In this document: piece after piece, positions 1 through 64,000 of the stretch
Layout of the letters: each line of letters opens with the position of its first letter
Numbering within the stretch: position 1 is the first letter of the stretch
Assembly (NCBI GenBank): GCA_025454525.1
Contig: JALOOG010000005.1
Span: 1 to 64,000 of the forward strand
Source: Anaerolineae bacterium
GTDB taxonomy: Bacteria; Chloroflexota; Anaerolineae; Aggregatilineales; Phototrophicaceae
Direction: 5' to 3'
Length of the DNA stretch: 64,000 nucleotides
Translations under genes and position numbers: made by a program
The notes under the pieces: generated by a model
Database searches by the model: none
Told to the model about the DNA's origin: nothing
The model's input: only the letters and a program-made list of their open reading frames with translations

Positions 1-25
1 GGATGGCTTGTACAGAGCAGAGAGA
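1..25. repeat. 25-bp direct repeat, copy 1
   Basis: Exact 25-bp match to positions 1259-1283, so the two small secreted genes lie between identical copies. Positions 10-19 (GTACAGAGCA) also pair with 61-70 (TGCTCTGTAC) as a perfect 10-bp inverted repeat with a 41-bp loop. The second copy directly follows a terminator-like hairpin, so copy 1 may be the tail of a similar unit beginning outside the window. Confidence 0.9.
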
Positions 26-229
26 AAAAATGTTTTTAAAGAACCGCTATTTTTTTGGGTTGCTCTGTACGTGTCTCTTGTCTATAAGATACACCCGATC
101 ACCCCGATGAATCAAGCGCTTTTAGCCGAAGTTTAAATTTATTTTATGAAAACTTTAAATTTTACTATCAAGCAGTTCGCAAGTACTGATTATAATTAAT
201 AAAAATTACAGATATTTTAAATCTCACAC

Positions 230-258
230 TTGATTTAACTTCTGTTTACTTTTAAGAT
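230..258 (+). promoter_or_regulatory. putative sigma70-type promoter of the 293-895 gene
   Basis: TTGATT at 230-235, a 17-bp spacer and TAAGAT at 253-258 would start transcription near 265. An in-frame ATG at 257 falls inside the -10 element, which supports the ATG at 293, preceded by AAGGAG at 281-286. Positions 71-229 are AT-rich and show nothing else I can name. Confidence 0.4.
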
Positions 259-292
259 GGGGCTAATGTCTATGAATTTAAAGGAGTTAACA

Positions 293-895
293 ATGAAGTT
301 TTCTATCAAGTTTCTGATTCTCACAATGCTTTTAGGTAGTCTGCTTACGCTGAATTTTTCAACAACCCTTGCTCAAGAACGTTCTCAAAATGATGAAGTT
401 TTCATTTATAACCGTGAAGCAATGTCATGGGAAGATCTTCAACGCATTAAAGGAGATAGTGACCTACGTTGTATTCAACAGATTACAGAATTAACTACGC
501 CAGAAAATCCACCTAATACTTTCTTGTGTTTTGACACACAAGTAGAGATAGATCAACAATATGCGTTGATGAAACCAGCAATTACAAATTACTATAATAT
601 ATTAAATAACAGTGATAACCAAATTGATTTCGCGATTACAGGCACTTGGGCTGTGTATTCTCATGTTGGATATAGCGGTTTAATTAGCGAAATTCGTCCT
701 TGTTCTGGTGTAGTACGCAATGCGTTTATTTATTCAGTGACTCATTGGAATAATCCAAACTTTAGTTTAGAAATTTACCCGCGTGCGGGTTTTAGAGGAA
801 TAGGTCGAATATATACTGTTCCTGATCATTCATATTGGTTAACCACTCCATTTCGTTCGGCGCGGGCTTATGCTCCAGGTGTCTACTGCATTTGA
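293..895 (+). CDS. secreted cysteine-containing protein, possible beta/gamma-crystallin or I36-inhibitor-like fold
   Basis: A 200-aa protein with a clear signal peptide (MKFSIKF followed by a hydrophobic stretch and a Leu-Ala-Gln cleavage region), hence exported. The start at 293 is set by AAGGAG at 281-286 and by the promoter overlapping an earlier ATG. The mature part has five cysteines and a LCFDTQVEID segment that recurs in the next gene (LICFDSMPEVD). The C-terminal half (WAVYSHVGYSG, YPRAGFRGIG, PFRSARAY) has the aromatic-Gly-x-Gly rhythm of beta/gamma-crystallin or peptidase-inhibitor I36 domains; this is a weak resemblance. Base composition is clearly richer in AT than the genes from 1457 on, which would fit transfer. 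Function unknown. Confidence 0.7.
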   Translation: MKFSIKFLILTMLLGSLLTLNFSTTLAQERSQNDEVFIYNREAMSWEDLQRIKGDSDLRCIQQITELTTPENPPNTFLCFDTQVEIDQQYALMKPAITNYYNILNNSDNQIDFAITGTWAVYSHVGYSGLISEIRPCSGVVRNAFIYSVTHWNNPNFSLEIYPRAGFRGIGRIYTVPDHSYWLTTPFRSARAYAPGVYCI

Positions 896-928
896 AGCTT
901 TATCAATGAGTCGTAAGGGGAGTGAAAG

Positions 929-1216
929 ATGAATCATAAAAGGTATATCCTCGTGTTGACCGCAATTTTTGTAATCGTGATGCTGTTTGTGATCAGCGGC
1001 GGGCGCGTCATACCACCTACAATGGTAAACTATTATGGACAAGTGATCACGGAAGATCAGGTTGCCATCAAATCACCCAATGGGATGTGCATCTCATACC
1101 GAATGTATCCATTAGAGGCGCTGTATGTTCATTGGACGTATCAAGCATCCTTGATCTGTTTTGATAGTATGCCCGAAGTAGATAATTGGATGCGATCGCA
1201 AGGGTTACTTGATTAA
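929..1216 (+). CDS. small exported or membrane-anchored protein related to its upstream neighbour
   Basis: A 95-aa protein with a positively charged N-terminus (MNHKR) and one hydrophobic segment at about residues 6-23, so it is membrane-anchored or secreted. SD AAGGGGAG at 914-922. It shares the motif C-x(n)-L-(I)CFD-x3-E-(I/V)-D with the gene 33 bp upstream and looks like a shortened relative lacking the C-terminal crystallin-like half. The two genes are probably one transcript ending at the hairpin 1233-1257. No enzymatic motif is visible; function unknown. Confidence 0.6.
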   Translation: MNHKRYILVLTAIFVIVMLFVISGGRVIPPTMVNYYGQVITEDQVAIKSPNGMCISYRMYPLEALYVHWTYQASLICFDSMPEVDNWMRSQGLLD

Positions 1217-1232
1217 TCTGCTCCCAAACAAA

Positions 1233-1257
1233 ACACCCCACTGTTTAGGTGGGGTGT
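1233..1257 (+). terminator. terminator-like hairpin
   Basis: Perfect 9-bp stem ACACCCCAC/GTGGGGTGT with a 7-nt loop, 16 bp after the stop of the small membrane gene. No T-tract follows; the second copy of the 25-bp repeat begins 1 bp downstream. Confidence 0.6.
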
Positions 1258-1258
1258 G

Positions 1259-1283
1259 GGATGGCTTGTACAGAGCAGAGAGA
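1259..1283. repeat. 25-bp direct repeat, copy 2
   Basis: Identical to positions 1-25. The spacer 1284-1456 between this repeat and the dehydratase stop contains a 12-bp palindrome ATTATCGATAAT at 1302-1313 and no recognisable gene. Confidence 0.9.
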
Positions 1284-1456
1284 CACCTTGTGAAAAAGGG
1301 AATTATCGATAATCACTTTGACCCCTTGAGACCCCATATTGTCTTTTGGATGTAACTTAAACGTTTATAAGCTTAACACAATATCGATAGGTGAGGGAGA
1401 AGCCTTGTCTAAAATGGCGTTAAAGTGATGCTTATCTCCGCTTAAGTTCATACATT

Positions 1457-2386
1457 TTACACAGATACCACCCGCTGAAACGTGGCTAGATCCGCATTGC
1501 CCCCACTGATGACGATCACCGTCGGCCGATCGTCCAACGCGATCTGACCGCTTAACACCGCGCCCACCCCGACCGCGCCGCCCCCTTCAACCAACCAACC
1601 CTGCTCCGCGATCATCCAACGCATCGCGGACGCGATCGCGCTTTCAGACACCAACACGATCCGATCCACTAAAGCGCGGGTGATTGGGATCGTGATCGAT
1701 CCGCTTTCAATGTCCCCAGACAACGCTTCGGCCAAAGTTTCGGCTTGATGTGGGAGATTTAGACCATAAAAAGCGTTATACAGCGCGGGAGAAGACTCCG
1801 CACCCACCCCGATCACTTCGGTCGCGGGGCGCAAATGTTTGATCGCGGTCGCGATCCCACTGATCAAGCCTCCGCCGCTGACACATACCAACACCCGCGC
1901 CACTTCCGGACATTGCGCGGTAATTTCTAAGCCGATCGTGCCGGCCCCGGCGATCACTTGTGGATCATTGTAAGCAGAGACAAAGGTATAGCCTAATTCG
2001 TGCGCTAAACGCAACGCTTCATTTTCCGCATCATCGTAACCGCTACCGAATAAGATCGCTTCTGCACCGTAACGCTCAACTCCGGCGATCTTACGGCGTG
2101 GCGTATGCGGGGGCATCAGGATTTTCGCCGGAATCCCGGCAATCGCGGCCGCATACGCGACTCCTTGTGCATGATTACCAGAAGAAGCGGTGACAATCCC
2201 GGCGGTAGGGCCTAAACTTAAGATCGCGTTCAATGCACCACGCACTTTAAACGAGTGCGTGCGTTGGGTATTCTCTAATTTAAGCGAGATCTGCGGGCCA
2301 AGTCCGGGCGCATCTTCTAACAAGGTATGTTGAACATACGGCGCGATTCGTGATTGTGCTGCTACAATAGCATCATAAGCGATCAT
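1457..2386 (-). CDS. threonine/serine dehydratase-family PLP enzyme (fold type II)
   Basis: A 309-aa enzyme expected to deaminate L-threonine (to 2-oxobutanoate) or L-serine in the cytoplasm; serine racemase is a close alternative in this family. The PLP-binding lysine is K47 in SFKVRGA, the substrate loop is SSGNHAQG at 68-75, the phosphate-binding glycine loop is SGGGL at about 170-174, and SGGNAD closes the C-terminus. Length fits the catalytic domain alone: there is no C-terminal ACT domain, so no isoleucine-type feedback control is expected. The ATG at 2386 has SD AGGAG (complement of 2393-2397). It is divergent from the protease pair with only 15 bp between the start codons. Confidence 0.9.
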   Translation of the reverse strand: MIAYDAIVAAQSRIAPYVQHTLLEDAPGLGPQISLKLENTQRTHSFKVRGALNAILSLGPTAGIVTASSGNHAQGVAYAAAIAGIPAKILMPPHTPRRKIAGVERYGAEAILFGSGYDDAENEALRLAHELGYTFVSAYNDPQVIAGAGTIGLEITAQCPEVARVLVCVSGGGLISGIATAIKHLRPATEVIGVGAESSPALYNAFYGLNLPHQAETLAEALSGDIESGSITIPITRALVDRIVLVSESAIASAMRWMIAEQGWLVEGGGAVGVGAVLSGQIALDDRPTVIVISGGNADLATFQRVVSV

Positions 2387-2401
2387 CGGAGACTCCTGAT
2401 C
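2387..2401. promoter_or_regulatory. overlapping divergent Shine-Dalgarno sites
   Basis: Only 15 bp separate two divergent start codons. The near-palindrome GGAGACTCC supplies GGAG (2388-2391) to the plus-strand ATG at 2402 and AGGAG (complement of 2393-2397) to the minus-strand ATG at 2386. Promoters for each gene must therefore lie inside the opposite coding region, so the two transcripts would overlap at their 5-prime ends. Confidence 0.6.
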
Positions 2402-3931
2402 ATGATTAAACGATGGCTGATTATCCTGTTCTTGCTCTTATGCGTGCAACTGCCGGCCGAGGCGGTCAGCTTGACCCCTGACGGTGTGATCTTCCGGTTA
2501 GATCAGCCTTATCAGGGCTTGATCACCGCCCGACAAGGCGGCATATCCGGCACCATTTGGTACGGTACACTCGCCGGAGTCGATTTTAGCAGTTTTGTCT
2601 TGACCGTCGCCCCCGATCAAACGATCCTTCAAGGTATCGTCACCTTACCGGGGCGGCGTTATCAGATCCACGGGACACAGCTCACATCGATCCCGCTCCT
2701 TGAAGCGACGATCCCCTTGATCCCGATGACGATCCCCCCGTCCACCCTACCACATTGGGATGATCCCAGTCGGATCGATCTATTGGTGTTATATACCCCC
2801 GCGGCGCGGGCAATCTTGGGTGGGACGCGCCGGAGTACGATTGCGGCGATCGAAAGCACGATCGCCAATACCAACCTAAGCTTTTATCATAGTGGCGTTC
2901 CCACCCGTTTAAACCTTGTCCATACCCGCGAAACATTTTACCTGGAGCAAGCCAACGGGGTGATCACCGCTGATCTGGATCACTTCATGGGGAAAAATGA
3001 CGGCTTCATGGATGAGGCGCATTCATTACGCGATCAGCATCAAGCGGACTTGGTGATGTTGATCGCTGGTACTTGGTTTTCCACCTATCCAGGGATCGCG
3101 CCGATCCCCACGCCGCTGCATGAGTCCAAAGGGTTTAGCATCGTGGAAGCGCGGTTTTTGAGTACCGTCACCTTTGCCGAACAGGTCGGTTATCTGCTAG
3201 GTTTGACCGCGGATCCGGCGAATGCGACCACACCGCCGATGTATCCCACAGGTTACGGGTATCAAGATCCAACAGGCGCGTTTGTGACGATCATGGGAAA
3301 ACGTACTGGTGGGGTGTGTCCGCCACAATTAAATGAAAATCTGTGTCCGATGATCGAACGGTGGTCGAATCCAGCTTTGAGTGTGAACGGACGACCTACG
3401 GGGGATGTGACTTCTAACAGCGCCTTAGCGATCCAAGAGGCGTTGATCACCGTAGCCAATTATCGAAGCGCTTTCACCGGAGTCGATCTCCTGCTCAACG
3501 GCGGTTTTGAGATCGACGCGGATAACGACCGTGTGCCGGATTTTTGGAGCGCATCAGCCATGACTCCGACGGATGGAGTCCACTGTGATCTCACGGCACG
3601 CACCGGACGCTGTGCCTTGACGATCGGTGCGGTGACATTGAGTCAGCGTGTCACCTTCGGGACGGCCGATCAAGATGATCAGATCACTTTGACAGGATAC
3701 GCACAAGGGCAAAATGTGGCGGCCGGGGCCAGTCTACAATTGTTGGCGATCTATGCCAATGGGACGCGGGCGCGGATCACCCTACCGATCGCGATCGGCA
3801 CAACCCCCTATCAAAAATTAGAGGGAACGCTCACCCTCATCGGGCCGGTGAGCGCCCTGATTGTACGGGTGATCGGGGCCGGCGGTCAGGTGACATTAGA
3901 CGATCTAAGCGTGAAAGTTGAGGCACGGTGA
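2402..3931 (+). CDS. secreted reprolysin-like protein lacking the zinc site (predicted pseudoprotease)
   Basis: A 509-aa protein with an N-terminal signal peptide (MIKRWLIILFLLL..., cleavage near Ala-Glu-Ala). It is a full-length paralog of the next gene: propeptide-like region (GTIWYGTL, LPGRRY), core markers LLVLYTPAARAILGG and QADLVML, a GYQDPTGAFVTIM segment, a cysteine-rich C-x8-C patch, WSNP, and a C-terminal LLNGGFEIDAD domain of carbohydrate-binding-like appearance. At the zinc site the neighbour has HEVGHNMGSAHD but this protein reads EQVGYLLGLTAD (E260, Q261, Y264, A270), so all three zinc ligands and the catalytic Glu are gone. It lacks the Thr-Pro linker of its partner. It may be an inhibitor, chaperone or binding protein rather than an enzyme. 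Its stop overlaps the next start (TGATG). Confidence 0.85.
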   Translation: MIKRWLIILFLLLCVQLPAEAVSLTPDGVIFRLDQPYQGLITARQGGISGTIWYGTLAGVDFSSFVLTVAPDQTILQGIVTLPGRRYQIHGTQLTSIPLLEATIPLIPMTIPPSTLPHWDDPSRIDLLVLYTPAARAILGGTRRSTIAAIESTIANTNLSFYHSGVPTRLNLVHTRETFYLEQANGVITADLDHFMGKNDGFMDEAHSLRDQHQADLVMLIAGTWFSTYPGIAPIPTPLHESKGFSIVEARFLSTVTFAEQVGYLLGLTADPANATTPPMYPTGYGYQDPTGAFVTIMGKRTGGVCPPQLNENLCPMIERWSNPALSVNGRPTGDVTSNSALAIQEALITVANYRSAFTGVDLLLNGGFEIDADNDRVPDFWSASAMTPTDGVHCDLTARTGRCALTIGAVTLSQRVTFGTADQDDQITLTGYAQGQNVAAGASLQLLAIYANGTRARITLPIAIGTTPYQKLEGTLTLIGPVSALIVRVIGAGGQVTLDDLSVKVEAR

Positions 3932-5817
3932 TGATCAAGATGCGGCGGTGGGTGTATCTACTGTTATTCGGGATGATCGGCGCGGGTTTGATGATCGGGA
4001 TCGAAGCACAACCGGCCGGTTCTAATCGTCTGTTATTCGGTGAGGCGATCACCAGTCAAAGTGACTCCCGTCCCGCGCTGTTGGGAACAGAGCGGACGAG
4101 AATGGCCACAATTCAACCGGAGGCCTTACGGTTATCCGATGAATCACGGCATTTAGGGCGGGTGATCGATGATCCGGGCATCGTACTGAACTTGTTTGAA
4201 GATGTCACCTATACCGCCGTCAATACCATGATCGCAAGACGGGATCTCGGACGATCTGGTTACGTGTGGTACGGCACATTACGCGGGGTCGCTTATTCCA
4301 ACATGGTGATGATCATCGGGGATGATGGATTACACAACATTCGGATCTTGCTCCCCGGCAAAATCTATTATGTAGACTTGATCGGCGGTGAGGCTTATCG
4401 GATTAGTGAGTTGATCACCGATGGAGTGCGACAAGAAGGCCTCCCGGATTATGCGGAGGTGAACGTGACTCAACCGATGATGATCGGGCCGCGATCGGAT
4501 GACGGCAGTTTGATCGATGTGATGGTGGTCTATACGCCCGCGGCCGTGGCGATGTTAGGCAGTGTGGCCAACCTTGAGATCGCGATCGAAGGCGCGATCG
4601 CCCTCACCAATTTAAGTTTTCAAAACAGCTTGATCACCCCGCGCTTACGTCTTGTCCACATGGCCCAAGTCAACTATACCGAACGTCCCGAAACCGGCAC
4701 CGATCTAGACGAATTGACCAATCTAGACGGCCAAATGGATGAAATTCACGTATGGCGCGATACCTATCGGGCCGATCTGGTGGCCTTAGTCCCCGGTACA
4801 CCCGTCGCCCAACGCAATTATTGTGGGATCGCCTGGTTGCCTAACCAACCTGATCCCGACTTCGGCTTTAGCATCACCGAGGCATTGTGCATCGTGGATA
4901 TTACATTTGCCCATGAGGTCGGGCATAACATGGGCAGCGCCCATGACCGAGCGAACGGTGGGACAGGGCGCACCACTTACGCTTATGGGTATCAAGATCC
5001 CGCGAATCCGATCGGATCGGATTGGGCGGATTTTGTGACGATCATGGCCTATAGCAGTCACCCACAAAACACCCATTGCCCACAACGCTATCAACCGGGG
5101 GTTTGTCCGGCGATCTTGTGGTGGTCGAATCCGAATCAGACGTTTAACGGGAGTCCCTTAGGGATCAATGACGCGCTGCCGAACGGTACGAATAACACTC
5201 GCTCACTAAATGAAGCAGCGTTAGCTGTGGCCAATTACCGGATCTCATTGGACGGCGGCACGACTCCCACCGAAACCCCGGTGATCACCCCCACCAATAC
5301 CCCTTATCTGATCGGCACAGCGACTCCGACTCCGCTGCCGGGCGGGGATCTCTTGCTGAATGGTGGGTTTGAAATTGATGCCGATCTAGATGCGATCCCC
5401 GACGGGTGGAATTTACGCGGGCGGACACAACGAGTCTGTAACACGATCGATCAAGTGATCACCCCTTACGGGATGTGTAGTTTGATCTTACGTGGCGGCA
5501 CGACTCCCGGCATAAATACGCGGGCAAGTCAGACGATCGCAACGTTACGGCCACAAGCGGGGCAAACGATCAACCTTAGCGCCCAGATCAACGCGCAAAA
5601 TATCGCTACAGGCGCGTCGCTGATGCTTACTGTCACCTACTTGAACCCGATCACACCGATCAGCACGCTCACATTGCCCTTGAATGTCGGGACGTATGAG
5701 GCCAACGGATCGCTCACCCTAAACGGGCAAGTCGCACGGTTGCGCCTCACGGTCGAATATCGTGGTGCAACGGGACGGATCTATGTGGATGAGGTACGGG
5801 TGCGGTGGTTGCCATAA
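3931..5817 (+). CDS. secreted reprolysin/M12B-like zinc metalloprotease
   Basis: A 628-aa exported metallopeptidase. A signal sequence lies at residues 1-22, followed by a propeptide-like domain (VWYGTLRGVAYS, LLPGKIYYV). The catalytic domain carries the complete motif HEVGHNMGSAHD: H328, E329, H332, G335, H338, D339, as in adamalysin-type metzincins. Next come a cysteine-containing WSNP region, a Thr/Pro linker (TPTETPVITPTNTP) and a C-terminal LLNGGFEIDAD domain shared with the upstream paralog. The start is the ATG at 3931 that overlaps the previous TGA, with GAGG at 3920-3923; a GTG at 3928 is less likely. Translational coupling suggests the two products are made together and perhaps interact. 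Substrate unknown. Confidence 0.9.
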   Translation: MIKMRRWVYLLLFGMIGAGLMIGIEAQPAGSNRLLFGEAITSQSDSRPALLGTERTRMATIQPEALRLSDESRHLGRVIDDPGIVLNLFEDVTYTAVNTMIARRDLGRSGYVWYGTLRGVAYSNMVMIIGDDGLHNIRILLPGKIYYVDLIGGEAYRISELITDGVRQEGLPDYAEVNVTQPMMIGPRSDDGSLIDVMVVYTPAAVAMLGSVANLEIAIEGAIALTNLSFQNSLITPRLRLVHMAQVNYTERPETGTDLDELTNLDGQMDEIHVWRDTYRADLVALVPGTPVAQRNYCGIAWLPNQPDPDFGFSITEALCIVDITFAHEVGHNMGSAHDRANGGTGRTTYAYGYQDPANPIGSDWADFVTIMAYSSHPQNTHCPQRYQPGVCPAILWWSNPNQTFNGSPLGINDALPNGTNNTRSLNEAALAVANYRISLDGGTTPTETPVITPTNTPYLIGTATPTPLPGGDLLLNGGFEIDADLDAIPDGWNLRGRTQRVCNTIDQVITPYGMCSLILRGGTTPGINTRASQTIATLRPQAGQTINLSAQINAQNIATGASLMLTVTYLNPITPISTLTLPLNVGTYEANGSLTLNGQVARLRLTVEYRGATGRIYVDEVRVRWLP

Positions 5818-5820
5818 CAA

Positions 5821-5841
5821 GGGGGGATCGCGATCACCCCC
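5821..5841. terminator. bidirectional terminator-like hairpin
   Basis: G-run at 5821-5826 pairs with C-run at 5837-5842 around ATCGCGATCA, in the 34-bp gap between the convergent protease gene (stop 5817) and the threonine synthase fusion (stop 5852). GC-rich, without a long T-tract. Confidence 0.6.
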
Positions 5842-5851
5842 CGATTTAGCG

Positions 5852-7543
5852 TTAGAGTTTGCTCAACAGGCTGGTGACAAATTCTTCATCAATGAAGGTG
5901 CCTTTTTGCAACAGCATATCAACTTGGCTGTAGAGTTGATCACGTTCGCGGACGGTGAGTTCTTTGGCCGTGATCACCACGATCGGGATGTCATGGAGTT
6001 CTTGCGTGTTCTTCATGGTTTCGATCACGGTGAAGCCGTCCACACCGGGCATCATCAGATCGGTGATGACGAGGTGCGGAGTCCAAGCGCGGATCAAGTC
6101 AATGCCCGCCGCGCCATTATACGCGAGTCGGACTTCAACCTCCGGACGCGATTGGATGATCCGACTGATCAGGCGGGCGGCGGCCTCGTTATCTTCGATC
6201 ACCACCACGCGCTTTTTATGGGGCGAGTCGCCTAAATCCACTTTTTCTAGCGCGCTCACCAGATGCTCCGTGGGGACTTTAGGCGCAGGCGCGACATTTG
6301 AGAGATCCACCAGCTTTTGCCACTGTTCCCCTAAGATCGTCTTTTCGACAGGCATCGTATGGCCAGAGCAGTTCACCACGACCACATCATCCGGTCGGAT
6401 CACCCCCATGCGAACCAATTTAAACAGTCCGGCAAAGGTGACTCCGGTTGCAGGTTCCACGGATAAGCCTTCATTACGGGCCAAAATGCGGATCGCATTA
6501 AAGGCCTCTTCATCACTGGCAGAGGCAAAATGCCCACCATATTGTTCTGTGTAATCGTAGAGCAGTTCATAAGCGCGTCCGGGGTTGCCAGTGGCTAAGG
6601 TAGCGATGATCGTGCGTGGGTCTTCTACCGGAGTCGCGACTCGTTGTTTACGCTCAAAGGCCTCTACCATCGGCGCACAACCCGATGATTGAATAATGCC
6701 CAAGGCCGGCATCGCATCGATCAAGCCAAAATCGTACATCTCACGAAACCCTTTGCCCACGCCGATCGGCCCCATGCCGCCGCTTACCCCTTGGATAAAC
6801 CAATCAGGGGCGCGCCAAGGGGTGCCACCGCCTAACGCTTGGGCGAGTTGTTCGCCGATCTCATATGCCATGGTTTTCATCGCTTCGATCGCGGCCACGC
6901 TCTTGATCCCGCGATCTAAAAATACGCCTTTGGTTTGAGCGAATTGGGCCGCTAACACTTTCGTTTGATCATAATTGCCGGTGGTTTTGATGATCTCCGC
7001 GCCATATAATGCCGCTTCACGCATCTTATCGTTAGGGGTCAAACTAGGGAAAAATGCCCATAATTTGATGCCAGCCCGCGCACCATAAGCCGCGTAAGCG
7101 ATCGCCACGTTGCCCGTACTTGCGACCACCACCTCATTGACATCCATCTCTTTAAGGGCGGAGATTGCGACGGTGGCTTGACGGTCTTTGAAGCTACCCG
7201 TGGGGCCTTGGCGCTCATCTTTGATATAGAGATGTTTAAGGCCTAAACTTGCACCTAAGGCATCGGCCTTGATCAGCGGGGTTTGTCCTTCACCCAAGCT
7301 GACAATGTGATCGGTGTTGTAGAGTGGAAGAACTTCATGATAACGCCATAAGCTACGCCCCCGTTGGGGTAATTGTGCTAACCACGTTTGCACATCAAAA
7401 TGGTTAAAGTCGTAACGCGCTTCTACGATCACCTCACCACAAGCAGGGCAGGCCCCACTAAAATCGCGTAACTCGGTCATCGTATGGCAATAGGTACACT
7501 CTAAAACGATCCGTTTCTTGTTCATATAACGATACGTTCTCAT
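5852..7543 (-). CDS. threonine synthase fused to a C-terminal response-regulator receiver domain
   Basis: A 563-aa protein. Residues 1-435 are a complete threonine synthase: zinc-ribbon cysteines C16, C19, C32, C35; PLP lysine K119 in GPTGSFKDR; phosphate loop STGNVA (142-147); glycine loop GVSGGMGPIG (252-261); and NCSGHTMP. It should convert O-phosphohomoserine to threonine, though other phosphate-eliminating reactions are possible for this fold. Residues 444-563 are a CheY-like receiver with acidic pair E450/D451, phospho-acceptor D495 (VITDLMMPG), T525 and K547, so it appears competent for phosphorylation. A normal ThrC ends near residue 430, so the receiver is an addition. The gene is 56 bp downstream of a giant hybrid kinase on the same strand, whose last receiver it resembles (LQK followed by no proline). 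No good SD is visible; an ATG at 7525 is an alternative start. Confidence 0.9.
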   Translation of the reverse strand: MRTYRYMNKKRIVLECTYCHTMTELRDFSGACPACGEVIVEARYDFNHFDVQTWLAQLPQRGRSLWRYHEVLPLYNTDHIVSLGEGQTPLIKADALGASLGLKHLYIKDERQGPTGSFKDRQATVAISALKEMDVNEVVVASTGNVAIAYAAYGARAGIKLWAFFPSLTPNDKMREAALYGAEIIKTTGNYDQTKVLAAQFAQTKGVFLDRGIKSVAAIEAMKTMAYEIGEQLAQALGGGTPWRAPDWFIQGVSGGMGPIGVGKGFREMYDFGLIDAMPALGIIQSSGCAPMVEAFERKQRVATPVEDPRTIIATLATGNPGRAYELLYDYTEQYGGHFASASDEEAFNAIRILARNEGLSVEPATGVTFAGLFKLVRMGVIRPDDVVVVNCSGHTMPVEKTILGEQWQKLVDLSNVAPAPKVPTEHLVSALEKVDLGDSPHKKRVVVIEDNEAAARLISRIIQSRPEVEVRLAYNGAAGIDLIRAWTPHLVITDLMMPGVDGFTVIETMKNTQELHDIPIVVITAKELTVRERDQLYSQVDMLLQKGTFIDEEFVTSLLSKL

Positions 7544-7551
7544 GGGTTAAA

Positions 7552-7579
7552 AGGGTGACTGCCATTATAGCGTCACCCT
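7552..7579 (-). promoter_or_regulatory. hairpin enclosing a TATAAT box between the kinase and threonine synthase-receiver genes
   Basis: On the minus strand, AGGGTGAC (7579-7572) pairs perfectly with GTCACCCT (7559-7552) around a 12-nt loop that contains TATAAT (7569-7564); TTTT follows the stem. It can be read as a weak terminator or attenuator after the kinase gene, or as an internal promoter. A start near 7557 would leave a leader of about 14 nt without an SD, matching the absence of an SD at 7543. The -35 match is poor (TACCCA at 17 bp). Confidence 0.45.
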
Positions 7580-7599
7580 CGCTTAGTGGGTAGCTTCGG

Positions 7600-10500
7600 T
7601 TATTCGGATTCGTCACCCGATAATTCTTTTTGCACCTGATCAAGGAAGTGTTGAAATTCTTCTTCGCTGATGTCGGTCTTTTGTAAGACACGGATATTCT
7701 TCAGTTGATCTTGTTCTTCTGGGTTAAAGCCCAGATCCCCCGTGACCACCAACACCGGAATCGCGGAAGTCTCCGGATTGGATCGCAATTCATTTAAGAC
7801 CGCGAATCCATCCATTTCCGGCATACGTAAATCTAAGATCACCAGATCCGGCCGACGACGGGCCACTAACGAGATCCCTTCATTGCCATTGTTGGCATAG
7901 AAGATCCGGTAGCGTCCATGTTGATCCAACAATTGGGAGAGCAGGCGAATCGCGTCCGGTTGATCGTCAATGATCAAGATACGTTCGGTGTTGCTCTCTT
8001 TTTCTGCCGCTAAGGCCGCTTTGGTCAAATCATCTGGCGCGAACGGCCGCTGGATAAAGGTATGTGCGCCCAATTGATAGGCGCGTTCGGACTCGCCACT
8101 TAAAGAAACGACGATAATCGGGATATCAAAGGTATCATCACGATCTTTAAGGCGCTTGAGGATGTCCCAACCCATCCCTTTTGCGAAATTCACATCCATC
8201 ACGATCAAGGTGGGACGGAGACCACTGGCCATCGCTTCCGCTTCTAACACAATCGACGCGGTGAGGACTTCAAAACCTTCCCGTTGCAAGGCCCGACGGA
8301 ATTGATCCACCATTTCTGGGCTATCTTCGATCAACAACACTTGACGTTTCAGCGTCATCAAACGCGGGTTGGTCTTGGTGATCTTGGTGGTCAAACGTGG
8401 GATACTGCGCGTTTCATGAGTCGGCTTGGTGCTAGGACGCACTTCCTCGATCGGTGCTACCGTGCTAGGTTCACTCGGTTTCACTTCGGCCGGTTCAGTG
8501 GGAATCGTGATGCTAAAGGTCGATCCAAGGTTCACCACCGACTGCACGCTCATTGAACCGCCTTGCATTTCGATCAACGAACGGGCGATCGGTAAACCTA
8601 AACCTGTACCGCCGGCCGTGCGTGTTAACGACGAATCCACTTGACGGAACGCCTCAAACAACAAGGGGATGTCACTTTCGGCGATCCCGATGCCCGTATC
8701 GATCACATCCACTTGGATATATTGGCGATGCGTCTTGGAGTCCTGAATCGGATAAACGCGGATCGTCACCGAACCTTCGGTGGTGAATTTCGACGCATTT
8801 GAGACCAGATTTAACAACACTTGACGGGTACGGAATTCGTCGCCATATGCACGCGGCAAAGTTTGGGCCATCTCTAACAGTAAGTTGATCCGCTTATCCT
8901 TGATCAACCCCATCCCGATCGATCGCACCCCTTCGATCACCGGCTTGACATCAAAGTAGGCCATCTTCAGATCCATCTTACCCGCGGCGATCTTCGCTTG
9001 ATCCAAAATATCGTTGATCAACGAGAGCAAATGCTGCCCGCTGTTATAGATCGTGGTGAGGTCTTGCTCTTGCATTTCGGTCAACGGGCCGTCAATGCCT
9101 TTGAGCATCACGCGACTAAACCCGATGATCGAATTTAATGGCGTGCGTAACTCATGGCTCATGTTGGCCAAAAAGTCACTCTTGATCCGATCCAATTCTC
9201 GTAACTCTTGGTTGGCGTTTCTCAAACGTTCTAAGAATTGCGCGCTCTGAATGATCGCGGTGATCGAACCGGAGAGCGTGATCAACAATTGCAGATCGTC
9301 CTCGTTATACGCGGCCGGGCGCTCACTTTCTAAGACCATCAACCCGACCAACTCACCCGCCGAGGTCATCGGCACTAAGATCACCGAATGGGTGGATTGT
9401 ACCACCGGAAGATAGTTGGGCGCGGTCGATAGATCATCCAAGATCATCGCCTGTTGTTTGCGTGCCACTTCGCTGATCAACCGATCCGATGTGTTGAGAT
9501 CTACATTTTCGATCTCGCTAAGCGGTTGAGGTTCAGCGCTTTTCATGGTGACGGCGTTGAGCATCACGTACTTATTCTCTTGCAGATCGCGATATTCCCG
9601 TTTGAGGTAGATGATCACCGCGTGCGCGCTGCGGGCCGAATAGAGTGTATCGGCCACGCTTTCGAGGGTTTCCTCTAAGGTATTTGAGGCGGCCGCTAAG
9701 GTGGTGACTTGGAATAAGAAGCTCATGCGATCCGCTTGAGCTTGTGCGTCTTGATAGAGACGGGCGTTTTCGATCGCGATCGCGATCTGGCCGGCGAGTG
9801 TGGTCAACGCTGCCACATCATCCGTAGTAAAGAAGTTGGGTTGATTAGATTGGACATCCAACGCGCCGATCACTTGGTCTTTAATCACCAATGGGAGCGC
9901 CATTTCAGAGCGGGTCAACGGCAAATACGGATTCGGCTTGTGGACAACGGTCGCATCAGCGGTATCAAGCGCGATCGTCGGTTTACCGGTGGCTGTTACC
10001 GTGCCGATCACCGACTCCGATCCTTTAGCCAATTTGTGATTGATCGCCAGCAATTTTTGACCCGCTTCCCCCGTGCTGGCACGCACCACCGCGTATTGAT
10101 CCTCCTGATCCATCAGGAACACTTGGACATGATCATAACCGAACGATGACTTGATCAAATCTACCACTTCCGGCAACAGTTGATTCAGATCTAACAATTT
10201 TCCGGTGTTATTGCTGATCTCGGCCGAAAGTTGCAGTTGACGGGCGCGGCGTTCCGTCTGACGTAACAAGAACGACGCTTCCATCGAAAGCGAGGCTTGT
10301 TCACCGAACGACTGATAGATCCGCAACTCACGCACGCTGTATTGATGCGAATTGCGTGAACTAATCCACAGCGCGCCGATGCTACGATTCGGCACCCGTA
10401 ACGGGATGATCACCACCGATCCGGTACCTAGGCTTTGGATGCCTAAGCGTTCGACATCGGTGATCGTGGGGTCATTTTCGACATCGCCAATCGTCGAGAC

Positions 10501-13500
10501 ATTCGGTGAGGACAAGAAGCGCCAACCGGGGAATTGTTGTCGTGTCAACATGACCCCTTCAAGGTTGATCGTGTTGTCTTGTGTCCAATTGGCCATGATC
10601 TCCACTACCGCGTATTCCGAGTCCCATTCGCGGTCATTTAAGATCGCGATAAACACTTGATCGATGTGCGGTTGGATCAAAAAGTCCACCACTACGTTGA
10701 GAATCTCGGCGGGGGTGGTCGCTTCAAACAGGTTACGCCCGGCTTGATACAAGATCGTGGTCTCCTCTAGCGTGCTTTGGATCTCTTGCACCAAGACGAT
10801 ATTATCCAACACCACGGAGATGCTATCCGAAAGGGTGTTGATATACCGGATCTCCGAGTCGGTGAAGTGATGCGGATCTTGATAGGCAACCATCAACGTT
10901 CCGGCGTTAGCATCTTTCACGCGCAAGCTAATCGCGGCCAATGCGCCGACTTGACCTTGCCCGGCCGCTAAAATATCGCGCTCTAAGGCGTTCGGGAGTT
11001 GTAATTGAGTGAGGTCATCCAAAAATACCCCGCGCCCGATCAAGTTATACCGTGTCAAGGCGGCGCTTAACAGTTGGCTCACCTCGCCGCCTTGGCGGAT
11101 CAAGTCTCGGCGGCTAAACAGATTTTCAACCATAAAGACGGCGTAAAAATCGGGGTTTAGCGTGGTGATCGCGGTTTGAATCACGTTGATCAATTGATCA
11201 AGATCGCGCACGCGGCTAAGCGAAGTGGTGGCGTTATAAAGTGCGTTGGTTTCTTCCAAAGCGAGACGGGTACTCCGGATCAAGTAACGGTTATCGATTG
11301 CAGTAGAGGCAACTTCACCCAACTGGGTTAAAATGCGCTCTTGTTCGGCGCTAAAGTTGGCATCCGCAAGCACCGTAACCAACCATCCCAACGGCAAGTT
11401 ACGGGTGCGTGCGGTCATATTGACGATAAAGATCGCTTCGGCGTTAAATTCGTCTAATAACGTGCGCTGTTCCACTGTCAGACGAGAACTATTACTCCGT
11501 TGTAGGTTCACGGGTTTTTCTGGATTTAAGACCGCCTTGAAGGCCTCACTTAGGATCAGGGGTTGCAACATTTCGCGTTCCACACGGGGTTGTCCGGTGG
11601 TCTCATCCGCTAAGATGATGTAAGCATCGGTGGGTTGGATCATCGCCAATTGTACCAAGAGCGCGTCCAACACTTCGCTTAAGCTGTTCGATTCGGAGAG
11701 TTGACGTTGTGCCTCATAGATCGCCACGGTTTCGCGTAGATTTTCTTGGAGCGTGTTTTCAAGGCTACGTAAGTTGCTGATATTGGAGAAAGTCGCCACG
11801 ATCGCGCTGATATGGCCTTGTGCGTCCACAATCGGAGCGGCGTTCACCAACAAATCGACCTGATAGTCCTCTCCCACCACGGCCACATCGTCTTGAAACG
11901 CCGAAAACCCTTGCTGTTGCGCCACCAACACGGGCAACTCATCATTGGGATAATTCAGATGTGTACCGGTACGGTAAAGGTGATAATTTTCTGCCGTGAA
12001 AGGTAAGGCTTGCGTCAACGCATTACCCAAGTAGTTTTTCGCCTGACCATTGGACAAGGTGGGACGCAAGGTGCGCGGATCTAATACCACGACCCCTGCG
12101 GGCAACGTTTCCAACACCGATTGTAGGGTCTGTTGCTCACTTTGGGCGCGTTGGAACAAGCGCAAGTTCTCTAACGCGATCGAAATTTGCGAGGCTAAGG
12201 TGTTCACCAAGCGTTCATCCGCCTCGTTGAGATCATCTCCATGCAGATCGCGCCCCATGGATAACGCGCCCAAAGTGGTATTCAGCACTTGGATCGGCGT
12301 AGAAATTGTCTTGCCGAAGATCTCGCGCAACATATCACGTTCACCGAATGGCAAATTGTACTCATCCAAGAATTTATCGGCATTGTTAAAGATCACCGTG
12401 CGTTGTGTGCGAAAGGCGATGACCGTGGGATTTTTGTCATAGATGTTAAACGAGATTCCCATGGTGCCGGGGGGGATTCCCGGAGCATTCGCCGATTTTA
12501 CGTCTAACATCTTGGTTTGTTCGTTATAGAGTGTCACCATCCAACGGGTGTACTCACCTGCTTCGGCCACTTGCATCAACACTTGATCAAGGTTTTGATC
12601 AAAGTCGATCCCAACTTGATTCGCCAATTGAGCCGCTTGTGCTAACGCAAAAGAGCGTTGCGCCTCCACTTGGGCGCGTTGCGCTTCGTTTTGGGCATCC
12701 TCAAACAGTTGACGGTTTTCGACCGCTAACGTCACCTGATCCACCACTGCTTCAGCAAAGCGGATATACTGTTCATCAAAGTTACGGGGGCGATTGGTCT
12801 GCACGATCAACGCACCGAACCATTGTAAGCGCGATTGCACCGGAATGATCAGCGCGGAACGGGCGTGATTTTCGACTAACAGACGGGTGATCGCGTTGTC
12901 TGGGGTTTCGAGATTGTTAAAGTGCAATGTCCCGTTCGCTTCGGTTAACAGCGCGCCCAAGGGGAAGGTTTCACGCGGAAACACCGCATCCACTTCGATC
13001 GCCCAAGCATTTTGAGCATCGTTTGACCACATATAGACACAGTGCAATTCCGGCGCATCCGATCGGTAATCCGGGCGGGCCAACAATAACGCCACACTGA
13101 TCAAGTGATCAAACAGGTTCATCTGTAAGAAGGGCCGCACCAAATGTTCAGTAGCGGCCTCATAGACCGCCCGTGAGTCTTGGGCGCTAGAGATCGCACG
13201 GCTGGCAATATACAGACGACGGGTTTCATCAAGCGCGTTTTCGGTTCGTTGCAACAATCGGCGATTTTCAAGCTGGGTACTCATCTGTCCGGTAAGCGCT
13301 TGATACACCTCAAAATCTTCAGGGAGCAGATCATCCATAGACGTGGACATCACCGAGAAGATCGCGATCGGTTGGTTCGCGCTGAACAACGGGAACATCG
13401 CCATGTAACGATAACCTTGTGCGCGCATCCAAATCAATGGAGCCGGCACTTTTGTTAAACTAGGGGTATCATCGCGCCAGATCACCGCTTGACGTGAACG

Positions 13501-16278
13501 CATCGGTGAATCCGCAGCGATCTGGATCGGGTTGACGATGTTTTTCTCTTCAACGATCTTTCCGTGCGCTTCGGCCACGATCCGCTCTTGTGTCGGCCAG
13601 CCCAATTCGTCTAATTCACCTTCTAACAGCGCCAACCGAAAATCTAACGTTGGATTGGCGTTGGTTGCGACCACCGAGTACACCAGATCCTTAAAGCTTT
13701 GCATCGTGTTGATGATCCGACTCGCCGCATACAAATTCTCGCTACGAGTACGGGCATCTTCGGTTTCTTCCAACAAACGACGGTTATCCACCGCAACCCC
13801 TGCTTGATCGATCAAAGCGGTGAAGATCCGGCCTTCCCGTTCCGAAAATTCACGCGGTTCACCGTATTCGATCATCATCAAGCCCGGCCATTCCCCGCGC
13901 ACGTTTAACGGGATGATCACTAAGGAACGTGCGCCCATACGCCGGAAGACCAGTGGCAGCCCCGGGCCCGTGCCTAAACGATTGTCTTTGAGGGTATCGG
14001 TGATCAAAACCACTTGATTACTCGTGAGACGTTTTAACAACGGGTGATCTTTGATCGTCAAGTGCAGGCCGGTGAGATCGGCGTTATTTTCATCGCGTTC
14101 ACCGATCGACAGATCGCTCACGATTCGCATGATCTCCGGCGTTTCAAAGTAATCATCAAATAACCAGATCTGCCCACCTTCTGCATCGGGGGCAACCGTG
14201 ACGATCACCGCTTGTAAGATGTCTTTGAGCGCATTCGCTTCATTCAGATAGCGTTGTAATTGGTATAAGACCGACGTTTCCGCTAAGGAGATCTGGGTTT
14301 CTTGGAACAAGCGGGCGTTTTCGATCGCCATCGCCACCCGATCTGCGACCGCCCGTAACACCACTTGATCGCCTTCCGTGAAGAATTGCCCTTCATTTGA
14401 GGCGGCGCTCAACATCCCGATCACCTCACCACGCACGCTAATGGGTAAGGCAAGCCCCCCGCTGCCTTTATCGGCGGCGGGATCCCCTTCGGACATCTCA
14501 TCTACGCTGACCAAGTTATAACGATAGGCCTTCGCCCGCAGTTGGGTTTCTTCGGTTTGTTCCCATGCTTGACGGGTGTATTGACGGTTAAGCGCCTCAA
14601 TTTGCCGAATACGCTTGCTAGATTGGGTCATCAATTCAGAGGTATTGACTGCAATCGCGATCTGATCGGCCAACAAGAGATAAGTTGGCAGATCGCTTTC
14701 AGAAAAGGCGTTCGGAACACGGCTTTGGATGTCTAAGATGCCGATCGTCTGATTGTTGACGATTAACGGCAACCCCATTTCGGCACGGGTTTCAGATAAC
14801 AGGGCATTGTAGCTATGGATCACGTTGGGATCGCGTGTATCGTTCACAATCAACGGTTTTCCCGTGGCGATCACTTGCCCGATCACCGAATTAGAGCCAA
14901 TCAAGATCTTATGTTTCTGCTCAAGGAGTTTTTTACCCGCCTCACCCCGACTAGCGACCAAGACGGCATGAATATTCACATCGTCATTCAAGAACACTTG
15001 GGCATGATAAAAACCTAATTCGCGGCAGATCATCTCGATAGCGCGTTGCAACAGTTGTTGTAAATCAAACAGATTAGAAGTTTCGCGTCCAATCCGGGCG
15101 GCGATCTCAATATCACGCAAGCGTCGTGTGCGTTCTTCATTCACCTGTTCATTGAGTTGTCTGATCCGCTCCGAAGCTTGATTCATGGAGGTAATGATGC
15201 TCTCTAGGTCATCTTGTCCCACCAACGTTTGACGGGTTTGATCATTAGCCAATTGACGGGCCAACGTTTGCGCGGTCTCTAGGGGTTGTAGGCTTTCGTT
15301 GAGTCGTGTCTGTACGATCCCTTGCAACAGCATGAACCCACCGACCGCGCCCAAGATCACCAGCAGACTTAGGGCGTGTTGAACTTGGGTAGCCAACAAG
15401 ACATTATCAACCAAGATCAAGCGCCAGGGAGACGGCGATAACACCGATGGGCGCAAGGTTTGCCCAGAGATCGTCAGGGTGTTATACCCTTGATTTTCCC
15501 ATTCAGATCCCGCTGCCTCTAAAAATGACGCGAGGTGATCGAGATCAGGTGTTAACACTGAGCTTAAAATCACTTCATTGTCTTCGGTGATCACGTACAT
15601 CTCACGGCCCGGTACAAAGGTGAGCAGGTCTTGATTGAGTCGATTGATGCTGTCATTCAAGGGGGCGATCGCGATCTCAAATTGTAAGATACCGCTCAAA
15701 TCGCCGTTGTTTTGGAATAGCGGTTGATACAGGTAGATCACCGTCTCTAAGAAGCGATTTGGCAAAGGACGGCTAATCGTAGCCGGATAATTGCGATTTG
15801 GGTTAGTGGCGAGCAGAAAAGCCTCATCATTGGCTTGTTCTAAAGGACGGGTCTCTAGGCCTAGCGTCACCTCGTTATTTTGGTTGACCGCCTCCACCAT
15901 GATCCGCCCTTCAAGGTTGATGAAGCGCACCGCTAACAATGATTGCGGCTGATTGCGGACTTGTTCGGTAAAACGGCGGGCGATCTCGGCGGAACTAATC
16001 CCTTGTGCGCGGTTGGCGATCGCCGTCGCATAAGCGTTCACCTCAAAATCACGCGCTAATTCCACCAACGTATAGATATTCTGCTCAAATTGCGATTGAA
16101 CCGTGGCGTTAAGCGTCTCAAACGTGGCGGCCCGGTTACGGTAAAATTGATCAAACCCGCTGTATTGCAAGATAAAAATTGTGAGCAACGTCACCAAGAT
16201 CAAGCTGATCACGATCACGGGGTTGATCCGCTTCATAATTTGTTGACGGAGTTTGGGAGTCTGGATCGAGTATCTCAT
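7600..16278 (-). CDS. giant multi-GAF hybrid sensor histidine kinase with two receiver domains
   Basis: A 2892-aa membrane kinase. TM helices at about 19-38 and 302-322 flank a 260-residue extracytoplasmic region of Cache-like length, followed by a HAMP-like linker. A chain of about eleven GAF-type modules follows, each ending in a signature such as AIENARLFQE, AVDNRRLLEE, ALENLRLFQR or AIENARLYQD, with one PAS-like insert (LPAGVVVLDP) near the middle. The HisKA box is SHELRTPLNS with phospho-acceptor H2375; the ATPase has NLVSNASKF, DTGIGI and GGTGLGL. Two receivers follow, with D2695 (VMDVNF) and D2816 (ILDLRMPEMDG). It is the only histidine kinase in the window and is 14 bp downstream of a run of kinase-less GAF proteins. 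An ATG at residue 15 (16236) is an alternative start. The number of GAFs suggests a signal integrator or a very long scaffold; ligands cannot be predicted. Confidence 0.93.
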   Translation of the reverse strand: MRYSIQTPKLRQQIMKRINPVIVISLILVTLLTIFILQYSGFDQFYRNRAATFETLNATVQSQFEQNIYTLVELARDFEVNAYATAIANRAQGISSAEIARRFTEQVRNQPQSLLAVRFINLEGRIMVEAVNQNNEVTLGLETRPLEQANDEAFLLATNPNRNYPATISRPLPNRFLETVIYLYQPLFQNNGDLSGILQFEIAIAPLNDSINRLNQDLLTFVPGREMYVITEDNEVILSSVLTPDLDHLASFLEAAGSEWENQGYNTLTISGQTLRPSVLSPSPWRLILVDNVLLATQVQHALSLLVILGAVGGFMLLQGIVQTRLNESLQPLETAQTLARQLANDQTRQTLVGQDDLESIITSMNQASERIRQLNEQVNEERTRRLRDIEIAARIGRETSNLFDLQQLLQRAIEMICRELGFYHAQVFLNDDVNIHAVLVASRGEAGKKLLEQKHKILIGSNSVIGQVIATGKPLIVNDTRDPNVIHSYNALLSETRAEMGLPLIVNNQTIGILDIQSRVPNAFSESDLPTYLLLADQIAIAVNTSELMTQSSKRIRQIEALNRQYTRQAWEQTEETQLRAKAYRYNLVSVDEMSEGDPAADKGSGGLALPISVRGEVIGMLSAASNEGQFFTEGDQVVLRAVADRVAMAIENARLFQETQISLAETSVLYQLQRYLNEANALKDILQAVIVTVAPDAEGGQIWLFDDYFETPEIMRIVSDLSIGERDENNADLTGLHLTIKDHPLLKRLTSNQVVLITDTLKDNRLGTGPGLPLVFRRMGARSLVIIPLNVRGEWPGLMMIEYGEPREFSEREGRIFTALIDQAGVAVDNRRLLEETEDARTRSENLYAASRIINTMQSFKDLVYSVVATNANPTLDFRLALLEGELDELGWPTQERIVAEAHGKIVEEKNIVNPIQIAADSPMRSRQAVIWRDDTPSLTKVPAPLIWMRAQGYRYMAMFPLFSANQPIAIFSVMSTSMDDLLPEDFEVYQALTGQMSTQLENRRLLQRTENALDETRRLYIASRAISSAQDSRAVYEAATEHLVRPFLQMNLFDHLISVALLLARPDYRSDAPELHCVYMWSNDAQNAWAIEVDAVFPRETFPLGALLTEANGTLHFNNLETPDNAITRLLVENHARSALIIPVQSRLQWFGALIVQTNRPRNFDEQYIRFAEAVVDQVTLAVENRQLFEDAQNEAQRAQVEAQRSFALAQAAQLANQVGIDFDQNLDQVLMQVAEAGEYTRWMVTLYNEQTKMLDVKSANAPGIPPGTMGISFNIYDKNPTVIAFRTQRTVIFNNADKFLDEYNLPFGERDMLREIFGKTISTPIQVLNTTLGALSMGRDLHGDDLNEADERLVNTLASQISIALENLRLFQRAQSEQQTLQSVLETLPAGVVVLDPRTLRPTLSNGQAKNYLGNALTQALPFTAENYHLYRTGTHLNYPNDELPVLVAQQQGFSAFQDDVAVVGEDYQVDLLVNAAPIVDAQGHISAIVATFSNISNLRSLENTLQENLRETVAIYEAQRQLSESNSLSEVLDALLVQLAMIQPTDAYIILADETTGQPRVEREMLQPLILSEAFKAVLNPEKPVNLQRSNSSRLTVEQRTLLDEFNAEAIFIVNMTARTRNLPLGWLVTVLADANFSAEQERILTQLGEVASTAIDNRYLIRSTRLALEETNALYNATTSLSRVRDLDQLINVIQTAITTLNPDFYAVFMVENLFSRRDLIRQGGEVSQLLSAALTRYNLIGRGVFLDDLTQLQLPNALERDILAAGQGQVGALAAISLRVKDANAGTLMVAYQDPHHFTDSEIRYINTLSDSISVVLDNIVLVQEIQSTLEETTILYQAGRNLFEATTPAEILNVVVDFLIQPHIDQVFIAILNDREWDSEYAVVEIMANWTQDNTINLEGVMLTRQQFPGWRFLSSPNVSTIGDVENDPTITDVERLGIQSLGTGSVVIIPLRVPNRSIGALWISSRNSHQYSVRELRIYQSFGEQASLSMEASFLLRQTERRARQLQLSAEISNNTGKLLDLNQLLPEVVDLIKSSFGYDHVQVFLMDQEDQYAVVRASTGEAGQKLLAINHKLAKGSESVIGTVTATGKPTIALDTADATVVHKPNPYLPLTRSEMALPLVIKDQVIGALDVQSNQPNFFTTDDVAALTTLAGQIAIAIENARLYQDAQAQADRMSFLFQVTTLAAASNTLEETLESVADTLYSARSAHAVIIYLKREYRDLQENKYVMLNAVTMKSAEPQPLSEIENVDLNTSDRLISEVARKQQAMILDDLSTAPNYLPVVQSTHSVILVPMTSAGELVGLMVLESERPAAYNEDDLQLLITLSGSITAIIQSAQFLERLRNANQELRELDRIKSDFLANMSHELRTPLNSIIGFSRVMLKGIDGPLTEMQEQDLTTIYNSGQHLLSLINDILDQAKIAAGKMDLKMAYFDVKPVIEGVRSIGMGLIKDKRINLLLEMAQTLPRAYGDEFRTRQVLLNLVSNASKFTTEGSVTIRVYPIQDSKTHRQYIQVDVIDTGIGIAESDIPLLFEAFRQVDSSLTRTAGGTGLGLPIARSLIEMQGGSMSVQSVVNLGSTFSITIPTEPAEVKPSEPSTVAPIEEVRPSTKPTHETRSIPRLTTKITKTNPRLMTLKRQVLLIEDSPEMVDQFRRALQREGFEVLTASIVLEAEAMASGLRPTLIVMDVNFAKGMGWDILKRLKDRDDTFDIPIIVVSLSGESERAYQLGAHTFIQRPFAPDDLTKAALAAEKESNTERILIIDDQPDAIRLLSQLLDQHGRYRIFYANNGNEGISLVARRRPDLVILDLRMPEMDGFAVLNELRSNPETSAIPVLVVTGDLGFNPEEQDQLKNIRVLQKTDISEEEFQHFLDQVQKELSGDESE

Positions 16279-16292
16279 CGCGGCACTTCTTC

Positions 16293-18509
16293 TTATTCTA
16301 AATCATCACTATAGTGGCCGTTAGTTTTGCTGGTGTTATGGGTTAGGTTAAGCCGGATGTTCACTTCTGGCAAACGCAAGGCCTGCCCCACTTCACGCAC
16401 AGCGGTTTGTAAGATGTCGTCAATATCGGTTTGTCCGGTCAATTGTGAAGCGATGTAGTTCACGATCCGCTCCCGTTCGGTGGAGCGTTGGCTTTGTTGG
16501 AACAAGCGTGCATTGTCTAAGCTGATCGCGAGACGGCTCACCAATTCTTCGGCCAATTGCACCTTCTCGTAAGTGTAATCGGTTGAGCGGATCTCCCATT
16601 CCACCGCACCGAGTGTCTGGCCACGTAATTGGATCGGCACTGCAAACGGGATCGTATTTTGTGGGGTGATCTTGCCGATCTGGGTTTTGCCTTCCCAAAT
16701 CGCTCGGTCATAAAGTTCTGTGCGTGTTTGATCTATCGGGAGGCCCGCGTTGGCAGTCAGTTGTTTAGCGCGATTGGCATACAGGTATTCTTGCCATGCG
16801 GCAAAGGTCTTTTCGCGGCCGGTAGCGGTGATCTCCTCCAAGCGGCGGATCGACTCTTCATACAATCGGGCGTTATCCAAGCTAATCGCGATCTGATCGG
16901 CCATCACCTGTAACAATTTGACTTGATCATCGCTAAAGCTGTTGTCTTGTTTGCTCTGTACGTCTAACGCGCCGATGATACGCTCTCCAACCCGCAAAGG
17001 GATCGCCAATTCGGAGCGCGTTTCCATCAAAAACTCGTTACGTTTATGCACTTCACTGCTGGTAATATCGCGCACGAGGGTAAGACGACCGTCTCCGGTC
17101 ACTTGACCGATCACACTGGTACTCCCGATGGCGAGTCGATGTCCCCGCGCTAATAATTGTCGCCCGGCCTCTCCGGTGCTGGCACGCAACACCGCGTAGA
17201 TCCCCTCGCTATCGTTTAAAAAGATCTGCGCGTGATAGATATTCGGGAATTGTTGCACGATCAAATTGACCACATTATCCATCAATTTTTGGAGATCGCG
17301 TTCGGTGGACGCGGCGCGGCTGACTTCTTGGGTCGCTTGCACATCTCGCACGCGGGCAGCGACATTTTCTTGTAAACCGGCGATCGTCTCACGGATCTGT
17401 TCACGCACGCTCACTAAGGTTTGTGCCAATAACCCGATCTCATCTGTGCGAGAGCGGGATGCAAGCGGAGTCTCAAAATTTCCCCGGGCCACTTCTTGTA
17501 AGGCTAACCGCATCTCATTCAGCGGATTAGCGAGTAATGTCCCCAAAAAGGCCGCAAAAATCACCACCAACCCCACCAAAATCAAACTGATTAACAGACC
17601 GCCCTCGCTGATAAATTCTTGGAAAGGCGGTGAAAAGGTGATCTCTTCTAGAGTTTCGGTGATCAAGATCAAACGGGTATTCGGGATCGTAGCGTAATGG
17701 GTGGTAAATTGATCGTCAGCGATGGCAGCGGTCGTAACGCGGGTTTGTCCGGTCAACCCTTGTTGAATAAACGGATGACGGCGCGATTCTTCCGCAAGAT
17801 CCATAAATTCTTCTGGGGCGATGATCAAATTATCCGCTGTCGTCAAATAACTATATACAGGGGCAAAGGTAGACAAGCTGATCAAGTTATTGATCAAAAT
17901 TTGATCATTGTTGAGTGTCGCGATGATATAACCCGCTAAACGCCGATCCCCGTAGTAAACCACCTGCACAATATCGATAATGATCTGATCGTTTTCAGTG
18001 TAGATCACGATCCGCTGTGATTCATTTAACAAGCGTGCGCTTTGCCCGGCCAAATAGGACGGCGAATCAGAGAAATCGCGTCCGTCTAAGCGATTGGTGG
18101 ATCGGGTGGTGATCGTATTGCCCATTACGACCCCATCGGCATTTAAGAAGCGCACATCGCGGTAAAAATTCGGTTCAACCAACCGATCAAAAAACAGGCT
18201 GATGATCTCTTGACGGGTGGAGCGATCGTTGCGACCTTCAAACAGGTTGATCAAGGTGCGCCGATAGCGCAAGTTTTCAGTAAGCGAATTGAGTAATTCG
18301 GTACTTTGGCGTAATGAGAAGGTGAGCCGCGCCAAGCGTTCTTCGCCCACCTGTTGCACATAACGTTCGGTGATGTTTTGATCACGAGTTTCCGCACTCC
18401 GTTGCAAGGTGATCAACACCAGCAACACCGGAATCAAGGTCAAAAGCGCCAAAAAGAATAACAATTTGCTCTGAATTGACCAGTGATTGATATTTAGTAA
18501 GGTTCTCAT
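16293..18509 (-). CDS. membrane Cache/HAMP-GAF protein without kinase domain
   Basis: A 738-aa protein: TM1 at about 17-38, an extracytoplasmic sensor of about 260 residues with Cache-like features (VRFLNADGVVMG, LAGYIIATL), TM2 at about 303-325, HAMP at 326-378 (NPLNEMRLALQEVARGNF, DEIGLLAQTL), a full GAF at about 405-545 (STGEAGRQLLARGHRLAIG, ALDVQSK, ISLDNARLYEE), and a W-containing linker (FAAWQEYLYANR). A shorter GAF-like module ends in AISLDNARLFQQ, and a C-terminal tail ends in EVNIRLN. No HisKA, ATPase, GGDEF or methyl-accepting region is present, so it can only signal through partners. It overlaps the upstream gene by 4 bp (ATGA) and precedes the hybrid kinase by 14 bp, implying co-translation and a shared complex. 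Confidence 0.88.
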   Translation of the reverse strand: MRTLLNINHWSIQSKLLFFLALLTLIPVLLVLITLQRSAETRDQNITERYVQQVGEERLARLTFSLRQSTELLNSLTENLRYRRTLINLFEGRNDRSTRQEIISLFFDRLVEPNFYRDVRFLNADGVVMGNTITTRSTNRLDGRDFSDSPSYLAGQSARLLNESQRIVIYTENDQIIIDIVQVVYYGDRRLAGYIIATLNNDQILINNLISLSTFAPVYSYLTTADNLIIAPEEFMDLAEESRRHPFIQQGLTGQTRVTTAAIADDQFTTHYATIPNTRLILITETLEEITFSPPFQEFISEGGLLISLILVGLVVIFAAFLGTLLANPLNEMRLALQEVARGNFETPLASRSRTDEIGLLAQTLVSVREQIRETIAGLQENVAARVRDVQATQEVSRAASTERDLQKLMDNVVNLIVQQFPNIYHAQIFLNDSEGIYAVLRASTGEAGRQLLARGHRLAIGSTSVIGQVTGDGRLTLVRDITSSEVHKRNEFLMETRSELAIPLRVGERIIGALDVQSKQDNSFSDDQVKLLQVMADQIAISLDNARLYEESIRRLEEITATGREKTFAAWQEYLYANRAKQLTANAGLPIDQTRTELYDRAIWEGKTQIGKITPQNTIPFAVPIQLRGQTLGAVEWEIRSTDYTYEKVQLAEELVSRLAISLDNARLFQQSQRSTERERIVNYIASQLTGQTDIDDILQTAVREVGQALRLPEVNIRLNLTHNTSKTNGHYSDDLE

Positions 18510-20188
18510 ATCAACATATCACTCCGTTCAGCGTCAGCCACTACGGACGGTTGCAGGTGGATGCGCGTGCTAATCGCGCCCAACGCTTCGTTAAAGCTGG
18601 CCGCGGCCACATTCATCACCGCCTCAACATTGGTCGCACTGATCAACAGGTTTGTGGCTTCATTGGCCTTGCGTTCGCGTTTCGCTTGGGCTTGGGTCTG
18701 CTCAAACAAGCGTTTATTTTCGAGTGCCAACGCCAAACGATCGGCCACAATTTGCGCTGTCTCCAGTTGACGCTCACTCAAAACCCGATCTTTCGGAAGG
18801 GTAAACGACATCGCGCCCAAAATCTCACCGCGTAGATTGATCGGCACATTGACGATCTTCAGATCGCCTTCATGGTTAATCTGGAGTGCGCCCGTCTCTA
18901 ACACCGGACGCAACGAGGCAGGCAGATCGCCGGCGGCAATAAATTTTCCGTCATTTGCGAGGTTAAAGCCGAATAAGGCTTCTCCGCGCTGCCGCAAATA
19001 CCCTTCCCATGAACTGCCCCCTACCAATTCGGAGCTAAGCTCTTGCAAACGTAAGCGGAGCGTATTGGTGATCTCCACTTGTTCGCGGATGTTTTGACGC
19101 AAGGCCGCATTTAACCGGAGGTTGGCAATCGTGGATGAAAGTCCCTCGCTTAATGCTTGTAACACGCGCAGATCTTCCGGTGTGATCATCTCGCGTTCGG
19201 TTTGAATATCCAACACCCCTAACAAACGCCCTTGCGCGATCAATGGTAAGGCGATCCCTAAGTAGGAAGATGTCCAAAAGTGAGAGCGGCGCAACTCCCC
19301 GCTATCCTCAACCGTTGCGATCACCAATTGACCTGTTTGTGCGGCCTCATCGATCAAACTGCCTTGGATCAAGCGCACATCCTGACTCCGATCCGAAGCC
19401 GCCCGTACCCCTAAACCGGCCCGCACACGCCGACTCAAGGTGCCGTCTGTGGCGATATAAAACACTTGGGCAAAGACATAATCCAATTCATCGCGGATAA
19501 ACAAGATCGTCTCTGCATAAGCATCTTCTTCATCGGTCACAGTCAATTGTTGCAAAAAGCGATTGACCTTCTGTAACGAGTCGATCTCACGGCGATTTAC
19601 GCGCACTGTGCGGATCGTGGTGCTGTTTAAGAACGATAACAAGACCATAGCAACCGATATTGTTAACAGAATCGTGATAAAATCAATATTGACGCGGTTG
19701 GCTGGGATCACCGGTTGAGTCAATTGGCTTTGGGAATAAGCGGCAAATAACAGAATCCCCAATAACAGCACCCACAGGTAAAACAGATAAACGGGGCGCT
19801 CAAACAGCGTTCCGGCCACAATAATCGGGATGATCAGCAAGATAAACGCGCTCCCGAACAAGCCGCTTAAGGCGATATTGCTCATGGCCAGCAACATCTC
19901 AAACAAGATCAACCAGATCGCGGTGGTCAAACGTCCGCTTTGGATCATCCAAAAGGCCCCCAAGGTGAAGATCGTGGCCAAGATGATCAACGGGAGCGCA
20001 AACTCATAGACAGCAGTTGATAAGATCAATTCGGGTGGGATCAAGAGGACGGATAAGACTAGGCCCGCCAATTGAAGCAAAAATAATACCCAATTGCTCA
20101 CCAACAGCGTTTGAGCGCGTTGAATGTCCAAGGGATCGCGATAGCGATAACGGACGGTAAATAGAAAGCGCGGATCAAGATTATTCAT
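18506..20188 (-). CDS. polytopic membrane GAF protein without kinase domain
   Basis: A 560-aa protein with about six TM helices in the first 200 residues (for example NWVLFLLQLAGLVLSVLLI and AFILLIIPIIVAGTLF), then a GAF domain (FAQVFYIATDG, GVLDIQTE, STIANLRLNAAL), a W-linker (SSWEGYLRQR), a short GAF-like module (GEILGAMSFTLP, ALALENKRLFEQ) and the tail ending in STRIHLQ. The compact helical sensor suggests detection within or near the membrane instead of a large periplasmic domain. There is no catalytic output domain. It overlaps the upstream gene by 8 bp and the downstream one by 4 bp, so the four membrane GAF genes are translationally linked. Confidence 0.87.
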   Translation of the reverse strand: MNNLDPRFLFTVRYRYRDPLDIQRAQTLLVSNWVLFLLQLAGLVLSVLLIPPELILSTAVYEFALPLIILATIFTLGAFWMIQSGRLTTAIWLILFEMLLAMSNIALSGLFGSAFILLIIPIIVAGTLFERPVYLFYLWVLLLGILLFAAYSQSQLTQPVIPANRVNIDFITILLTISVAMVLLSFLNSTTIRTVRVNRREIDSLQKVNRFLQQLTVTDEEDAYAETILFIRDELDYVFAQVFYIATDGTLSRRVRAGLGVRAASDRSQDVRLIQGSLIDEAAQTGQLVIATVEDSGELRRSHFWTSSYLGIALPLIAQGRLLGVLDIQTEREMITPEDLRVLQALSEGLSSTIANLRLNAALRQNIREQVEITNTLRLRLQELSSELVGGSSWEGYLRQRGEALFGFNLANDGKFIAAGDLPASLRPVLETGALQINHEGDLKIVNVPINLRGEILGAMSFTLPKDRVLSERQLETAQIVADRLALALENKRLFEQTQAQAKRERKANEATNLLISATNVEAVMNVAAASFNEALGAISTRIHLQPSVVADAERSDMLI

Positions 20189-21797
20189 GGGAAGGTTGAC
20201 CGTTTGTCTCGACGTTACCTAAACGAATTGTACCCTGTTCTGCACCTAATGTCGCAAGCAATTCAGACATCGTAATCTTAAGTAGATCATCTACGGTTTG
20301 TGCGGATTGATACCGTTCTACAATTGAGCTGACGTATTGTTCTTGTGTGGCGGATTGTTGCACTTCCTCAAACAAGCGCACGTTATCCAAACTTACGGCC
20401 AAGTTTTGCGCGACCGATTGCACCATTTCCACCAGGTCATTTTCCCGTAAGGCCTCGGTGGTCACTTCGATCGCACCTAGCACTTCCCCGCGCAAGATAA
20501 TCGGCACGGCCGTCGTTTTTTGTTCACCTTGTCGGTGTGTGATCGGGCGTAAGTCATCTACGGCCTGCCTCATGCCGTCTGACCACTGGACTTCAGTCGA
20601 AAGTCGGTTATTTTCTAAACGCACACCGACGATCGTCTCTTTGGTGTCAAGGTATTTATCCCACGCTTGACGGGTCAATTGACGGTTTAGGCGTTGGATC
20701 TCTCGTAGGTTGATCTGTGCCTCTAACAGCAAGCGTTTGTTATCTTCAACATTGATCGCTTGTTGACGGAAAGAGCGGGCGTTGCGGATCGCGCTACCAA
20801 GCAAGTTACTCATCACCTGTAACGCTTGAGTCTCAATGGCGGTGAAGACGTTGGGGCGCGTGCTTTGCACATCTAACGCGCCGATGATGCGTTCCCCGTC
20901 CACAATCGGCAAGGCCATTTCGGCCCGGGTGTTGGATAGTAACTCATTCGCCATGTGGATCACGTTTTGATCGGTATCGCGTACCACGATCACCTGTCCT
21001 AATTGGGTGACCCGGCCGATCACACTTTTTGACCCGACTTCCAATTTATGCCCGCGGATCAATAAACGTTGACCGATCTCCCCCGTGCTGGCGACCAGTC
21101 TCGCCCATTTGCGCTCATCATCCACCAAAAAGATCTGCACATGGTAAAACCCAAAACGCTCGCGGATCAAGTTGACGGCCCGCTCAAACAATTGATCCAA
21201 GTCCAGCACATTTGAGATCACTTGGCCGATCTCCGCCGTTGCTTGCAACAAGTTACTGGTTTGCACCGAAGTTTCTGTAATGCGTTCAGCGGTGGTCACA
21301 AAGAACCGTGTCGCAATACTCACGATCAACAACGCGCCGATCGAACCCGTGAGCAGAAACAAGCCGCCTAACGTTTCGATCAACAAGAGGTTGGTCAACA
21401 ATCGCGCAAAGATGATCATATTTAGCGCAAAATAGATCAAGCGCGGTGAGATCCCAAATAAACGCGGGCTAAACGCGGCCGCTAAAGAAAGCAAAAGCGC
21501 CGCGCTTAAAAATTGGATGTAACCCTGCTCCGACACAATCAGATTAAATAACAAGATCGCCATGATCAAATTCGCGGCGATCGTATAACTCCGCCGTTGG
21601 ATCAACAAACCTAACGCGCTAATGGTGACCTGTAAGATCAGCGCGATCAAGGTGGCGTTATTCGCGGTTTGTGCGAAGGCATAGAGGATCGCGATCTCTA
21701 ACAATCCGCCGAACAGCGATAAGGTGAGTAGGATCGTCAAAAATCGTTGCCGTAAATCCACAATTGGATTCGAGGAGGTAGCCGCTCTTATTCCCAT
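20181..21797 (-). CDS. polytopic membrane GAF protein without kinase domain
   Basis: A 538-aa protein: about six to seven TM helices up to about residue 165, a full GAF (FGFYHVQIFLVDD, STGEIGQRLLIRGHKLEVG, MALPIVDGERIIGALDVQS), the linker LNRQLTRQAWDKYL, a short GAF-like module (VPIILRGEVLGAIEV, LAVSLDNVRLFEE) and the tail (LLKITMSELLATLGAEQG then IRLG). The GAF is the closest in sequence style to those of the 738-aa protein and of the kinase, which points to duplication within the operon. No output domain. It overlaps both neighbours (10 bp upstream, 8 bp downstream). Confidence 0.87.
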   Translation of the reverse strand: MGIRAATSSNPIVDLRQRFLTILLTLSLFGGLLEIAILYAFAQTANNATLIALILQVTISALGLLIQRRSYTIAANLIMAILLFNLIVSEQGYIQFLSAALLLSLAAAFSPRLFGISPRLIYFALNMIIFARLLTNLLLIETLGGLFLLTGSIGALLIVSIATRFFVTTAERITETSVQTSNLLQATAEIGQVISNVLDLDQLFERAVNLIRERFGFYHVQIFLVDDERKWARLVASTGEIGQRLLIRGHKLEVGSKSVIGRVTQLGQVIVVRDTDQNVIHMANELLSNTRAEMALPIVDGERIIGALDVQSTRPNVFTAIETQALQVMSNLLGSAIRNARSFRQQAINVEDNKRLLLEAQINLREIQRLNRQLTRQAWDKYLDTKETIVGVRLENNRLSTEVQWSDGMRQAVDDLRPITHRQGEQKTTAVPIILRGEVLGAIEVTTEALRENDLVEMVQSVAQNLAVSLDNVRLFEEVQQSATQEQYVSSIVERYQSAQTVDDLLKITMSELLATLGAEQGTIRLGNVETNGQPSHE

Positions 21798-23500
21798 GAT
21801 TCATGATCCTCTGTTTTGGCTACCGTAGCGGTCGGTTTACCTAAGTGAATCACGACTCGTCCGGCCTTGAGGGCTTCGCGCAAGCTCCGCGCCGCTTCAG
21901 AAAGAGTCGCGTCTACGCTATTGGTGGTCTGTAAGCGGGCGTTGATCTGATTCACGATCGCTTCACGTTGCGCCACGCGCTGACTTTCTTCCACGAGACG
22001 GGTATTTTCGGCCGCGAGTCCAAACCGCTCTCCCACGTCTTGGATCAGTTCAAAGTCCTCTGGGGTAAAGGTGCGCTCTGGGTCAAGTTCAAATTCCATT
22101 GCGCCGATGATCTGACCCCGCACGCGCAATGGCACGGCGATCACTTGGGCCTCTTGGGTGACTTCTTGGATCAGATGATTTTGTTGGGTGGCGCTTTGTA
22201 AGGCGTTCGTCCAATTGGCTTCACGGATCATCTGTTCCGTTTGATAATCGACCACCAATCCCAGTTGATCATCCAAGTTTTGGAAGTATTGGGCCCAAAC
22301 ATTGCCCGTTAAGCGCTGATTCAAACGCTCCACATCGCGTAATGTCTTGCGCGTTTGTTCCACTAACATATCGTTTTCGCGCAAGCGGCTTTCAGCGCGC
22401 TCAAATTGTTGCAGGTTGTCGATATTCAACGCGGTGTTATCGGCCAAAACTCGGAACAAACGTTTGATGTGATCCGCTTGGAAAACCTGTGGGCGCTCAC
22501 TGATTAACTCAATTGTCCCCAAGATCTGATCGCCGATCTGAAGCGGGAAAAACGCCTCGGTAGCGGTGCGATCGCGAATATTTTCACTATTTTGGATCGT
22601 TTCGCGTCCGTTGAGCAACGCATCCGCTAACGCCCCGCTGATAGCATTCAACTTGATCGTAGACGGGTAAACTTGCCCCAAAATACTTAAACCGGAGTCG
22701 CCAAGGATGTCGACTTCTAAGCGATTGCCGTTGAGTAGATAGATGCGGGTGCGTTGCACAAAGTCAAATTGTGAGGTGATCTGTTGGGCTAAAGATTGCA
22801 TCACCTCCCGTAGCGATCGCCGTTGCACCACCTGCTTAGACACCTCGCTTAAGATCAAATTCAACTGTTCACGTTCATCGATCGCTTCACCGATCTCTTG
22901 TGAAAGCGAGACTCGGAACAAACGTAAAAACAGCCAGATCATCAACACCCCGCCGAAAAGCTGATTCAGCATGGCGATCACCGTTTCGGCGTTTTCGACC
23001 GACAACAAAAACGGTTCTTTAAGCAAATAGGCGATCACCACCGTGAGCAGACTCAAGGCGGTACTGATCACCAACCCGCGTTGTTGATATAACAAGCTGG
23101 CCATCAGGATGAACAATAACAGCGAGTTTGTGCTAGACTGTAACAATGGCGAGGCGTAAATTTGTAAGGACACCCCGCTAACATACCACATGACCAACAA
23201 GGTCAATTTGCCAATGTTCAAATACCCGAAACGCACTGCCCCCACAATCAACACGGCGCAAAAGTAGATCGACCCGAACATAAATGTGACCAACGGATCG
23301 AGTTGACCATATTGGAGGACAGCGGTCAGCAAGGGCAAAAAACCACTCGGCGTATACCATTGGGGGACAGACAAGCCATAGAACGTATACAACACCAAGA
23401 TCACCACCATCACCCCGTAGACCATGCGTGCCTCGCTACGGGCTAACTGGGTGGGATATTGTTTGATGTTTAACACTTGTTCACTAAGTCGCGCCAACAT
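21788..23500 (-). CDS. polytopic membrane GAF protein without kinase domain
   Basis: A 570-aa protein with about six to seven TM helices in residues 26-200, then a divergent GAF (TRIYLLNGNRLEVDILG, GDQILGTIELISERP, ALNIDNLQQFERAE), the linker LNQRLTGNVWAQYF, a short GAF-like module (VPLRVRGQIIGAMEFEL, GLAAENTRLVEE) and the tail (LSEAARSLREALKAGRVVIHLG). It follows the 1581-aa GAF protein after 9 bp and overlaps the next gene by 10 bp. The first of the four membrane members in transcription order. No catalytic domain; role inferred as a sensory subunit. Confidence 0.86.
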   Translation of the reverse strand: MLARLSEQVLNIKQYPTQLARSEARMVYGVMVVILVLYTFYGLSVPQWYTPSGFLPLLTAVLQYGQLDPLVTFMFGSIYFCAVLIVGAVRFGYLNIGKLTLLVMWYVSGVSLQIYASPLLQSSTNSLLLFILMASLLYQQRGLVISTALSLLTVVIAYLLKEPFLLSVENAETVIAMLNQLFGGVLMIWLFLRLFRVSLSQEIGEAIDEREQLNLILSEVSKQVVQRRSLREVMQSLAQQITSQFDFVQRTRIYLLNGNRLEVDILGDSGLSILGQVYPSTIKLNAISGALADALLNGRETIQNSENIRDRTATEAFFPLQIGDQILGTIELISERPQVFQADHIKRLFRVLADNTALNIDNLQQFERAESRLRENDMLVEQTRKTLRDVERLNQRLTGNVWAQYFQNLDDQLGLVVDYQTEQMIREANWTNALQSATQQNHLIQEVTQEAQVIAVPLRVRGQIIGAMEFELDPERTFTPEDFELIQDVGERFGLAAENTRLVEESQRVAQREAIVNQINARLQTTNSVDATLSEAARSLREALKAGRVVIHLGKPTATVAKTEDHESWE

Positions 23501-23509
23501 AAGCTCTGA

Positions 23510-26500
23510 TTACTCCGTCTTGGGCGGTAAACTGGTTTGAGTGCCGAGTCGAATCCGCCCGCGTTTTGCCCCTAACGCCCGGCCTAACTCGCCCATCGTG
23601 ACGTTTAAAATCCCGTCTAGATCGATCTGGCGTTGAAGTTGCGTGGTGATCTCGTTGACCAAGGCCTTACTCCGGGCGACTCGTTGGCTTTGGGTATAGG
23701 CCTCGGCATTTTCTAGCGCGCCGCCTAATTGTGATACCAATTGACGGAAGATCAATTGATCGGTCTCGCTATAGGCAAATGGTTTTAACGCGCTTACCTC
23801 TAAGATCCCAATTGCCATACCCCGTGTGAAAATCGGTAACGCTAACACCGATTCCATTTCGCGATCAAACAGGTGTTTCACCGCCGTTTGATCGGACATC
23901 ACCGGAAGATAGACAAAACTCTCGCCTTGTGTGATCCGTTCAGCGGCGCTGCCTGTGAGGTCAATCGGACGGGAAACGGTGTTTAATTCCCCTTGGGTAT
24001 AGGTCATCGCGAGTTGCGGCGTGCGTTGTTCAATCGGCAATAAGATCACAGCGACTTGATCGGCGGTGATGATCTTAGGGGTTTCTTGTACCACCGTGAT
24101 CAACATCGACTCGACATCAAATTGGGTTTGTAAAGTTTGTCCAATCGTGGCTAAGCGTTGCAATTGAGCGGCTTGACGTTGAGCGGCCTGTAATTGGCGC
24201 AAGTTTTGTAAGCTGATGATCAATTGCGCGGTGATCGCACGGGCGGTATCCACCATTTCATTCGTAATCTGGCGTTCGGGGTTCAGAATATCCAACCCAA
24301 CCGACCCGATCAATTGATTTTGCGCGTCGATCATCGGTAAGATCAACATGGAATAAATATTGAGCGCCGACATCATCGCTTTAGTTCCAGCGGAAATCCG
24401 CGAGTCCGTGGGAATATCGCGCAACAAAACGGGTTGCTTGGTTTGACGTAACAGACTTTGGATCTCGTCCTCACCTTCGATCTTAAACCCGACCATGCGA
24501 TCATCGGTCAACGGATATTCGCTAACGACCGTGGAGGTTTTCCCGTCCGGGTTGATCATCGCCACACCCACATGATCGATCCGTAAGGCGGTGACTAACG
24601 CTTGGGCCGCATCATCGATCAAGATGCGTTCATCGCGGGTATTGATCATGCTAAGCGTCAATTGATTTAAGGTTTGTAAGATGCGAACTTGGTTGCCCAA
24701 TTGCGCGGCGCTGTTACGGGTATCGCGCAACAAGCGTTGATTTTGTAACACGATCGTCAATTGATCGCGTAAAGCGCTGTACAGACGGCGTTGTGAGAGG
24801 TTAAACGCACGCGGTTTTGTGAATAACACCATGATCTGCTGTTTGACCTGATCGTATTCCATGATCGGGATCAACACTGCGCTCACGATCTTCGGCCCAG
24901 CTGCATCGTATAACTGGAACAACTGCACATAACGCCGATCGTTGATCTGTTCTAAAAACAGGATCTCTTGTGCATTTTTTTGAAGATCACCGCCGATCGC
25001 GCTCAACAGCTCCGTGCCGAGTGAGGGATGCAACGGGGTTTGTAAACGAACCGTCTTGCCTTCTGCATCGATCACCGAGTCGATTACAAAGGTGGTCAGT
25101 TGTTCGGTGATCAGGTCATACTCCAAGGCGTTTAAGGTGATCTGATACGCATCATTTGCGATCAGATCGTGGATCAACCGGAGTACCTCTAAGGGATCGG
25201 AGGCCCCCACTAGGGCATTATTGACATCATACAGGCGTAAAATTTCCTCAAACGATTGTTCCGCTTGTTCCAATAAGTAGCGATTTTCCAATGTGATCGC
25301 CATTTGATCGGATAACGTGCGTAAAGCCCGTAAGTTATTCGGCGCAATCTCAACCGGATGATCGGCCTTAAGTGTCACCAAGCCGATCAAGGTGCGCTTA
25401 GAGGAAAGCAACGGCAAACTCAAGCTAAATTTATCCGGGCTTTGTAGCACATCCCGCGTAGGTTGCAGATCGGGTGGGACGGGATAACTGATAATCGTGC
25501 CGGTGGTGCTATTGGCTTCAACCAAGGAGCCATCTACATCCAATTGCGCCACGATCCGCACATAATCGGGGGCTTCAGAGTCAATAATGCCAATTTCGGC
25601 CCGTTGATAGCTGGGATTGGTTAAGCGAGTAAGCGCGCTCAACATTTCCGCAGGGCCACTCGCACGATACACCGCGTTGCTGGTTTCATATTGCAAGGCC
25701 ACGGAATTTAGTGTATCGGTGGTTTGATTGATCAAAAAGCGATTTTCCACCGCCACCGCGATCTGACTGGCAATCGCACGCAAGTGATCCCGTTGTAAGT
25801 CGGTGAGGGCGCTCAATTTAGAAGTCGCAAAAGCGACCACCCCTAATACCCGCGCTCCGACGCGCAATCCGATCCCGATATAACTGTTCATGCCGCGTGC
25901 TAAGAGCGTACTCACGTAATTGGGCATCAGTAACCGCCGATATTGCCGAATGTCGTCAATCACCAAGAGTTCATTATCGACAAAGGTCTTAAAAACTCCG
26001 GTTTTTTCTAACATTTCCGGGTCTAACGTATCGATCACATCGGGATGAGCGACCTCATCGCGGGTAGCGAGGGTGACGATGCGAATCGATTGCGGCGGTT
26101 CTTGCAGGGTGCTAGGCTCATTAAATAACATCAATGCGGCCAATTCGATCGCTTCTGGTAGATTGGCGATAATGGCCCGCATCATCTCATCGTAATCGTC
26201 CGCAGTGGAAACCGCTAGGTTGACATCCACCAATTGCGAGGCGATCGCGTAAGCGGTTTCGGATTCGGTGAACAATTGCCGCCCACGCAAACTCACACCG
26301 ATCTGATCGGCCACGGTCGAAAACGCTTCCATTTCTTCATTCGACAGCGGGTACGCTTGTGAATGTAACAGGTTTAAAGTGCCGATCACCCGTTCATCGC
26401 TCCGAATCCCAAACAGCGCGCCCCATTGTAGCCCTTGTGCGTTCCACCAAACTTGTAACGCTTCGGGTTGTTGATCAACGTCGGTGATCAACGGCAAATT

Positions 26501-28255
26501 GCTAAACAAGCGGCTGATCTGCTCACCCGAAAATGGCGCGGGGTAACGAACAGAGGTCTCGATCATTATCACATCGTTCGCATCGCTTGCCCCGATGATC
26601 TGTTGGGTGGTGGGGACATCCCCAAAAGCGACGGGCGGCTCAAACAGGTGGATCGTCACCACTTTCAGTTGACGGGCTAAAGTATAGATGATCGCTTGGG
26701 CGACCGCCGAAGCATCTGAGGCCGCCACGACCAGACGATTCGCTAATAAGAGGTTATCGATCAATTGCCGCGATGATCGGGTTTGTTCCAAAAGTTGACG
26801 CACTTGGATCAGCGTTCCCATTTGTTCGGCGATGCTGATAAAGGCATTGGTCTCATCGCGTCCAAAGGCGATCTCTTCGCGATTCAAGATCACCAATACG
26901 GCCACGGTGCGCTCATTTAAGGTAATCGGAATGCAATAGTACGCTTTGATCCCGTTTTCGATCAACCATTGAGCCAGCTCAAGGCCGGCAATTTCTTCAA
27001 CATTAGGCGTGATATTTTCGAGGAAAAATGCTTCGCCCTCTTTGATCTTAAGCCAAAATTCGCGTTTGAGTTCGTTTAACGGCACGACAAAATTTTCATT
27101 CCAACGATAAGACGCAAGTCGATTCGCACTCGCCAACACCCGCCAACCGCTCATTTCGCCTTGCGCGTCATATAAAATTTCGTTGATCGCTAAGAACCGA
27201 CCCTTTTGCGGCAGCATGTGTTGAGCAATGATCCCGGCCATTTCGTCGAAATTTTGACCTGCGACCAATTCATTGATCGCCCGTTTTTGCCGTTCGCTGA
27301 TCGCTTGCCGATAATCCGATTGTTCCGATACCTGCCCCAATTGGATCAACCCGGCCACTTGATCCGAAATACTCTGATAAGCTTCCATCTCGGTTTGTGC
27401 CAAAAACAGCGGATCGGCCGTGCTGTTGATCGAGATAAACCCCAACACATCATCGCGTGAGATCAACGGGAAGGAACAGATCCCCATCACCCCCACATTT
27501 TGTAGCCATTGGATCACATACGATGAGATCGAAGTTTCGCTATTGACATCGCTCACCAATGTGAAACGCCGCGCATAATAAATTTCGCTGGCTAACATCC
27601 CCATCTGTTCAACGGTAAAACCAGTAAGGCTTTGATCCGTATCAAAAGCGGCCTTACGATTGGCCGTAGCGATCACTTTGAACCCGTTCACCGTGTTCGT
27701 TTCGTCATAAGTGAACAGGTTGATCGAGATAAATTGTCCGCGCCGAAGCAGATACTTCGCTAGGATCGCGGCGATCTGACGAAAGGTAGTAGAGCGGGTG
27801 AGTTCACTGGAGATCTGTCCCAGTTGATGCGAGAGGGTGCGTAAAGTACGAATATCCAACGCTTGGGCCAATAACGCGCCGATCAACATCAACCATTCGC
27901 GGATGTCTGGGTGTTCATCAGAAGTAACGCTCACCTCTAGCCAACGAAATGAGGCGTTATCACAAGCCAACGGCACTAACCATCGCCCGATCTCGTAGAT
28001 CGGTTCTGTGTGTTGGATGATCTGTGACCATTGCGGATCGCTTTCCAATTGGATCAAGCCGACTCCGCTTTTTTCGCCGATCTCCGCGCCCAACCACACA
28101 TAGCGTTCATTTTGGTGATACAAGCGTAGCGAGTCCGTAGCGATCCTCAACTGCACGTATCGGACGGCTAATTGTAGCAGGTCGGCGATCTCCTGATTGC
28201 CTTGCGCCCATTGATCGAAGGTCGCGATCATCTCTAATTGGGTAGCTACGCTCAT
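23510..28255 (-). CDS. soluble multi-GAF scaffold protein without kinase domain
   Basis: A 1581-aa protein with no signal peptide or TM segment and about nine GAF-type modules. Successive module ends include LTIVLQNQRLLRD, AVAVENRFLINQ, AITLENRYLLEQ, ISLQNLRQLQ and GALENAEAYTQSQ. The first, at the N-terminus, looks incomplete. It ends with the same tail as the four membrane GAF proteins (QRQIDLDGILNVTMGELGRA, then RGRIRLG). There is no HisKA, ATPase, receiver or nucleotide cyclase. Start ATG at 28255 with GAGG upstream. It lies 48 bp after a receiver gene and 9 bp before the membrane GAF run. The linked helices between modules suggest a long rod; it may connect the membrane sensors to the kinase or bind several small ligands. 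Both are inferences. Confidence 0.88.
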   Translation of the reverse strand: MSVATQLEMIATFDQWAQGNQEIADLLQLAVRYVQLRIATDSLRLYHQNERYVWLGAEIGEKSGVGLIQLESDPQWSQIIQHTEPIYEIGRWLVPLACDNASFRWLEVSVTSDEHPDIREWLMLIGALLAQALDIRTLRTLSHQLGQISSELTRSTTFRQIAAILAKYLLRRGQFISINLFTYDETNTVNGFKVIATANRKAAFDTDQSLTGFTVEQMGMLASEIYYARRFTLVSDVNSETSISSYVIQWLQNVGVMGICSFPLISRDDVLGFISINSTADPLFLAQTEMEAYQSISDQVAGLIQLGQVSEQSDYRQAISERQKRAINELVAGQNFDEMAGIIAQHMLPQKGRFLAINEILYDAQGEMSGWRVLASANRLASYRWNENFVVPLNELKREFWLKIKEGEAFFLENITPNVEEIAGLELAQWLIENGIKAYYCIPITLNERTVAVLVILNREEIAFGRDETNAFISIAEQMGTLIQVRQLLEQTRSSRQLIDNLLLANRLVVAASDASAVAQAIIYTLARQLKVVTIHLFEPPVAFGDVPTTQQIIGASDANDVIMIETSVRYPAPFSGEQISRLFSNLPLITDVDQQPEALQVWWNAQGLQWGALFGIRSDERVIGTLNLLHSQAYPLSNEEMEAFSTVADQIGVSLRGRQLFTESETAYAIASQLVDVNLAVSTADDYDEMMRAIIANLPEAIELAALMLFNEPSTLQEPPQSIRIVTLATRDEVAHPDVIDTLDPEMLEKTGVFKTFVDNELLVIDDIRQYRRLLMPNYVSTLLARGMNSYIGIGLRVGARVLGVVAFATSKLSALTDLQRDHLRAIASQIAVAVENRFLINQTTDTLNSVALQYETSNAVYRASGPAEMLSALTRLTNPSYQRAEIGIIDSEAPDYVRIVAQLDVDGSLVEANSTTGTIISYPVPPDLQPTRDVLQSPDKFSLSLPLLSSKRTLIGLVTLKADHPVEIAPNNLRALRTLSDQMAITLENRYLLEQAEQSFEEILRLYDVNNALVGASDPLEVLRLIHDLIANDAYQITLNALEYDLITEQLTTFVIDSVIDAEGKTVRLQTPLHPSLGTELLSAIGGDLQKNAQEILFLEQINDRRYVQLFQLYDAAGPKIVSAVLIPIMEYDQVKQQIMVLFTKPRAFNLSQRRLYSALRDQLTIVLQNQRLLRDTRNSAAQLGNQVRILQTLNQLTLSMINTRDERILIDDAAQALVTALRIDHVGVAMINPDGKTSTVVSEYPLTDDRMVGFKIEGEDEIQSLLRQTKQPVLLRDIPTDSRISAGTKAMMSALNIYSMLILPMIDAQNQLIGSVGLDILNPERQITNEMVDTARAITAQLIISLQNLRQLQAAQRQAAQLQRLATIGQTLQTQFDVESMLITVVQETPKIITADQVAVILLPIEQRTPQLAMTYTQGELNTVSRPIDLTGSAAERITQGESFVYLPVMSDQTAVKHLFDREMESVLALPIFTRGMAIGILEVSALKPFAYSETDQLIFRQLVSQLGGALENAEAYTQSQRVARSKALVNEITTQLQRQIDLDGILNVTMGELGRALGAKRGRIRLGTQTSLPPKTE

Positions 28256-28303
28256 AAAAAGTTCCTCATTGGCAGCTCCGGGAAATGGCGGTTGGGGTGT
28301 GGG

Positions 28304-28735
28304 TTAGCGCCATTCCCAAACTTGTTCGCCAGCGAGCAATCGGGCAATTTGATTAGGAAACCGATCCGGATCAAGCGGTTTGCCTAAAAAGCCATCAAAA
28401 CCGGCCTTTTGGGCGCGGCGCATTTGATCTTCACTCGCTTCGGCCGTCACCGCACACACCACCGTATTTTTTAGGCGTGGGTGGGCGCGCACCTTTTGCA
28501 AGGCTTGATAACCGTCCTCATAGGGTAGGCGGATGTCCATCAAGATCAGATCAATGCGCGGCAAGGTTTCGGCAAATTGAACGACCTGCCAGCCGGAGGT
28601 TTTCCATTCGCAACGCTGCACGCCCATCACGGCCAGCATACGCGCAATCAAGACGAAGTTCGGCACATTGTCTTCCACCACGAGGACATGCGCTTCACTG
28701 GGATCAATCGGTTTACGTTCTACCCGCTCTACCAT
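28304..28735 (-). CDS. single-domain response regulator (CheY-like receiver)
   Basis: A 143-aa stand-alone receiver: acidic pair E21/D22 in VVEDN, phospho-acceptor Asp in LILMDIRLP, conserved Thr in AVTAEAS and Lys-Pro in GKPLD. All key residues are present. There is no output domain, so it acts by protein contact or as a phosphate shuttle or sink. The ATG at 28735 follows the stop of the upstream receiver gene by 2 bp. It is probably a target of the hybrid kinase at the other end of this gene run. Confidence 0.92.
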   Translation of the reverse strand: MVERVERKPIDPSEAHVLVVEDNVPNFVLIARMLAVMGVQRCEWKTSGWQVVQFAETLPRIDLILMDIRLPYEDGYQALQKVRAHPRLKNTVVCAVTAEASEDQMRRAQKAGFDGFLGKPLDPDRFPNQIARLLAGEQVWEWR

Positions 28736-28737
28736 TT

Positions 28738-29106
28738 TTACCTCAGTTTCAGATATTGGCTAACTTGCTCGGCAAAAGTATCAACATCAATGGGTTTACC
28801 AATATACCCATCACAGCCCGCGCTTAACGTCCGTTCGCGATCGCCTTGCATGACATTAGCAGTTAAGGCGATGATCGGAATTTCACAAATAATTGGCATC
28901 GACCGAATCTCTGCGGTGGCCGCTAATCCGTCCATATCTGGCATACTGATGTCCATCAGAATCAGATCCGGCGGGTTAGAAACCGCCTTTTGGATTCCTG
29001 TGCGTGCGTTATCTGCGTCTTCGACATCCATTCCCGATGCGCCTAACACCCGCCGTACCAGTAAGCGATTGGAGAGATCGTCGTCAATGTACAGAATTCT
29101 TGGCAT
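28738..29106 (-). CDS. single-domain response regulator (CheY-like receiver), first gene of the GAF operon
   Basis: A 122-aa receiver: YIDDD acidic cluster, phospho-acceptor in LILMDISMPDMDG, Thr in ALTANVM and Lys-Pro in GKPID; all key residues intact. The start is taken as the ATG at 29106 (MPRILYIDDD), because an in-frame ATG at 29193 lies upstream of a TATAAT box at 29155-29160. No output domain. It precedes the second receiver by 2 bp. Two adjacent lone receivers plus two receivers in the kinase and one on threonine synthase give five phospho-acceptor domains to a single kinase. Confidence 0.9.
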   Translation of the reverse strand: MPRILYIDDDLSNRLLVRRVLGASGMDVEDADNARTGIQKAVSNPPDLILMDISMPDMDGLAATAEIRSMPIICEIPIIALTANVMQGDRERTLSAGCDGYIGKPIDVDTFAEQVSQYLKLR

Positions 29107-29154
29107 TGACCTTTTCCTCTGATTGATGTTGCAACAAGCCTTAACGGTATACTT

Positions 29155-29185
29155 ATTATAACCGATGGCCCCGTATTTACTACAA
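29155..29185 (-). promoter_or_regulatory. putative promoter of the GAF/receiver operon
   Basis: On the minus strand a perfect TATAAT (29160-29155) lies about 49 bp upstream of the ATG at 29106. A weak -35, TTGTAG, sits at 29185-29180 with a 19-bp spacer. No other strong promoter is seen before the downstream genes until the TATAAT at 7569. Confidence 0.45.
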
Positions 29186-29340
29186 ACTTTCATTAAAATC
29201 GGCGCGAGATACCCCTACGCTTAAACGTGAGGCCTCGATATTTTGCGGGAGCAACATCCAGTTTAACCCGCCCGCTCACACCTGATCGTTTGCATTATGG
29301 AGCAAAGCTGTGCAAAGTGCTAGTAATGATCCGAAATTCT

Positions 29341-29420
29341 AACCAGCTTCTGCTGGTTTGGAAACGATCACATTTCCTGTTATCCTACATCCTGTAGGAT
29401 TTAACCGTTTCCAGAAGGAG
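29341..29420 (+). promoter_or_regulatory. structured 5-prime leader before the cyclophilin gene
   Basis: Three perfect inverted repeats: AACCAGC/GCTGGTT (29341-29347/29352-29358, 4-nt loop); ATCCTACA/TGTAGGAT (29382-29389/29393-29400, 3-nt loop); and an enclosing TGGAAACG/CGTTTCCA (29359-29366/29406-29413). The enclosing stem ends 1 nt before the SD AAGGAG at 29415-29420. CTGG at 29353-29356 could alternatively pair with CCAG at 29411-29414, so the structures compete. It could control translation; it matches no riboswitch class I recognise. Confidence 0.5.
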
Positions 29421-29427
29421 ATTTTCG

Positions 29428-29913
29428 ATGACCAAGAGTTTCACGAACCCGCCGGAGATGCAGATCGATCCGGCTAAGCGTTATGTCGCGCACTTCATCA
29501 CCAATCGAGGCGAATTTGAGGTGGAATTATTCGCCTCTCGTTGCCCAACCACCGTCAATAACTTTGTGTTTTTAGCGCGTAAAGGCTTTTACGACGGCAT
29601 CATCTTCCACCGGGTGATCAATAACTTCATGATCCAAGGCGGCGACCCTACCGGCACCGGCCGCGGCGGCCCAGGTTACAAATGGGACGATGAACTTAGC
29701 GCCCTAAAATTGCGTCATGAAACCGGAACATTAAGCATGGCCAACGCCGGCCCCAATACCAACGGATCCCAATTTTTTATCACCCACAGCCCACAACCGC
29801 ACCTTAACGGGAAACATGCTGTTTTTGGTCAAATTATGGGCAATGGGCAAGAGGTGGTCAATGCCATTCGTCAAGGGGATGTCATGGAGAGCGTGACGAT
29901 CCAAGAGAGTTAG
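29428..29913 (+). CDS. peptidyl-prolyl cis-trans isomerase, cyclophilin type
   Basis: A 161-aa cytoplasmic cyclophilin that isomerises Xaa-Pro bonds. It has no signal peptide. Family motifs are intact: [19 protein letters not shown] (catalytic Arg and Gln), [20 protein letters not shown] and [11 protein letters not shown], and the length is normal for a single-domain bacterial enzyme. Start ATG at 29428 with SD AAGGAG at 29415-29420. Single-gene unit: divergent from the receiver operon upstream and closed by the hairpin 29935-29960. Confidence 0.95.
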
Positions 29914-29934
29914 CTCATTTTATCCGTGAGTTGT

Positions 29935-29960
29935 ACCCGCCGTCCTGCAATACGGCGGGT
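29935..29960. terminator. bidirectional terminator
   Basis: Perfect 9-bp stem ACCCGCCGT/ACGGCGGGT with an 8-nt loop in the 50-bp gap between the convergent cyclophilin and DICT genes. Confidence 0.75.
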
Positions 29961-29963
29961 GAC

Positions 29964-30467
29964 TCATACCGCTTCGATCGACAGCGCGTCTTGTAAGCCA
30001 CTAGTCAAGCGTTTGATCTGCTTGCGATCACTGGTCAATACCCCTTGAAACTTCCGTTCCAACCGTTTGGTATTGGGTGGCGTGATCTCGCGGGCCACGA
30101 TCGCCCGTGCATAGCGGGGATGATCCACCACCAAAAACCATTCACGTACCAAGAGATCGTCTTGCATCAAAATCACTGACCGAAACCCGTCTAGGGCCGG
30201 ATCACGTTCATCCGAGGTACCAAATAACCATACCGATGAAGCGATCTGCTGTAGTTGTTGATAACGTATCAAAATCGGCACAATGAAATGCAAATGTTGA
30301 AAACCTGCAAATACATCCGTCTCAAGCTGATAATCGATCACCGCTTCTTCGATCGTTTTTGACCAATGGGCCAACAAGGCCCGACGCTCTGAAAAAATAT
30401 TAAATACGTTTTTCCAGTCAATTAAAGCATACACCGAAAACTCTGAGGAAGGTGACGGTATTCGCAT
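29964..30467 (-). CDS. stand-alone DICT-domain sensory protein
   Basis: A 167-aa protein that looks like one DICT domain and nothing else. Recognisable features are a Leu-rich start with an acidic helix (LAHWSKTIEEAVIDY), VFAGFQHLHFIVPILIRYQQ, ASSVWLFGTSD, VREWFLVVDHPRYARAIVARE and FQGVLTSDRKQIKRL. DICT domains are sensory modules usually fused to receivers, kinases or diguanylate cyclases in cyanobacteria and other bacteria; a lone one must act on a partner. The start is the ATG at 30467 with AAAGGA upstream; a TTG at 30482 overlaps that SD. It is monocistronic. The assignment rests on motif pattern only. Confidence 0.7.
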   Translation of the reverse strand: MRIPSPSSEFSVYALIDWKNVFNIFSERRALLAHWSKTIEEAVIDYQLETDVFAGFQHLHFIVPILIRYQQLQQIASSVWLFGTSDERDPALDGFRSVILMQDDLLVREWFLVVDHPRYARAIVAREITPPNTKRLERKFQGVLTSDRKQIKRLTSGLQDALSIEAV

Positions 30468-30583
30468 GAATGATCCTTTCAATCTTACAGGTTGGATTTC
30501 AATTCAACCCTAACATACCTGTCACATAGTATAGATGTCTGTAACCGTTTTCAAGGTGAGAATTTAAAAAGAGAATATTACAT

Positions 30584-31348
30584 TTAGAGGCGGATTTTGC
30601 GGATAAAATCGACACTTTGTAATTTACGTTCTAAGATATGCGTAATGTACCCTAATAATACGCGCTCTAAGTCGGTATGTAAGGCGGGGGCAATCTGGAG
30701 CGATTGAATTTGGCCATAAGCGCTCCGTTGTAAATGTCGCAACACTTTTAATGTGACCATATTGATCGGGGTGATCGCGGTCGCATGATGCGCGTGTGCC
30801 GGAGTGACTACGCCGCCTTCAGCAAAGCTAAAATATTGATCTTCCGGTTGCACCTGTTGATAACTGATCACACATTGTTGCAATTCGGGGCGGAATCCGG
30901 TCAGATCCAATAAGCGCAATTCAAAGTAGCGCGTCACCAAGCGCACATCCTCATCCTGACACAACCGATCAAACGCGGTATCTAACAATTCAAACACCGC
31001 TTGATTGTTGACATCATCCGCTTCTGCAATAAAACGATCAGTCAATTCGGTGACATAATTGGCATAAGCACCCCGTTCTAAGCTTTCGCGTAGCGGCAAA
31101 TAAGGCGCGATCATCTCCGCTTGCGACACCAGATCAAGGTTACGGCCTTTGCTGATCAGCATGTCCGCTTTCGTGAATAATTCGACATGGCCGGTTTTGG
31201 TGCTTGTGGGTTTACGCGCACCTTTGGCCACCACCTCTAACTTTCCGCGTGACGGCGTGAGGATCGTCAACAAACGATCCGCTTCACCAAAATCGCGCCG
31301 CTTGAGGATCAACGCTTTGGTGCGAAAAGAGCGCTCATGATGGGTCAC
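30584..31348 (-). CDS. recO: DNA repair protein RecO
   Basis: A 254-aa RecO of the RecFOR recombination pathway, which loads RecA on SSB-coated DNA. The N-terminal OB-fold is clear (ALILKRRDFGEADRLLTILTPSRGKLEVVAKGARK), followed by the helical domain (ELRLLDLTGFRPELQQC). Most RecO proteins have a four-cysteine zinc site after that point; here only the first cysteine remains (QQCVISYQQV, then EGGVVTPAHA). The start codon is GTG at 31348, overlapping the cdd stop (GTGA). Last gene of a CNNM-cdd-recO transcript. Confidence 0.92.
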   Translation of the reverse strand: MTHHERSFRTKALILKRRDFGEADRLLTILTPSRGKLEVVAKGARKPTSTKTGHVELFTKADMLISKGRNLDLVSQAEMIAPYLPLRESLERGAYANYVTELTDRFIAEADDVNNQAVFELLDTAFDRLCQDEDVRLVTRYFELRLLDLTGFRPELQQCVISYQQVQPEDQYFSFAEGGVVTPAHAHHATAITPINMVTLKVLRHLQRSAYGQIQSLQIAPALHTDLERVLLGYITHILERKLQSVDFIRKIRL

Positions 31349-31737
31349 TTCAGACTCGCCGCGTTAAACCCTAAAGTGAGCAGTTGATTTAACGCGATCT
31401 GGTGGTGAACGTGTCCAGTAAAATCCACGATCACCACCTCTAACTCTGGTGCAAATTCATACAACATCTGACGACACATGCCACACGGTGATCCCCCGTC
31501 ACGGGTCGCCACCACCAGCACCCCAAATTGACGTTGACCTTCGCTCACCGCCTTGACCAAAGCGGTACGCTCAGCGCAAATACACATCGGATACGCCGCA
31601 TTTTCGACGTTACACCCAGTAAAGACCGTGCCATCCAAGGTGACCAAGGCCGCACCCACTTGATACGATGAATAAGGCGCGTAGGCATGTTGTGCGGCTT
31701 GAATCGCCGCTTCGATCCACTTCCGATCAAGGGTCAT
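31345..31737 (-). CDS. cdd: cytidine deaminase
   Basis: A 130-aa homotetrameric-type cytidine deaminase for pyrimidine salvage (cytidine or deoxycytidine to uridine or deoxyuridine). The active site is complete: zinc ligands C54 (CAE, with catalytic E56), C85 and C88 (PCGMC), plus the substrate loop GCNVENAAYP. Start ATG overlaps the preceding stop (ATGA), and its own stop overlaps the recO GTG, so the three genes are translationally coupled. Confidence 0.95.
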   Translation of the reverse strand: MTLDRKWIEAAIQAAQHAYAPYSSYQVGAALVTLDGTVFTGCNVENAAYPMCICAERTALVKAVSEGQRQFGVLVVATRDGGSPCGMCRQMLYEFAPELEVVIVDFTGHVHHQIALNQLLTLGFNAASLK

Positions 31738-33065
31738 CGTCCACTCGCTTCGGTATTCGAGAGGCGCGGTTCATCGTTTGATGTCGACTCGGTGATGATC
31801 ACCTGTCGCTGAACAAACACTTTACGGATGCGTCGCCCATCTACTGACTCGATTCGCATGGTCAATTTGCCGTTATCCGGCGTGATCTCCTCACCCACTT
31901 CTGGCACACGTCCGAAATACGAATAGATGTAACCCGCTAAGGTATCTGATTCATCGTTCGGAATTTCGGCATTGAGCAACTGGTTAAAATCATCAATGTC
32001 GATGCTGGCATCCACGATAAACGCATCATCACCTTGTTGGATGTATTCCGCTTCTTCTTCATGATCGTATTCATCTTGAATATCACCGATGATCTCCTCA
32101 ATGATGTTCTCAATGGTGACAATGCCGGCCGTGCCGCCGTATTCATCCACCACCACCGCCAGATGAATCCGTTTAGCACGTAATTCTTTGAGCAATTCGT
32201 CTACCGGTTTGGTTTCCGGCACAAAATAAGCCGGCCGCATCAATTCACGCAAGCTGCGTTTCTCATTCAGATGCACCAACAGGTCTTTAGCATAGAGCAG
32301 TCCTTTGATGTTATCGATCGTGTCCTCATACACCGGAATCCGCGAAAAACCGCTCTGGATAAAGATCCCACGCGCTTCTTCTAACGTCGAGTCGATCTCT
32401 AAGGCGCGTACATCGATCCGCGGCACCATTACCTCGCTGACATGCGTCGAGTCCAATTGCAACACCGAGAAGATCATCTCTTTCTCTTGGGCTTCGATCG
32501 TGCCTTCCGCTTGACCCGACTCGACAAGGGTCATGATTTCTTCTTGTGTCACCGTGTTGACCAGTTCAGCACTGCTCAAAGCGCGGGAAATGCTTTTACT
32601 CAATTCGACAAAGGTGATCGTCAACGGCGCAAACAAGATCACCAACCACCGGATCGGGATCACCACCCATAAAGCGAGTCCATTGGCGTAAACGCTACCG
32701 ATCCCTTCTGGGATCAGCTCACCAAAAATCAAGACGATCGCCACGCTGAAAAACAAGATCACACCGATCACCCCAGCGGGGGGTAAACTGGGATAATGAA
32801 ACACGATCGCAGGGGCAACCCCTAGCAAAGCGACTCCGCCGATCGCGACTTTGAGAAGCGAGGAGACCACTTGGTGGGTAACTCGCAAGTTTTTTTGTCC
32901 GGTTAGTTGAAGCACCTGCTCTGCTCGCCGATTACCGGCCTCTGCCAAATCGCGAAACGTATTTAATCGAATATTGGCCAATGCACCATAGGCGAGGGCT
33001 AATAACCCTTGTGCGCTGGTGAGAATCGCGATCGTGAGCAGGCTAGATAAACCACCGTCGTCCAA
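31734..33065 (-). CDS. CNNM/CBS-domain membrane protein (HlyC/CorC family)
   Basis: A 443-aa membrane protein of the CorC/HlyC family, linked to magnesium or cobalt efflux. About four TM segments make up the CNNM region (about 8-28, 65-90, 97-118, 130-153, with FGELIPEGIGSVYANG). Then come a CBS pair with EVMVPRIDVRALE, FSRIPVYEDTIDNIKGLLYAKDLL and HLAVVVDEYGGTAGIVTIENIIEEIIGDIQDEYD as hallmarks, and a CorC_HlyC C-terminal domain. The start is TTG at 33065: an in-frame TAA lies seven codons upstream, no ATG is available nearby, and GAAGGA precedes it. First gene of the three-gene unit with cdd and recO. Confidence 0.9.
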   Translation of the reverse strand: MDDGGLSSLLTIAILTSAQGLLALAYGALANIRLNTFRDLAEAGNRRAEQVLQLTGQKNLRVTHQVVSSLLKVAIGGVALLGVAPAIVFHYPSLPPAGVIGVILFFSVAIVLIFGELIPEGIGSVYANGLALWVVIPIRWLVILFAPLTITFVELSKSISRALSSAELVNTVTQEEIMTLVESGQAEGTIEAQEKEMIFSVLQLDSTHVSEVMVPRIDVRALEIDSTLEEARGIFIQSGFSRIPVYEDTIDNIKGLLYAKDLLVHLNEKRSLRELMRPAYFVPETKPVDELLKELRAKRIHLAVVVDEYGGTAGIVTIENIIEEIIGDIQDEYDHEEEAEYIQQGDDAFIVDASIDIDDFNQLLNAEIPNDESDTLAGYIYSYFGRVPEVGEEITPDNGKLTMRIESVDGRRIRKVFVQRQVIITESTSNDEPRLSNTEASGR

Positions 33066-33106
33066 CGTTGTACATTCCTTCTGTTATCCCAAGACGACCC
33101 TAACGC

Positions 33107-33126
33107 AAAAAACCGGAAGAATCCGG
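33107..33126 (-). terminator. Rho-independent terminator
   Basis: On the minus strand CCGGA, 4-nt loop, TCCGG, then six T residues (complement of A-run 33107-33112). It ends the methyltransferase-SGNH transcript and isolates the CNNM operon. The remaining intergenic DNA to 33291 shows no gene. Confidence 0.8.
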
Positions 33127-33291
33127 CTGAAACCTGTTTTATGTGATTACGTTCAGGAGGTCGTTCGGGAGCGTTCTTCGATTTAGACACGCGATTTTCT
33201 CATTAAACTTACAAATCGCATTTGCTTATCAATGATCGATAGTGTATCAGCATCAAAAGCGACATGCAATAGCACGCTTGTTAAATCTCCG

Positions 33292-34110
33292 TTAGAGGGC
33301 CGGACAATCGTGCTGTTGCACAAATTCACGCACGATCGGCAAAATCCCATTATAGAGTTGGCGATGACCTAACACATCTGGATGCGAATCGACCGCGCTG
33401 ATTTTGCTGGTATAGGGTGAAATGGCCTTTACATCAAAATCAGCTAAACGCTCCACAATCAACGGGTCATAAGCGATCGCTAAAAACCGCGTTGAATGGG
33501 CTTGCATCTGTTGCAATTTCGCCTGATATTCCTCATCAAAGGTCTCGTTAGGGGGTGGGGATTGTGTAATGGGCGAGTATAAAAAATAAAACAACTGTGA
33601 CCAACGGGTAGGTAATGGTTCGTGATCTGTTGTGCCAGCATAAAAACCCATCTCATAATCGTTTGGTATGATCAAATGTATCACGCACGCTCCAGCGGAC
33701 AGATTTTGCACCCGTGCAAGGAGATTATCAATGTTATATCCAGCCTTACCCGCGTTGATCCCATTGAGAGCCAACTCATTGGTGATCAAGTTCACCCATG
33801 TTTGATCATCCTGTACTCCCCAACCAAAAGTGAGGCTATCCCCCAAAAAATATACCGTTTCGCCATTCGGATTATTTGCGGGGGTGATCCGACGATCATT
33901 TTCAACTGTGTAAGACCATTGCGTCAAGGAGACCACACCGTCCGCCATTCGGTAGCCTTCAGGATCAGGTAACAGCGCTTCATTCCAATACGCAATATCG
34001 TCAAAAAATGCTAATCCGATCGGATCAAACACGCGCATCAATAGCTCGCTCCCTATAATCGCGATCAAGATCGAAATGAGCAGTACAATGATCACCCGCG
34101 TCGGTTTCAT
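33292..34110 (-). CDS. membrane-anchored SGNH/GDSL hydrolase-like protein
   Basis: A 272-aa protein with an N-terminal TM/signal anchor (VIIVLLISILIAIIGSELLMRVF) and an SGNH-type domain facing outside: block I FLGDSLTFGWG with nucleophile S92, a glycine-containing block (NAGKAGYN), an Asn in LIIPNDYEMG and the DSHPDVLGH block with candidate catalytic Asp and His. SGNH enzymes are esterases, lipases or acyltransferases acting on lipids or cell-surface sugars. It is 6 bp downstream of a methyltransferase gene, but no functional link is obvious. Confidence 0.8.
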   Translation of the reverse strand: MKPTRVIIVLLISILIAIIGSELLMRVFDPIGLAFFDDIAYWNEALLPDPEGYRMADGVVSLTQWSYTVENDRRITPANNPNGETVYFLGDSLTFGWGVQDDQTWVNLITNELALNGINAGKAGYNIDNLLARVQNLSAGACVIHLIIPNDYEMGFYAGTTDHEPLPTRWSQLFYFLYSPITQSPPPNETFDEEYQAKLQQMQAHSTRFLAIAYDPLIVERLADFDVKAISPYTSKISAVDSHPDVLGHRQLYNGILPIVREFVQQHDCPAL

Positions 34111-34116
34111 ACCGGT

Positions 34117-35295
34117 CTATTCCACCTTGATTAACGTTTCTAAATACGGTGTCACTCGCCAAAATGCCTTCAACTGCTCATATTCCTCGATTAACCGTGC
34201 ATCCCCCGCCTTATGGGTTTTGATCGCACGCAACATTAAATTTTTCGGAGTGTGTTCTGTTCCGACAAATTCCACCATTTCCACGCGGTATCCGGCAATC
34301 CGTAGCAACAACGCCCGAAACGAGTCGGTTAAGATGTCTCCAGTGCGCTGTAACATCAACCCATACCGTAAGACCTCATCAAACGGCGCAGGATGATCTC
34401 CCGCGTTCAATTGTGCTTGCAAATGATGATGACAACACGGTGCGACCACGATCACCCGACTTTGAGCGCGAATCCCTAAAGCAATGGCATCATCCGTCGC
34501 CGTATCACAAGCATGGAGCGCGATCACCACTTCTGGCGGAGGTTCGGGGGAATAATCCTCAATCCGACATGCCTCAAAACGCAATTGATCCCACCCCAAC
34601 GCAGTCACTTTATCCGCATGATTCGCGATCAAGCGCTGATTGTGATCGATCCCGATCATCTCTACATTCCATCCGCGTTCATACCGCAGGTAATGATACA
34701 TCGCAAACGTCAAATACGCATTTCCGCATCCGGCATCCACCACCGCTAACGGACGATCTTGGCCATCCGCAAACGCGCCGCTTTCATCCAATAACCGCAA
34801 AAACTCGCGTATTTGGGTGTATTTGCTTCGCATATCAGCCCTAATCTTGCCGTCTTGGGTCATAATGCCCACCGCTTGCAGATAGGGCGCGCTGTCTTGC
34901 AGATTGATCAGCGTCTGTTTTTGCCGATCGTGATTTAGATCGGGTTGGATCGACTCGGCTTGCGCGTGACGACTCAACAAGGGTTTGCCCTTTTTGCTAA
35001 TGCGGAGTTGCAGCGTTTCCTCGGTGGTTTGAATATGGACATTTGCAAACGGCAAGGCGAAAGCGTCGTCTAATGCGGTGGCGACTTGATCCCGCCCGTA
35101 GTTTTTCACAAAATTTTGACGTGCATCAAACCATGAAAATTGCCAGTGTCGCACTTGTTTGATCAACACCGGACGGATCACCAATTTCACCCAAGTCATG
35201 CTCTGTTTGTGTTGGACTCCGCTAAAAGTAGCGCGGATCAATTTGTGTTCATCTAAAATCGCTGTCCGCAACGCGGACTGATAATCTTCCGACAT
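34117..35295 (-). CDS. SAM-dependent methyltransferase, METTL25/RRNAD1-like
   Basis: A 392-aa protein. A unique N-terminal half is followed by a Rossmann methyltransferase: motif I VVDAGCGNAYLTFAM, an acidic residue after the second strand (MIGIDHNQ), then ALHACDTATDDAI and PCCHHHLQ. This His/Cys-rich region after ALHACD is typical of METTL25-like proteins, whose bacterial substrates are unknown. The ATG at 35295 has a good SD (GAGGTG, 6-nt spacing); an ATG at 35322 has none. It precedes the SGNH gene by 6 bp. Confidence 0.82.
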   Translation of the reverse strand: MSEDYQSALRTAILDEHKLIRATFSGVQHKQSMTWVKLVIRPVLIKQVRHWQFSWFDARQNFVKNYGRDQVATALDDAFALPFANVHIQTTEETLQLRISKKGKPLLSRHAQAESIQPDLNHDRQKQTLINLQDSAPYLQAVGIMTQDGKIRADMRSKYTQIREFLRLLDESGAFADGQDRPLAVVDAGCGNAYLTFAMYHYLRYERGWNVEMIGIDHNQRLIANHADKVTALGWDQLRFEACRIEDYSPEPPPEVVIALHACDTATDDAIALGIRAQSRVIVVAPCCHHHLQAQLNAGDHPAPFDEVLRYGLMLQRTGDILTDSFRALLLRIAGYRVEMVEFVGTEHTPKNLMLRAIKTHKAGDARLIEEYEQLKAFWRVTPYLETLIKVE

Positions 35296-35370
35296 GCTTT
35301 CACCTCGAATCGCTTGCGACAATCAGGTATGATTAAATTAACCTGCTTATGGACTTCGTTTTAGGGCCAC

Positions 35371-37608
35371 ATGGATACGATCACAGGAACGATTGAACGC
35401 ATCACCTTCTATAGTGACGAAACGGGTTATACCGTCTTACGGATCAAACCCGATCAAAAACAGTATACAGCCCAAGCACGCGACGGCACGATCACCGTAG
35501 TCGGTATTATGCCTGAACTGGGTGAAGGCGAAAACGTCCAGTTTTCCGGCCAATGGATTGATGATGCCAAATATGGCCGACAATTCCGAGTCGAAACGGT
35601 CACGCCGATCCAACCGACCAGCAAAGACGGCATTTTACGTTATCTTTCGAGTGGGATCGTCAAAGGGATCGGTGAAGCCACCGCACGTAAGATCGTCGAT
35701 CATTTTGGTGAAGAGACTATCGACATCCTCAATCATCACCCAGAACGTTTAGAAGAAGTCCACAGCCTAAAAAAGGGACTCGCGGGTAAATTAGCCCGTG
35801 CATGGTCTGAAAACGTCAACATCCGTCAAACGATGATCTTCTTGCAGCAATACGGCGTAAGTAGCCGCATGGCCACGCGCATCTATAACCATTTCGGCGC
35901 ACAAACGATCGATCGAGTCAAAAAAGACCCATATGAATTAGCGGATGAAGTCTACGGAATCGGCTTTATCAAGGCCGATCAGATCGCGCAAAAAATGGGT
36001 GTTGAATTAGACGCACGAGAGCGTTTGCGGGCCGGCATCTATTATGCGCTCAATAAATTGGCCGGCGATGGCCACGTATTCGCACCGCGCCCGCTCTTAT
36101 TGGAAACCGCGTGTGAACTGCTCAAAATTGACACTGACAATCAGCATCATCTTAGCGCGATCCTAGATGTGCAGTTGACCACCGGAAAATTAGTCGCTGA
36201 CGACATCAACTTGCAAGGGGAGAAGATCGATGCGATCTATCATGCCGCTTATTTCAATGCCGAAACCGGCTCTGCCCAATTGTTACGCCGCTTGATCAAC
36301 ACACCGTCTCAAATTACCGGAGATTTTGCGGATGTGGCATGGCCAAGTTACCTCGCGGATCTAGCCAAGTCGAATCAGGTCTCGTTAAGTGAACAGCAAC
36401 AATCGGCGGTCAAAATTGCCTTAAGTAGCAAAGTTTCGATCCTCACTGGTGGGCCCGGCACGGGGAAAACGACTACCCTACAAATGGTGATCAACGCGCT
36501 GTTACAAGAAAATTACCCGTTCGCCTTGGCCTCTCCCACCGGCCGCGCCGCGAAACGCCTCCAAGAGGCCACCGGACAAGAAGCCACCACCATCCACCGC
36601 TTATTAGGCTATAGCCCATCGGAAGGCGGCTTTGAACGGGATGAAGATCAACCCTTGGACATCAGCTTTTTGATTGTGGATGAAGCGTCCATGTTAGATC
36701 TGTTCTTGTTCCATCATCTGCTCAAGGCTCTAAAACCCGATACGCATCTGATGTTGGTGGGCGATGTGGATCAATTACCTAGTGTGGGGGCAGGCAACGT
36801 CTTACGCGATCTGATCGATAGCCATCTGATCAAAGTGACCCGCTTAGAGTTGATCTTCCGACAAAGTGAAGACAGCCATATTGTGGTGAACGCCCATCGC
36901 ATCAACCAAGGCGAGATGCCCTTCATGGACAATCAAAGCCGCGATTTTTTCTTTTTCGGCGCGCAAGATGCCGCCATTGCCGGGGATCTGGTGGTCGATA
37001 TTGTGCGGAATCGTTTACCGCGCAAATACCAAGAACTCACCGGAATTGACCTTGATCCCGTGCGCGATATACAGGTCATCTCTCCCATGTATCGCGGCAC
37101 GGCCGGCGTACATGCACTCAATGAGGCCTTACAAGCGACTCTGAACCCGAATCGCAATCATCGCCAAGCTGAACAAAAATTAGGCGGGCGGGTGTTTCGG
37201 ATCGGGGATAAAGTGATGCAAACCCGCAATAACTACGAAAAAGGCGTGTTTAACGGTGACATCGGCTTTATCCAGAGCATCGATGATAACGAGAATTTGA
37301 TCTATGTGTTGATCGATAACAACAACATCGAATACGATTACACCGAAGCCGCCGAAGACTTGATCCACGCCTATTGCATCAGCACGCATCGTAGTCAGGG
37401 ATCAGAATATCCGGTGATCGTTATGCCGCTTTTGGGTCAACATTACATGATGCTACAACGCAATTTGTTATATACCGCGATCACCCGTGCAAAGCGTATG
37501 GTGGTTTTGGTCGGGGAACGAAAAGCGGTCGGCATGGCCGTGAATAATAACAAAGTCTCGAAACGTTTCACGGGTTTAGTGCAACGTTTAACTAAAAAAC
37601 GCGCTTAA
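35371..37608 (+). CDS. recD2: RecD2-type 5-prime to 3-prime DNA helicase
   Basis: A 745-aa SF1B helicase of the RecD2/YrrC type. An N-terminal OB-like domain is followed by helix-hairpin-helix repeats (GIVKGIGEATARKIVDHFG, YGVSSRMATRIYNHFG, YGIGFIKADQIAQKMG). The motor has Walker A GGPGTGKTTT (K366), PTGRAAKRLQEATG, Walker B FLIVDEASMLD, GDVDQLPSVGAGNVLRD, and the C-terminal CISTHRSQGSEYPVI and LLYTAITRAKRMVVLVG motifs. RecD2 acts without RecBC in repair or replication restart. ATG at 35371; the SD is weak (AGGG). The intergenic space before it is 75 bp, divergent from the methyltransferase. Confidence 0.93.
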   Translation: MDTITGTIERITFYSDETGYTVLRIKPDQKQYTAQARDGTITVVGIMPELGEGENVQFSGQWIDDAKYGRQFRVETVTPIQPTSKDGILRYLSSGIVKGIGEATARKIVDHFGEETIDILNHHPERLEEVHSLKKGLAGKLARAWSENVNIRQTMIFLQQYGVSSRMATRIYNHFGAQTIDRVKKDPYELADEVYGIGFIKADQIAQKMGVELDARERLRAGIYYALNKLAGDGHVFAPRPLLLETACELLKIDTDNQHHLSAILDVQLTTGKLVADDINLQGEKIDAIYHAAYFNAETGSAQLLRRLINTPSQITGDFADVAWPSYLADLAKSNQVSLSEQQQSAVKIALSSKVSILTGGPGTGKTTTLQMVINALLQENYPFALASPTGRAAKRLQEATGQEATTIHRLLGYSPSEGGFERDEDQPLDISFLIVDEASMLDLFLFHHLLKALKPDTHLMLVGDVDQLPSVGAGNVLRDLIDSHLIKVTRLELIFRQSEDSHIVVNAHRINQGEMPFMDNQSRDFFFFGAQDAAIAGDLVVDIVRNRLPRKYQELTGIDLDPVRDIQVISPMYRGTAGVHALNEALQATLNPNRNHRQAEQKLGGRVFRIGDKVMQTRNNYEKGVFNGDIGFIQSIDDNENLIYVLIDNNNIEYDYTEAAEDLIHAYCISTHRSQGSEYPVIVMPLLGQHYMMLQRNLLYTAITRAKRMVVLVGERKAVGMAVNNNKVSKRFTGLVQRLTKKRA

Positions 37609-37627
37609 AATTCGGGCTGTAACCTGT

Positions 37628-37657
37628 TTGACAATATTCCCTCTGACTCCCTATAAT
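37628..37657 (+). promoter_or_regulatory. near-consensus sigma70 promoter of the S1-like gene
   Basis: Perfect TTGACA (37628-37633), 18-bp spacer, perfect TATAAT (37652-37657). The start would be near 37664, giving a leader of about 70 nt before the ATG at 37734. It is the best promoter match in the window, consistent with a highly expressed translation gene. Confidence 0.85.
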
Positions 37658-37733
37658 GCTTTTAAGCAAAGGGGGGTGAGTGGCACGCTCACCAAATTCA
37701 AGAAACAGACTTATTGTTAATGAGGGAACGGTT

Positions 37734-38693
37734 ATGTCAACAGATGTTCAACGACACGAAGCGATTCCACCAACACTCGACGAAGGCTACTGGACGGCGC
37801 TGCTTAACGACGGCGAATACGCTAAACCGATCCATGAGCGCGGGGACGAACACCTTGACGAACACTTTGAGGCGCGTTCACCCGATCACAACACCTCGGC
37901 CGCAGATTGGGAGGAAATCAAACGGATCACCGATCAAGATGAGGCTATTGAACTCAACGTGATCGGCTTTAATCGGGGGGGGTTGCTGGTAGAATGGCGC
38001 TCTTTACGGGGGTTTGTGCCGGCTAGCCAACTGGTCAATTTTCCTGCTACAGCAAACAGCATCGTGCGGCGTAAGGCCTTAGTCGGTCAAATCGGCCAAA
38101 AATTACGTTTACGGGTGATCGAACTTCATCCCGAAAAAAACCGCTTGATCCTATCGGAGCGCGCTGCCCAAGCACAACCCGGCGAACGCGCCAACATCCT
38201 CTATCGCTTGCATCCCGGCGATACCATTACCGGACAAGTGACCAATTTGTGCGATTTTGGTGCCTTTGTGGATCTGGGTGGTTTAGAAGGCTTGATCCAC
38301 ATCAGCGAATTAAGTTGGGGACGGGTGAGTCATCCCGAACACATCTTACAACGCGGTCAAGAGGTCGCCGTTTATGTCTTAGAGGTTGATCAAGAGGCCT
38401 CACGCATCGCCTTAAGTCTCAAACGCCTTCATCCCGATCCTTGGCAGACGGTGGAACAACGCTATCAAGTGGATCAGGTGGTTGAAGGGGTGATTACAAA
38501 CGTGGTTGATTTTGGGGCATTTGCGTGTATCGAAGAAGGACTCGAAGGGCTGATTCATGTGTCTGAATTGGCAGAAGGTCATTTTTTGCACCCACGTAAT
38601 GTCGTCACCGAAGGTCAAACGATCCGCGCCCGGATCTTGAGTATTGACGGCAAAGGGCGACGTTTAGGCCTTAGTTTACGGTTAATTTCTTAG
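37734..38693 (+). CDS. ribosomal protein S1-like protein with three S1 domains
   Basis: A 319-aa RNA-binding protein. Residues 1-65 are acidic and His-rich. S1 repeats lie at about 70-141 (degenerate, GGLLVEWRSLRGFVPASQL), 160-230 (GQVTNLCDFGAFVDLGGLEGLIHISE) and 246-316 (GVITNVVDFGAFACIEEGLEGLIHVSE). Most S1 proteins have four to six repeats; three is short, as in some Chloroflexota and Actinobacteria. It likely helps mRNA binding on the 30S subunit. The start at 37734 is chosen because of GAGGG at 37722-37726; an ATG-less extension upstream would run into the promoter leader. Confidence 0.85.
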   Translation: MSTDVQRHEAIPPTLDEGYWTALLNDGEYAKPIHERGDEHLDEHFEARSPDHNTSAADWEEIKRITDQDEAIELNVIGFNRGGLLVEWRSLRGFVPASQLVNFPATANSIVRRKALVGQIGQKLRLRVIELHPEKNRLILSERAAQAQPGERANILYRLHPGDTITGQVTNLCDFGAFVDLGGLEGLIHISELSWGRVSHPEHILQRGQEVAVYVLEVDQEASRIALSLKRLHPDPWQTVEQRYQVDQVVEGVITNVVDFGAFACIEEGLEGLIHVSELAEGHFLHPRNVVTEGQTIRARILSIDGKGRRLGLSLRLIS

Positions 38694-38700
38694 CGAGTCG

Positions 38701-38719
38701 GGCGCGATCATCTCGCGCC
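38701..38719 (+). terminator. terminator-like hairpin
   Basis: Perfect 7-bp stem GGCGCGA/TCGCGCC with loop TCATC, 8 bp after the S1-like stop and 34 bp before the DUF2179 start. No T-tract, so it may only partly separate the two genes. Confidence 0.5.
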
Positions 38720-38752
38720 TCACTTACGGTAAACCATATAAGGAAAAATCCT

Positions 38753-39298
38753 ATGATCACCCTTGAATTTGTGTTAGGGGCGCTGTTAATTTTTGCCCTA
38801 CGGGTGATGAACTACGCGATCAGCACGATCCGCACCGTGGCAATCGCCCGACAACGGCGGTTAATTTCCGCCTCCTTAGCGTTTTTAGAGGCATTTTTAT
38901 TTGTGGTGGTGATCGCCAACATCGTCCAAGACCTAAGTAATCTCCTCTATCTGTTAGCTTATTGCTTGGGCGCATCCGTCGGAAGTTATGTTGGGATGCT
39001 CCTAGAAGAACGCTTTATCACCAGCTATGTGACGGTGAACATCATTGCGAATCAAAATGGCCATGAGATCGCGGTAGCTTTACGCGAACAGGGGTATGGT
39101 GTCACCGAAACGATCGGCGAAGGGCGTAGCGGGAGCGTAGTGATGTTGCGAAGTACCGTCGTTAACCGCGATGCGCGGGATGTGATCGACACCGTACATC
39201 GCATTGATCCGACGGCCTTTGTCGCTTTAGAAGAGGCCCGGTCGATTATGCGGGGGTGGTTACGAGTCAGCCAACCCCGACGCGGCAATGGCGGTTAA
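38753..39298 (+). CDS. DUF2179/UPF0316 membrane protein
   Basis: A 181-aa membrane protein with three predicted TM helices (about 3-23, 40-60, 65-85; RVMNYAISTIRTVAIARQ between the first two) and a soluble C-terminal domain (GYGVTETIGEGRSGSVVML, DTVHRIDPTAFVALEEARS) that matches the DUF2179 pattern. Function of the family is unknown. Its TAA stop shares TTAA (39295-39298) with the stop of the convergent TPR gene, so there is no room for a terminator. Confidence 0.85.
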   Translation: MITLEFVLGALLIFALRVMNYAISTIRTVAIARQRRLISASLAFLEAFLFVVVIANIVQDLSNLLYLLAYCLGASVGSYVGMLLEERFITSYVTVNIIANQNGHEIAVALREQGYGVTETIGEGRSGSVVMLRSTVVNRDARDVIDTVHRIDPTAFVALEEARSIMRGWLRVSQPRRGNGG

Positions 39299-40227
39299 CC
39301 TCCTTGGAGCTTTTTAGCAAGCGCGATACTGGCCCGCAAATCATCCAAGGGGCCCTCGATCCCCAAGGAGTCAAATAAGCGATAAGCAGCTTGATATGCA
39401 GAGATCGCTTGCTGAAATTGTTGTGAATTGCCTAAGGCATGGCCTTTCAGCATCCAAAACCGTGCTGCTTGTTCCGGTTGTTGTGTTTTCTCGCTAAACG
39501 TCAAACCGTGTTGATAACGTGCATCCGCCGCCTTAAAGTACTGATGTGCCTCAGAGCGGTTTGTCACCGTACTTGCCCATTGACTATAGAGATTGCCCGC
39601 TTGCTCACAACGTTTTAGCACCTCTGACACATCGCCTAATGTTTCGGAGATCGCCCAAGATTCTTCGCACACCTCAATAGCTTGTTGCCAGTGACTTAAT
39701 CCAGTCAAACAGGTGGCCAAGTTGGCTAATCGCGCCGCCAACCCGCGTTGATCTTGTAGATGACGGGCGATCTCCACCGAACTTTGATGCAAGGGGAGCG
39801 CTTGCGCGGACTCACCAAGGTCATCATAGACCAATCCCAAATTCCCCAACCAGATCCCGCGCCCCCGAAGATCCTCATTTTGTTCGGCGATCTTGAGCGC
39901 CTGCTCAAGGTGGATTTTGGCCTCTTGATAACGTCCTAATTCCCGTTGAATGTTGCCGATGTTGCCTAACAGGCCACTTTCAGTGAGTTGATCTTGTTCC
40001 GCACGGGCAAAAGTGAGCGCTTTCTGGAAAAAGATCAAGGCTCGTTCCGGTTGACCCATGCGATAGTAGATCAGCGCCAGATTACCTAAGTGCCGTCCTT
40101 CTGCCCCACGATCCTGTTCACGATGCGCGATCTCCGCTGCGGTTTTTAGCGCTTCCACCGCTTTTTGATAATCACCCGTCTGCAACGCTTGTCGCACTTG
40201 CCGTAAAAGTTGTGTTTGATCCATCAT
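39295..40227 (-). CDS. tetratricopeptide-repeat protein
   Basis: A 310-aa, all-helical protein with about six TPRs, clearest at residues 40-160 (LGNLALIYYRMGQPERALIFF, LGNIGNIQRELGRYQEAKIHL, LGNLGLVYDDLGESAQALPLH). It has no signal peptide or TM segment, so it is a cytoplasmic protein-interaction scaffold. Start ATG at 40227 overlaps the stop of the upstream DDN-like gene by 4 bp; a second ATG at 40224 is equally possible. Such proteins often sit beside multi-GAF signalling systems in this phylum, but the partner is unknown. Confidence 0.85.
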   Translation of the reverse strand: MMDQTQLLRQVRQALQTGDYQKAVEALKTAAEIAHREQDRGAEGRHLGNLALIYYRMGQPERALIFFQKALTFARAEQDQLTESGLLGNIGNIQRELGRYQEAKIHLEQALKIAEQNEDLRGRGIWLGNLGLVYDDLGESAQALPLHQSSVEIARHLQDQRGLAARLANLATCLTGLSHWQQAIEVCEESWAISETLGDVSEVLKRCEQAGNLYSQWASTVTNRSEAHQYFKAADARYQHGLTFSEKTQQPEQAARFWMLKGHALGNSQQFQQAISAYQAAYRLFDSLGIEGPLDDLRASIALAKKLQGG

Positions 40228-40823
40228 GGCTGATTGTTCTCAATTTCTCCGCGATGCAACCGATCCCATATTTCCCTGAACATGCTCACCACCACCCCGA
40301 TCAACAATAACAGCGGGATCACCCAAACCCGATCCGGTGCAATCGGTGGTAACGACGGCGGTTGATCGCGAATGTCTAAGCGGATCAGCGCGATCTCTAG
40401 GGCAATGTCGGGCAGCGTGCGGAGGTTGACTTCACTCAATTGGCTTATGCCGCTTAGGTACAACAGGATCGGATCGTATAACTGGGGTGCGAACCGTCGG
40501 AACATATACAAGACTCGTGTCGCTTCGGCCCGATCTTCCACCGGAGTCGCCTGAACACAATAGGTATGTGTGCCAACTTTTACGGTTGCTTCTGGATCAT
40601 GCAACAAATTTTGATACCAGTTTGCGCCCTTGCCCCATGCGGCCACAACGTAAATTTTTGAGCCATGTCGCCGATACTCTAACGGGGTATAGCGTGCGAG
40701 TCCCGTTTTGCGGCCGCGTGTGGTGAGGATCAAAATAGGCGCAAATCCTACGATCCAACCTAGCCCCAATCGATACATCCATACCGGAAAGTTGAGTAGT
40801 GTTTTTAGAAAAGAATTTTTCAT
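40224..40823 (-). CDS. DDN-like (deazaflavin-dependent nitroreductase family) protein with membrane anchor
   Basis: A 199-aa protein. Residues 1-115 resemble the F420-dependent nitroreductase family: ILTTRGRKTGLARYTPLEYR, YVVAAWGKGANWYQNLLHDP, ATVKVG. This family usually uses coenzyme F420H2 to reduce quinones or nitro compounds. Residues about 170-187 form a C-terminal TM helix (VWVIPLLLLIGVVVSMF), an uncommon addition that would tether it to the membrane, where menaquinone reduction would make sense. The N-terminus is also hydrophobic (WMYRLGLGWIVGFAPILIL). Coupled to the TPR gene by a 4-bp overlap. Confidence 0.8.
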   Translation of the reverse strand: MKNSFLKTLLNFPVWMYRLGLGWIVGFAPILILTTRGRKTGLARYTPLEYRRHGSKIYVVAAWGKGANWYQNLLHDPEATVKVGTHTYCVQATPVEDRAEATRVLYMFRRFAPQLYDPILLYLSGISQLSEVNLRTLPDIALEIALIRLDIRDQPPSLPPIAPDRVWVIPLLLLIGVVVSMFREIWDRLHRGEIENNQP

Positions 40824-40904
40824 AAAACCTGTCGTTTATCCTGAAATAAACTCAGAAAAGCACCTTTATCATGGAGATGTCCCGCCCCATCCCACGCAAG
40901 TCCG

Positions 40905-41048
40905 TTCCCTGCCCCATGGTTGGGGAAGGGTTAGGGAAGGGGTTGTACAATAAGCTCACAATAGTTCTTTCTCTATGTTCTTCCTCTGTGGTTTAAAGCG
41001 TTTAACAGAAATTTCTCTGTATCAAGCTTTTGACTGACTCTAGTTTAC
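40905..41048. repeat. dispersed intergenic repeat, copy A
   Basis: The first 38 bp (40905-40942) match 57191-57228 at most positions, on the pattern TTCCCT-N-CCYCA-NN-GTTG-R-GG with a GGGYTAGGGAWGGGG tail. The region after it (TCTTTCTC, AAAGC-N-TTTAA, GTATC, AGTTTA in order) also resembles 61160-61262. The rest of the 369-bp gap 40824-41192 contains the direct repeats at 41052-41082 and no gene. Confidence 0.6.
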
Positions 41049-41051
41049 ACC

Positions 41052-41082
41052 TCAATTTTGCGTGATAAGCGGTCAATTTTGC
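41052..41082 (+). promoter_or_regulatory. tandem 10-bp direct repeat upstream of the GTPase gene, possible operator
   Basis: TCAATTTTGC occurs exactly at 41052-41061 and 41073-41082. The copies are 21 bp apart start to start, two helical turns, so a regulator could bind both on the same face. Located 110-140 bp before the GTPase start. Confidence 0.4.
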
Positions 41083-41192
41083 AAACTGTAATGTTGTGTA
41101 ACAGCTAAAATAAAAAAATCGTGATACGCTTAGATTGTGCCACTGTAAAAAAATCATAAAAACGTTAGGGTCTTATGTCAAAAAGGTGATCT

Positions 41193-41717
41193 ATGGCCAC
41201 CGCAACACAAGTAGATGTGACGATTTTAGAGGTAATTGTCATCGGATTAGGCGGCGCGGGCAAAACAACGCTAATGCGCTCTATCAGCCAACAAAGCCAA
41301 TGGAGCGACTCGCCTCAACGTGGTTGGCATAGCGGCCGCCTCATGGTAGACGATTCCTTGATGCTCAATTTTTTAGAGCCGCCAGCCAATCGCAGCTTTG
41401 ATTTTCTATGGATGCGTGAATTGATCGGTTCAGTTGATGTCCCCGGTTATATCGTGGTGTTTGATGCGACCGCCCCCGAATATTTTGGTGAAGCGATTTC
41501 GATTCTCCAAACGATCCGCGCCTATCATGAAGAGACTCCGTGTGTCGTGGCTGTCAACAAACAAGATCATCCGGACGCATGGAGCGCCAACGATGTCCGG
41601 ATCGGTTTAGGCATTCCAGATGATATTCCGGTCTTACCGTGCATCGCGCATCGTGCCGATACCGTGCGTGAAGTCGTCTTACAATTGCTTTACCGGATTT
41701 TTGATACCTATCAATAA
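41193..41717 (+). CDS. small Ras-like GTPase family protein with altered G3 motif
   Basis: A 174-aa P-loop GTPase-like protein of the bacterial MglA/CvnD-related type. G1 is GLGGAGKTT (18-26, K24) and G4 is NKQD (122-125). VFDAT precedes the fourth strand and the C-terminus is short. At G3, where relatives carry a D/TPG-Q-x-R segment before (F)(D)F-x-W, this protein has EPPANRSFDFLW (62-73), so the switch-II glycine and glutamine are replaced. This may slow or abolish hydrolysis, or shift control to a partner. SD AAGGTG at 41183-41188. Monocistronic; its stop is 1 bp from the stop of the convergent LuxR gene. Confidence 0.8.
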   Translation: MATATQVDVTILEVIVIGLGGAGKTTLMRSISQQSQWSDSPQRGWHSGRLMVDDSLMLNFLEPPANRSFDFLWMRELIGSVDVPGYIVVFDATAPEYFGEAISILQTIRAYHEETPCVVAVNKQDHPDAWSANDVRIGLGIPDDIPVLPCIAHRADTVREVVLQLLYRIFDTYQ

Positions 41718-41718
41718 T

Positions 41719-42354
41719 CTATAAGATCACCCAACCTAATCGCGTGGCTCGCACAACAGCCTCAGTTCTACTTTGCGCGTTGAGCTTTCCTAAGATCGCG
41801 TTAATATGAAATTTCACCGTATTCGGGCTGATTTTGAGTCGTTGCGCGATGATTTTATTCGGCAACCCTTCGGCCACCAACTGTAAAACCTCAATTTCGC
41901 GCGGAGTCAGCGTTTCCCCTTGCACCTCTAACGCGGACGCATCCGCGCTAATTAACGCCCGTGCCAATACGGGATCAATAGCGATCAACCCTTGAACAGT
42001 GGCATTGAGCGCGGTGGCGATGCTTTCGGGTGAGCTATCGCGCAACAGCAACGCATACGCGCTACTTTCGCCTAAGGCCGCGACGGCCGCGCTCCCATAT
42101 TCTGCATCTGGTAACAACGCCACGACCGGCAGCGGCGCAAGTTGGGCCAGATGTGGAATCGCGTTCAGCGGATCATAACCCAGATCATAGATCGCTGCAT
42201 TCGGGCGGTACACCTCTAAATCATCGGACAAAGTATCACTTCCGGCCACTTGCCCCACCAATTGCAGATCGGTTTGTGCGGCCAATAGCGCGGTTAGCCC
42301 GGTGCGTGTCAACAGGTGATCAGCGATCACCAACACTCGTAATTCTGCATCCAT
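41719..42354 (-). CDS. NarL/LuxR-type response regulator with degenerate receiver
   Basis: A 211-aa regulator. The N-terminal receiver has D12 after an alanine (VIADH, only one of the usual two acidic residues) and a candidate acceptor D57 (AIYDLGYD). The conserved lysine position reads Arg (LLLRDSS), so normal phosphorylation is doubtful. The C-terminal LuxR helix-turn-helix (about 146-211) is intact: LTPREIEVLQLVAEG, NKIIAQRLKISPNTVKFHINAILGKL. GGAGGAG precedes the ATG. No cognate kinase is adjacent; a 98-bp gap separates it from the secreted genes on the same strand. Confidence 0.88.
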   Translation of the reverse strand: MDAELRVLVIADHLLTRTGLTALLAAQTDLQLVGQVAGSDTLSDDLEVYRPNAAIYDLGYDPLNAIPHLAQLAPLPVVALLPDAEYGSAAVAALGESSAYALLLRDSSPESIATALNATVQGLIAIDPVLARALISADASALEVQGETLTPREIEVLQLVAEGLPNKIIAQRLKISPNTVKFHINAILGKLNAQSRTEAVVRATRLGWVIL

Positions 42355-42452
42355 GCGGACTCCTCCGTTATGCTTTCCTGATTGTGCCGGATCAAACGTC
42401 GGAATCTAATCAGAAATCGCGTTCCGCATGGATTTTTTCACCAATGGATAAA

Positions 42453-43502
42453 CTACGGCACAACCTCAATCGACACCCGTTCCGCGAACATCTCAAAGAT
42501 CGAACGTTCCGGGACTTCAACGGTCTCACAGATCACGTAACCGGGATTGAGAATGCGAATGCTAAGAATATCGTATTTTCCCGGCTCACTAGGCGCGGTC
42601 AAAGTCATTGGGATATGTGCTTGAGCGGTCTGATCATCCACCTCACCATAAAACACGGGGGTATTTTCATCAAACGGAATTTGACGATAATCCATAAACA
42701 GCAACACGGCAAATTGTGAGACTTGCGGCCCAAGCGGACTACCGGGGATATAGCCTAATTTGATGAAAAAATCAAAAGGTGTATCGGGAAGCACTTCTAA
42801 CGCCCCGCCGGGATACCACATTTGCAGACTATCTTCCTCTAGCATGTTTCTAATCCCTAAAGTTGGGACATTAGGGCCGCGTTGGGCAAACATTTCTAAA
42901 TGAGTAAAGCTTAAGTCACGGCGTACCACATTCGGCTCATCTACAATCAAACTAAACACATTGGCAGAGATAAGCTGATCATCACCGAGTTCAGGGTAAC
43001 TGTCGGGATCGGTGATAGAGACCACTGCAATGTTATACAAACCGGTGTTTAACGATGGAAGTTGCACTGTAAATTTTTCGATCGTGTTGCTTGTTACAAG
43101 AATATCATGATAATATTCGTTTGTGCTATTGACGATCGCAGAAACTTGCTGTTCGTTAACCAGAACAATAAAACGCATCTTGGTTTCACGGGTTTCAACA
43201 TACATATCGTAAAACCAATAGTCAAAGGTAACTATCTCACTTTTATCGGCTGTATAAGTCCCAAATCCGGCCCGTGATTGTTTGAGATCAATTTGTGCAA
43301 TTTGACCCTTTGACGAGAATGTAGCCACTTCCGCCACGATTTCCTCAAACGTTTGTTCTCCATCCAGTTGTGCTTCCTCAACCGCTTCTTCATAATTGCT
43401 ACAATAACGTGGAAACTCTGTCGATTCTTGCGAAAAAACTGTTAGGGTAAACACCACCAAAACGCTAAACGCTCCGGTCAGCCATACACTTTGTCTCAAC
43501 AT
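42453..43502 (-). CDS. secreted protein, paralog of the following gene
   Basis: A 349-aa exported protein (signal peptide MLRQSVWLTGAFSVLVVFTL). It shares long stretches with the 362-aa protein encoded just upstream on the same strand: TFEEIVAE, VFYGEVDDQTA, GKYDIL, NPGYV-x-CE and a SIEV C-terminus, plus a central LDEPNV-like region. Predicted mostly beta. No catalytic motif or known domain is evident; a role at the cell surface, perhaps binding, is a guess. 60 bp separate it from its paralog, with no strong promoter in between, so they are probably co-transcribed and under the Fur-like box at 44803. Confidence 0.75.
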   Translation of the reverse strand: MLRQSVWLTGAFSVLVVFTLTVFSQESTEFPRYCSNYEEAVEEAQLDGEQTFEEIVAEVATFSSKGQIAQIDLKQSRAGFGTYTADKSEIVTFDYWFYDMYVETRETKMRFIVLVNEQQVSAIVNSTNEYYHDILVTSNTIEKFTVQLPSLNTGLYNIAVVSITDPDSYPELGDDQLISANVFSLIVDEPNVVRRDLSFTHLEMFAQRGPNVPTLGIRNMLEEDSLQMWYPGGALEVLPDTPFDFFIKLGYIPGSPLGPQVSQFAVLLFMDYRQIPFDENTPVFYGEVDDQTAQAHIPMTLTAPSEPGKYDILSIRILNPGYVICETVEVPERSIFEMFAERVSIEVVP

Positions 43503-43562
43503 CTATCCCAACCTTTTTAGATAAAAGAAACGCCCTCATCACTTCAATCTGTGCCACATTTA

Positions 43563-44651
43563 TTACTCTTGAGGAGGCATCACTTCGATCGATGAGCGGC
43601 TGACAAATACTCTATGTGTCGATCCATTTTTCATCTGATACAATTCGCACAATACATAACCCGGATTTGAAAGTCTTACAGTTAAAATATCATGTTTACC
43701 TAATTCAGTCGGTGTGGTCAAACGAACGGGGAGATTCGCATACGCGGTTTGATCATCCACCTCACCATAGAACACCAGTGTATCTTCATCAAACGGAATT
43801 TGACGATACCCCACGAACATCAGCACCGCGAAACGTGCGGTTGATGCGCCTAATGGATTACCCGCTTGATAACCCAGCTTAATGGTGAAATCTAGCGGCG
43901 CATCCGGTTCCACGGGTAACGCGCCATTAGGATACCAAAAAGCCAATTCATCCTCATCCAACGTATTCATGATCTCAACGGTTGGCGTGTTCACTCGTCC
44001 GACCAAACCAACGGCGGGTAAGCGGGTGAAAGCGTATTCAGGGCGAACCGCATTTGCACCATCCACAATTAAGCTGATATTGTGAACCAAAATGTACTCT
44101 TCTAGGATAGAGGGATAACTATCCGGTTCACGAATAGCCAAAACGGTGATGTTATAAGCACCCGCCGTTAATAGTGGCAATTGCATTGGAACGGTTAACG
44201 AAACGTTGGAACGCAACTGTACATCGTAATAATCAAACTGCCCTTCTGAAGTCACAATTGGGATTTGCTGTTCATTCAACAACAAAATCAGGCGATAAAC
44301 GTATTTGACTTCTTCATCGGAGCGGTAATGGATATGAAAATCAAATGAAATCGGTTGCCCTTCTGAAGCAGCGTCGGTTAACGCGCCGATCATCGGTAAT
44401 TCTTGGTGAAAATCAATTTGCGTGGAATGGCCCTGATTTCCAAACAGCTGTGTTCCTTCTTCAACCAGATCTTCAAAAGTCATCCACCCATCTTCGGTTG
44501 CCCATTGTATAAGCTCTGGATCAGGAATACAGTCAGGCCTTGAAGAGGTTGCGTATGCTGATGAGGACATAAAGAGCAACTGGGAAATTATTAACGTGCT
44601 AAAGAACAAAACACCGAGGCTGATTGCAGCAAGTGTGGTTTGACGTGACAT
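43563..44651 (-). CDS. secreted protein, tandem paralog
   Basis: A 362-aa exported protein (signal peptide MSRQTTLAAISLGVLFF... up to about Ala-Thr-Ser). The start at 44651 is fixed by AGGAG immediately upstream; that SD overlaps the TAG stop of a 37-aa ORF, implying translational coupling. Landmarks shared with its paralog: QFDYYDVQLRSN, PDSYP, VDGANAVRPE, FWYPNGALPVEPDAPLDF, IKLGYQAGNPLG, FYGEVDDQTA and SNPGYVLCE. No known domain recognised. AT-richer than the core genes. Confidence 0.75.
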   Translation of the reverse strand: MSRQTTLAAISLGVLFFSTLIISQLLFMSSSAYATSSRPDCIPDPELIQWATEDGWMTFEDLVEEGTQLFGNQGHSTQIDFHQELPMIGALTDAASEGQPISFDFHIHYRSDEEVKYVYRLILLLNEQQIPIVTSEGQFDYYDVQLRSNVSLTVPMQLPLLTAGAYNITVLAIREPDSYPSILEEYILVHNISLIVDGANAVRPEYAFTRLPAVGLVGRVNTPTVEIMNTLDEDELAFWYPNGALPVEPDAPLDFTIKLGYQAGNPLGASTARFAVLMFVGYRQIPFDEDTLVFYGEVDDQTAYANLPVRLTTPTELGKHDILTVRLSNPGYVLCELYQMKNGSTHRVFVSRSSIEVMPPQE

Positions 44652-44659
44652 ATTTTCTC

Positions 44660-44773
44660 CTAAAGGGAGGCGCATAGATTATTGATAATCGGTTGATCTC
44701 GCGAAGAAATCGAAACTGCTCCAAAAATCAAAAGGCTAAGGACGCTCGTTAAAAGTGTAACAAAAGGTGACAT
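44660..44773 (-). CDS. 37-aa single-TM peptide upstream of the secreted paralogs
   Basis: ATG at 44773 with SD AAGGA about 7 nt upstream; stop TAG at 44662-44660 overlaps the SD of the next gene. The peptide begins MSPFVTLLTSVLSLLIFGAV and ends in a polar tail with one cysteine, giving one TM helix. It could be a small membrane protein of the same transcript, or a leader whose translation opens the next SD. The stem TTCAGTG/CACTGAA (44784-44790/44800-44806) touches its SD. It is too short for homology, so coding status is unproven. Confidence 0.5.
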   Translation of the reverse strand: MSPFVTLLTSVLSLLIFGAVSISSRDQPIINNLCASL

Positions 44774-44802
44774 AGATCATTCCTTCAGTGTCATTGAGTC
44801 AC

Positions 44803-44838
44803 TGAAAATGATTATCACGTCTTTTTATCCTTATTCAA
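44803..44838 (-). promoter_or_regulatory. putative Fur box overlapping the promoter of the small peptide-secreted protein unit
   Basis: On the minus strand TGATAATCATTTTCA (44817-44803) matches the 7-1-7 Fur consensus TGATAATNATTATCA at all but one position. It overlaps a -10 (GATAAT, 44816-44811) with TTGAAT at 44838-44833 and a 16-bp spacer. This is the layout of an iron-repressed promoter. The AT-rich DNA from 44839 to 45000 shows no gene. Confidence 0.5.
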
Positions 44839-45012
44839 GGGTTTATTTTTTAAATCTAAAAATTTCTGTCAATTACGTTACAATAGTAAATTAACAGCTT
44901 GCTCAAACCTTCATTAACATATTTCTTGTCTCTACCACATAGCCAATAGTCAAAAGCGCCTTAAAAAGCCGATCTTTTGCGACAAAATGTGGATTTTTTA
45001 GGGGAAGTTGGG

Positions 45013-45047
45013 CTACAGCCCTTCCATCATTTTCAGAAGGGCTGTAG
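45013..45047. terminator. strong hairpin after the MoxR gene
   Basis: Perfect 12-bp stem CTACAGCCCTTC/GAAGGGCTGTAG with an 11-nt loop, 13 bp past the MoxR stop. No T-tract on either side; probable terminator or transcript-end protector. Confidence 0.65.
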
Positions 45048-45060
45048 ATTATCATAGGGG

Positions 45061-46017
45061 TTAGTTATTCCACCGGCCGCCCAAGTTCCGGCGCGGACGA
45101 TCCAACGGATGCGGTTTACCACCATCGATCAGCGTCCGCCGTGCCTTCTGCACATCGCTTTCATGCTTCAACAACACGGTGAGCGTATTTTGCAAGACCT
45201 CTTTATCAAGGTTATCCGCGTTCAACATCACCAACGCCTTGGCCCAATCGATCGTCTCCGACACGCTTGGCGCTTTTTTCAGGTCGAGTTGGCGCAAATT
45301 CTGCACCACTTCCACCGCTTGCCGGGCCAATTTTTGATTCAATTCCGGCACACGCATCCGCACGATGTTGAGTTCAGCCTCTTGGGTCGGATAATCGACA
45401 AACAGATACAAACACCGCCGCTTGAGCGCTTCAGACAATTCACGGGTGTTATTGCTAGTCAAGAGTACATCCGGTTGATGCTTGGCCATCACCGTCCCCA
45501 GTTCTGGGATCGAAACCTGAAAATCGCTGAGAATCTCTAACAGAAATGCCTCAAATTCGGCATCAGCCCGATCGATCTCATCAATCAACAGCACCACCGG
45601 CTCCGGTGAGATCAATGCCTTTAACAACGGCCGCGCCAACAAGAAGCGATCCGAGAAGAACGCATTTTCTTCTTGTCCCAACCGATCGGCCGCTTCGGCC
45701 AATGTACTCGCTTCAGAGAGGATCTGACTCAATTTATCGCGCAACAGTTGGGTATACAACATTTGTTTCGCGTATTCCCATTCGTATAACGCTTTGCTTT
45801 CGTCGAGTCCTTCATAACATTGTAGACGGATCAACGGGCGTTTTGTCGCTTTGGCCCACGATTTGGCCAATTCCGTTTTCCCGACTCCGGCGGGGCCTTC
45901 GGCCAACAAGGGTTTACCGAGCTGATTAGCCAAAAACATCACCGTGGCGATCTCATCGGTCGCGATGTACTGCTGTTCGGCCAAAGCCTTTGTGACCTGA
46001 TCAATATTGGTATACAT
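45061..46017 (-). CDS. MoxR-family AAA+ ATPase
   Basis: A 318-aa AAA+ protein. Walker A GPAGVGKTE (41-49), Walker B VVLLIDEIDRAD, sensor 1 LLTSNNTRELS and arginine-rich KRRCLYLFVDYP are all present. MoxR proteins are chaperones that activate metalloenzymes or surface complexes together with a von Willebrand A-domain protein, normally encoded next door. No VWA gene is present on either side here (secreted paralogs downstream, uppS upstream), so the partner is elsewhere or lost. The sequence is closest in style to the CoxD/NorQ-like branch. Confidence 0.88.
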   Translation of the reverse strand: MYTNIDQVTKALAEQQYIATDEIATVMFLANQLGKPLLAEGPAGVGKTELAKSWAKATKRPLIRLQCYEGLDESKALYEWEYAKQMLYTQLLRDKLSQILSEASTLAEAADRLGQEENAFFSDRFLLARPLLKALISPEPVVLLIDEIDRADAEFEAFLLEILSDFQVSIPELGTVMAKHQPDVLLTSNNTRELSEALKRRCLYLFVDYPTQEAELNIVRMRVPELNQKLARQAVEVVQNLRQLDLKKAPSVSETIDWAKALVMLNADNLDKEVLQNTLTVLLKHESDVQKARRTLIDGGKPHPLDRPRRNLGGRWNN

Positions 46018-46109
46018 GCGGTGTCCTTTAGAATACAGATGCTGTTTCTATTAAAAACCCAAACGGGGTGACTCGACAAGCGGGGCGGGGATCCCCTGTC
46101 CAAATGGGT

Positions 46110-46136
46110 AGGGCGCATCGTCTATCGACACGCCCT
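46110..46136 (-). terminator. weak terminator-like hairpins downstream of uppS
   Basis: AGGGCG/CGCCCT (46110-46115/46131-46136). A second stem, CGCGGG/CCCGCG (46140-46145/46157-46162), overlaps the uppS stop. Neither has a T-tract. Confidence 0.35.
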
Positions 46137-46151
46137 AAGCGCGGGTAGGGT

Positions 46152-46943
46152 TTAACCCCGCGTGCGGTCATCATCACTATCCGCTAAATCGTTCAGTTGA
46201 TCATCCGTGAGGCCAAAGCGACGACGACGATTGCTGTAATCGAACAAAGCGGTGCGAAATTCTTCTTTATCAAAGTCGGGCCAATAGGTTTTGGTCGCAT
46301 AGTATTCGGCATACGCCCCTTGCCAGATCAAGAAGTTACTGATGCGAAGCTCCCCACTGGTACGGATCACCAGATCCACATCCGGAAGACCATGGGTATA
46401 TAATGCGCTAGAGACCGCCTCTTCATTCACCTCTTCCGGGCGAATCCCGCTTGCGATCAACGTTTTCACCGCGTGAATGATCTCATCCCGCCCGCCATAG
46501 TTAAAGGCAACATTGAGGATCAATCGTTGGTTATATTGAGTCATCGCACACGCTTCCCGTACCTTGCGTTGCAGGCGCGGTTCAATGCCATTCAGTTCCC
46601 CGATATGTCGAATCTGCACCCCTTCGCCATTCAATTCTTCCAATTCGCGATCGATCACCATTTCCAGAATCCGCATCAACAATTGGACTTCACGGCGCGG
46701 CCGTCCCCAATTTTCGGTCGAAAAGGCGTAGATCGTCATGATCTCAATGCCAAACTCAACAGCAGCACGGATGATCTGTCGTAGATTTTCAGTGCCTTGC
46801 CGATGCCCTTCGCTGCGCGGTAATCCACGCGAACGCGCCCACCGTCCATTACCATCCATGATAATCGCGACGTGTTTGGGCAAAATAGCCGGTAAGGCCG
46901 GTGTTTTAGTGGTGTTTTGTGCGTTACGGATTAGGGATGCCAT
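46152..46943 (-). CDS. uppS: undecaprenyl diphosphate synthase
   Basis: A 263-aa cis-prenyltransferase making the C55 lipid carrier for cell-wall polymers from FPP and IPP. Catalytic D30 lies in HVAIIMDGNGRWARSRGL; other family signatures are TIYAFSTENWGRP, the RTSGELRISNFLIWQGAYAEYY block and FDKEEFRTAL. Full length. Part of a minus-strand series with frr, rlmB and cysS, an arrangement that places translation and envelope genes together; the frr-uppS neighbourhood is common in bacteria, often with pyrH and cdsA, which are absent here. Confidence 0.95.
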   Translation of the reverse strand: MASLIRNAQNTTKTPALPAILPKHVAIIMDGNGRWARSRGLPRSEGHRQGTENLRQIIRAAVEFGIEIMTIYAFSTENWGRPRREVQLLMRILEMVIDRELEELNGEGVQIRHIGELNGIEPRLQRKVREACAMTQYNQRLILNVAFNYGGRDEIIHAVKTLIASGIRPEEVNEEAVSSALYTHGLPDVDLVIRTSGELRISNFLIWQGAYAEYYATKTYWPDFDKEEFRTALFDYSNRRRRFGLTDDQLNDLADSDDDRTRG

Positions 46944-47034
46944 GCTGCCCCCGTGACGTGAATCAAAAATACTTGACGTGTGATGCGTTTGTTAGATCAT
47001 ACACCGTATCTGAGTAAATGTCTGAAACTCTATG

Positions 47035-47592
47035 CTAAATCTCAGTGATCTCTTTTTCTTTCACTTTGCCCAACTCTTCAATCTTGTTGATAAAATCGTC
47101 GGTCAGCTTCTGGATCTCCGCTTCACCCCGCTTGAGTTCATCTTCGCTGATCATCTTTTCCTTCTCAAAATCACGCAGATCATCGATCGCACCCCGCCGA
47201 ATATTGCGAATCGACACGCGGGCATCTTCCATCCGCTTATGCAACACTTTCACCAATTCTTGACGACGCTCACGGGTCAATGCTGGCATATTCAAGCGGA
47301 TCGATGCCCCGTCCACATTCGGATTTGCGCCCACATTGGCTTCTTTGATCGCTTTTTCGATCGCTTTCACCGCACCCACATCATACGGACGGATCAAGAT
47401 CTGCATCGCCTCCGGTGTAGAGATGTTCGCCAATTGCCGTAATTCCGTCGGTTGTCCGTAGTAATCGATCTCTAAGCGATCCACGAGGCCGGTACTGGCA
47501 CGACCACTCCGAATCCCTTGTAGATCCTGCTCAAATACCGAGAGTGTCGCTTTCATTTTGGACTTGGTTTCGTTGGTAATGTCGTTAATCAT
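47035..47592 (-). CDS. frr: ribosome recycling factor
   Basis: A 185-aa RRF that, with EF-G, splits post-termination ribosomes. The length and both domains are standard: helix 1 (TNETKSKMKATLSVFEQDLQ), IRSGRASTGLVDRLEIDYYG, SIRLNMPALTRERRQELVK and the long C-terminal helix (EDELKRGEAEIQKLTDDFI). AAGG precedes the ATG. It has its own candidate promoter at 47635-47662. Confidence 0.96.
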   Translation of the reverse strand: MINDITNETKSKMKATLSVFEQDLQGIRSGRASTGLVDRLEIDYYGQPTELRQLANISTPEAMQILIRPYDVGAVKAIEKAIKEANVGANPNVDGASIRLNMPALTRERRQELVKVLHKRMEDARVSIRNIRRGAIDDLRDFEKEKMISEDELKRGEAEIQKLTDDFINKIEELGKVKEKEITEI

Positions 47593-47634
47593 TGTTCATG
47601 AACCTTGTTGAGATCTCAAAAAGACTTTCGTTCT

Positions 47635-47662
47635 ATTATAGCCGATATAACGCATAGGTTAA
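47635..47662 (-). promoter_or_regulatory. putative promoter of frr-uppS
   Basis: Minus-strand TATAAT (47640-47635) with TTAACC at 47662-47657, spacer 16 bp, about 43 bp upstream of the frr start and just past the end of rlmB. Confidence 0.45.
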
Positions 47663-47675
47663 GGGGTAGGCGCAT

Positions 47676-48437
47676 CTAAGAGGGAGTCCAACCTTCCCAT
47701 TGACGCGCTTGCCATGCCGTATAGAGGGCCACCGCTCCGGCGGTCGCCACATTCAAACTTCCCACTCGTCCTCGCATCGGCAGTGACAACAGCAGATCGC
47801 ATGTATCGCGCACCAAGCGTCGCATCCCTTCACCTTCACTGCCAAGGACAAGCCCGATCGCCATGTTCAAATTGGTCTGATCCAATGGTGGAATATCGCG
47901 CCCCGCCTCTAAACCGACTAACCAAATATCGGCTTTTTTGAGGTCTTTCATCGCTTGCACGAGGTTATTGACCTGTACCACCTTCAGATGTTCCACCGCG
48001 CCCGACGACGCATTGACCACCGACGGCGTAATCGCCACGCCCCGCCGTTCTTGTAAGATCACCCCATGCACACCCACCGCATCGGCCACACGCATCAACG
48101 ATCCCACATTTTGCGGGTCTTTTAAGAGATCCAACAGCAAAAAAAACGGCTTTTCGTTGCGTTGCCGGGCAAAATCTAAAGCGACGCTGACATCAATATA
48201 CGGATACCCACCCACCCGCAACAGCGTGCTTTGATGATTCGCACCGTTCGCGAGATCGTCAAGGATGCGCTTCGACACGCGTTTCACCGGGATACCGCGC
48301 CCCTGAGTGAGCTGTACGATCTCTCCAACGATCCCTTTTTCTTCCACTTTTTCGGCCAACAATAATTGTTCAACTGGACGGCGATTGGCTCGCAAGCACT
48401 CCATCACCGCCCAATGGCCATATAAAAATTCTGGCAT
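47676..48437 (-). CDS. rlmB: 23S rRNA 2-prime-O-ribose methyltransferase, RlmB/TrmH family
   Basis: A 253-aa SPOUT methyltransferase. The N-terminal substrate-binding domain (YGHWAVMECLRANRRPVEQL) is followed by the knotted SAM domain: LLLDLLKDPQNVGSLMRVAD, GLVLGSEGEGMRRLVRD and LPMRGRVGSLNVATAGAVAL. These fit the enzyme that methylates G2251 of 23S rRNA; assignment among TrmH-family members is by motif only. Follows cysS after 3 bp, a common pairing. Confidence 0.88.
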   Translation of the reverse strand: MPEFLYGHWAVMECLRANRRPVEQLLLAEKVEEKGIVGEIVQLTQGRGIPVKRVSKRILDDLANGANHQSTLLRVGGYPYIDVSVALDFARQRNEKPFFLLLDLLKDPQNVGSLMRVADAVGVHGVILQERRGVAITPSVVNASSGAVEHLKVVQVNNLVQAMKDLKKADIWLVGLEAGRDIPPLDQTNLNMAIGLVLGSEGEGMRRLVRDTCDLLLSLPMRGRVGSLNVATAGAVALYTAWQARQWEGWTPS

Positions 48438-48440
48438 CAG

Positions 48441-49898
48441 CTAATTCACTCGCCACACAGTCCCATCAGATCGATCTTCCAATGTGACACCTAATTTGAG
48501 CAATTCCCCGCGAATCCGATCCGACTCGGCGTAATTCTTGTCTTTGCGCGCCCGCGCCCGCATATCGATCAGCAATTCGATCAAACCCGCTTCACGTTTT
48601 CCATCGGATGAGGTGGTGTCCGCCTTTGGAATCACCCCTAGCACCGTGCCACCCAACTCGCTATACAGATCATTGATCGCCCGCAAGGTATTTTTGCCGG
48701 GTTGGGAGTCGCCATTGAGCAGGATATTGACCTCACGAGTCAATTCTTGCAATTCCGCGATCGCTTTCGGTGCGTTGAAGTCATCATCCATCGCTTCACG
48801 GAAATTTTGCCGTGTGGTTTGCAGACGCTCTAAGATCCCATTACCCGCATCACCCTCCGGCGCATCACCGATCATTTGACGGGTCAAGCGCACCGAGTTA
48901 TACAACCGTTCCCAGCCATTGGCCGCGGCGGTCATCGACTCCTCGCTATAGGTGACCGGATTGCTATAATGTGCGCTAAAGATAAAGAAGCGGATCATCT
49001 CCGGCCGATTTTTAGCGAGTGCATCTTTGATCGTGACAAAGTTATTCAGGCTTTTGGACATCTTGACCGGAATCCCGTCCATATCCGGCACATTCAAACT
49101 TCCGACCAGCAGCCAATAACGCGCAAAATCAGCATCATTTGCACATTCGCTCTGGACGATCTCGGATTCATTATGTGGGAAAATGTTATCGATCCCGCCG
49201 CCGTGAAGGTCAAACGTTGTGCCGAGGTATTTTTTCGCCATGGCAGAGCATTCAATGTGCCAACCCGGAAACCCTTCACCCCATGGACTATCCCACCGTA
49301 AGATATGTTCGGGATCGGCATTTTTCCACAAGGCAAAATCTTCAGGATGTCGTTTTTCCCCGCGCACTTCTACGCGTGCGCCGGCTTCTTGCGTTTCGAC
49401 CCGCCGATTCGACAATTTGCCATAATCCGGCGCGGTGGTGACATCAAAATACACACTTCCATTTGCCTCATACGCATGACCTTTGCCGATCAACGTTTCG
49501 ATCATCTTGATCTGTTCGGGGATATGGGCGCTGGCGCGTGGTGAAATATCCGGCCGCACCACCCCTAGCGCGTCCATGTCATCAAAAAAGCTCCGCGCAT
49601 AGATTTCAACGATCTGCATCGGTTTCGCTTGGGTTTGAGTCGCCTTGCGGAGGATGCGATCTTCCCCAGAGTCCAGCAAATGCCCGACATCGGTGATATT
49701 CTGTACATACAGCACATCATAACCGCTATAGCGCAACCAACGCACGATCAGGTCAAACGACACATAATTTTTTGCGTGACCGATGTGCGCGTGATCATAG
49801 ACCGTCGGCCCACACACATACATGCCCACTTGGCCTTCTGTGATCGGGGTAAATACTTGTTTTTCGCGTCCGAGAACGTTAAAGAGTTTCAAAGTCAT
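48441..49898 (-). CDS. cysS: cysteinyl-tRNA synthetase
   Basis: A 485-aa class I synthetase. HIGH motif at 38-41 (YDHAHIGHAKN), KMSKS at 279-283, zinc ligands including C29 (YVCGPT) and the Cys in GWHIECSAM, and DLHGGGIDNIFPHNESE. Full length with the C-terminal anticodon-binding region. Its start overlaps the stop of the DUF4276 gene by 4 bp, which is unusual: cysS is translationally coupled to a presumed defence gene. Confidence 0.96.
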   Translation of the reverse strand: MTLKLFNVLGREKQVFTPITEGQVGMYVCGPTVYDHAHIGHAKNYVSFDLIVRWLRYSGYDVLYVQNITDVGHLLDSGEDRILRKATQTQAKPMQIVEIYARSFFDDMDALGVVRPDISPRASAHIPEQIKMIETLIGKGHAYEANGSVYFDVTTAPDYGKLSNRRVETQEAGARVEVRGEKRHPEDFALWKNADPEHILRWDSPWGEGFPGWHIECSAMAKKYLGTTFDLHGGGIDNIFPHNESEIVQSECANDADFARYWLLVGSLNVPDMDGIPVKMSKSLNNFVTIKDALAKNRPEMIRFFIFSAHYSNPVTYSEESMTAAANGWERLYNSVRLTRQMIGDAPEGDAGNGILERLQTTRQNFREAMDDDFNAPKAIAELQELTREVNILLNGDSQPGKNTLRAINDLYSELGGTVLGVIPKADTTSSDGKREAGLIELLIDMRARARKDKNYAESDRIRGELLKLGVTLEDRSDGTVWRVN

Positions 49899-50713
49899 AC
49901 GTTGAGATCCCTTATGAGCGATTCGAGTAGCTGTTGCATTTGACGTTCGATCATTTCGATTCTTTCGTCAGTTTGTTCAAGGTTTTCATCAGTCAACTGA
50001 TCTAAAAGCCGTTGGCGTTCATCTTCCAGCTTAGCTAATTTCTGATAAACCGACAGATCAAATTTTGACTTAGGTAAATCTACCGCATCAGCGACAATTC
50101 CTTGTGCTTTACGCAATACATCAACCAATTCACGAAAATGTGGGCAGTTATCATCATAAATGCGTCGCGGATCAGCTTGACCGAAAAGCCGGACACCGTC
50201 TTTAATTTTGTGATAGGCTAACCCTTTTAATCGCTTAAACTGTGTGTTCAGTTCGTCCGTAGGTTTTTCAATGGCTTCTGGATCAGGATAGGAGCATTCC
50301 TTCCACTTTAAATCATTTGCAAGTGCTTCCCGATCCGCCAAAAGCCATGTTTCAATTTCCCATACTACCGGAATAACATACACCTTTTCGCGCACAGAAA
50401 GATCTATTTGATCGCGCATATATTTTTGGATATAGCTATATCTTGCGCGATTAGGATTGACAGCTCGTTCAATTGCTTTTGGATAGGGTTTAAAAGGTGC
50501 TTCTAACAAGTCAATCAGGATTAGGACAAATATATCGGGTTCATTCTCAATCTCATCCTCAATGACTTGTTTGAAACGCTTGATCAAGTTACCATTTCCC
50601 TCCAGATTTAACACCTCTACTTTTTTAAATTCTGTGGTAAACGGTTTGAGAAATTGCAACTCCTTCAAAACTCGATATTCAACATGGCCTTCCACCAAAA
50701 TCACTAAGCGCAT
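49895..50713 (-). CDS. DUF4276-like (TOPRIM-related) protein, partner of the AAA ATPase
   Basis: A 272-aa protein. The N-terminus has TOPRIM-like features: VEGHVEYRVLKEL with E8, and FVLILIDLLEAP with D68 and E71; VVWEIETWLLAD is typical of DUF4276. A C-terminal coiled coil (about 225-265) rich in Glu, Gln and Arg follows. TOPRIM proteins paired with SMC/OLD-like ATPases act as nucleases or toxins in several antiphage systems (OLD family, PARIS, AbiL), so a defence role is inferred by analogy. It is 7 bp downstream of the ATPase gene and overlaps cysS by 4 bp. The coding sequence is AT-richer than cysS, suggesting acquisition. Confidence 0.75.
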   Translation of the reverse strand: MRLVILVEGHVEYRVLKELQFLKPFTTEFKKVEVLNLEGNGNLIKRFKQVIEDEIENEPDIFVLILIDLLEAPFKPYPKAIERAVNPNRARYSYIQKYMRDQIDLSVREKVYVIPVVWEIETWLLADREALANDLKWKECSYPDPEAIEKPTDELNTQFKRLKGLAYHKIKDGVRLFGQADPRRIYDDNCPHFRELVDVLRKAQGIVADAVDLPKSKFDLSVYQKLAKLEDERQRLLDQLTDENLEQTDERIEMIERQMQQLLESLIRDLNV

Positions 50714-50720
50714 GACGAAA

Positions 50721-51923
50721 TCAACCTAACTTCCCCATCATCCACAAATTTCCAAGGGTATATCGTTCTAACCAAAGGCGTAAACGCTCAGCTTGTGGAC
50801 GCTCAAGACGGGTTTCATATGCCTCTTTTTCAACCGTCACCACATCCCCTGACTCAATCGCTTCCGCGCTCAACAGTTCCGGTGAGTGCGTCGCTACGAA
50901 TACTGTAGAGCGGCGTGAAGTTGCTTTGAGCATTTCGGCCAAAAGGGGTAACATTTCTGGATGCAAACCGATCTCCGGTTCATCCAATGCGATCAAAGCG
51001 GGGGGGTCAGGTAAATTCAGCAACACCGCTAACCCCAAAAATCGTAACGTGCCATCCGAAAGCAAACCCGCCGGAAATTGCCAATTATTTTGAAACCGCC
51101 ATTCCAATTCCGCATTCCCGTATGAGCGTGAAGGGAGCTGAAGCGCCTTAAAATCCCCGAAAGCAGCTGATAACGCCTCTGTTAACTGCTCATACGCATC
51201 CGCATAATCACCGTTTTCTTTTAAAGCGGATAGCACCGCGATCAAATTTGACCCATCCGTTTTTAATCGGAGCGGACGTTGCGCGTCCATCGTCAAGGAT
51301 TGTGCGGCATAAATGTTTTGTAGCGCGTCCTCTCCAAAACCGCGAAAGCTCACCCAATCTCCGATTGCCTCCCGAATTTCATTAATCACGCGATAGCGAC
51401 TCGTCCTTAATTGACCGATCATCAATGCTTGATCGCTGTAATCTTCCAACTCCGCCTCATTTTGATCTTGACCCTTACCTAGGTTCAAGATCTTCAATTG
51501 GCCGTCATACGCCCCCAAAAAGATATACCGATTGCTATGTCCTTCATAAGGATCACGCGATAATTCTTCTTTGCTGATGTAATACGCATTGTTTTTCGCT
51601 TGGGGGGCGATCTGAATTTCATAGTACAACTTATCGGTATTCGGTACAGAAGTAATCTGATCGAACTCAAGCTGAATCGTGATCGACTCGTTTTTATCCT
51701 GTCCACCCCGCCAAATAATCGCACGAAAACCGCCTTCATAGTTGATCGTATCGCTTAAGCCTTTGGGATCGCGCACGGCGTTCGCCAATAATCGCATCAA
51801 TCCCATCAGATTCGATTTTCCTGACCCGTTTTTCCCGATGAGAATGTTGAGCGGACGCAATTTGAGATCCACGTCACGTAAACTTTTGTAGTTTTCCACT
51901 TTCAAGCGTTTTAAACGGGCCAT
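50721..51923 (-). CDS. OLD/RecF-like AAA ATPase
   Basis: A 400-aa ABC-type ATPase of the AAA_21 group. Walker A GKNGSGKSN (30-38), an SMC-like central insert, the signature-like LLSDGTLRFLGLAVLL, Walker B ALIALDEPEIGLHPEML and the His switch VATHSPELL are complete. There is no nuclease domain in the same chain; that function would be provided by the adjacent DUF4276 protein. Together they resemble two-gene ATPase-TOPRIM defence modules. It is 52 bp downstream of the PIN-TRAM gene and probably shares its promoter. Confidence 0.85.
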   Translation of the reverse strand: MARLKRLKVENYKSLRDVDLKLRPLNILIGKNGSGKSNLMGLMRLLANAVRDPKGLSDTINYEGGFRAIIWRGGQDKNESITIQLEFDQITSVPNTDKLYYEIQIAPQAKNNAYYISKEELSRDPYEGHSNRYIFLGAYDGQLKILNLGKGQDQNEAELEDYSDQALMIGQLRTSRYRVINEIREAIGDWVSFRGFGEDALQNIYAAQSLTMDAQRPLRLKTDGSNLIAVLSALKENGDYADAYEQLTEALSAAFGDFKALQLPSRSYGNAELEWRFQNNWQFPAGLLSDGTLRFLGLAVLLNLPDPPALIALDEPEIGLHPEMLPLLAEMLKATSRRSTVFVATHSPELLSAEAIESGDVVTVEKEAYETRLERPQAERLRLWLERYTLGNLWMMGKLG

Positions 51924-51975
51924 TTCATCATTCCTTATCTGCCGATTTTTACCAGTTTATCGCCTTATTCAACGC

Positions 51976-53067
51976 TTACTCATCCAACGCTTGCGAAGCC
52001 AAAGCACGTTTATCACCTTCCGGCACAGCGAAAATCATCCGCCCGGTATCACGGGTGATCACCCGCGTGGCGGTTACATTGATCGTGCGATCCATAAACC
52101 CTTTACCGTTTTCGATCACGACCATCGTGCCGTCCTCCAGATACCCCACCCCTTGACCAATATCACGTCCTTCTTGGATCACATGGATCGAAAACGTTTC
52201 GCCGGGGATGTAGATCGTCTTGACCGCGTTGGCTAACAGGTTGATATTTAAGGCCGCAACCCCTTGCGCTTGGGCGACCTTATTCAGGTTATAATCATTG
52301 GTGACGATCGCCGCGTCCATTTGTTGAGCCAACGCCACCAATTTGTTATCGACATCATTCACTTCTTCAATGTCTTCTTCAATGATCTTCACCAACGTCA
52401 TGTCGTTTCGTTGCAATTCATTGAGCTTAGATAACCCCCGCCGCCCCCGATTCCGCCGCAACATATCCGACGAATCCGCCACTTGATGCAATTCTGCCAA
52501 CACAAAGCGCGGGATCAACAACTGACCACCGATAAACCCCGTCTTGGCAATATCCACGATCCGACCATCGATCAAGACACTGGTATCTAACAACAATTGA
52601 CGCTGAGTCTGATTCAGCGTGCGCGTGCGAGCCGCCGTATTGCCGATCGCTAACCGATGACTCACCACAAACCAGATCTCTCTCGCACGCACCGCAAACG
52701 TGGTCGCACCCACATACACTCCCAACACCGTCAAGAGTGGGGGTAACAGATTGCCTAAAGGCGCGCCCAATAGCGAGATCGGATAAGCCAATAACAACGT
52801 AAACACCGCCCCGATCGCCCCACCGACAAGCGCCATGATCAAAACTTCGATCGGCATCTCATTGATCGTTTGACGCAAGATCCGAAATGGACGCACCGTG
52901 ATCCACGGCGTGATGATGATCCCTAACAAAATCCCAAACGTAGCGAATAACGTGGCCGAAGCTTCACTTGGATAACCGATAAAGGTGGACGCATCGATAC
53001 CGACTCGTGCGCCGATCAACGCGAACACCACCATCCCTACAAAACGGGAAAGAAAATCTATAGACAT
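51976..53067 (-). CDS. PIN-TRAM domain membrane protein (YacL family)
   Basis: A 363-aa protein. Four TM helices in residues 1-130 are followed by a PIN nuclease-like domain (LLLDTSVLIDGRIVDI, FVLAELHQVAD, DNKLVALA, IVTNDYNLNKVA: acidic residues retained) and a C-terminal TRAM domain (about 290-350; GQGVGYLEDGTMVVIENG). TRAM suggests RNA binding, so membrane-tethered RNA turnover or sensing is plausible; the family is otherwise uncharacterised. Heads the transcript containing the ATPase-DUF4276 pair and cysS, driven by the promoter at 53189-53217. Confidence 0.88.
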   Translation of the reverse strand: MSIDFLSRFVGMVVFALIGARVGIDASTFIGYPSEASATLFATFGILLGIIITPWITVRPFRILRQTINEMPIEVLIMALVGGAIGAVFTLLLAYPISLLGAPLGNLLPPLLTVLGVYVGATTFAVRAREIWFVVSHRLAIGNTAARTRTLNQTQRQLLLDTSVLIDGRIVDIAKTGFIGGQLLIPRFVLAELHQVADSSDMLRRNRGRRGLSKLNELQRNDMTLVKIIEEDIEEVNDVDNKLVALAQQMDAAIVTNDYNLNKVAQAQGVAALNINLLANAVKTIYIPGETFSIHVIQEGRDIGQGVGYLEDGTMVVIENGKGFMDRTINVTATRVITRDTGRMIFAVPEGDKRALASQALDE

Positions 53068-53188
53068 GCTTTTTTTACTCCCGGATGCTTAGACCGTTCG
53101 ACTCACAGATAAAAAGGGTGAGCAAGTGCAGTCCGCAGCATCGCCTCAATAAATGCGATCAATCCCTACGCTTGATGCGTATTGACAT

Positions 53189-53217
53189 ATTATACGACGG
53201 TTAAGAGTTCAATCCAA
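53189..53217 (-). promoter_or_regulatory. putative sigma70 promoter of the PIN-ATPase-DUF4276-cysS unit
   Basis: Minus strand: TTGGAT (53217-53212), 17-bp spacer, perfect TATAAT (53194-53189); leader of about 115 nt to the ATG at 53067. Confidence 0.65.
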
Positions 53218-53270
53218 TAGCTTGCTTTTGATCCCGATTATTTGGTAGAGAAAAGACATCGGCCAAAAGT

Positions 53271-53318
53271 CGTAACAGTTGTCACGATTTTTCCGCTCAC
53301 CTGTGCTATGCTCTATCT
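53271..53318 (+). promoter_or_regulatory. shared 48-nt promoter module, copy 1
   Basis: Ungapped identity of 39/48 with the minus-strand sequence 61585-61538. It starts with the imperfect palindrome CGTAACA-GT-TGTCACG (53271-53286), then an ATTTTT tract, CGCTCA and an extended -10-like TGTGCTATGCT (TATGCT at 53307-53312). No -35 lies at the usual distance; the palindrome is centred about 41 bp before the expected start, where class II activators bind. An ECF-sigma -35 (TGTCACG) is an alternative reading. Confidence 0.6.
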
Positions 53319-53367
53319 AACGCGATTTACATTTTCGGTTTTGTGTTCTATTTGTAAGGAGTGTCCC

Positions 53368-53499
53368 GTGATTGATTTTTTCACTTTCCCTACTTCGATC
53401 TTACCGTCAAGCTTAGGATGCCGCCGCCGAAAAAATCTTTTTCATCCTGCCGCCGCATTTGTGGCCCTACGGACTGCAAAAAAAACCAGACACTGGTGA
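53368..53499 (+). CDS. 43-aa short ORF after the shared promoter module
   Basis: GTG start at 53368 with SD AAGGAG (53356-53361, 6-nt spacing), about 50 nt after the expected transcription start. The peptide begins IDFFTFPTSILPSS and ends in a basic, Ala-containing tail (KNLFHPAAAFVALR). A similar order of residues (F, P, LP, NLF, AA, R) occurs in the 35-aa ORF at 61447-61340 behind the other promoter copy. Coding status is uncertain; the region could instead be an RNA leader of lspA. Confidence 0.35.
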   Translation: MIDFFTFPTSILPSSLGCRRRKNLFHPAAAFVALRTAKKTRHW

Positions 53500-53539
53500 G
53501 ACTCCCCTTCACAGGTTAGAATCCAACTTCGGAGGGCCT

Positions 53540-54064
53540 ATGACACGGACAGTACGCAATTGGATTTTTTTAGCGATCGTAATCGGCTTAGTCTTGCTGA
53601 TCGATCAAGTCAGCAAAACGTGGATCATTCAAAATTTGATGTTGTATGAGTCGCGCCAACCGATTCCCGCGCTCTATCCGTTTTTCCAGCTCACCCGTAG
53701 CTTTAACACTGGGGCCGCCTTCGGATTTTTACCTCATGCCAGCGATATCTTTTTGATTGTGGCCGTGGCTGTGGTGATCGGGATGCTCTATTTTTACCCA
53801 CGCTTGCCCACCGACGCACACATCGGACGACTCGCGATCGGCTTGATTTGTGGCGGGGCGCTTGGTAATGCGATTGATCGCTTGCGTTATGACCATGTGA
53901 TCGATTTTATCCACTATCAGATCCCGGGCTTGCTCTCCAACGTGTCCAACCTTGCCGATCATGCGATCGTCTTAGGTGTGATCTTGATGTTATTGGACAC
54001 TTGGCGGATCGAGCGTCGTGAGAAACAGGCTATTCCCACACACCAAGACGAAATCTCAATATAA
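53540..54064 (+). CDS. lspA: lipoprotein signal peptidase (signal peptidase II)
   Basis: A 174-aa aspartyl protease with four TM helices that cleaves prolipoproteins at the lipid-modified Cys. Catalytic D113 (GNAIDRLRYDHVIDFIH) and D140 (SNLADHAIVLG) and the NTGAAFGFL motif (56-64) are present. Start ATG at 53540 is chosen because GGAGG lies at 53531-53535; a longer reading to 53459 has no SD. Four lipobox-type lipoproteins lie within the next 3 kb. It is downstream of the shared promoter module and short ORF. Confidence 0.94.
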   Translation: MTRTVRNWIFLAIVIGLVLLIDQVSKTWIIQNLMLYESRQPIPALYPFFQLTRSFNTGAAFGFLPHASDIFLIVAVAVVIGMLYFYPRLPTDAHIGRLAIGLICGGALGNAIDRLRYDHVIDFIHYQIPGLLSNVSNLADHAIVLGVILMLLDTWRIERREKQAIPTHQDEISI

Positions 54065-54104
54065 TAGTGATTAGACCATTCATGACACTAGGAAAGGAAC
54101 ACCC

Positions 54105-54656
54105 ATGTTAAAACAAGCTTTATTGATCGCGTTACTCGCATTATTATTAGCGGCCGGATGCCAAGGCGGCTCACCTGCTGGCACCGATAACGACTCGAAT
54201 GATGCGGCCGCGGTTCAACAATTTTTTCCGCAAATTTCTGGTTATCAATCTGCTTCGGTGGGGGATATTGCCCAAAGTATCGCGGTTGTGGCCGGCGGCG
54301 CATCCTTAGCGACTGGCAACGTCTTAGGCGCAGCTTCGATTGAACGCCTCAACACCTTACGCGCTTGTCTTGAGGGAGTCGGGGCGGTCGATGCCCGCGT
54401 TTATACCCAAGTTTCGCTGACTCCGGTAGTCGGGATGTTGGTCTTGGTTAATCGGGAGCGAGTCGCTGCGAATCTGTTAAGCTGTACCTTAGGGCGTGCC
54501 GGCCCACGCGCACAAGGGGCAACTGACCCGCAACCTTGCGCCGGATCGGGATCGTTCACCGCTGAAGGCAACACCTTCGATTATTTCTATGTCGCTAGTG
54601 ATACCGATCTATGCACCAAACTTGAGGCAGGGTTCGCCAGTTATCCGCGTCCCTGA
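54105..54656 (+). CDS. putative lipoprotein of unknown function
   Basis: A 183-aa protein with a type II signal peptide: lipobox LAAGC, lipidated Cys at position 19, followed by a Gly/Ser/Asp-rich linker. The mature domain has five further cysteines and begins VQQFFPQISGYQ; no known domain recognised. SD AAAGGA at 54093-54098. 40 bp after lspA on the same strand, so the peptidase and a substrate may be co-transcribed. Ends before the bidirectional hairpin 54669-54693. Confidence 0.8.
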   Translation: MLKQALLIALLALLLAAGCQGGSPAGTDNDSNDAAAVQQFFPQISGYQSASVGDIAQSIAVVAGGASLATGNVLGAASIERLNTLRACLEGVGAVDARVYTQVSLTPVVGMLVLVNRERVAANLLSCTLGRAGPRAQGATDPQPCAGSGSFTAEGNTFDYFYVASDTDLCTKLEAGFASYPRP

Positions 54657-54668
54657 GTGATCTGGCTT

Positions 54669-54693
54669 GGGCGTGATCACTCCGATCACGCCC
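54669..54693. terminator. bidirectional terminator
   Basis: Perfect 10-bp stem GGGCGTGATC/GATCACGCCC with loop ACTCC between the convergent lipoprotein genes. Confidence 0.8.
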
Positions 54694-54695
54694 AT

Positions 54696-55460
54696 TCAGT
54701 AGGGGCCAAACGCATCCCCATTATCAAACAGGATAAACACCTGTCCCACCGTCACATCCAAAAACAGCGATCCGCCCTCAAACCGTTGCACATTCAGATC
54801 GGCCACTTGTTCCGGGGTAGTTGCAAACCCTAACGCCTCGCGCACCTCGTTATTAGACCAAGCCAAGGCGAACATCTCTACAGGCACGCGCAACCCTTCC
54901 GGTGGCGTAACCGTCAACGGGAGCGGGATCAATCCTGTGTTATCGAAGTACCAATATTTTCCGGCGCTGATGCTCCCCGGTGTGATCGCCCATACTTCAT
55001 TTGAATCGTTGCGCCGATACATCACGCCACGCTCAAAGATCTGTACACTAGACGCAAAGCCGAATCGCGCTTGCAACGCACAACCCACCCGCCGAGCGAC
55101 CGACGGATTACTACGCCACCCGTCCCCAAACGCCGCATCAAAGGGGATCACGCAGGTCGTGTCGTTGGTTGGGGCAGAGACCAATCCGGGGTCTTGGAAC
55201 GGTACGCTATTTGAATTGATCGCCGCGCCGATAAACACCCCGACATATGGCGTAGCTGTCGGAGTTGGAGTCGGGGGGATCGCGGTCGGGGGTTGAGGTT
55301 GCGCCCGACGTGTTCCCTCCAGTTGGGCGCGATCCGGAGTCGGAGGGATCTCCACCGTAGCCAATTGTTTAAGCGCAACGATCGGCGCAGTAGGTGTCAC
55401 CTCCGCTATAGAAGTACATCCCACAGACAGGAGCAGCAGCAGCCAAATCCACCGCTTCAT
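54696..55460 (-). CDS. putative lipoprotein with Pro/Thr linker
   Basis: A 254-aa protein with lipobox LSVGC (Cys 15), then a Pro/Thr-rich spacer (PPTAIPPTPTPTATPY, up to about residue 72) and a globular extracellular domain (AAFGDGWRSNPSVARRVGC, QIFERGVMYRR, VWAITPG, VGQVFILFDNGDAFG). The central part resembles repeats that occur in cell-wall-associated proteins of this phylum, but I cannot name the domain. Overlaps the Nudix gene by 4 bp. Confidence 0.8.
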   Translation of the reverse strand: MKRWIWLLLLLSVGCTSIAEVTPTAPIVALKQLATVEIPPTPDRAQLEGTRRAQPQPPTAIPPTPTPTATPYVGVFIGAAINSNSVPFQDPGLVSAPTNDTTCVIPFDAAFGDGWRSNPSVARRVGCALQARFGFASSVQIFERGVMYRRNDSNEVWAITPGSISAGKYWYFDNTGLIPLPLTVTPPEGLRVPVEMFALAWSNNEVREALGFATTPEQVADLNVQRFEGGSLFLDVTVGQVFILFDNGDAFGPY

Positions 55461-55987
55461 AATGCAGATTGGCGCGCCACTTGTAAGAGGCCGATGATCG
55501 TCTTGGCATCAATGATCTCTTGCCGTGCGATCATCGCCAACGCTTCCTCAAACGGGACGCGCAACACCTCTAAAAATTCATCATGATCTTGACTCAACTT
55601 AGAGGCTTCTAGCTCTGTCGCTAGGTAGAGATGGATATATTCAGAGGTGTAAGCGGGTGAATTAAAAAATCCCCCTAACGCCTGCATTTTACCGGGTTTA
55701 TAGCCAATCTCTTCCTGTAATTCACGTTGGGCGCATTCTTCCGGCGGTTCATCCGCTCCCAACACCCCCGCGGGCAATTCCACTGTGATCCGCCCCGCTC
55801 CGATCCGAAATTGACGCACCAAAAACACCTGACGCGCCTCATCTAACGCCACGATCGCCACAGCGCCGGGGTGTTTGATCACTTCGCGTTTGCTGTGTTG
55901 TCCGTCCGGTAAGATGACCTCATGGACATAGAGATTCACGATCCGCCCGTTATAGATGCTGCGTGTACCGACGATTTTTTCTTCCAT
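55457..55987 (-). CDS. Nudix hydrolase, ADP-ribose pyrophosphatase type
   Basis: A 176-aa enzyme. The Nudix box is complete: G-x5-E-x7-RELQEEIGY beginning at AGVLGADEPPEECAQ. FLVRQFRIGAGRITVELPAG upstream and GGFFNSPAYTSEYIHLYLA downstream fit ADP-ribose pyrophosphatases, which clear ADP-ribose and similar dinucleotide sugars. Cytoplasmic, full length. Translationally coupled to the lipoprotein gene (ATGA). Confidence 0.9.
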   Translation of the reverse strand: MEEKIVGTRSIYNGRIVNLYVHEVILPDGQHSKREVIKHPGAVAIVALDEARQVFLVRQFRIGAGRITVELPAGVLGADEPPEECAQRELQEEIGYKPGKMQALGGFFNSPAYTSEYIHLYLATELEASKLSQDHDEFLEVLRVPFEEALAMIARQEIIDAKTIIGLLQVARQSAL

Positions 55988-56002
55988 AACTTCTCGCTTA
56001 TT

Positions 56003-56033
56003 AAAAAAGGGCGATCCGGGTGGGATCGCCCTT
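56003..56033 (-). terminator. Rho-independent terminator of the LysM gene
   Basis: On the minus strand GGGCGATCC, 5-nt loop, GGATCGCCC, extended by two A-T pairs and followed by a T-run (complement of A-run 56003-56008). Confidence 0.85.
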
Positions 56034-56058
56034 ATCAGTCGTGTTTACGACGCACCGA

Positions 56059-57030
56059 TCACGGGATGATCAGGGTCTGATTAAAGTAGATCAAGTTCAC
56101 ATTGGTGATATTGTTGGCCGCAGCAATATCGCGGATCGGCACATTGTAGCGCAATGAGATCTGGAATAGCGTTTCGCCTTGTTCGACCACATGCGTAATC
56201 CCGCCAGCACTCCCGCCTGTGCCTGTTCCACCTGTCCCCGGTGACCCGGCCGCAACTTGCGTCGGGATCGTGGTCGCAGGCGGTCTGACTCCGGTCGTAC
56301 CACAGCCGGGAATGGTCAAGCGTTGACCGACCAAGATCAATTCAGGGTTAGCGACACCACTGGCTAACGCAATATCGCGAATCCCCACTCCATATAACAA
56401 CGACAAGCGGAATAAGTTTTCACCCGCCCGTACTTCATGCACACAATCGTTCCCGCTTAAAACTGGCCCGCCTCCAACCCCCGGCGTAAGGCTAGGACTC
56501 GGCGCAAGTGTCACCGAGAATGGGGTTTCAGTTTCCGTTGGATCAGCTTGCAAGGTGATCAAAAGAATCGCTTCGGCCGTGGCCGTGAGATCTAAGATCT
56601 CTTGGGTACTCGTGCCGACCAACGCGGTCGCTTGTTCTTCACGCGGGTCAAGGGTTTCAAATTGCGCGATCGCTGGCGCTTCGGTTTCGGTAGGCGTAGC
56701 CGTTTCGGTGGGAAAGATCAAACCATTGACTTCTTCCGGGGTAACTTCTTCCGTTTCAGCAAACGCGCTTTCTTCCGTTTCTTCCGCAGTTTGCGCCGCA
56801 AAATCTGCATCTAATTCGCCCGATACGGTTGGGTCTTCAGTGGGAGTAAAGGTCTCTGAGGGAAAGGGTGAGGGTGTCAATGTCACCGTTTCAGTTGGAG
56901 TCGCGGTCTCGGTAGGCAGATTTTGTGAGACGGGGCGATCAAACTCACCGTATCCGGACAACCAACAACCCGAAATTAAAAAAGCCAGCATCAATACGCC
57001 GATAATTCGCCAAGAACGTGTACGCATCAT
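56059..57030 (-). CDS. LysM-domain lipoprotein
   Basis: A 323-aa lipoprotein: lipobox ISGC with Cys 22, a long Thr/Glu/Pro-rich stalk (about residues 35-195), then two LysM domains: HEVRAGENLFRLSLLYGV with LILVGQRLTIPG, and THVVEQGETLFQISLRYNV with LIYFNQTLIIP, joined by a Gly/Thr-rich linker. LysM binds N-acetylglucosamine polymers, so it probably tethers to peptidoglycan or an external glycan. No hydrolase domain. Monocistronic with a strong terminator. Confidence 0.9.
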   Translation of the reverse strand: MMRTRSWRIIGVLMLAFLISGCWLSGYGEFDRPVSQNLPTETATPTETVTLTPSPFPSETFTPTEDPTVSGELDADFAAQTAEETEESAFAETEEVTPEEVNGLIFPTETATPTETEAPAIAQFETLDPREEQATALVGTSTQEILDLTATAEAILLITLQADPTETETPFSVTLAPSPSLTPGVGGGPVLSGNDCVHEVRAGENLFRLSLLYGVGIRDIALASGVANPELILVGQRLTIPGCGTTGVRPPATTIPTQVAAGSPGTGGTGTGGSAGGITHVVEQGETLFQISLRYNVPIRDIAAANNITNVNLIYFNQTLIIP

Positions 57031-57190
57031 GTCTTGTCCTCGCAGCTTGCCCCGCGCCCAACGGCGCGTTTACAGATCGATTTTAACTAAACCGAAATTA
57101 TCCTAAAGTTTACCCTAAAGGCAAACCTTGTCAATCAATCGGGAGTGATGAACTTGATAAATACTTTAAAATTCACCAAGTTCACATCAG

Positions 57191-57228
57191 TTCCCTTCCT
57201 CAGCGTTGAGGATGGGCTAGGGATGGGG
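57191..57228. repeat. dispersed intergenic repeat, copy B
   Basis: 38 bp matching 40905-40942 in length and pattern (TTCCCT...GTTGAGGATGGG then CTAGGGATGGGG). It stands alone in the 246-bp gap between the LysM and ABC-2-like genes; the flanks do not extend the match. Confidence 0.55.
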
Positions 57229-57276
57229 CGCACTCCCAATCAACCTACCTTACCCGATTCTCTTAAAACGCACAAC

Positions 57277-58107
57277 TCAGTCGTGATCTAACTCACGTAA
57301 AGTTAAACCGATCATCAACCCGATCACGATCAACGGTGCGATCAACGGTAAGATAATTTCTACCACCAAGCGCGCAATCACCGTTAACGCGATCATACGG
57401 GGCATGTTAACCAGCAAGAAGTAGAAGATCACCAAGACTAAGGTAGACATTGCGGCCGCACTCCGCCCCGGAGTCACCTTGCCCACATAAATTCCGATCG
57501 CGACCACCATAAACGTTTCTAGCGGAATCCGAAAGATCGATGCCCCTAATGAGGCAATCACTAACAATTGTGGCATGATCCCGAACTCTTGTGGCAGATA
57601 CAAATTCAGATACATCAAGATCAACGTAGGCAATTGCGTTAAGGCCACAATGCTAATCAAGATCGTGATCCCCTCACTTTGTTTCCACAGCACCCCGGCG
57701 ATCTTGCTTAACAAGATCTGTAAACGCGGCTTTGGGGTCATCAATAAGAGCGTTAAGGTGCTGTTTTCAACCTCATTCACCATGGAGCGACTTGAATCGG
57801 TGGCCAAGCCATACAACACCATCCCATAATAATACAACGCGGGAAACAAGACCCCCACCGACACAATCACCAACGGCAAGATGATCGTGAATAAAAATGG
57901 TAACGGCGCGGTGAGCAGCACGATCCCACACTGCACAAAATACCAAGTGAGAATCGGCTCAAATTGCGGAGTCATCACTCGCCAATAGACCCCCAACTGG
58001 CGACGCACGATCGGATCCGTGCGCCGCGCCCAAGCGGGATAATTTTGATCGATCTCGTAACGGGCGCTTAGAATCTGTCGGATCAATTGCGTAGCGGTCG
58101 TTTGCAT
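57277..58107 (-). CDS. ABC-2-like polytopic membrane protein
   Basis: A 276-aa protein with about six TM segments (for example GIVLLTAPLPFLFTIILPLVIVSV and LLVIASLGASIFRIPLETFM). Between TM2 and TM3 the segment VNEVENSTLTLLLMTPKPRLQILLSKIAG resembles the E-x-G-T/S-x-E-x-LLxTPxxRxxIxxxK region of ABC-2 permease subunits. No ATPase gene is adjacent, so export of a compound through an ABC transporter is only suggested. 55 bp downstream of the glycoside hydrolase. Confidence 0.65.
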   Translation of the reverse strand: MQTTATQLIRQILSARYEIDQNYPAWARRTDPIVRRQLGVYWRVMTPQFEPILTWYFVQCGIVLLTAPLPFLFTIILPLVIVSVGVLFPALYYYGMVLYGLATDSSRSMVNEVENSTLTLLLMTPKPRLQILLSKIAGVLWKQSEGITILISIVALTQLPTLILMYLNLYLPQEFGIMPQLLVIASLGASIFRIPLETFMVVAIGIYVGKVTPGRSAAAMSTLVLVIFYFLLVNMPRMIALTVIARLVVEIILPLIAPLIVIGLMIGLTLRELDHD

Positions 58108-58162
58108 AATGCGCCTCTTTCCAATGTTCTAAAAAATGTTTTTGTTCGGGAAACGTCACTTT

Positions 58163-60187
58163 CTACTCAACCACAGTAGCGATCTGTGGGCTAAGTTGCA
58201 CATTTTGCGACCAATTTCCCGCTAAATCTTGCACCCAGATGTCAAACTCATAGCGCGATCCAGATATTCCGGTAAAAGTTGCACTGGTCTGATCGGTCTC
58301 TAACCAAGCGCGCCACGCCCCCCCATTTTCCCGTACCCAGATGATATATTGCGCGATCCCGCTGTTATCTTCACCGCTCCATGTCACCGTAAACATCGCG
58401 GGACTGACTTCTGGCAATGGCGCTAGTTGCGCGGTCGGCGGACGTTGATCACTCAACGGGTTATCGGTGGGACGGACTGGCAATTGGATCGCCCCCGGAG
58501 TCGGCACGATGATCGGCGCGGGCGGCTCATACACCAATGCGCTGATATTAAAATCGATCGCTAACGGGGTGATCTCCGTGTCACGCTGTTCGATCAAAAT
58601 ATACGGTGTCCCCCCGATCGCCGTGTCCGCACCAAAGGGCGGTTCAGGATGATCATCCGGATCGGCGGCCGGTAACAGCAACGTATACACCCCCTCCGCA
58701 TCGGGTGTGATGATGACCGTAGAGTCGAGATTGATCAGTTGAGCGTTACGCCCTTCGGCCGTCAAGGCTAACTCTACCGGGTTTAATTTCTGACTCCACA
58801 TCACCACCACTCGCTCATCGCGTTCTAAACGTCGAAATTCGATCACCACTGCTTCCGGTGTGATCTCAAGGTATTTGCCGCGTGCGAACGGTTCTCGAAA
58901 CACTTGCGCCAACAGTCGATACGCTAGGGCGGATCGGCGCGGCGTGCCGGGTTGGGGATGCTGTGCAAAACACACCGATGACGACAAATTACGGAACATA
59001 CCATGAGCATCACCCCAACAGGCCGCCCCTTCACGACATAATCTCCCGTCATGCGGTGGAAAATTCGTGCCGGGCGGTTGATCGCCACAATCATCATACA
59101 ATTGATGAAAGATGATCACGTCCGCGCCTTCGGCCCACGCATAAACCGCCGATTGGATAAAAAAGCGCGCTTGTTGATCTTGCGTGGCGCGTTTTTGGCG
59201 CAAAGGTTGCCCGTCGGCATCCGTGGCCCATGTGGGGCCGGGGTAATCATCCCACACCGGCACCCCGGTCTCATTTACCCAGATTGGACGATCAAGGTTA
59301 TAAGCGATCAAGGTCTGCTTGACCCAACGCACTAACCAACCCGTGCGCCAGGGACTCGCATAACTGTGGAGGGCGACGATGTCCATATACCAGTTAAATT
59401 CTTCGCGAAACGGATCATTAATGTAGATTGCCAAGACTCGCGCCAACCAATTGTCCGGAGTACCGAATAACAAGCCCCCAAACATCACTTGTGTTTCGGC
59501 ATCGGCATGATGTGCGGCTAAATACGCCACTTTCAGCAACCGAGCATAATCGCGGATCGTGCCGCTCCAAAAGTTGGTGTAATCCGGTTCATTCCAGATT
59601 TCCCAAACGCTTACGCCTTGCCCGGCGGGGAATAAACCTTGCTCTGCCAACACCCCGCCCGGTTTATAGCGATTGACCACCTCAAACACAAAACCGGCCC
59701 AATAATTTTCCGGATTAATCGCTTTGCCTTCAGCCGGCATATCCGATCCATCGGCAAAAATCGGCAAGTCCATCCCCTGAATCCGACCTTCATCCGCCCG
59801 AAACGCCGGACGACCTAATAAGATCGCATTGATCGAAAACCCATAGCGCAGATCATCGGCGATCTGAATATCAAACCGTTCCCAATCGTAGACTCCCGGC
59901 TCTGTCTCAATCCGATCCCAGTAAATCGGGTAACGATTCCATTGCGCGCCCAAGGCCAAGGCTTGCTGATAGCGTGCCGGACTTGTGCCACCTTCCGGCG
60001 CGCTAATGTGTGCAATACCGAGTCGTTGCGACTGACTCCCCGTCGGAGTTGGCGGTATGGGCTGCTGTGAGGTCATCAACGCTACATTCGATCCCTCATA
60101 GTGAGGTGAGGCATTAGGGCCAGGATTGCCCAAAATGATCCCACCCGTCAAGATAAATAGCATGATCAATACGACAATCCGGCTCAT
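58163..60187 (-). CDS. secreted glycoside hydrolase-like protein (clan GH-A, GH39-like) with C-terminal Fn3-like domain
   Basis: A 674-aa exported protein (signal peptide at 1-20, Pro/Thr spacer). The TIM-barrel domain spans about 55-400: NRYPIYWDRIE, the acid/base motif WEIWNEPDYTNFW (E200), IVALHSYASPW and the nucleophile motif IWVNETGVP (E306), as in retaining clan GH-A enzymes. A beta domain follows, then a Pro-rich linker (about 555-590) and a fibronectin-III-like domain (FTVTWSGEDNSGIAQYIIWVR, SRYEFDIWVQDLAGNWS). Probably degrades an external polysaccharide; the substrate cannot be told from sequence. Confidence 0.82.
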   Translation of the reverse strand: MSRIVVLIMLFILTGGIILGNPGPNASPHYEGSNVALMTSQQPIPPTPTGSQSQRLGIAHISAPEGGTSPARYQQALALGAQWNRYPIYWDRIETEPGVYDWERFDIQIADDLRYGFSINAILLGRPAFRADEGRIQGMDLPIFADGSDMPAEGKAINPENYWAGFVFEVVNRYKPGGVLAEQGLFPAGQGVSVWEIWNEPDYTNFWSGTIRDYARLLKVAYLAAHHADAETQVMFGGLLFGTPDNWLARVLAIYINDPFREEFNWYMDIVALHSYASPWRTGWLVRWVKQTLIAYNLDRPIWVNETGVPVWDDYPGPTWATDADGQPLRQKRATQDQQARFFIQSAVYAWAEGADVIIFHQLYDDCGDQPPGTNFPPHDGRLCREGAACWGDAHGMFRNLSSSVCFAQHPQPGTPRRSALAYRLLAQVFREPFARGKYLEITPEAVVIEFRRLERDERVVVMWSQKLNPVELALTAEGRNAQLINLDSTVIITPDAEGVYTLLLPAADPDDHPEPPFGADTAIGGTPYILIEQRDTEITPLAIDFNISALVYEPPAPIIVPTPGAIQLPVRPTDNPLSDQRPPTAQLAPLPEVSPAMFTVTWSGEDNSGIAQYIIWVRENGGAWRAWLETDQTSATFTGISGSRYEFDIWVQDLAGNWSQNVQLSPQIATVVE

Positions 60188-60251
60188 TCAACATCCATGT
60201 TTAACCATTTAAATAATCCGAAATCTTACCATACTTGGCAATTTTGAGGTG

Positions 60252-61037
60252 TTAACTAATTTCATTTAAAAAATCCAACACGGCACGGGTAAAGAGTTCG
60301 GTATGGGTGCTAATCAAGAAGTGACCGCCGTTTTCAAACACCTTCCAGCGTGCATCAGGAATCTGTTCTGCCAGTAAACGCGAATACGCGATCGGTACTG
60401 CCTTATCTTGATCCCCGGCCATCACTAACGTAGGGATGCTCAATTCGCCCAACCATGATCGACTATCAAAAGCGGTCAAGGCCGCGCAAGCCTTGATCAT
60501 CAAGGAGGTGTCATTCGAGGCCATGAGATCGATCAAACGTTGGGCATCATCGGCGTTAGCCGCGCTCCCACCATCCGATTTAACCACCGTTGCGGCTAAT
60601 CGGCGTAATCCCATCACCCGGAGTAACCCTTGTGTCAACCACCAACTCATGTAATCACCCACGCTGATAAAATTGCGCGCAAACGTACATGACAGCACTA
60701 ATGAACGCACTTTGGCCGGATACCCTCGCGCCAATTCTTGCGCCACGGCCCCACCCATTGAATAACCGAGAACATGCGTGCGTTCGATCTGGAGCGCGTC
60801 TAATAACGCTGCCATATCCGCACCGAATTGTGACAAGGCGTTATCCCCCGGCAGCGCCCCGGTTTTGCCATGCAATCGTAGATCCGGCACAATCACCCGA
60901 TAATGTTCAGCAAATACGGGGATCACCTTGCGATACATTCCACCTGTCACCATTAAACCATGAATCAGCAGCAGTGGATCGCCCGCGCCGTATTCTTCAA
61001 CATAGAGTCCGCCATATTTAAGGCCTTGTGACATCAT
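60252..61037 (-). CDS. alpha/beta-fold hydrolase
   Basis: A 261-aa cytoplasmic hydrolase. LLIHGL oxyanion region, nucleophile S93 in GYSMGG, acid in VMAGDQDKAVP and His in ENGGHFLIST; a cap domain lies between. These fit the esterase, C-C hydrolase or haloperoxidase-like branch; substrate unknown. ATG at 61037 or 61034 with AAGGTG upstream. Monocistronic. Confidence 0.88.
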   Translation of the reverse strand: MMSQGLKYGGLYVEEYGAGDPLLLIHGLMVTGGMYRKVIPVFAEHYRVIVPDLRLHGKTGALPGDNALSQFGADMAALLDALQIERTHVLGYSMGGAVAQELARGYPAKVRSLVLSCTFARNFISVGDYMSWWLTQGLLRVMGLRRLAATVVKSDGGSAANADDAQRLIDLMASNDTSLMIKACAALTAFDSRSWLGELSIPTLVMAGDQDKAVPIAYSRLLAEQIPDARWKVFENGGHFLISTHTELFTRAVLDFLNEIS

Positions 61038-61144
61038 GATTCACCTTCCTTTATTATTCCTTCAAATCGTTCTCAATAACCTCAAAAAATTATCTCATCA
61101 ATGGCAACCGATCCACGAATCCTACACGAGTTGATTTCTTTTTC

Positions 61145-61262
61145 TATGTATAGAGTAGAGTTAGGGATGAGGTTTAACAGTTCATAACGACTCTTTCTCA
61201 CCGTTTTCAGTGTCAAAGCTTTTAAGGGAAACTTTCTTGTATCGACTTCTCCTAAGTTTATC
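61145..61262. repeat. dispersed intergenic repeat, copy C (partial)
   Basis: GTTAGGGATGAGG at 61160-61172 matches the 3-prime end of copies A and B. The following blocks (TCTTTCTC, AAAGCTTTTAA, GTATC, AAGTTTA) occur in the same order and orientation as in copy A at 40943-41048. It lies between the hydrolase gene and the short ORFs, in a 707-bp gap. Confidence 0.45.
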
Positions 61263-61339
61263 TACTTTGCGAATACACCACCATGAGACAGCCGAATTTA
61301 ATAGGGTAATCTAAAAATCACAAGACGATCAAGTTCGTT

Positions 61340-61447
61340 CTAAACTCGTTGATTGCGTATGGCGGCGGTAGTAGCGGCTAAGACCAAAAAAAGATTCGGC
61401 GACAGCGGCAACGTCGTTAGAGGGATCGTAAGATTAAAAAGGTGCAT
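61340..61447 (-). CDS. 35-aa short ORF downstream of promoter module copy 2
   Basis: ATG at 61447, stop TAG. Peptide MHLFNLTIPLTTLPLSPNLF followed by an Ala/Thr-rich basic end (IRNQRV). It overlaps the 23-aa ORF by 14 bp and has only a weak SD. Its order of residues resembles the 43-aa ORF at 53368-53499, and the DNA shares GCCGC and CTTTTT blocks with that locus. It may be a real small gene or an RNA. Confidence 0.3.
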   Translation of the reverse strand: MHLFNLTIPLTTLPLSPNLFLVLAATTAAIRNQRV

Positions 61448-61505
61448 TTCTCAAAGTTAAAAGCAAACACGAAATCGCAAAAACAAGCTCAAACGGCACG
61501 ATCAT
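61434..61505 (-). CDS. 23-aa short ORF with strong SD
   Basis: ATG at 61505 preceded by AAGGAG at exactly 6-nt spacing, about 33 nt after the predicted start of the promoter module. The peptide (MIVPFELVFAISCLLLTL then five residues) is mostly a hydrophobic helix, like known bacterial small membrane proteins or leader peptides. Confidence 0.4.
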   Translation of the reverse strand: MIVPFELVFAISCLLLTLRNAPF

Positions 61506-61537
61506 CTGAAACTCCTTAGGGTGATCACGGTCATGTT

Positions 61538-61585
61538 AAATGGATGATAGCACAAATGAGCGAAAAAATCGTAACAAATGTTACG
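61538..61585 (-). promoter_or_regulatory. shared 48-nt promoter module, copy 2
   Basis: Reading the minus strand from 61585: CGTAACA, two bases, TGTTACG (a perfect 7-2-7 palindrome, 61585-61570), then ATTTTTTCGCTCA and TGTGCTATCAT. 39/48 identical to 53271-53318 without gaps. Points towards the 23-aa ORF. Confidence 0.6.
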
Positions 61586-61744
61586 TTTTTCCACCGATGT
61601 CTTTTAAAGCGATTATCCTGCCGAACTTAATACACCCTCGAAAACGGATCACATTCGTCATTCGCTATCAAAACAGATCTAATATGGAAGACACTTTTAT
61701 GCGACCCCCTACTTCTCAGCAGAGGGCCGATCCGTTACGAGGAG

Positions 61745-62368
61745 TCAGGGGGCGATGGCCGTGGCCGTTTGACGGGCAAACTCACGTAAGCGAGTGGGTG
61801 CAGCCTGTAATGTCGATTCAAAGTTCAACGCTTGTTCGGTGGAGCGTGGTAACAAGGCCTCTACAGTGGGTGCAATGATCGTATTTCGTTGATCGACTCG
61901 CTCTGTCTCTACTAGGTTGTATTCATCCACCGGAAACTGCACGATCTGCCCACCGACCAAATAGATCCCTACTCCGAACATCACGAGGGCCATCAACACA
62001 AACACGATCGCGCTCTGACGATTCGCCATGCGCTGCTTGGGAGTCAACACCACCATCGGCGGGGGGGCATCAGGGGCTTGTAGCCGATCGATCTCACGGG
62101 TCAATAATTCAAATGGGTACGCACCTTTGCGAAAATCCAATGGTTGTAGGTGGTCGATCAATTTCGGCAAAGGTTGATCATCCGTCACAATCACAATCAC
62201 TTGCTGATGGGCATCTAACGCATCAAATAAAGCGAGTTCGGCGGTCGCATTTAACGGCAGGATCGCGATCAACGGGGCGCTTGTCGCATCATATCCCCGT
62301 TGCTTGAGATCCGCGGTCAAACGTTCTCCGAGTGCGCGTTGTGCTTCGGTATAGGTCAATTTAGGCAT
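61745..62368 (-). CDS. single-TM protein with a degenerate TIR-like N-terminal region
   Basis: A 207-aa protein. Residues 30-97 (LIAILPLNATAELALFDALD, VIVIVTDDQPLPKLIDHLQPLDFRK, FELLTREIDRL) resemble the C-terminal half of bacterial TIR domains, where a conserved wording around LP-x-L-x3-Q-x-DFR occurs. The first strand, the BB loop and the usual catalytic Glu/Trp region cannot be recognised, so NAD cleavage is not expected. A TM helix lies at about 119-139, and an extracytoplasmic region of 68 residues is rich in Thr, Ala and Glu. Family and function not established. Confidence 0.55.
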   Translation of the reverse strand: MPKLTYTEAQRALGERLTADLKQRGYDATSAPLIAILPLNATAELALFDALDAHQQVIVIVTDDQPLPKLIDHLQPLDFRKGAYPFELLTREIDRLQAPDAPPPMVVLTPKQRMANRQSAIVFVLMALVMFGVGIYLVGGQIVQFPVDEYNLVETERVDQRNTIIAPTVEALLPRSTEQALNFESTLQAAPTRLREFARQTATAIAP

Positions 62369-62766
62369 ATAGGAGTCCCTCTCCCACTACAAAAAATTGG
62401 CCCAATTGTAGCTTATTTCACAAAAGGCATATAGAGCGTTAGGTGAGCAATTGCATCAAAAAATAAGGGCTAGGCCACTTGTGAACAGCTACCCAGAAAC
62501 CGATAGGGGCTACCACTTGGCCCAATGGATTCGCTTCAAAATAACAGCTTCGACGCTTTAAGACATCATGAAAACGCTCAATTAGCGATAGCGATAGTAA
62601 CGTACCATGCACGGAGCATCTTCAGCCTCATTCACCACCACTGTGCGACAAGGGCTAATCGGTGCGCTTTTTCTTTATCTGTTTGATCCCCTCTGGTATT
62701 GATCACTTTCCGATTCTTGTTATTTTATCTATAATCTAAGCGTAACCCGTTGGGAAAGTAGGTCTC
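62369..62766. other. intergenic region without a convincing gene
   Basis: 398 bp. Minus-strand open stretches of 57 codons (62612-62439, GTG start, no clear SD) and 30 codons (62674-62582, no start) are present but unsupported. A candidate promoter for the next gene ends the region: TATAAT at 62730-62735 with a weak -35 (TTTCCG, 62707-62712, 17-bp spacer). Confidence 0.4.
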
Positions 62767-64000
62767 ATGTCTGATCACGATAATCTTTTTGATGATGACG
62801 ATGCTTTTTTAGACGACATCGACAGCGATGAAGACCCTTTTGGCGATGCCGATCCGCTGGATAATCGCACGCCTGTTCGGACCATCGCTGAATTTGATGA
62901 AGAAGTTGAGCGTCGGATCAAGTTCTTACTCAATAGTAAAAACACCTCCCAAGAGCGCGAACAAGTCGCCTATTGGCTAGGGGAATCCGGCGCACCAAAA
63001 GCGATTACCGCGCTGAAAAAGGTGTACGAAAAAGACAAAAAAAACCCGAATGTGCAACAAGCAGCCGCTTATGCACTCGGCCAATTTAAGGCTCTTGATG
63101 AAGCGATCGTCCGTGATCCCGGCGAATCGGTCTCGGATGCTTTAGAACGCCCCGAAAATCAGCCGATCATTGAACGCCTACAAAATATCGCGCTTTATGA
63201 TCAACGCGGCAAACGCCCTCGCTTTTCCCGTCAAACCATGACGCGGATCTTAGGGGGATTGGCCGCGAGTCTGGTGGTGTTACTGGTGATCTACCTCTTG
63301 ATCCCAACCACAGAAGCTGAAGATCCTAGCGCACGGATCGCCTTACGTCCAACTGAAGGCACGCTAGGGCAACGTTCGGTCGGTGAGCTTCAATTACGCA
63401 CCAATGAACTCCAACAAGACCTGCAAGCGTTGCAAACACAATTCAACGGCAGCTTAAACTGTGATGCACCGTTGATTGAACCCGCCGCCTTTGAACTTAA
63501 CACCGCGGTAACAAACGATTTGCCAACTTTGATCCCCTTAGTGGATCAGTACAATCTGGCCCATCAAAATTATACGTTCGCCGTCACGATCCATGATTTG
63601 GCCTGTAGCAACACCCCTCCCACACTCACCGATGAAGATCGGGCCAGTGGTAATCTCGCGATTAGCCGCGCCCTCACCGAAATACAGACAGTTCAAGCTG
63701 ATTTACCGGAAGAAGTGCGGATTGCGGACGCATCCGCCAGAGCGTTGGCCCAAGCCACCGAGATGATCCAACTGACTCGCGATACGATCGCCGAACAGAC
63801 CGCTAATCCGGCGACTTTCACCCCCACTTTTACGCCGACTCCGGGCATCTCACCGGAACAGATGATCCGTTACGTTGGGGAATTAAACGAATTGATCGAT
63901 CGTGCCACGTCACCACAAGGGTTCAATTCCACTTTACAACTTTATTGGGAGCAAGCACGCGATAACGCCAACGTCTTAAATTGCCGGGCGACTCAACCGC
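62767..64000 (+). CDS. Asp-rich, HEAT-like single-TM protein (cut by the window end)
   Basis: At least 411 codons, still open at 64000. Residues 1-33 are extremely acidic (LFDDDDAFLDDIDSDEDPF). Residues about 45-110 look like a HEAT-type helical repeat (APKAITALKKVYEKD, VQQAAAYALGQF). One TM helix lies at about 160-179 (ILGGLAASLVVLLVIYLLI), and the C-terminal part is outside, with coiled-coil stretches (LQLRTNELQQDLQALQTQF) and a Thr/Pro linker (FTPTFTPTPG). Scaffold or envelope role possible; no enzyme motif. SD is weak (AGG 6 nt before ATG). Confidence 0.75.
   Translation, partial: MSDHDNLFDDDDAFLDDIDSDEDPFGDADPLDNRTPVRTIAEFDEEVERRIKFLLNSKNTSQEREQVAYWLGESGAPKAITALKKVYEKDKKNPNVQQAAAYALGQFKALDEAIVRDPGESVSDALERPENQPIIERLQNIALYDQRGKRPRFSRQTMTRILGGLAASLVVLLVIYLLIPTTEAEDPSARIALRPTEGTLGQRSVGELQLRTNELQQDLQALQTQFNGSLNCDAPLIEPAAFELNTAVTNDLPTLIPLVDQYNLAHQNYTFAVTIHDLACSNTPPTLTDEDRASGNLAISRALTEIQTVQADLPEEVRIADASARALAQATEMIQLTRDTIAEQTANPATFTPTFTPTPGISPEQMIRYVGELNELIDRATSPQGFNSTLQLYWEQARDNANVLNCRATQP

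Follow-up and report, generated by a model that had tools for sequence, protein, structure and literature searches.

A threonine synthase-like PLP domain joined to a receiver domain in Chloroflexota, a putative enzyme output of a two-component system

What might a phosphorylatable receiver domain do at the end of a protein that resembles threonine synthase (ThrC)? The question is raised by a gene found in 64,000 nucleotides of DNA from an Anaerolineae bacterium, the whole of that stretch being called the window here. It was originally predicted that the gene encodes a threonine synthase fused to a receiver, which would allow a sensor kinase to control amino acid synthesis post-translationally. 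The answer favoured here, at a probability of about 0.6, is that the protein is a response regulator specific to its phylum, the output of which would be a PLP enzyme derived from ThrC and tuned by kinase phosphorylation of D495.

The fusion gene and its distribution

The gene is a single reading frame of 563 codons without internal stops, it lies on the minus strand (a point absent from the original prediction), and the matches of its product to PF00291 and PF00072 both exceed the Pfam gathering score (Table 1), with a CxxC...CxxC ribbon N-terminal to the PALP and receiver domains. The first claim, that the two domains are joined in one chain, is thus borne out. Met7 is an alternative start because conservation begins only near residue 8-12. 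The key residues that had been named as intact are all present and, in an alignment of 71 fused relatives, conserved: K119, C16, C19, C32, C35, D451 and D495 are invariant, position 450 is E or D, position 525 is T or S, and K547 is K in 70 of the 71 with a gap in the other. The set of residues expected of a response regulator receiver (D495, E/D450-D451, T/S525 and K547) is therefore complete.

The AlphaFold2 model of the protein has a mean pLDDT of 85.7 and two confidently predicted domains, between which no contact or allosteric route is visible, the linker being long and poorly predicted. The length of this linker in fused relatives is 33-53 residues, counted between positions 403 and 443. 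The hairpin that follows the stop codon is consistent with an operon ending there, although a pattern scan near the fusion gene found promoter- and terminator-like sites at no more than chance frequency. Convergent to the fusion gene are two adjacent, overlapping ORFs on the plus strand, 2354-3931, which has no Pfam match, and 3928-5817, which has Reprolysin-like metalloprotease domains.

Table 1. Coordinates of the features discussed, in positions of the window
Feature	Position	Strand	Remarks
Terminator-like hairpin	5822..5842	-	directly 3' of the fusion stop codon; 1 found vs 1.6 expected by chance
ThrC-like PALP-REC fusion gene	5852..7543	-	563 aa; start at Met1 or Met7
Receiver domain, residues 444-563	5855..6214	-	PF00072 at 446-532, E 5.5e-16
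Phosphoacceptor D495	6059-6061	-	in receiver; conserved in relatives
Linker, about residues 396-439	6227..6358	-	low confidence, probably flexible; pLDDT mostly <50
PALP domain (PLP fold type II, ThrC-like), residues 81-393	6365..7303	-	PF00291, E 6.3e-71
Loop SGGMGP	residues 254-259	-	within PALP domain
PLP lysine K119	7187-7189	-	within PALP domain
Zn-ribbon region (C16, C19, C32, C35), residues 16-35	7439..7498	-	invariant in 71 aligned fused relatives
Predicted cognate kinase, 2892 aa	7600..16278	-	multi-GAF, HisKA (H2375), HATPase, two C-terminal RECs; domain search and synteny
Five tandem genes (738, 560, 538, 570 and 1581 aa)	16293..28255	-	short gaps or overlaps; lead into the kinase gene

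A search for the combined PALP and receiver architecture, as the original prediction had proposed, finds that the fusion is far from unique to the window. In a sample of 298 genomes of the same class, 117 have a match at 1e-60 or better and about 96, from 23 family codes, carry the full-length fusion (counted from the match table). Outside the class, fused genes occur in the genome G307 and in six genomes of one genus (g218, which belongs to another class and includes G395). Fused and unfused proteins are well separated in the search of the phylum sample, with fused matches at 760 bits or more and unfused ones at 300 bits or less.

The same unbroken architecture is found across many independent assemblies, complete chromosomes included, and the 115 distinct fused sequences used to compare the PALP part also come from many assemblies. 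At four loci where no fusion ORF had been picked, tblastn places both halves in one reading frame. Relatives with the two halves as split genes were looked for and none were seen, nor were there any unfused members on the fused side of the tree. A misassembly, a frameshift or split relatives, any of which the original prediction saw as fatal to the fusion, are thus not borne out.

In a tree built from the PALP part, a single branch (SH-aLRT 100) has every unfused sequence on one side, and the fused clade is set off from canonical ThrC by a long stem. As the fused forms all lie on one side of that branch, the simplest reading is that the fusion arose once. Purifying selection acts on the PALP and receiver halves alike, the median dN/dS being 0.033 for PALP and 0.040 for the receiver, with 0.071 for the linker (47 pairs). 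In a scan of all phyla, almost every one of the best 80 of 556 relatives has Chloroflexi or Anaerolineae in its title, the two exceptions being a Bacteroidetes MAG (L078), which differs from the fusion of L077 by a dN of only 0.025, and a Pleurocapsa MAG (L089), and both records are probably misnamed or misbinned. The fusion is a conserved trait of the Chloroflexota, mainly of the Anaerolineae, its confinement to the phylum resting on these best 80 of 556 relatives. A plasmid search gave as its sole match one receiver-free ThrC and no fusion.

Two types of fusion can be told apart. The window gene is of type A, about 560 aa with one receiver, and the same genome has on another contig (C207) a type B gene with two receivers, 706 aa long from its first start, the product of which is 47-48% identical to the type A protein. 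Type B does not form a clean clade in the PALP-part tree. An ORF of 1695 aa in G096 (L050, 8138-13225) was considered as a kinase and fusion in one chain and dropped, its N-terminal 1010 residues having no Pfam match; it is probably a type B fusion preceded by a stretch of the GC-rich kinase gene upstream that has been translated out of frame, as judged by eye from the translation.

The kinase and the surrounding operon

A histidine kinase gene lies alongside the fusion gene, as is expected for the cognate kinase of a response regulator, with 56 nt between it and the fusion gene downstream, and its SHELRTP, NLVSNA, DTGIGI and GTGLGL motifs are intact. This neighbour had been taken to make a regulatory link plausible, and the point has gained weight since the order of kinase and fusion is seen again in other families and in a further class. 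A gene for a GAF-histidine kinase is found directly upstream of the fusion at 60 of 79 type A loci and 10 of 14 type B loci, with a median gap of 8.5 nt and frequent overlaps of 4 nt, and in the genus g218 the order is GAF-histidine kinase, fusion, receiver. Further upstream in the window, GAF domains were found in the three genes scanned of the five that lead into the kinase gene, and this tandem array is the probable sensory part of the fusion operon. Sensory genes, kinase and fusion taken together make an unusually large operon of about 22 kb.

What follows the fusion is more variable. A REC-HisKA-HATPase gene is downstream of type A at 47 of 80 loci, an EamA transporter gene is downstream of the fusion at 49 of 69, and a stand-alone receiver gene follows type B at 11 of 14. 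The REC-kinase and EamA genes are missing from the downstream position in the window operon, which counts against the reading favoured here. So does a further possibility, that the main target of the upstream kinase may be its own two receivers. In a receiver tree of 122 columns only, and weak for that reason, the fused receivers cluster with the last receiver of the neighbouring kinase (support 88), and in the same short and weak tree the downstream stand-alone receivers cluster with the receiver of the REC-kinase (support 99).

The role of the PLP domain

The direction in which information flows through the protein is the point at which the strongest rival parts from the favoured reading. 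PLP-fold domains also serve as sensors, for example in MocR-type regulators, and the PALP half could be an input, with a PLP-bound amino acid reporting the level of a metabolite by altering phosphorylation or dephosphorylation of the receiver. Besides that precedent, the many signalling parts at these loci (multi-GAF proteins, several receivers and in many cases a second kinase) would suit such a sensor, as would the clustering of the fused receivers with a kinase's own receiver. Against it, the PLP lysine, the loop that holds the PLP phosphate and many other PALP residues are invariant and no other segment of the protein is under such strong constraint, as would be the case in a working enzyme, although a sensor that forms an aldimine would also require much of this conservation. 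On balance we consider a sensory role unlikely.

If the PALP half is instead an enzyme, it might be a true threonine synthase acting on O-phosphohomoserine under the control of the kinase, as was originally predicted. The likeness to ThrC is considerable. Residues 8-400 of the AlphaFold2 model match Arabidopsis ThrC (2c2b) with a Z of 44.5, ThrC being the closest solved fold, and Foldseek aligns the same model to Aquifex ThrC with a TM of 0.82. The protein thus has the fold and the PLP lysine of a threonine synthase, and alignment to ThrC finds the catalytic lysine (K119) and the S-T-G-N active-site loop in 115/115 fused proteins. The score against TIGR00260 sits at the cut-off of 167.1, being 165.7 or 167.5 in two runs.

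The site for the substrate phosphate is a different matter. T88, S155, R160 and N188 of Thermus ThrC, which we take to be the contacts to this phosphate, are replaced in 115/115 fused proteins by V/A/K, G, A/G/S/T/C and G respectively, and the GNxGN of ThrC has become SGGxGP, again in 115/115. Canonical ThrC of the same phylum retain the T, S and R as well as GNxGN, and a separate profile comparison of fused proteins with ThrC aligns the same altered columns. These replacements speak against the claim that the PALP half is a threonine synthase, as does the long stem that sets the fused clade apart.

The genomic context points the same way. The original prediction had asked for a second, receiver-free thrC in the genome, and one is present on contig C172, where it scores 268-269 bits against TIGR00260 and adjoins a homologue of thrB, the homoserine kinase gene; the fused gene is neither beside thrB nor the genome's sole thrC, as might be expected of a threonine synthase gene. 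Of 48 genomes that carry the fusion and are at least 90% complete, 41 or more (table count) also have a protein without a receiver that scores over the TIGR00260 cut-off. Given these other genes and the replaced residues, it is unlikely that the fused protein is the housekeeping threonine synthase, and control of threonine synthesis by phosphorylation, whilst possible, is not the likeliest reading and is to our minds quite improbable. There is a risk of misannotation, as the best-fitting models for fused proteins are those of threonine synthase, a name that they could wrongly be given.

Other receiver-free PALP genes occur near fusion loci. One in the window (1457-2386, minus) is on the strand of the fusion and about 3.5 kb beyond it, and its product resembles threonine/serine dehydratases, the best model being TIGR01127 at a score below cut-off. 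In one family, two genomes also have a ThrC-like gene without a receiver next to the fusion locus (L199, 5366-6577, PRK08197-type, and L201, 6802-8028).

It might also be argued that the receiver does not regulate at all and serves passively as a sink for phosphate or a relay station, which the fusion only localises whilst the enzyme is constitutive. The long, low-confidence linker and the several other receivers of the operon would fit this, yet the two halves have stayed in one protein even between deeply diverged members, none of which was seen split or unfused, and the switching residues T/S525 and K547 are conserved, so that the proposal appears very unlikely. That two genes were joined by an artefact of assembly or annotation, in support of which nothing was found, is refuted by the uninterrupted relatives and can be dismissed.

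Under the favoured reading, that of a response regulator with a ThrC-derived enzyme as its output, signals sensed by the GAF proteins would set the state of the kinase, and D495 would then receive its phosphate either from the kinase directly or by relay through the kinase's own receivers or, where there is one, the following REC-kinase, with the receiver pair and the stand-alone receiver taking part in type B. The phosphorylated receiver, on its flexible tether, may alter the activity or the assembly of the PLP domain. Since the phosphate site has been lost from a domain that still has the lysine and the S-T-G-N loop, its substrate is probably an amino acid that lacks the gamma-phosphate of O-phosphohomoserine, and the EamA-type transporter of many relatives may carry substrate or product. 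A bolder version, which is speculative and rather unlikely, is a phylum-wide two-component system that acts through a switchable PLP enzyme and not through gene control, to make or destroy a small molecule derived from an amino acid, possibly a signal that the EamA protein of many members would export, by an activity new in the ThrC family.

If the favoured reading is true, a whole class of the Chloroflexota, many of its members uncultured, uses His-Asp phosphorylation to steer a metabolic enzyme directly. Such a system would also be a clean case in which to test how two-component signalling controls metabolism post-translationally, with a PLP activity that is probably uncharacterised.

Relation to known systems

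Three groups of known proteins come close to the enzyme half. With ThrC (TIGR00260; 1v7c, 2c2b, 2d1f, 6nmx) the fused protein shares its fold (Z 37-44 over about 315-380 residues), the PLP lysine in SFKDR and the S-T-G-N loop, and it differs in its receiver, the altered phosphate residues, SGGxGP, a separate clade and the lack of an adjoining thrB. The receiver-free proteins of NF006050 (PRK08197) in the same phylum share the Zn ribbon and PALP but have no receiver and form a separate clade. This is the best-fitting NCBIfam model, at 275.7 bits for the window protein and 240-276 for fused forms against a cut-off of 303, whereas one free protein reaches 576. Cysteate synthase and CapA2 (9k3c; TIGR03844) have the same ThrC-family fold, with a Z of 40.4 over 383 residues, but no receiver, and fused proteins score only 103-133 bits (102.8 for the window protein) against the TIGR03844 cut-off of 324.9.

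Receivers on standard metabolic enzymes are already known, the examples being narrowly distributed, and their partners include pyruvate phosphate dikinase, thioredoxin reductase, KaiC-like and glycosyltransferase domains (PMC5847659, citing Galperin 2006 and 2010). A literature search for a fusion of PALP or ThrC to a receiver gave no report, an earlier mention in Galperin 2006/2010 being possible. The principle of a receiver on a metabolic enzyme is therefore not new (PMC5847659), and what appears to be new here is a PALP output with an operon conserved across a class. Like the proteins of PMC5847659, the fused protein joins a receiver to an enzyme and is restricted to a lineage; it differs from them in its PALP/ThrC-like partner, its C-terminal receiver, its class-wide occurrence and its conserved multi-gene operon.
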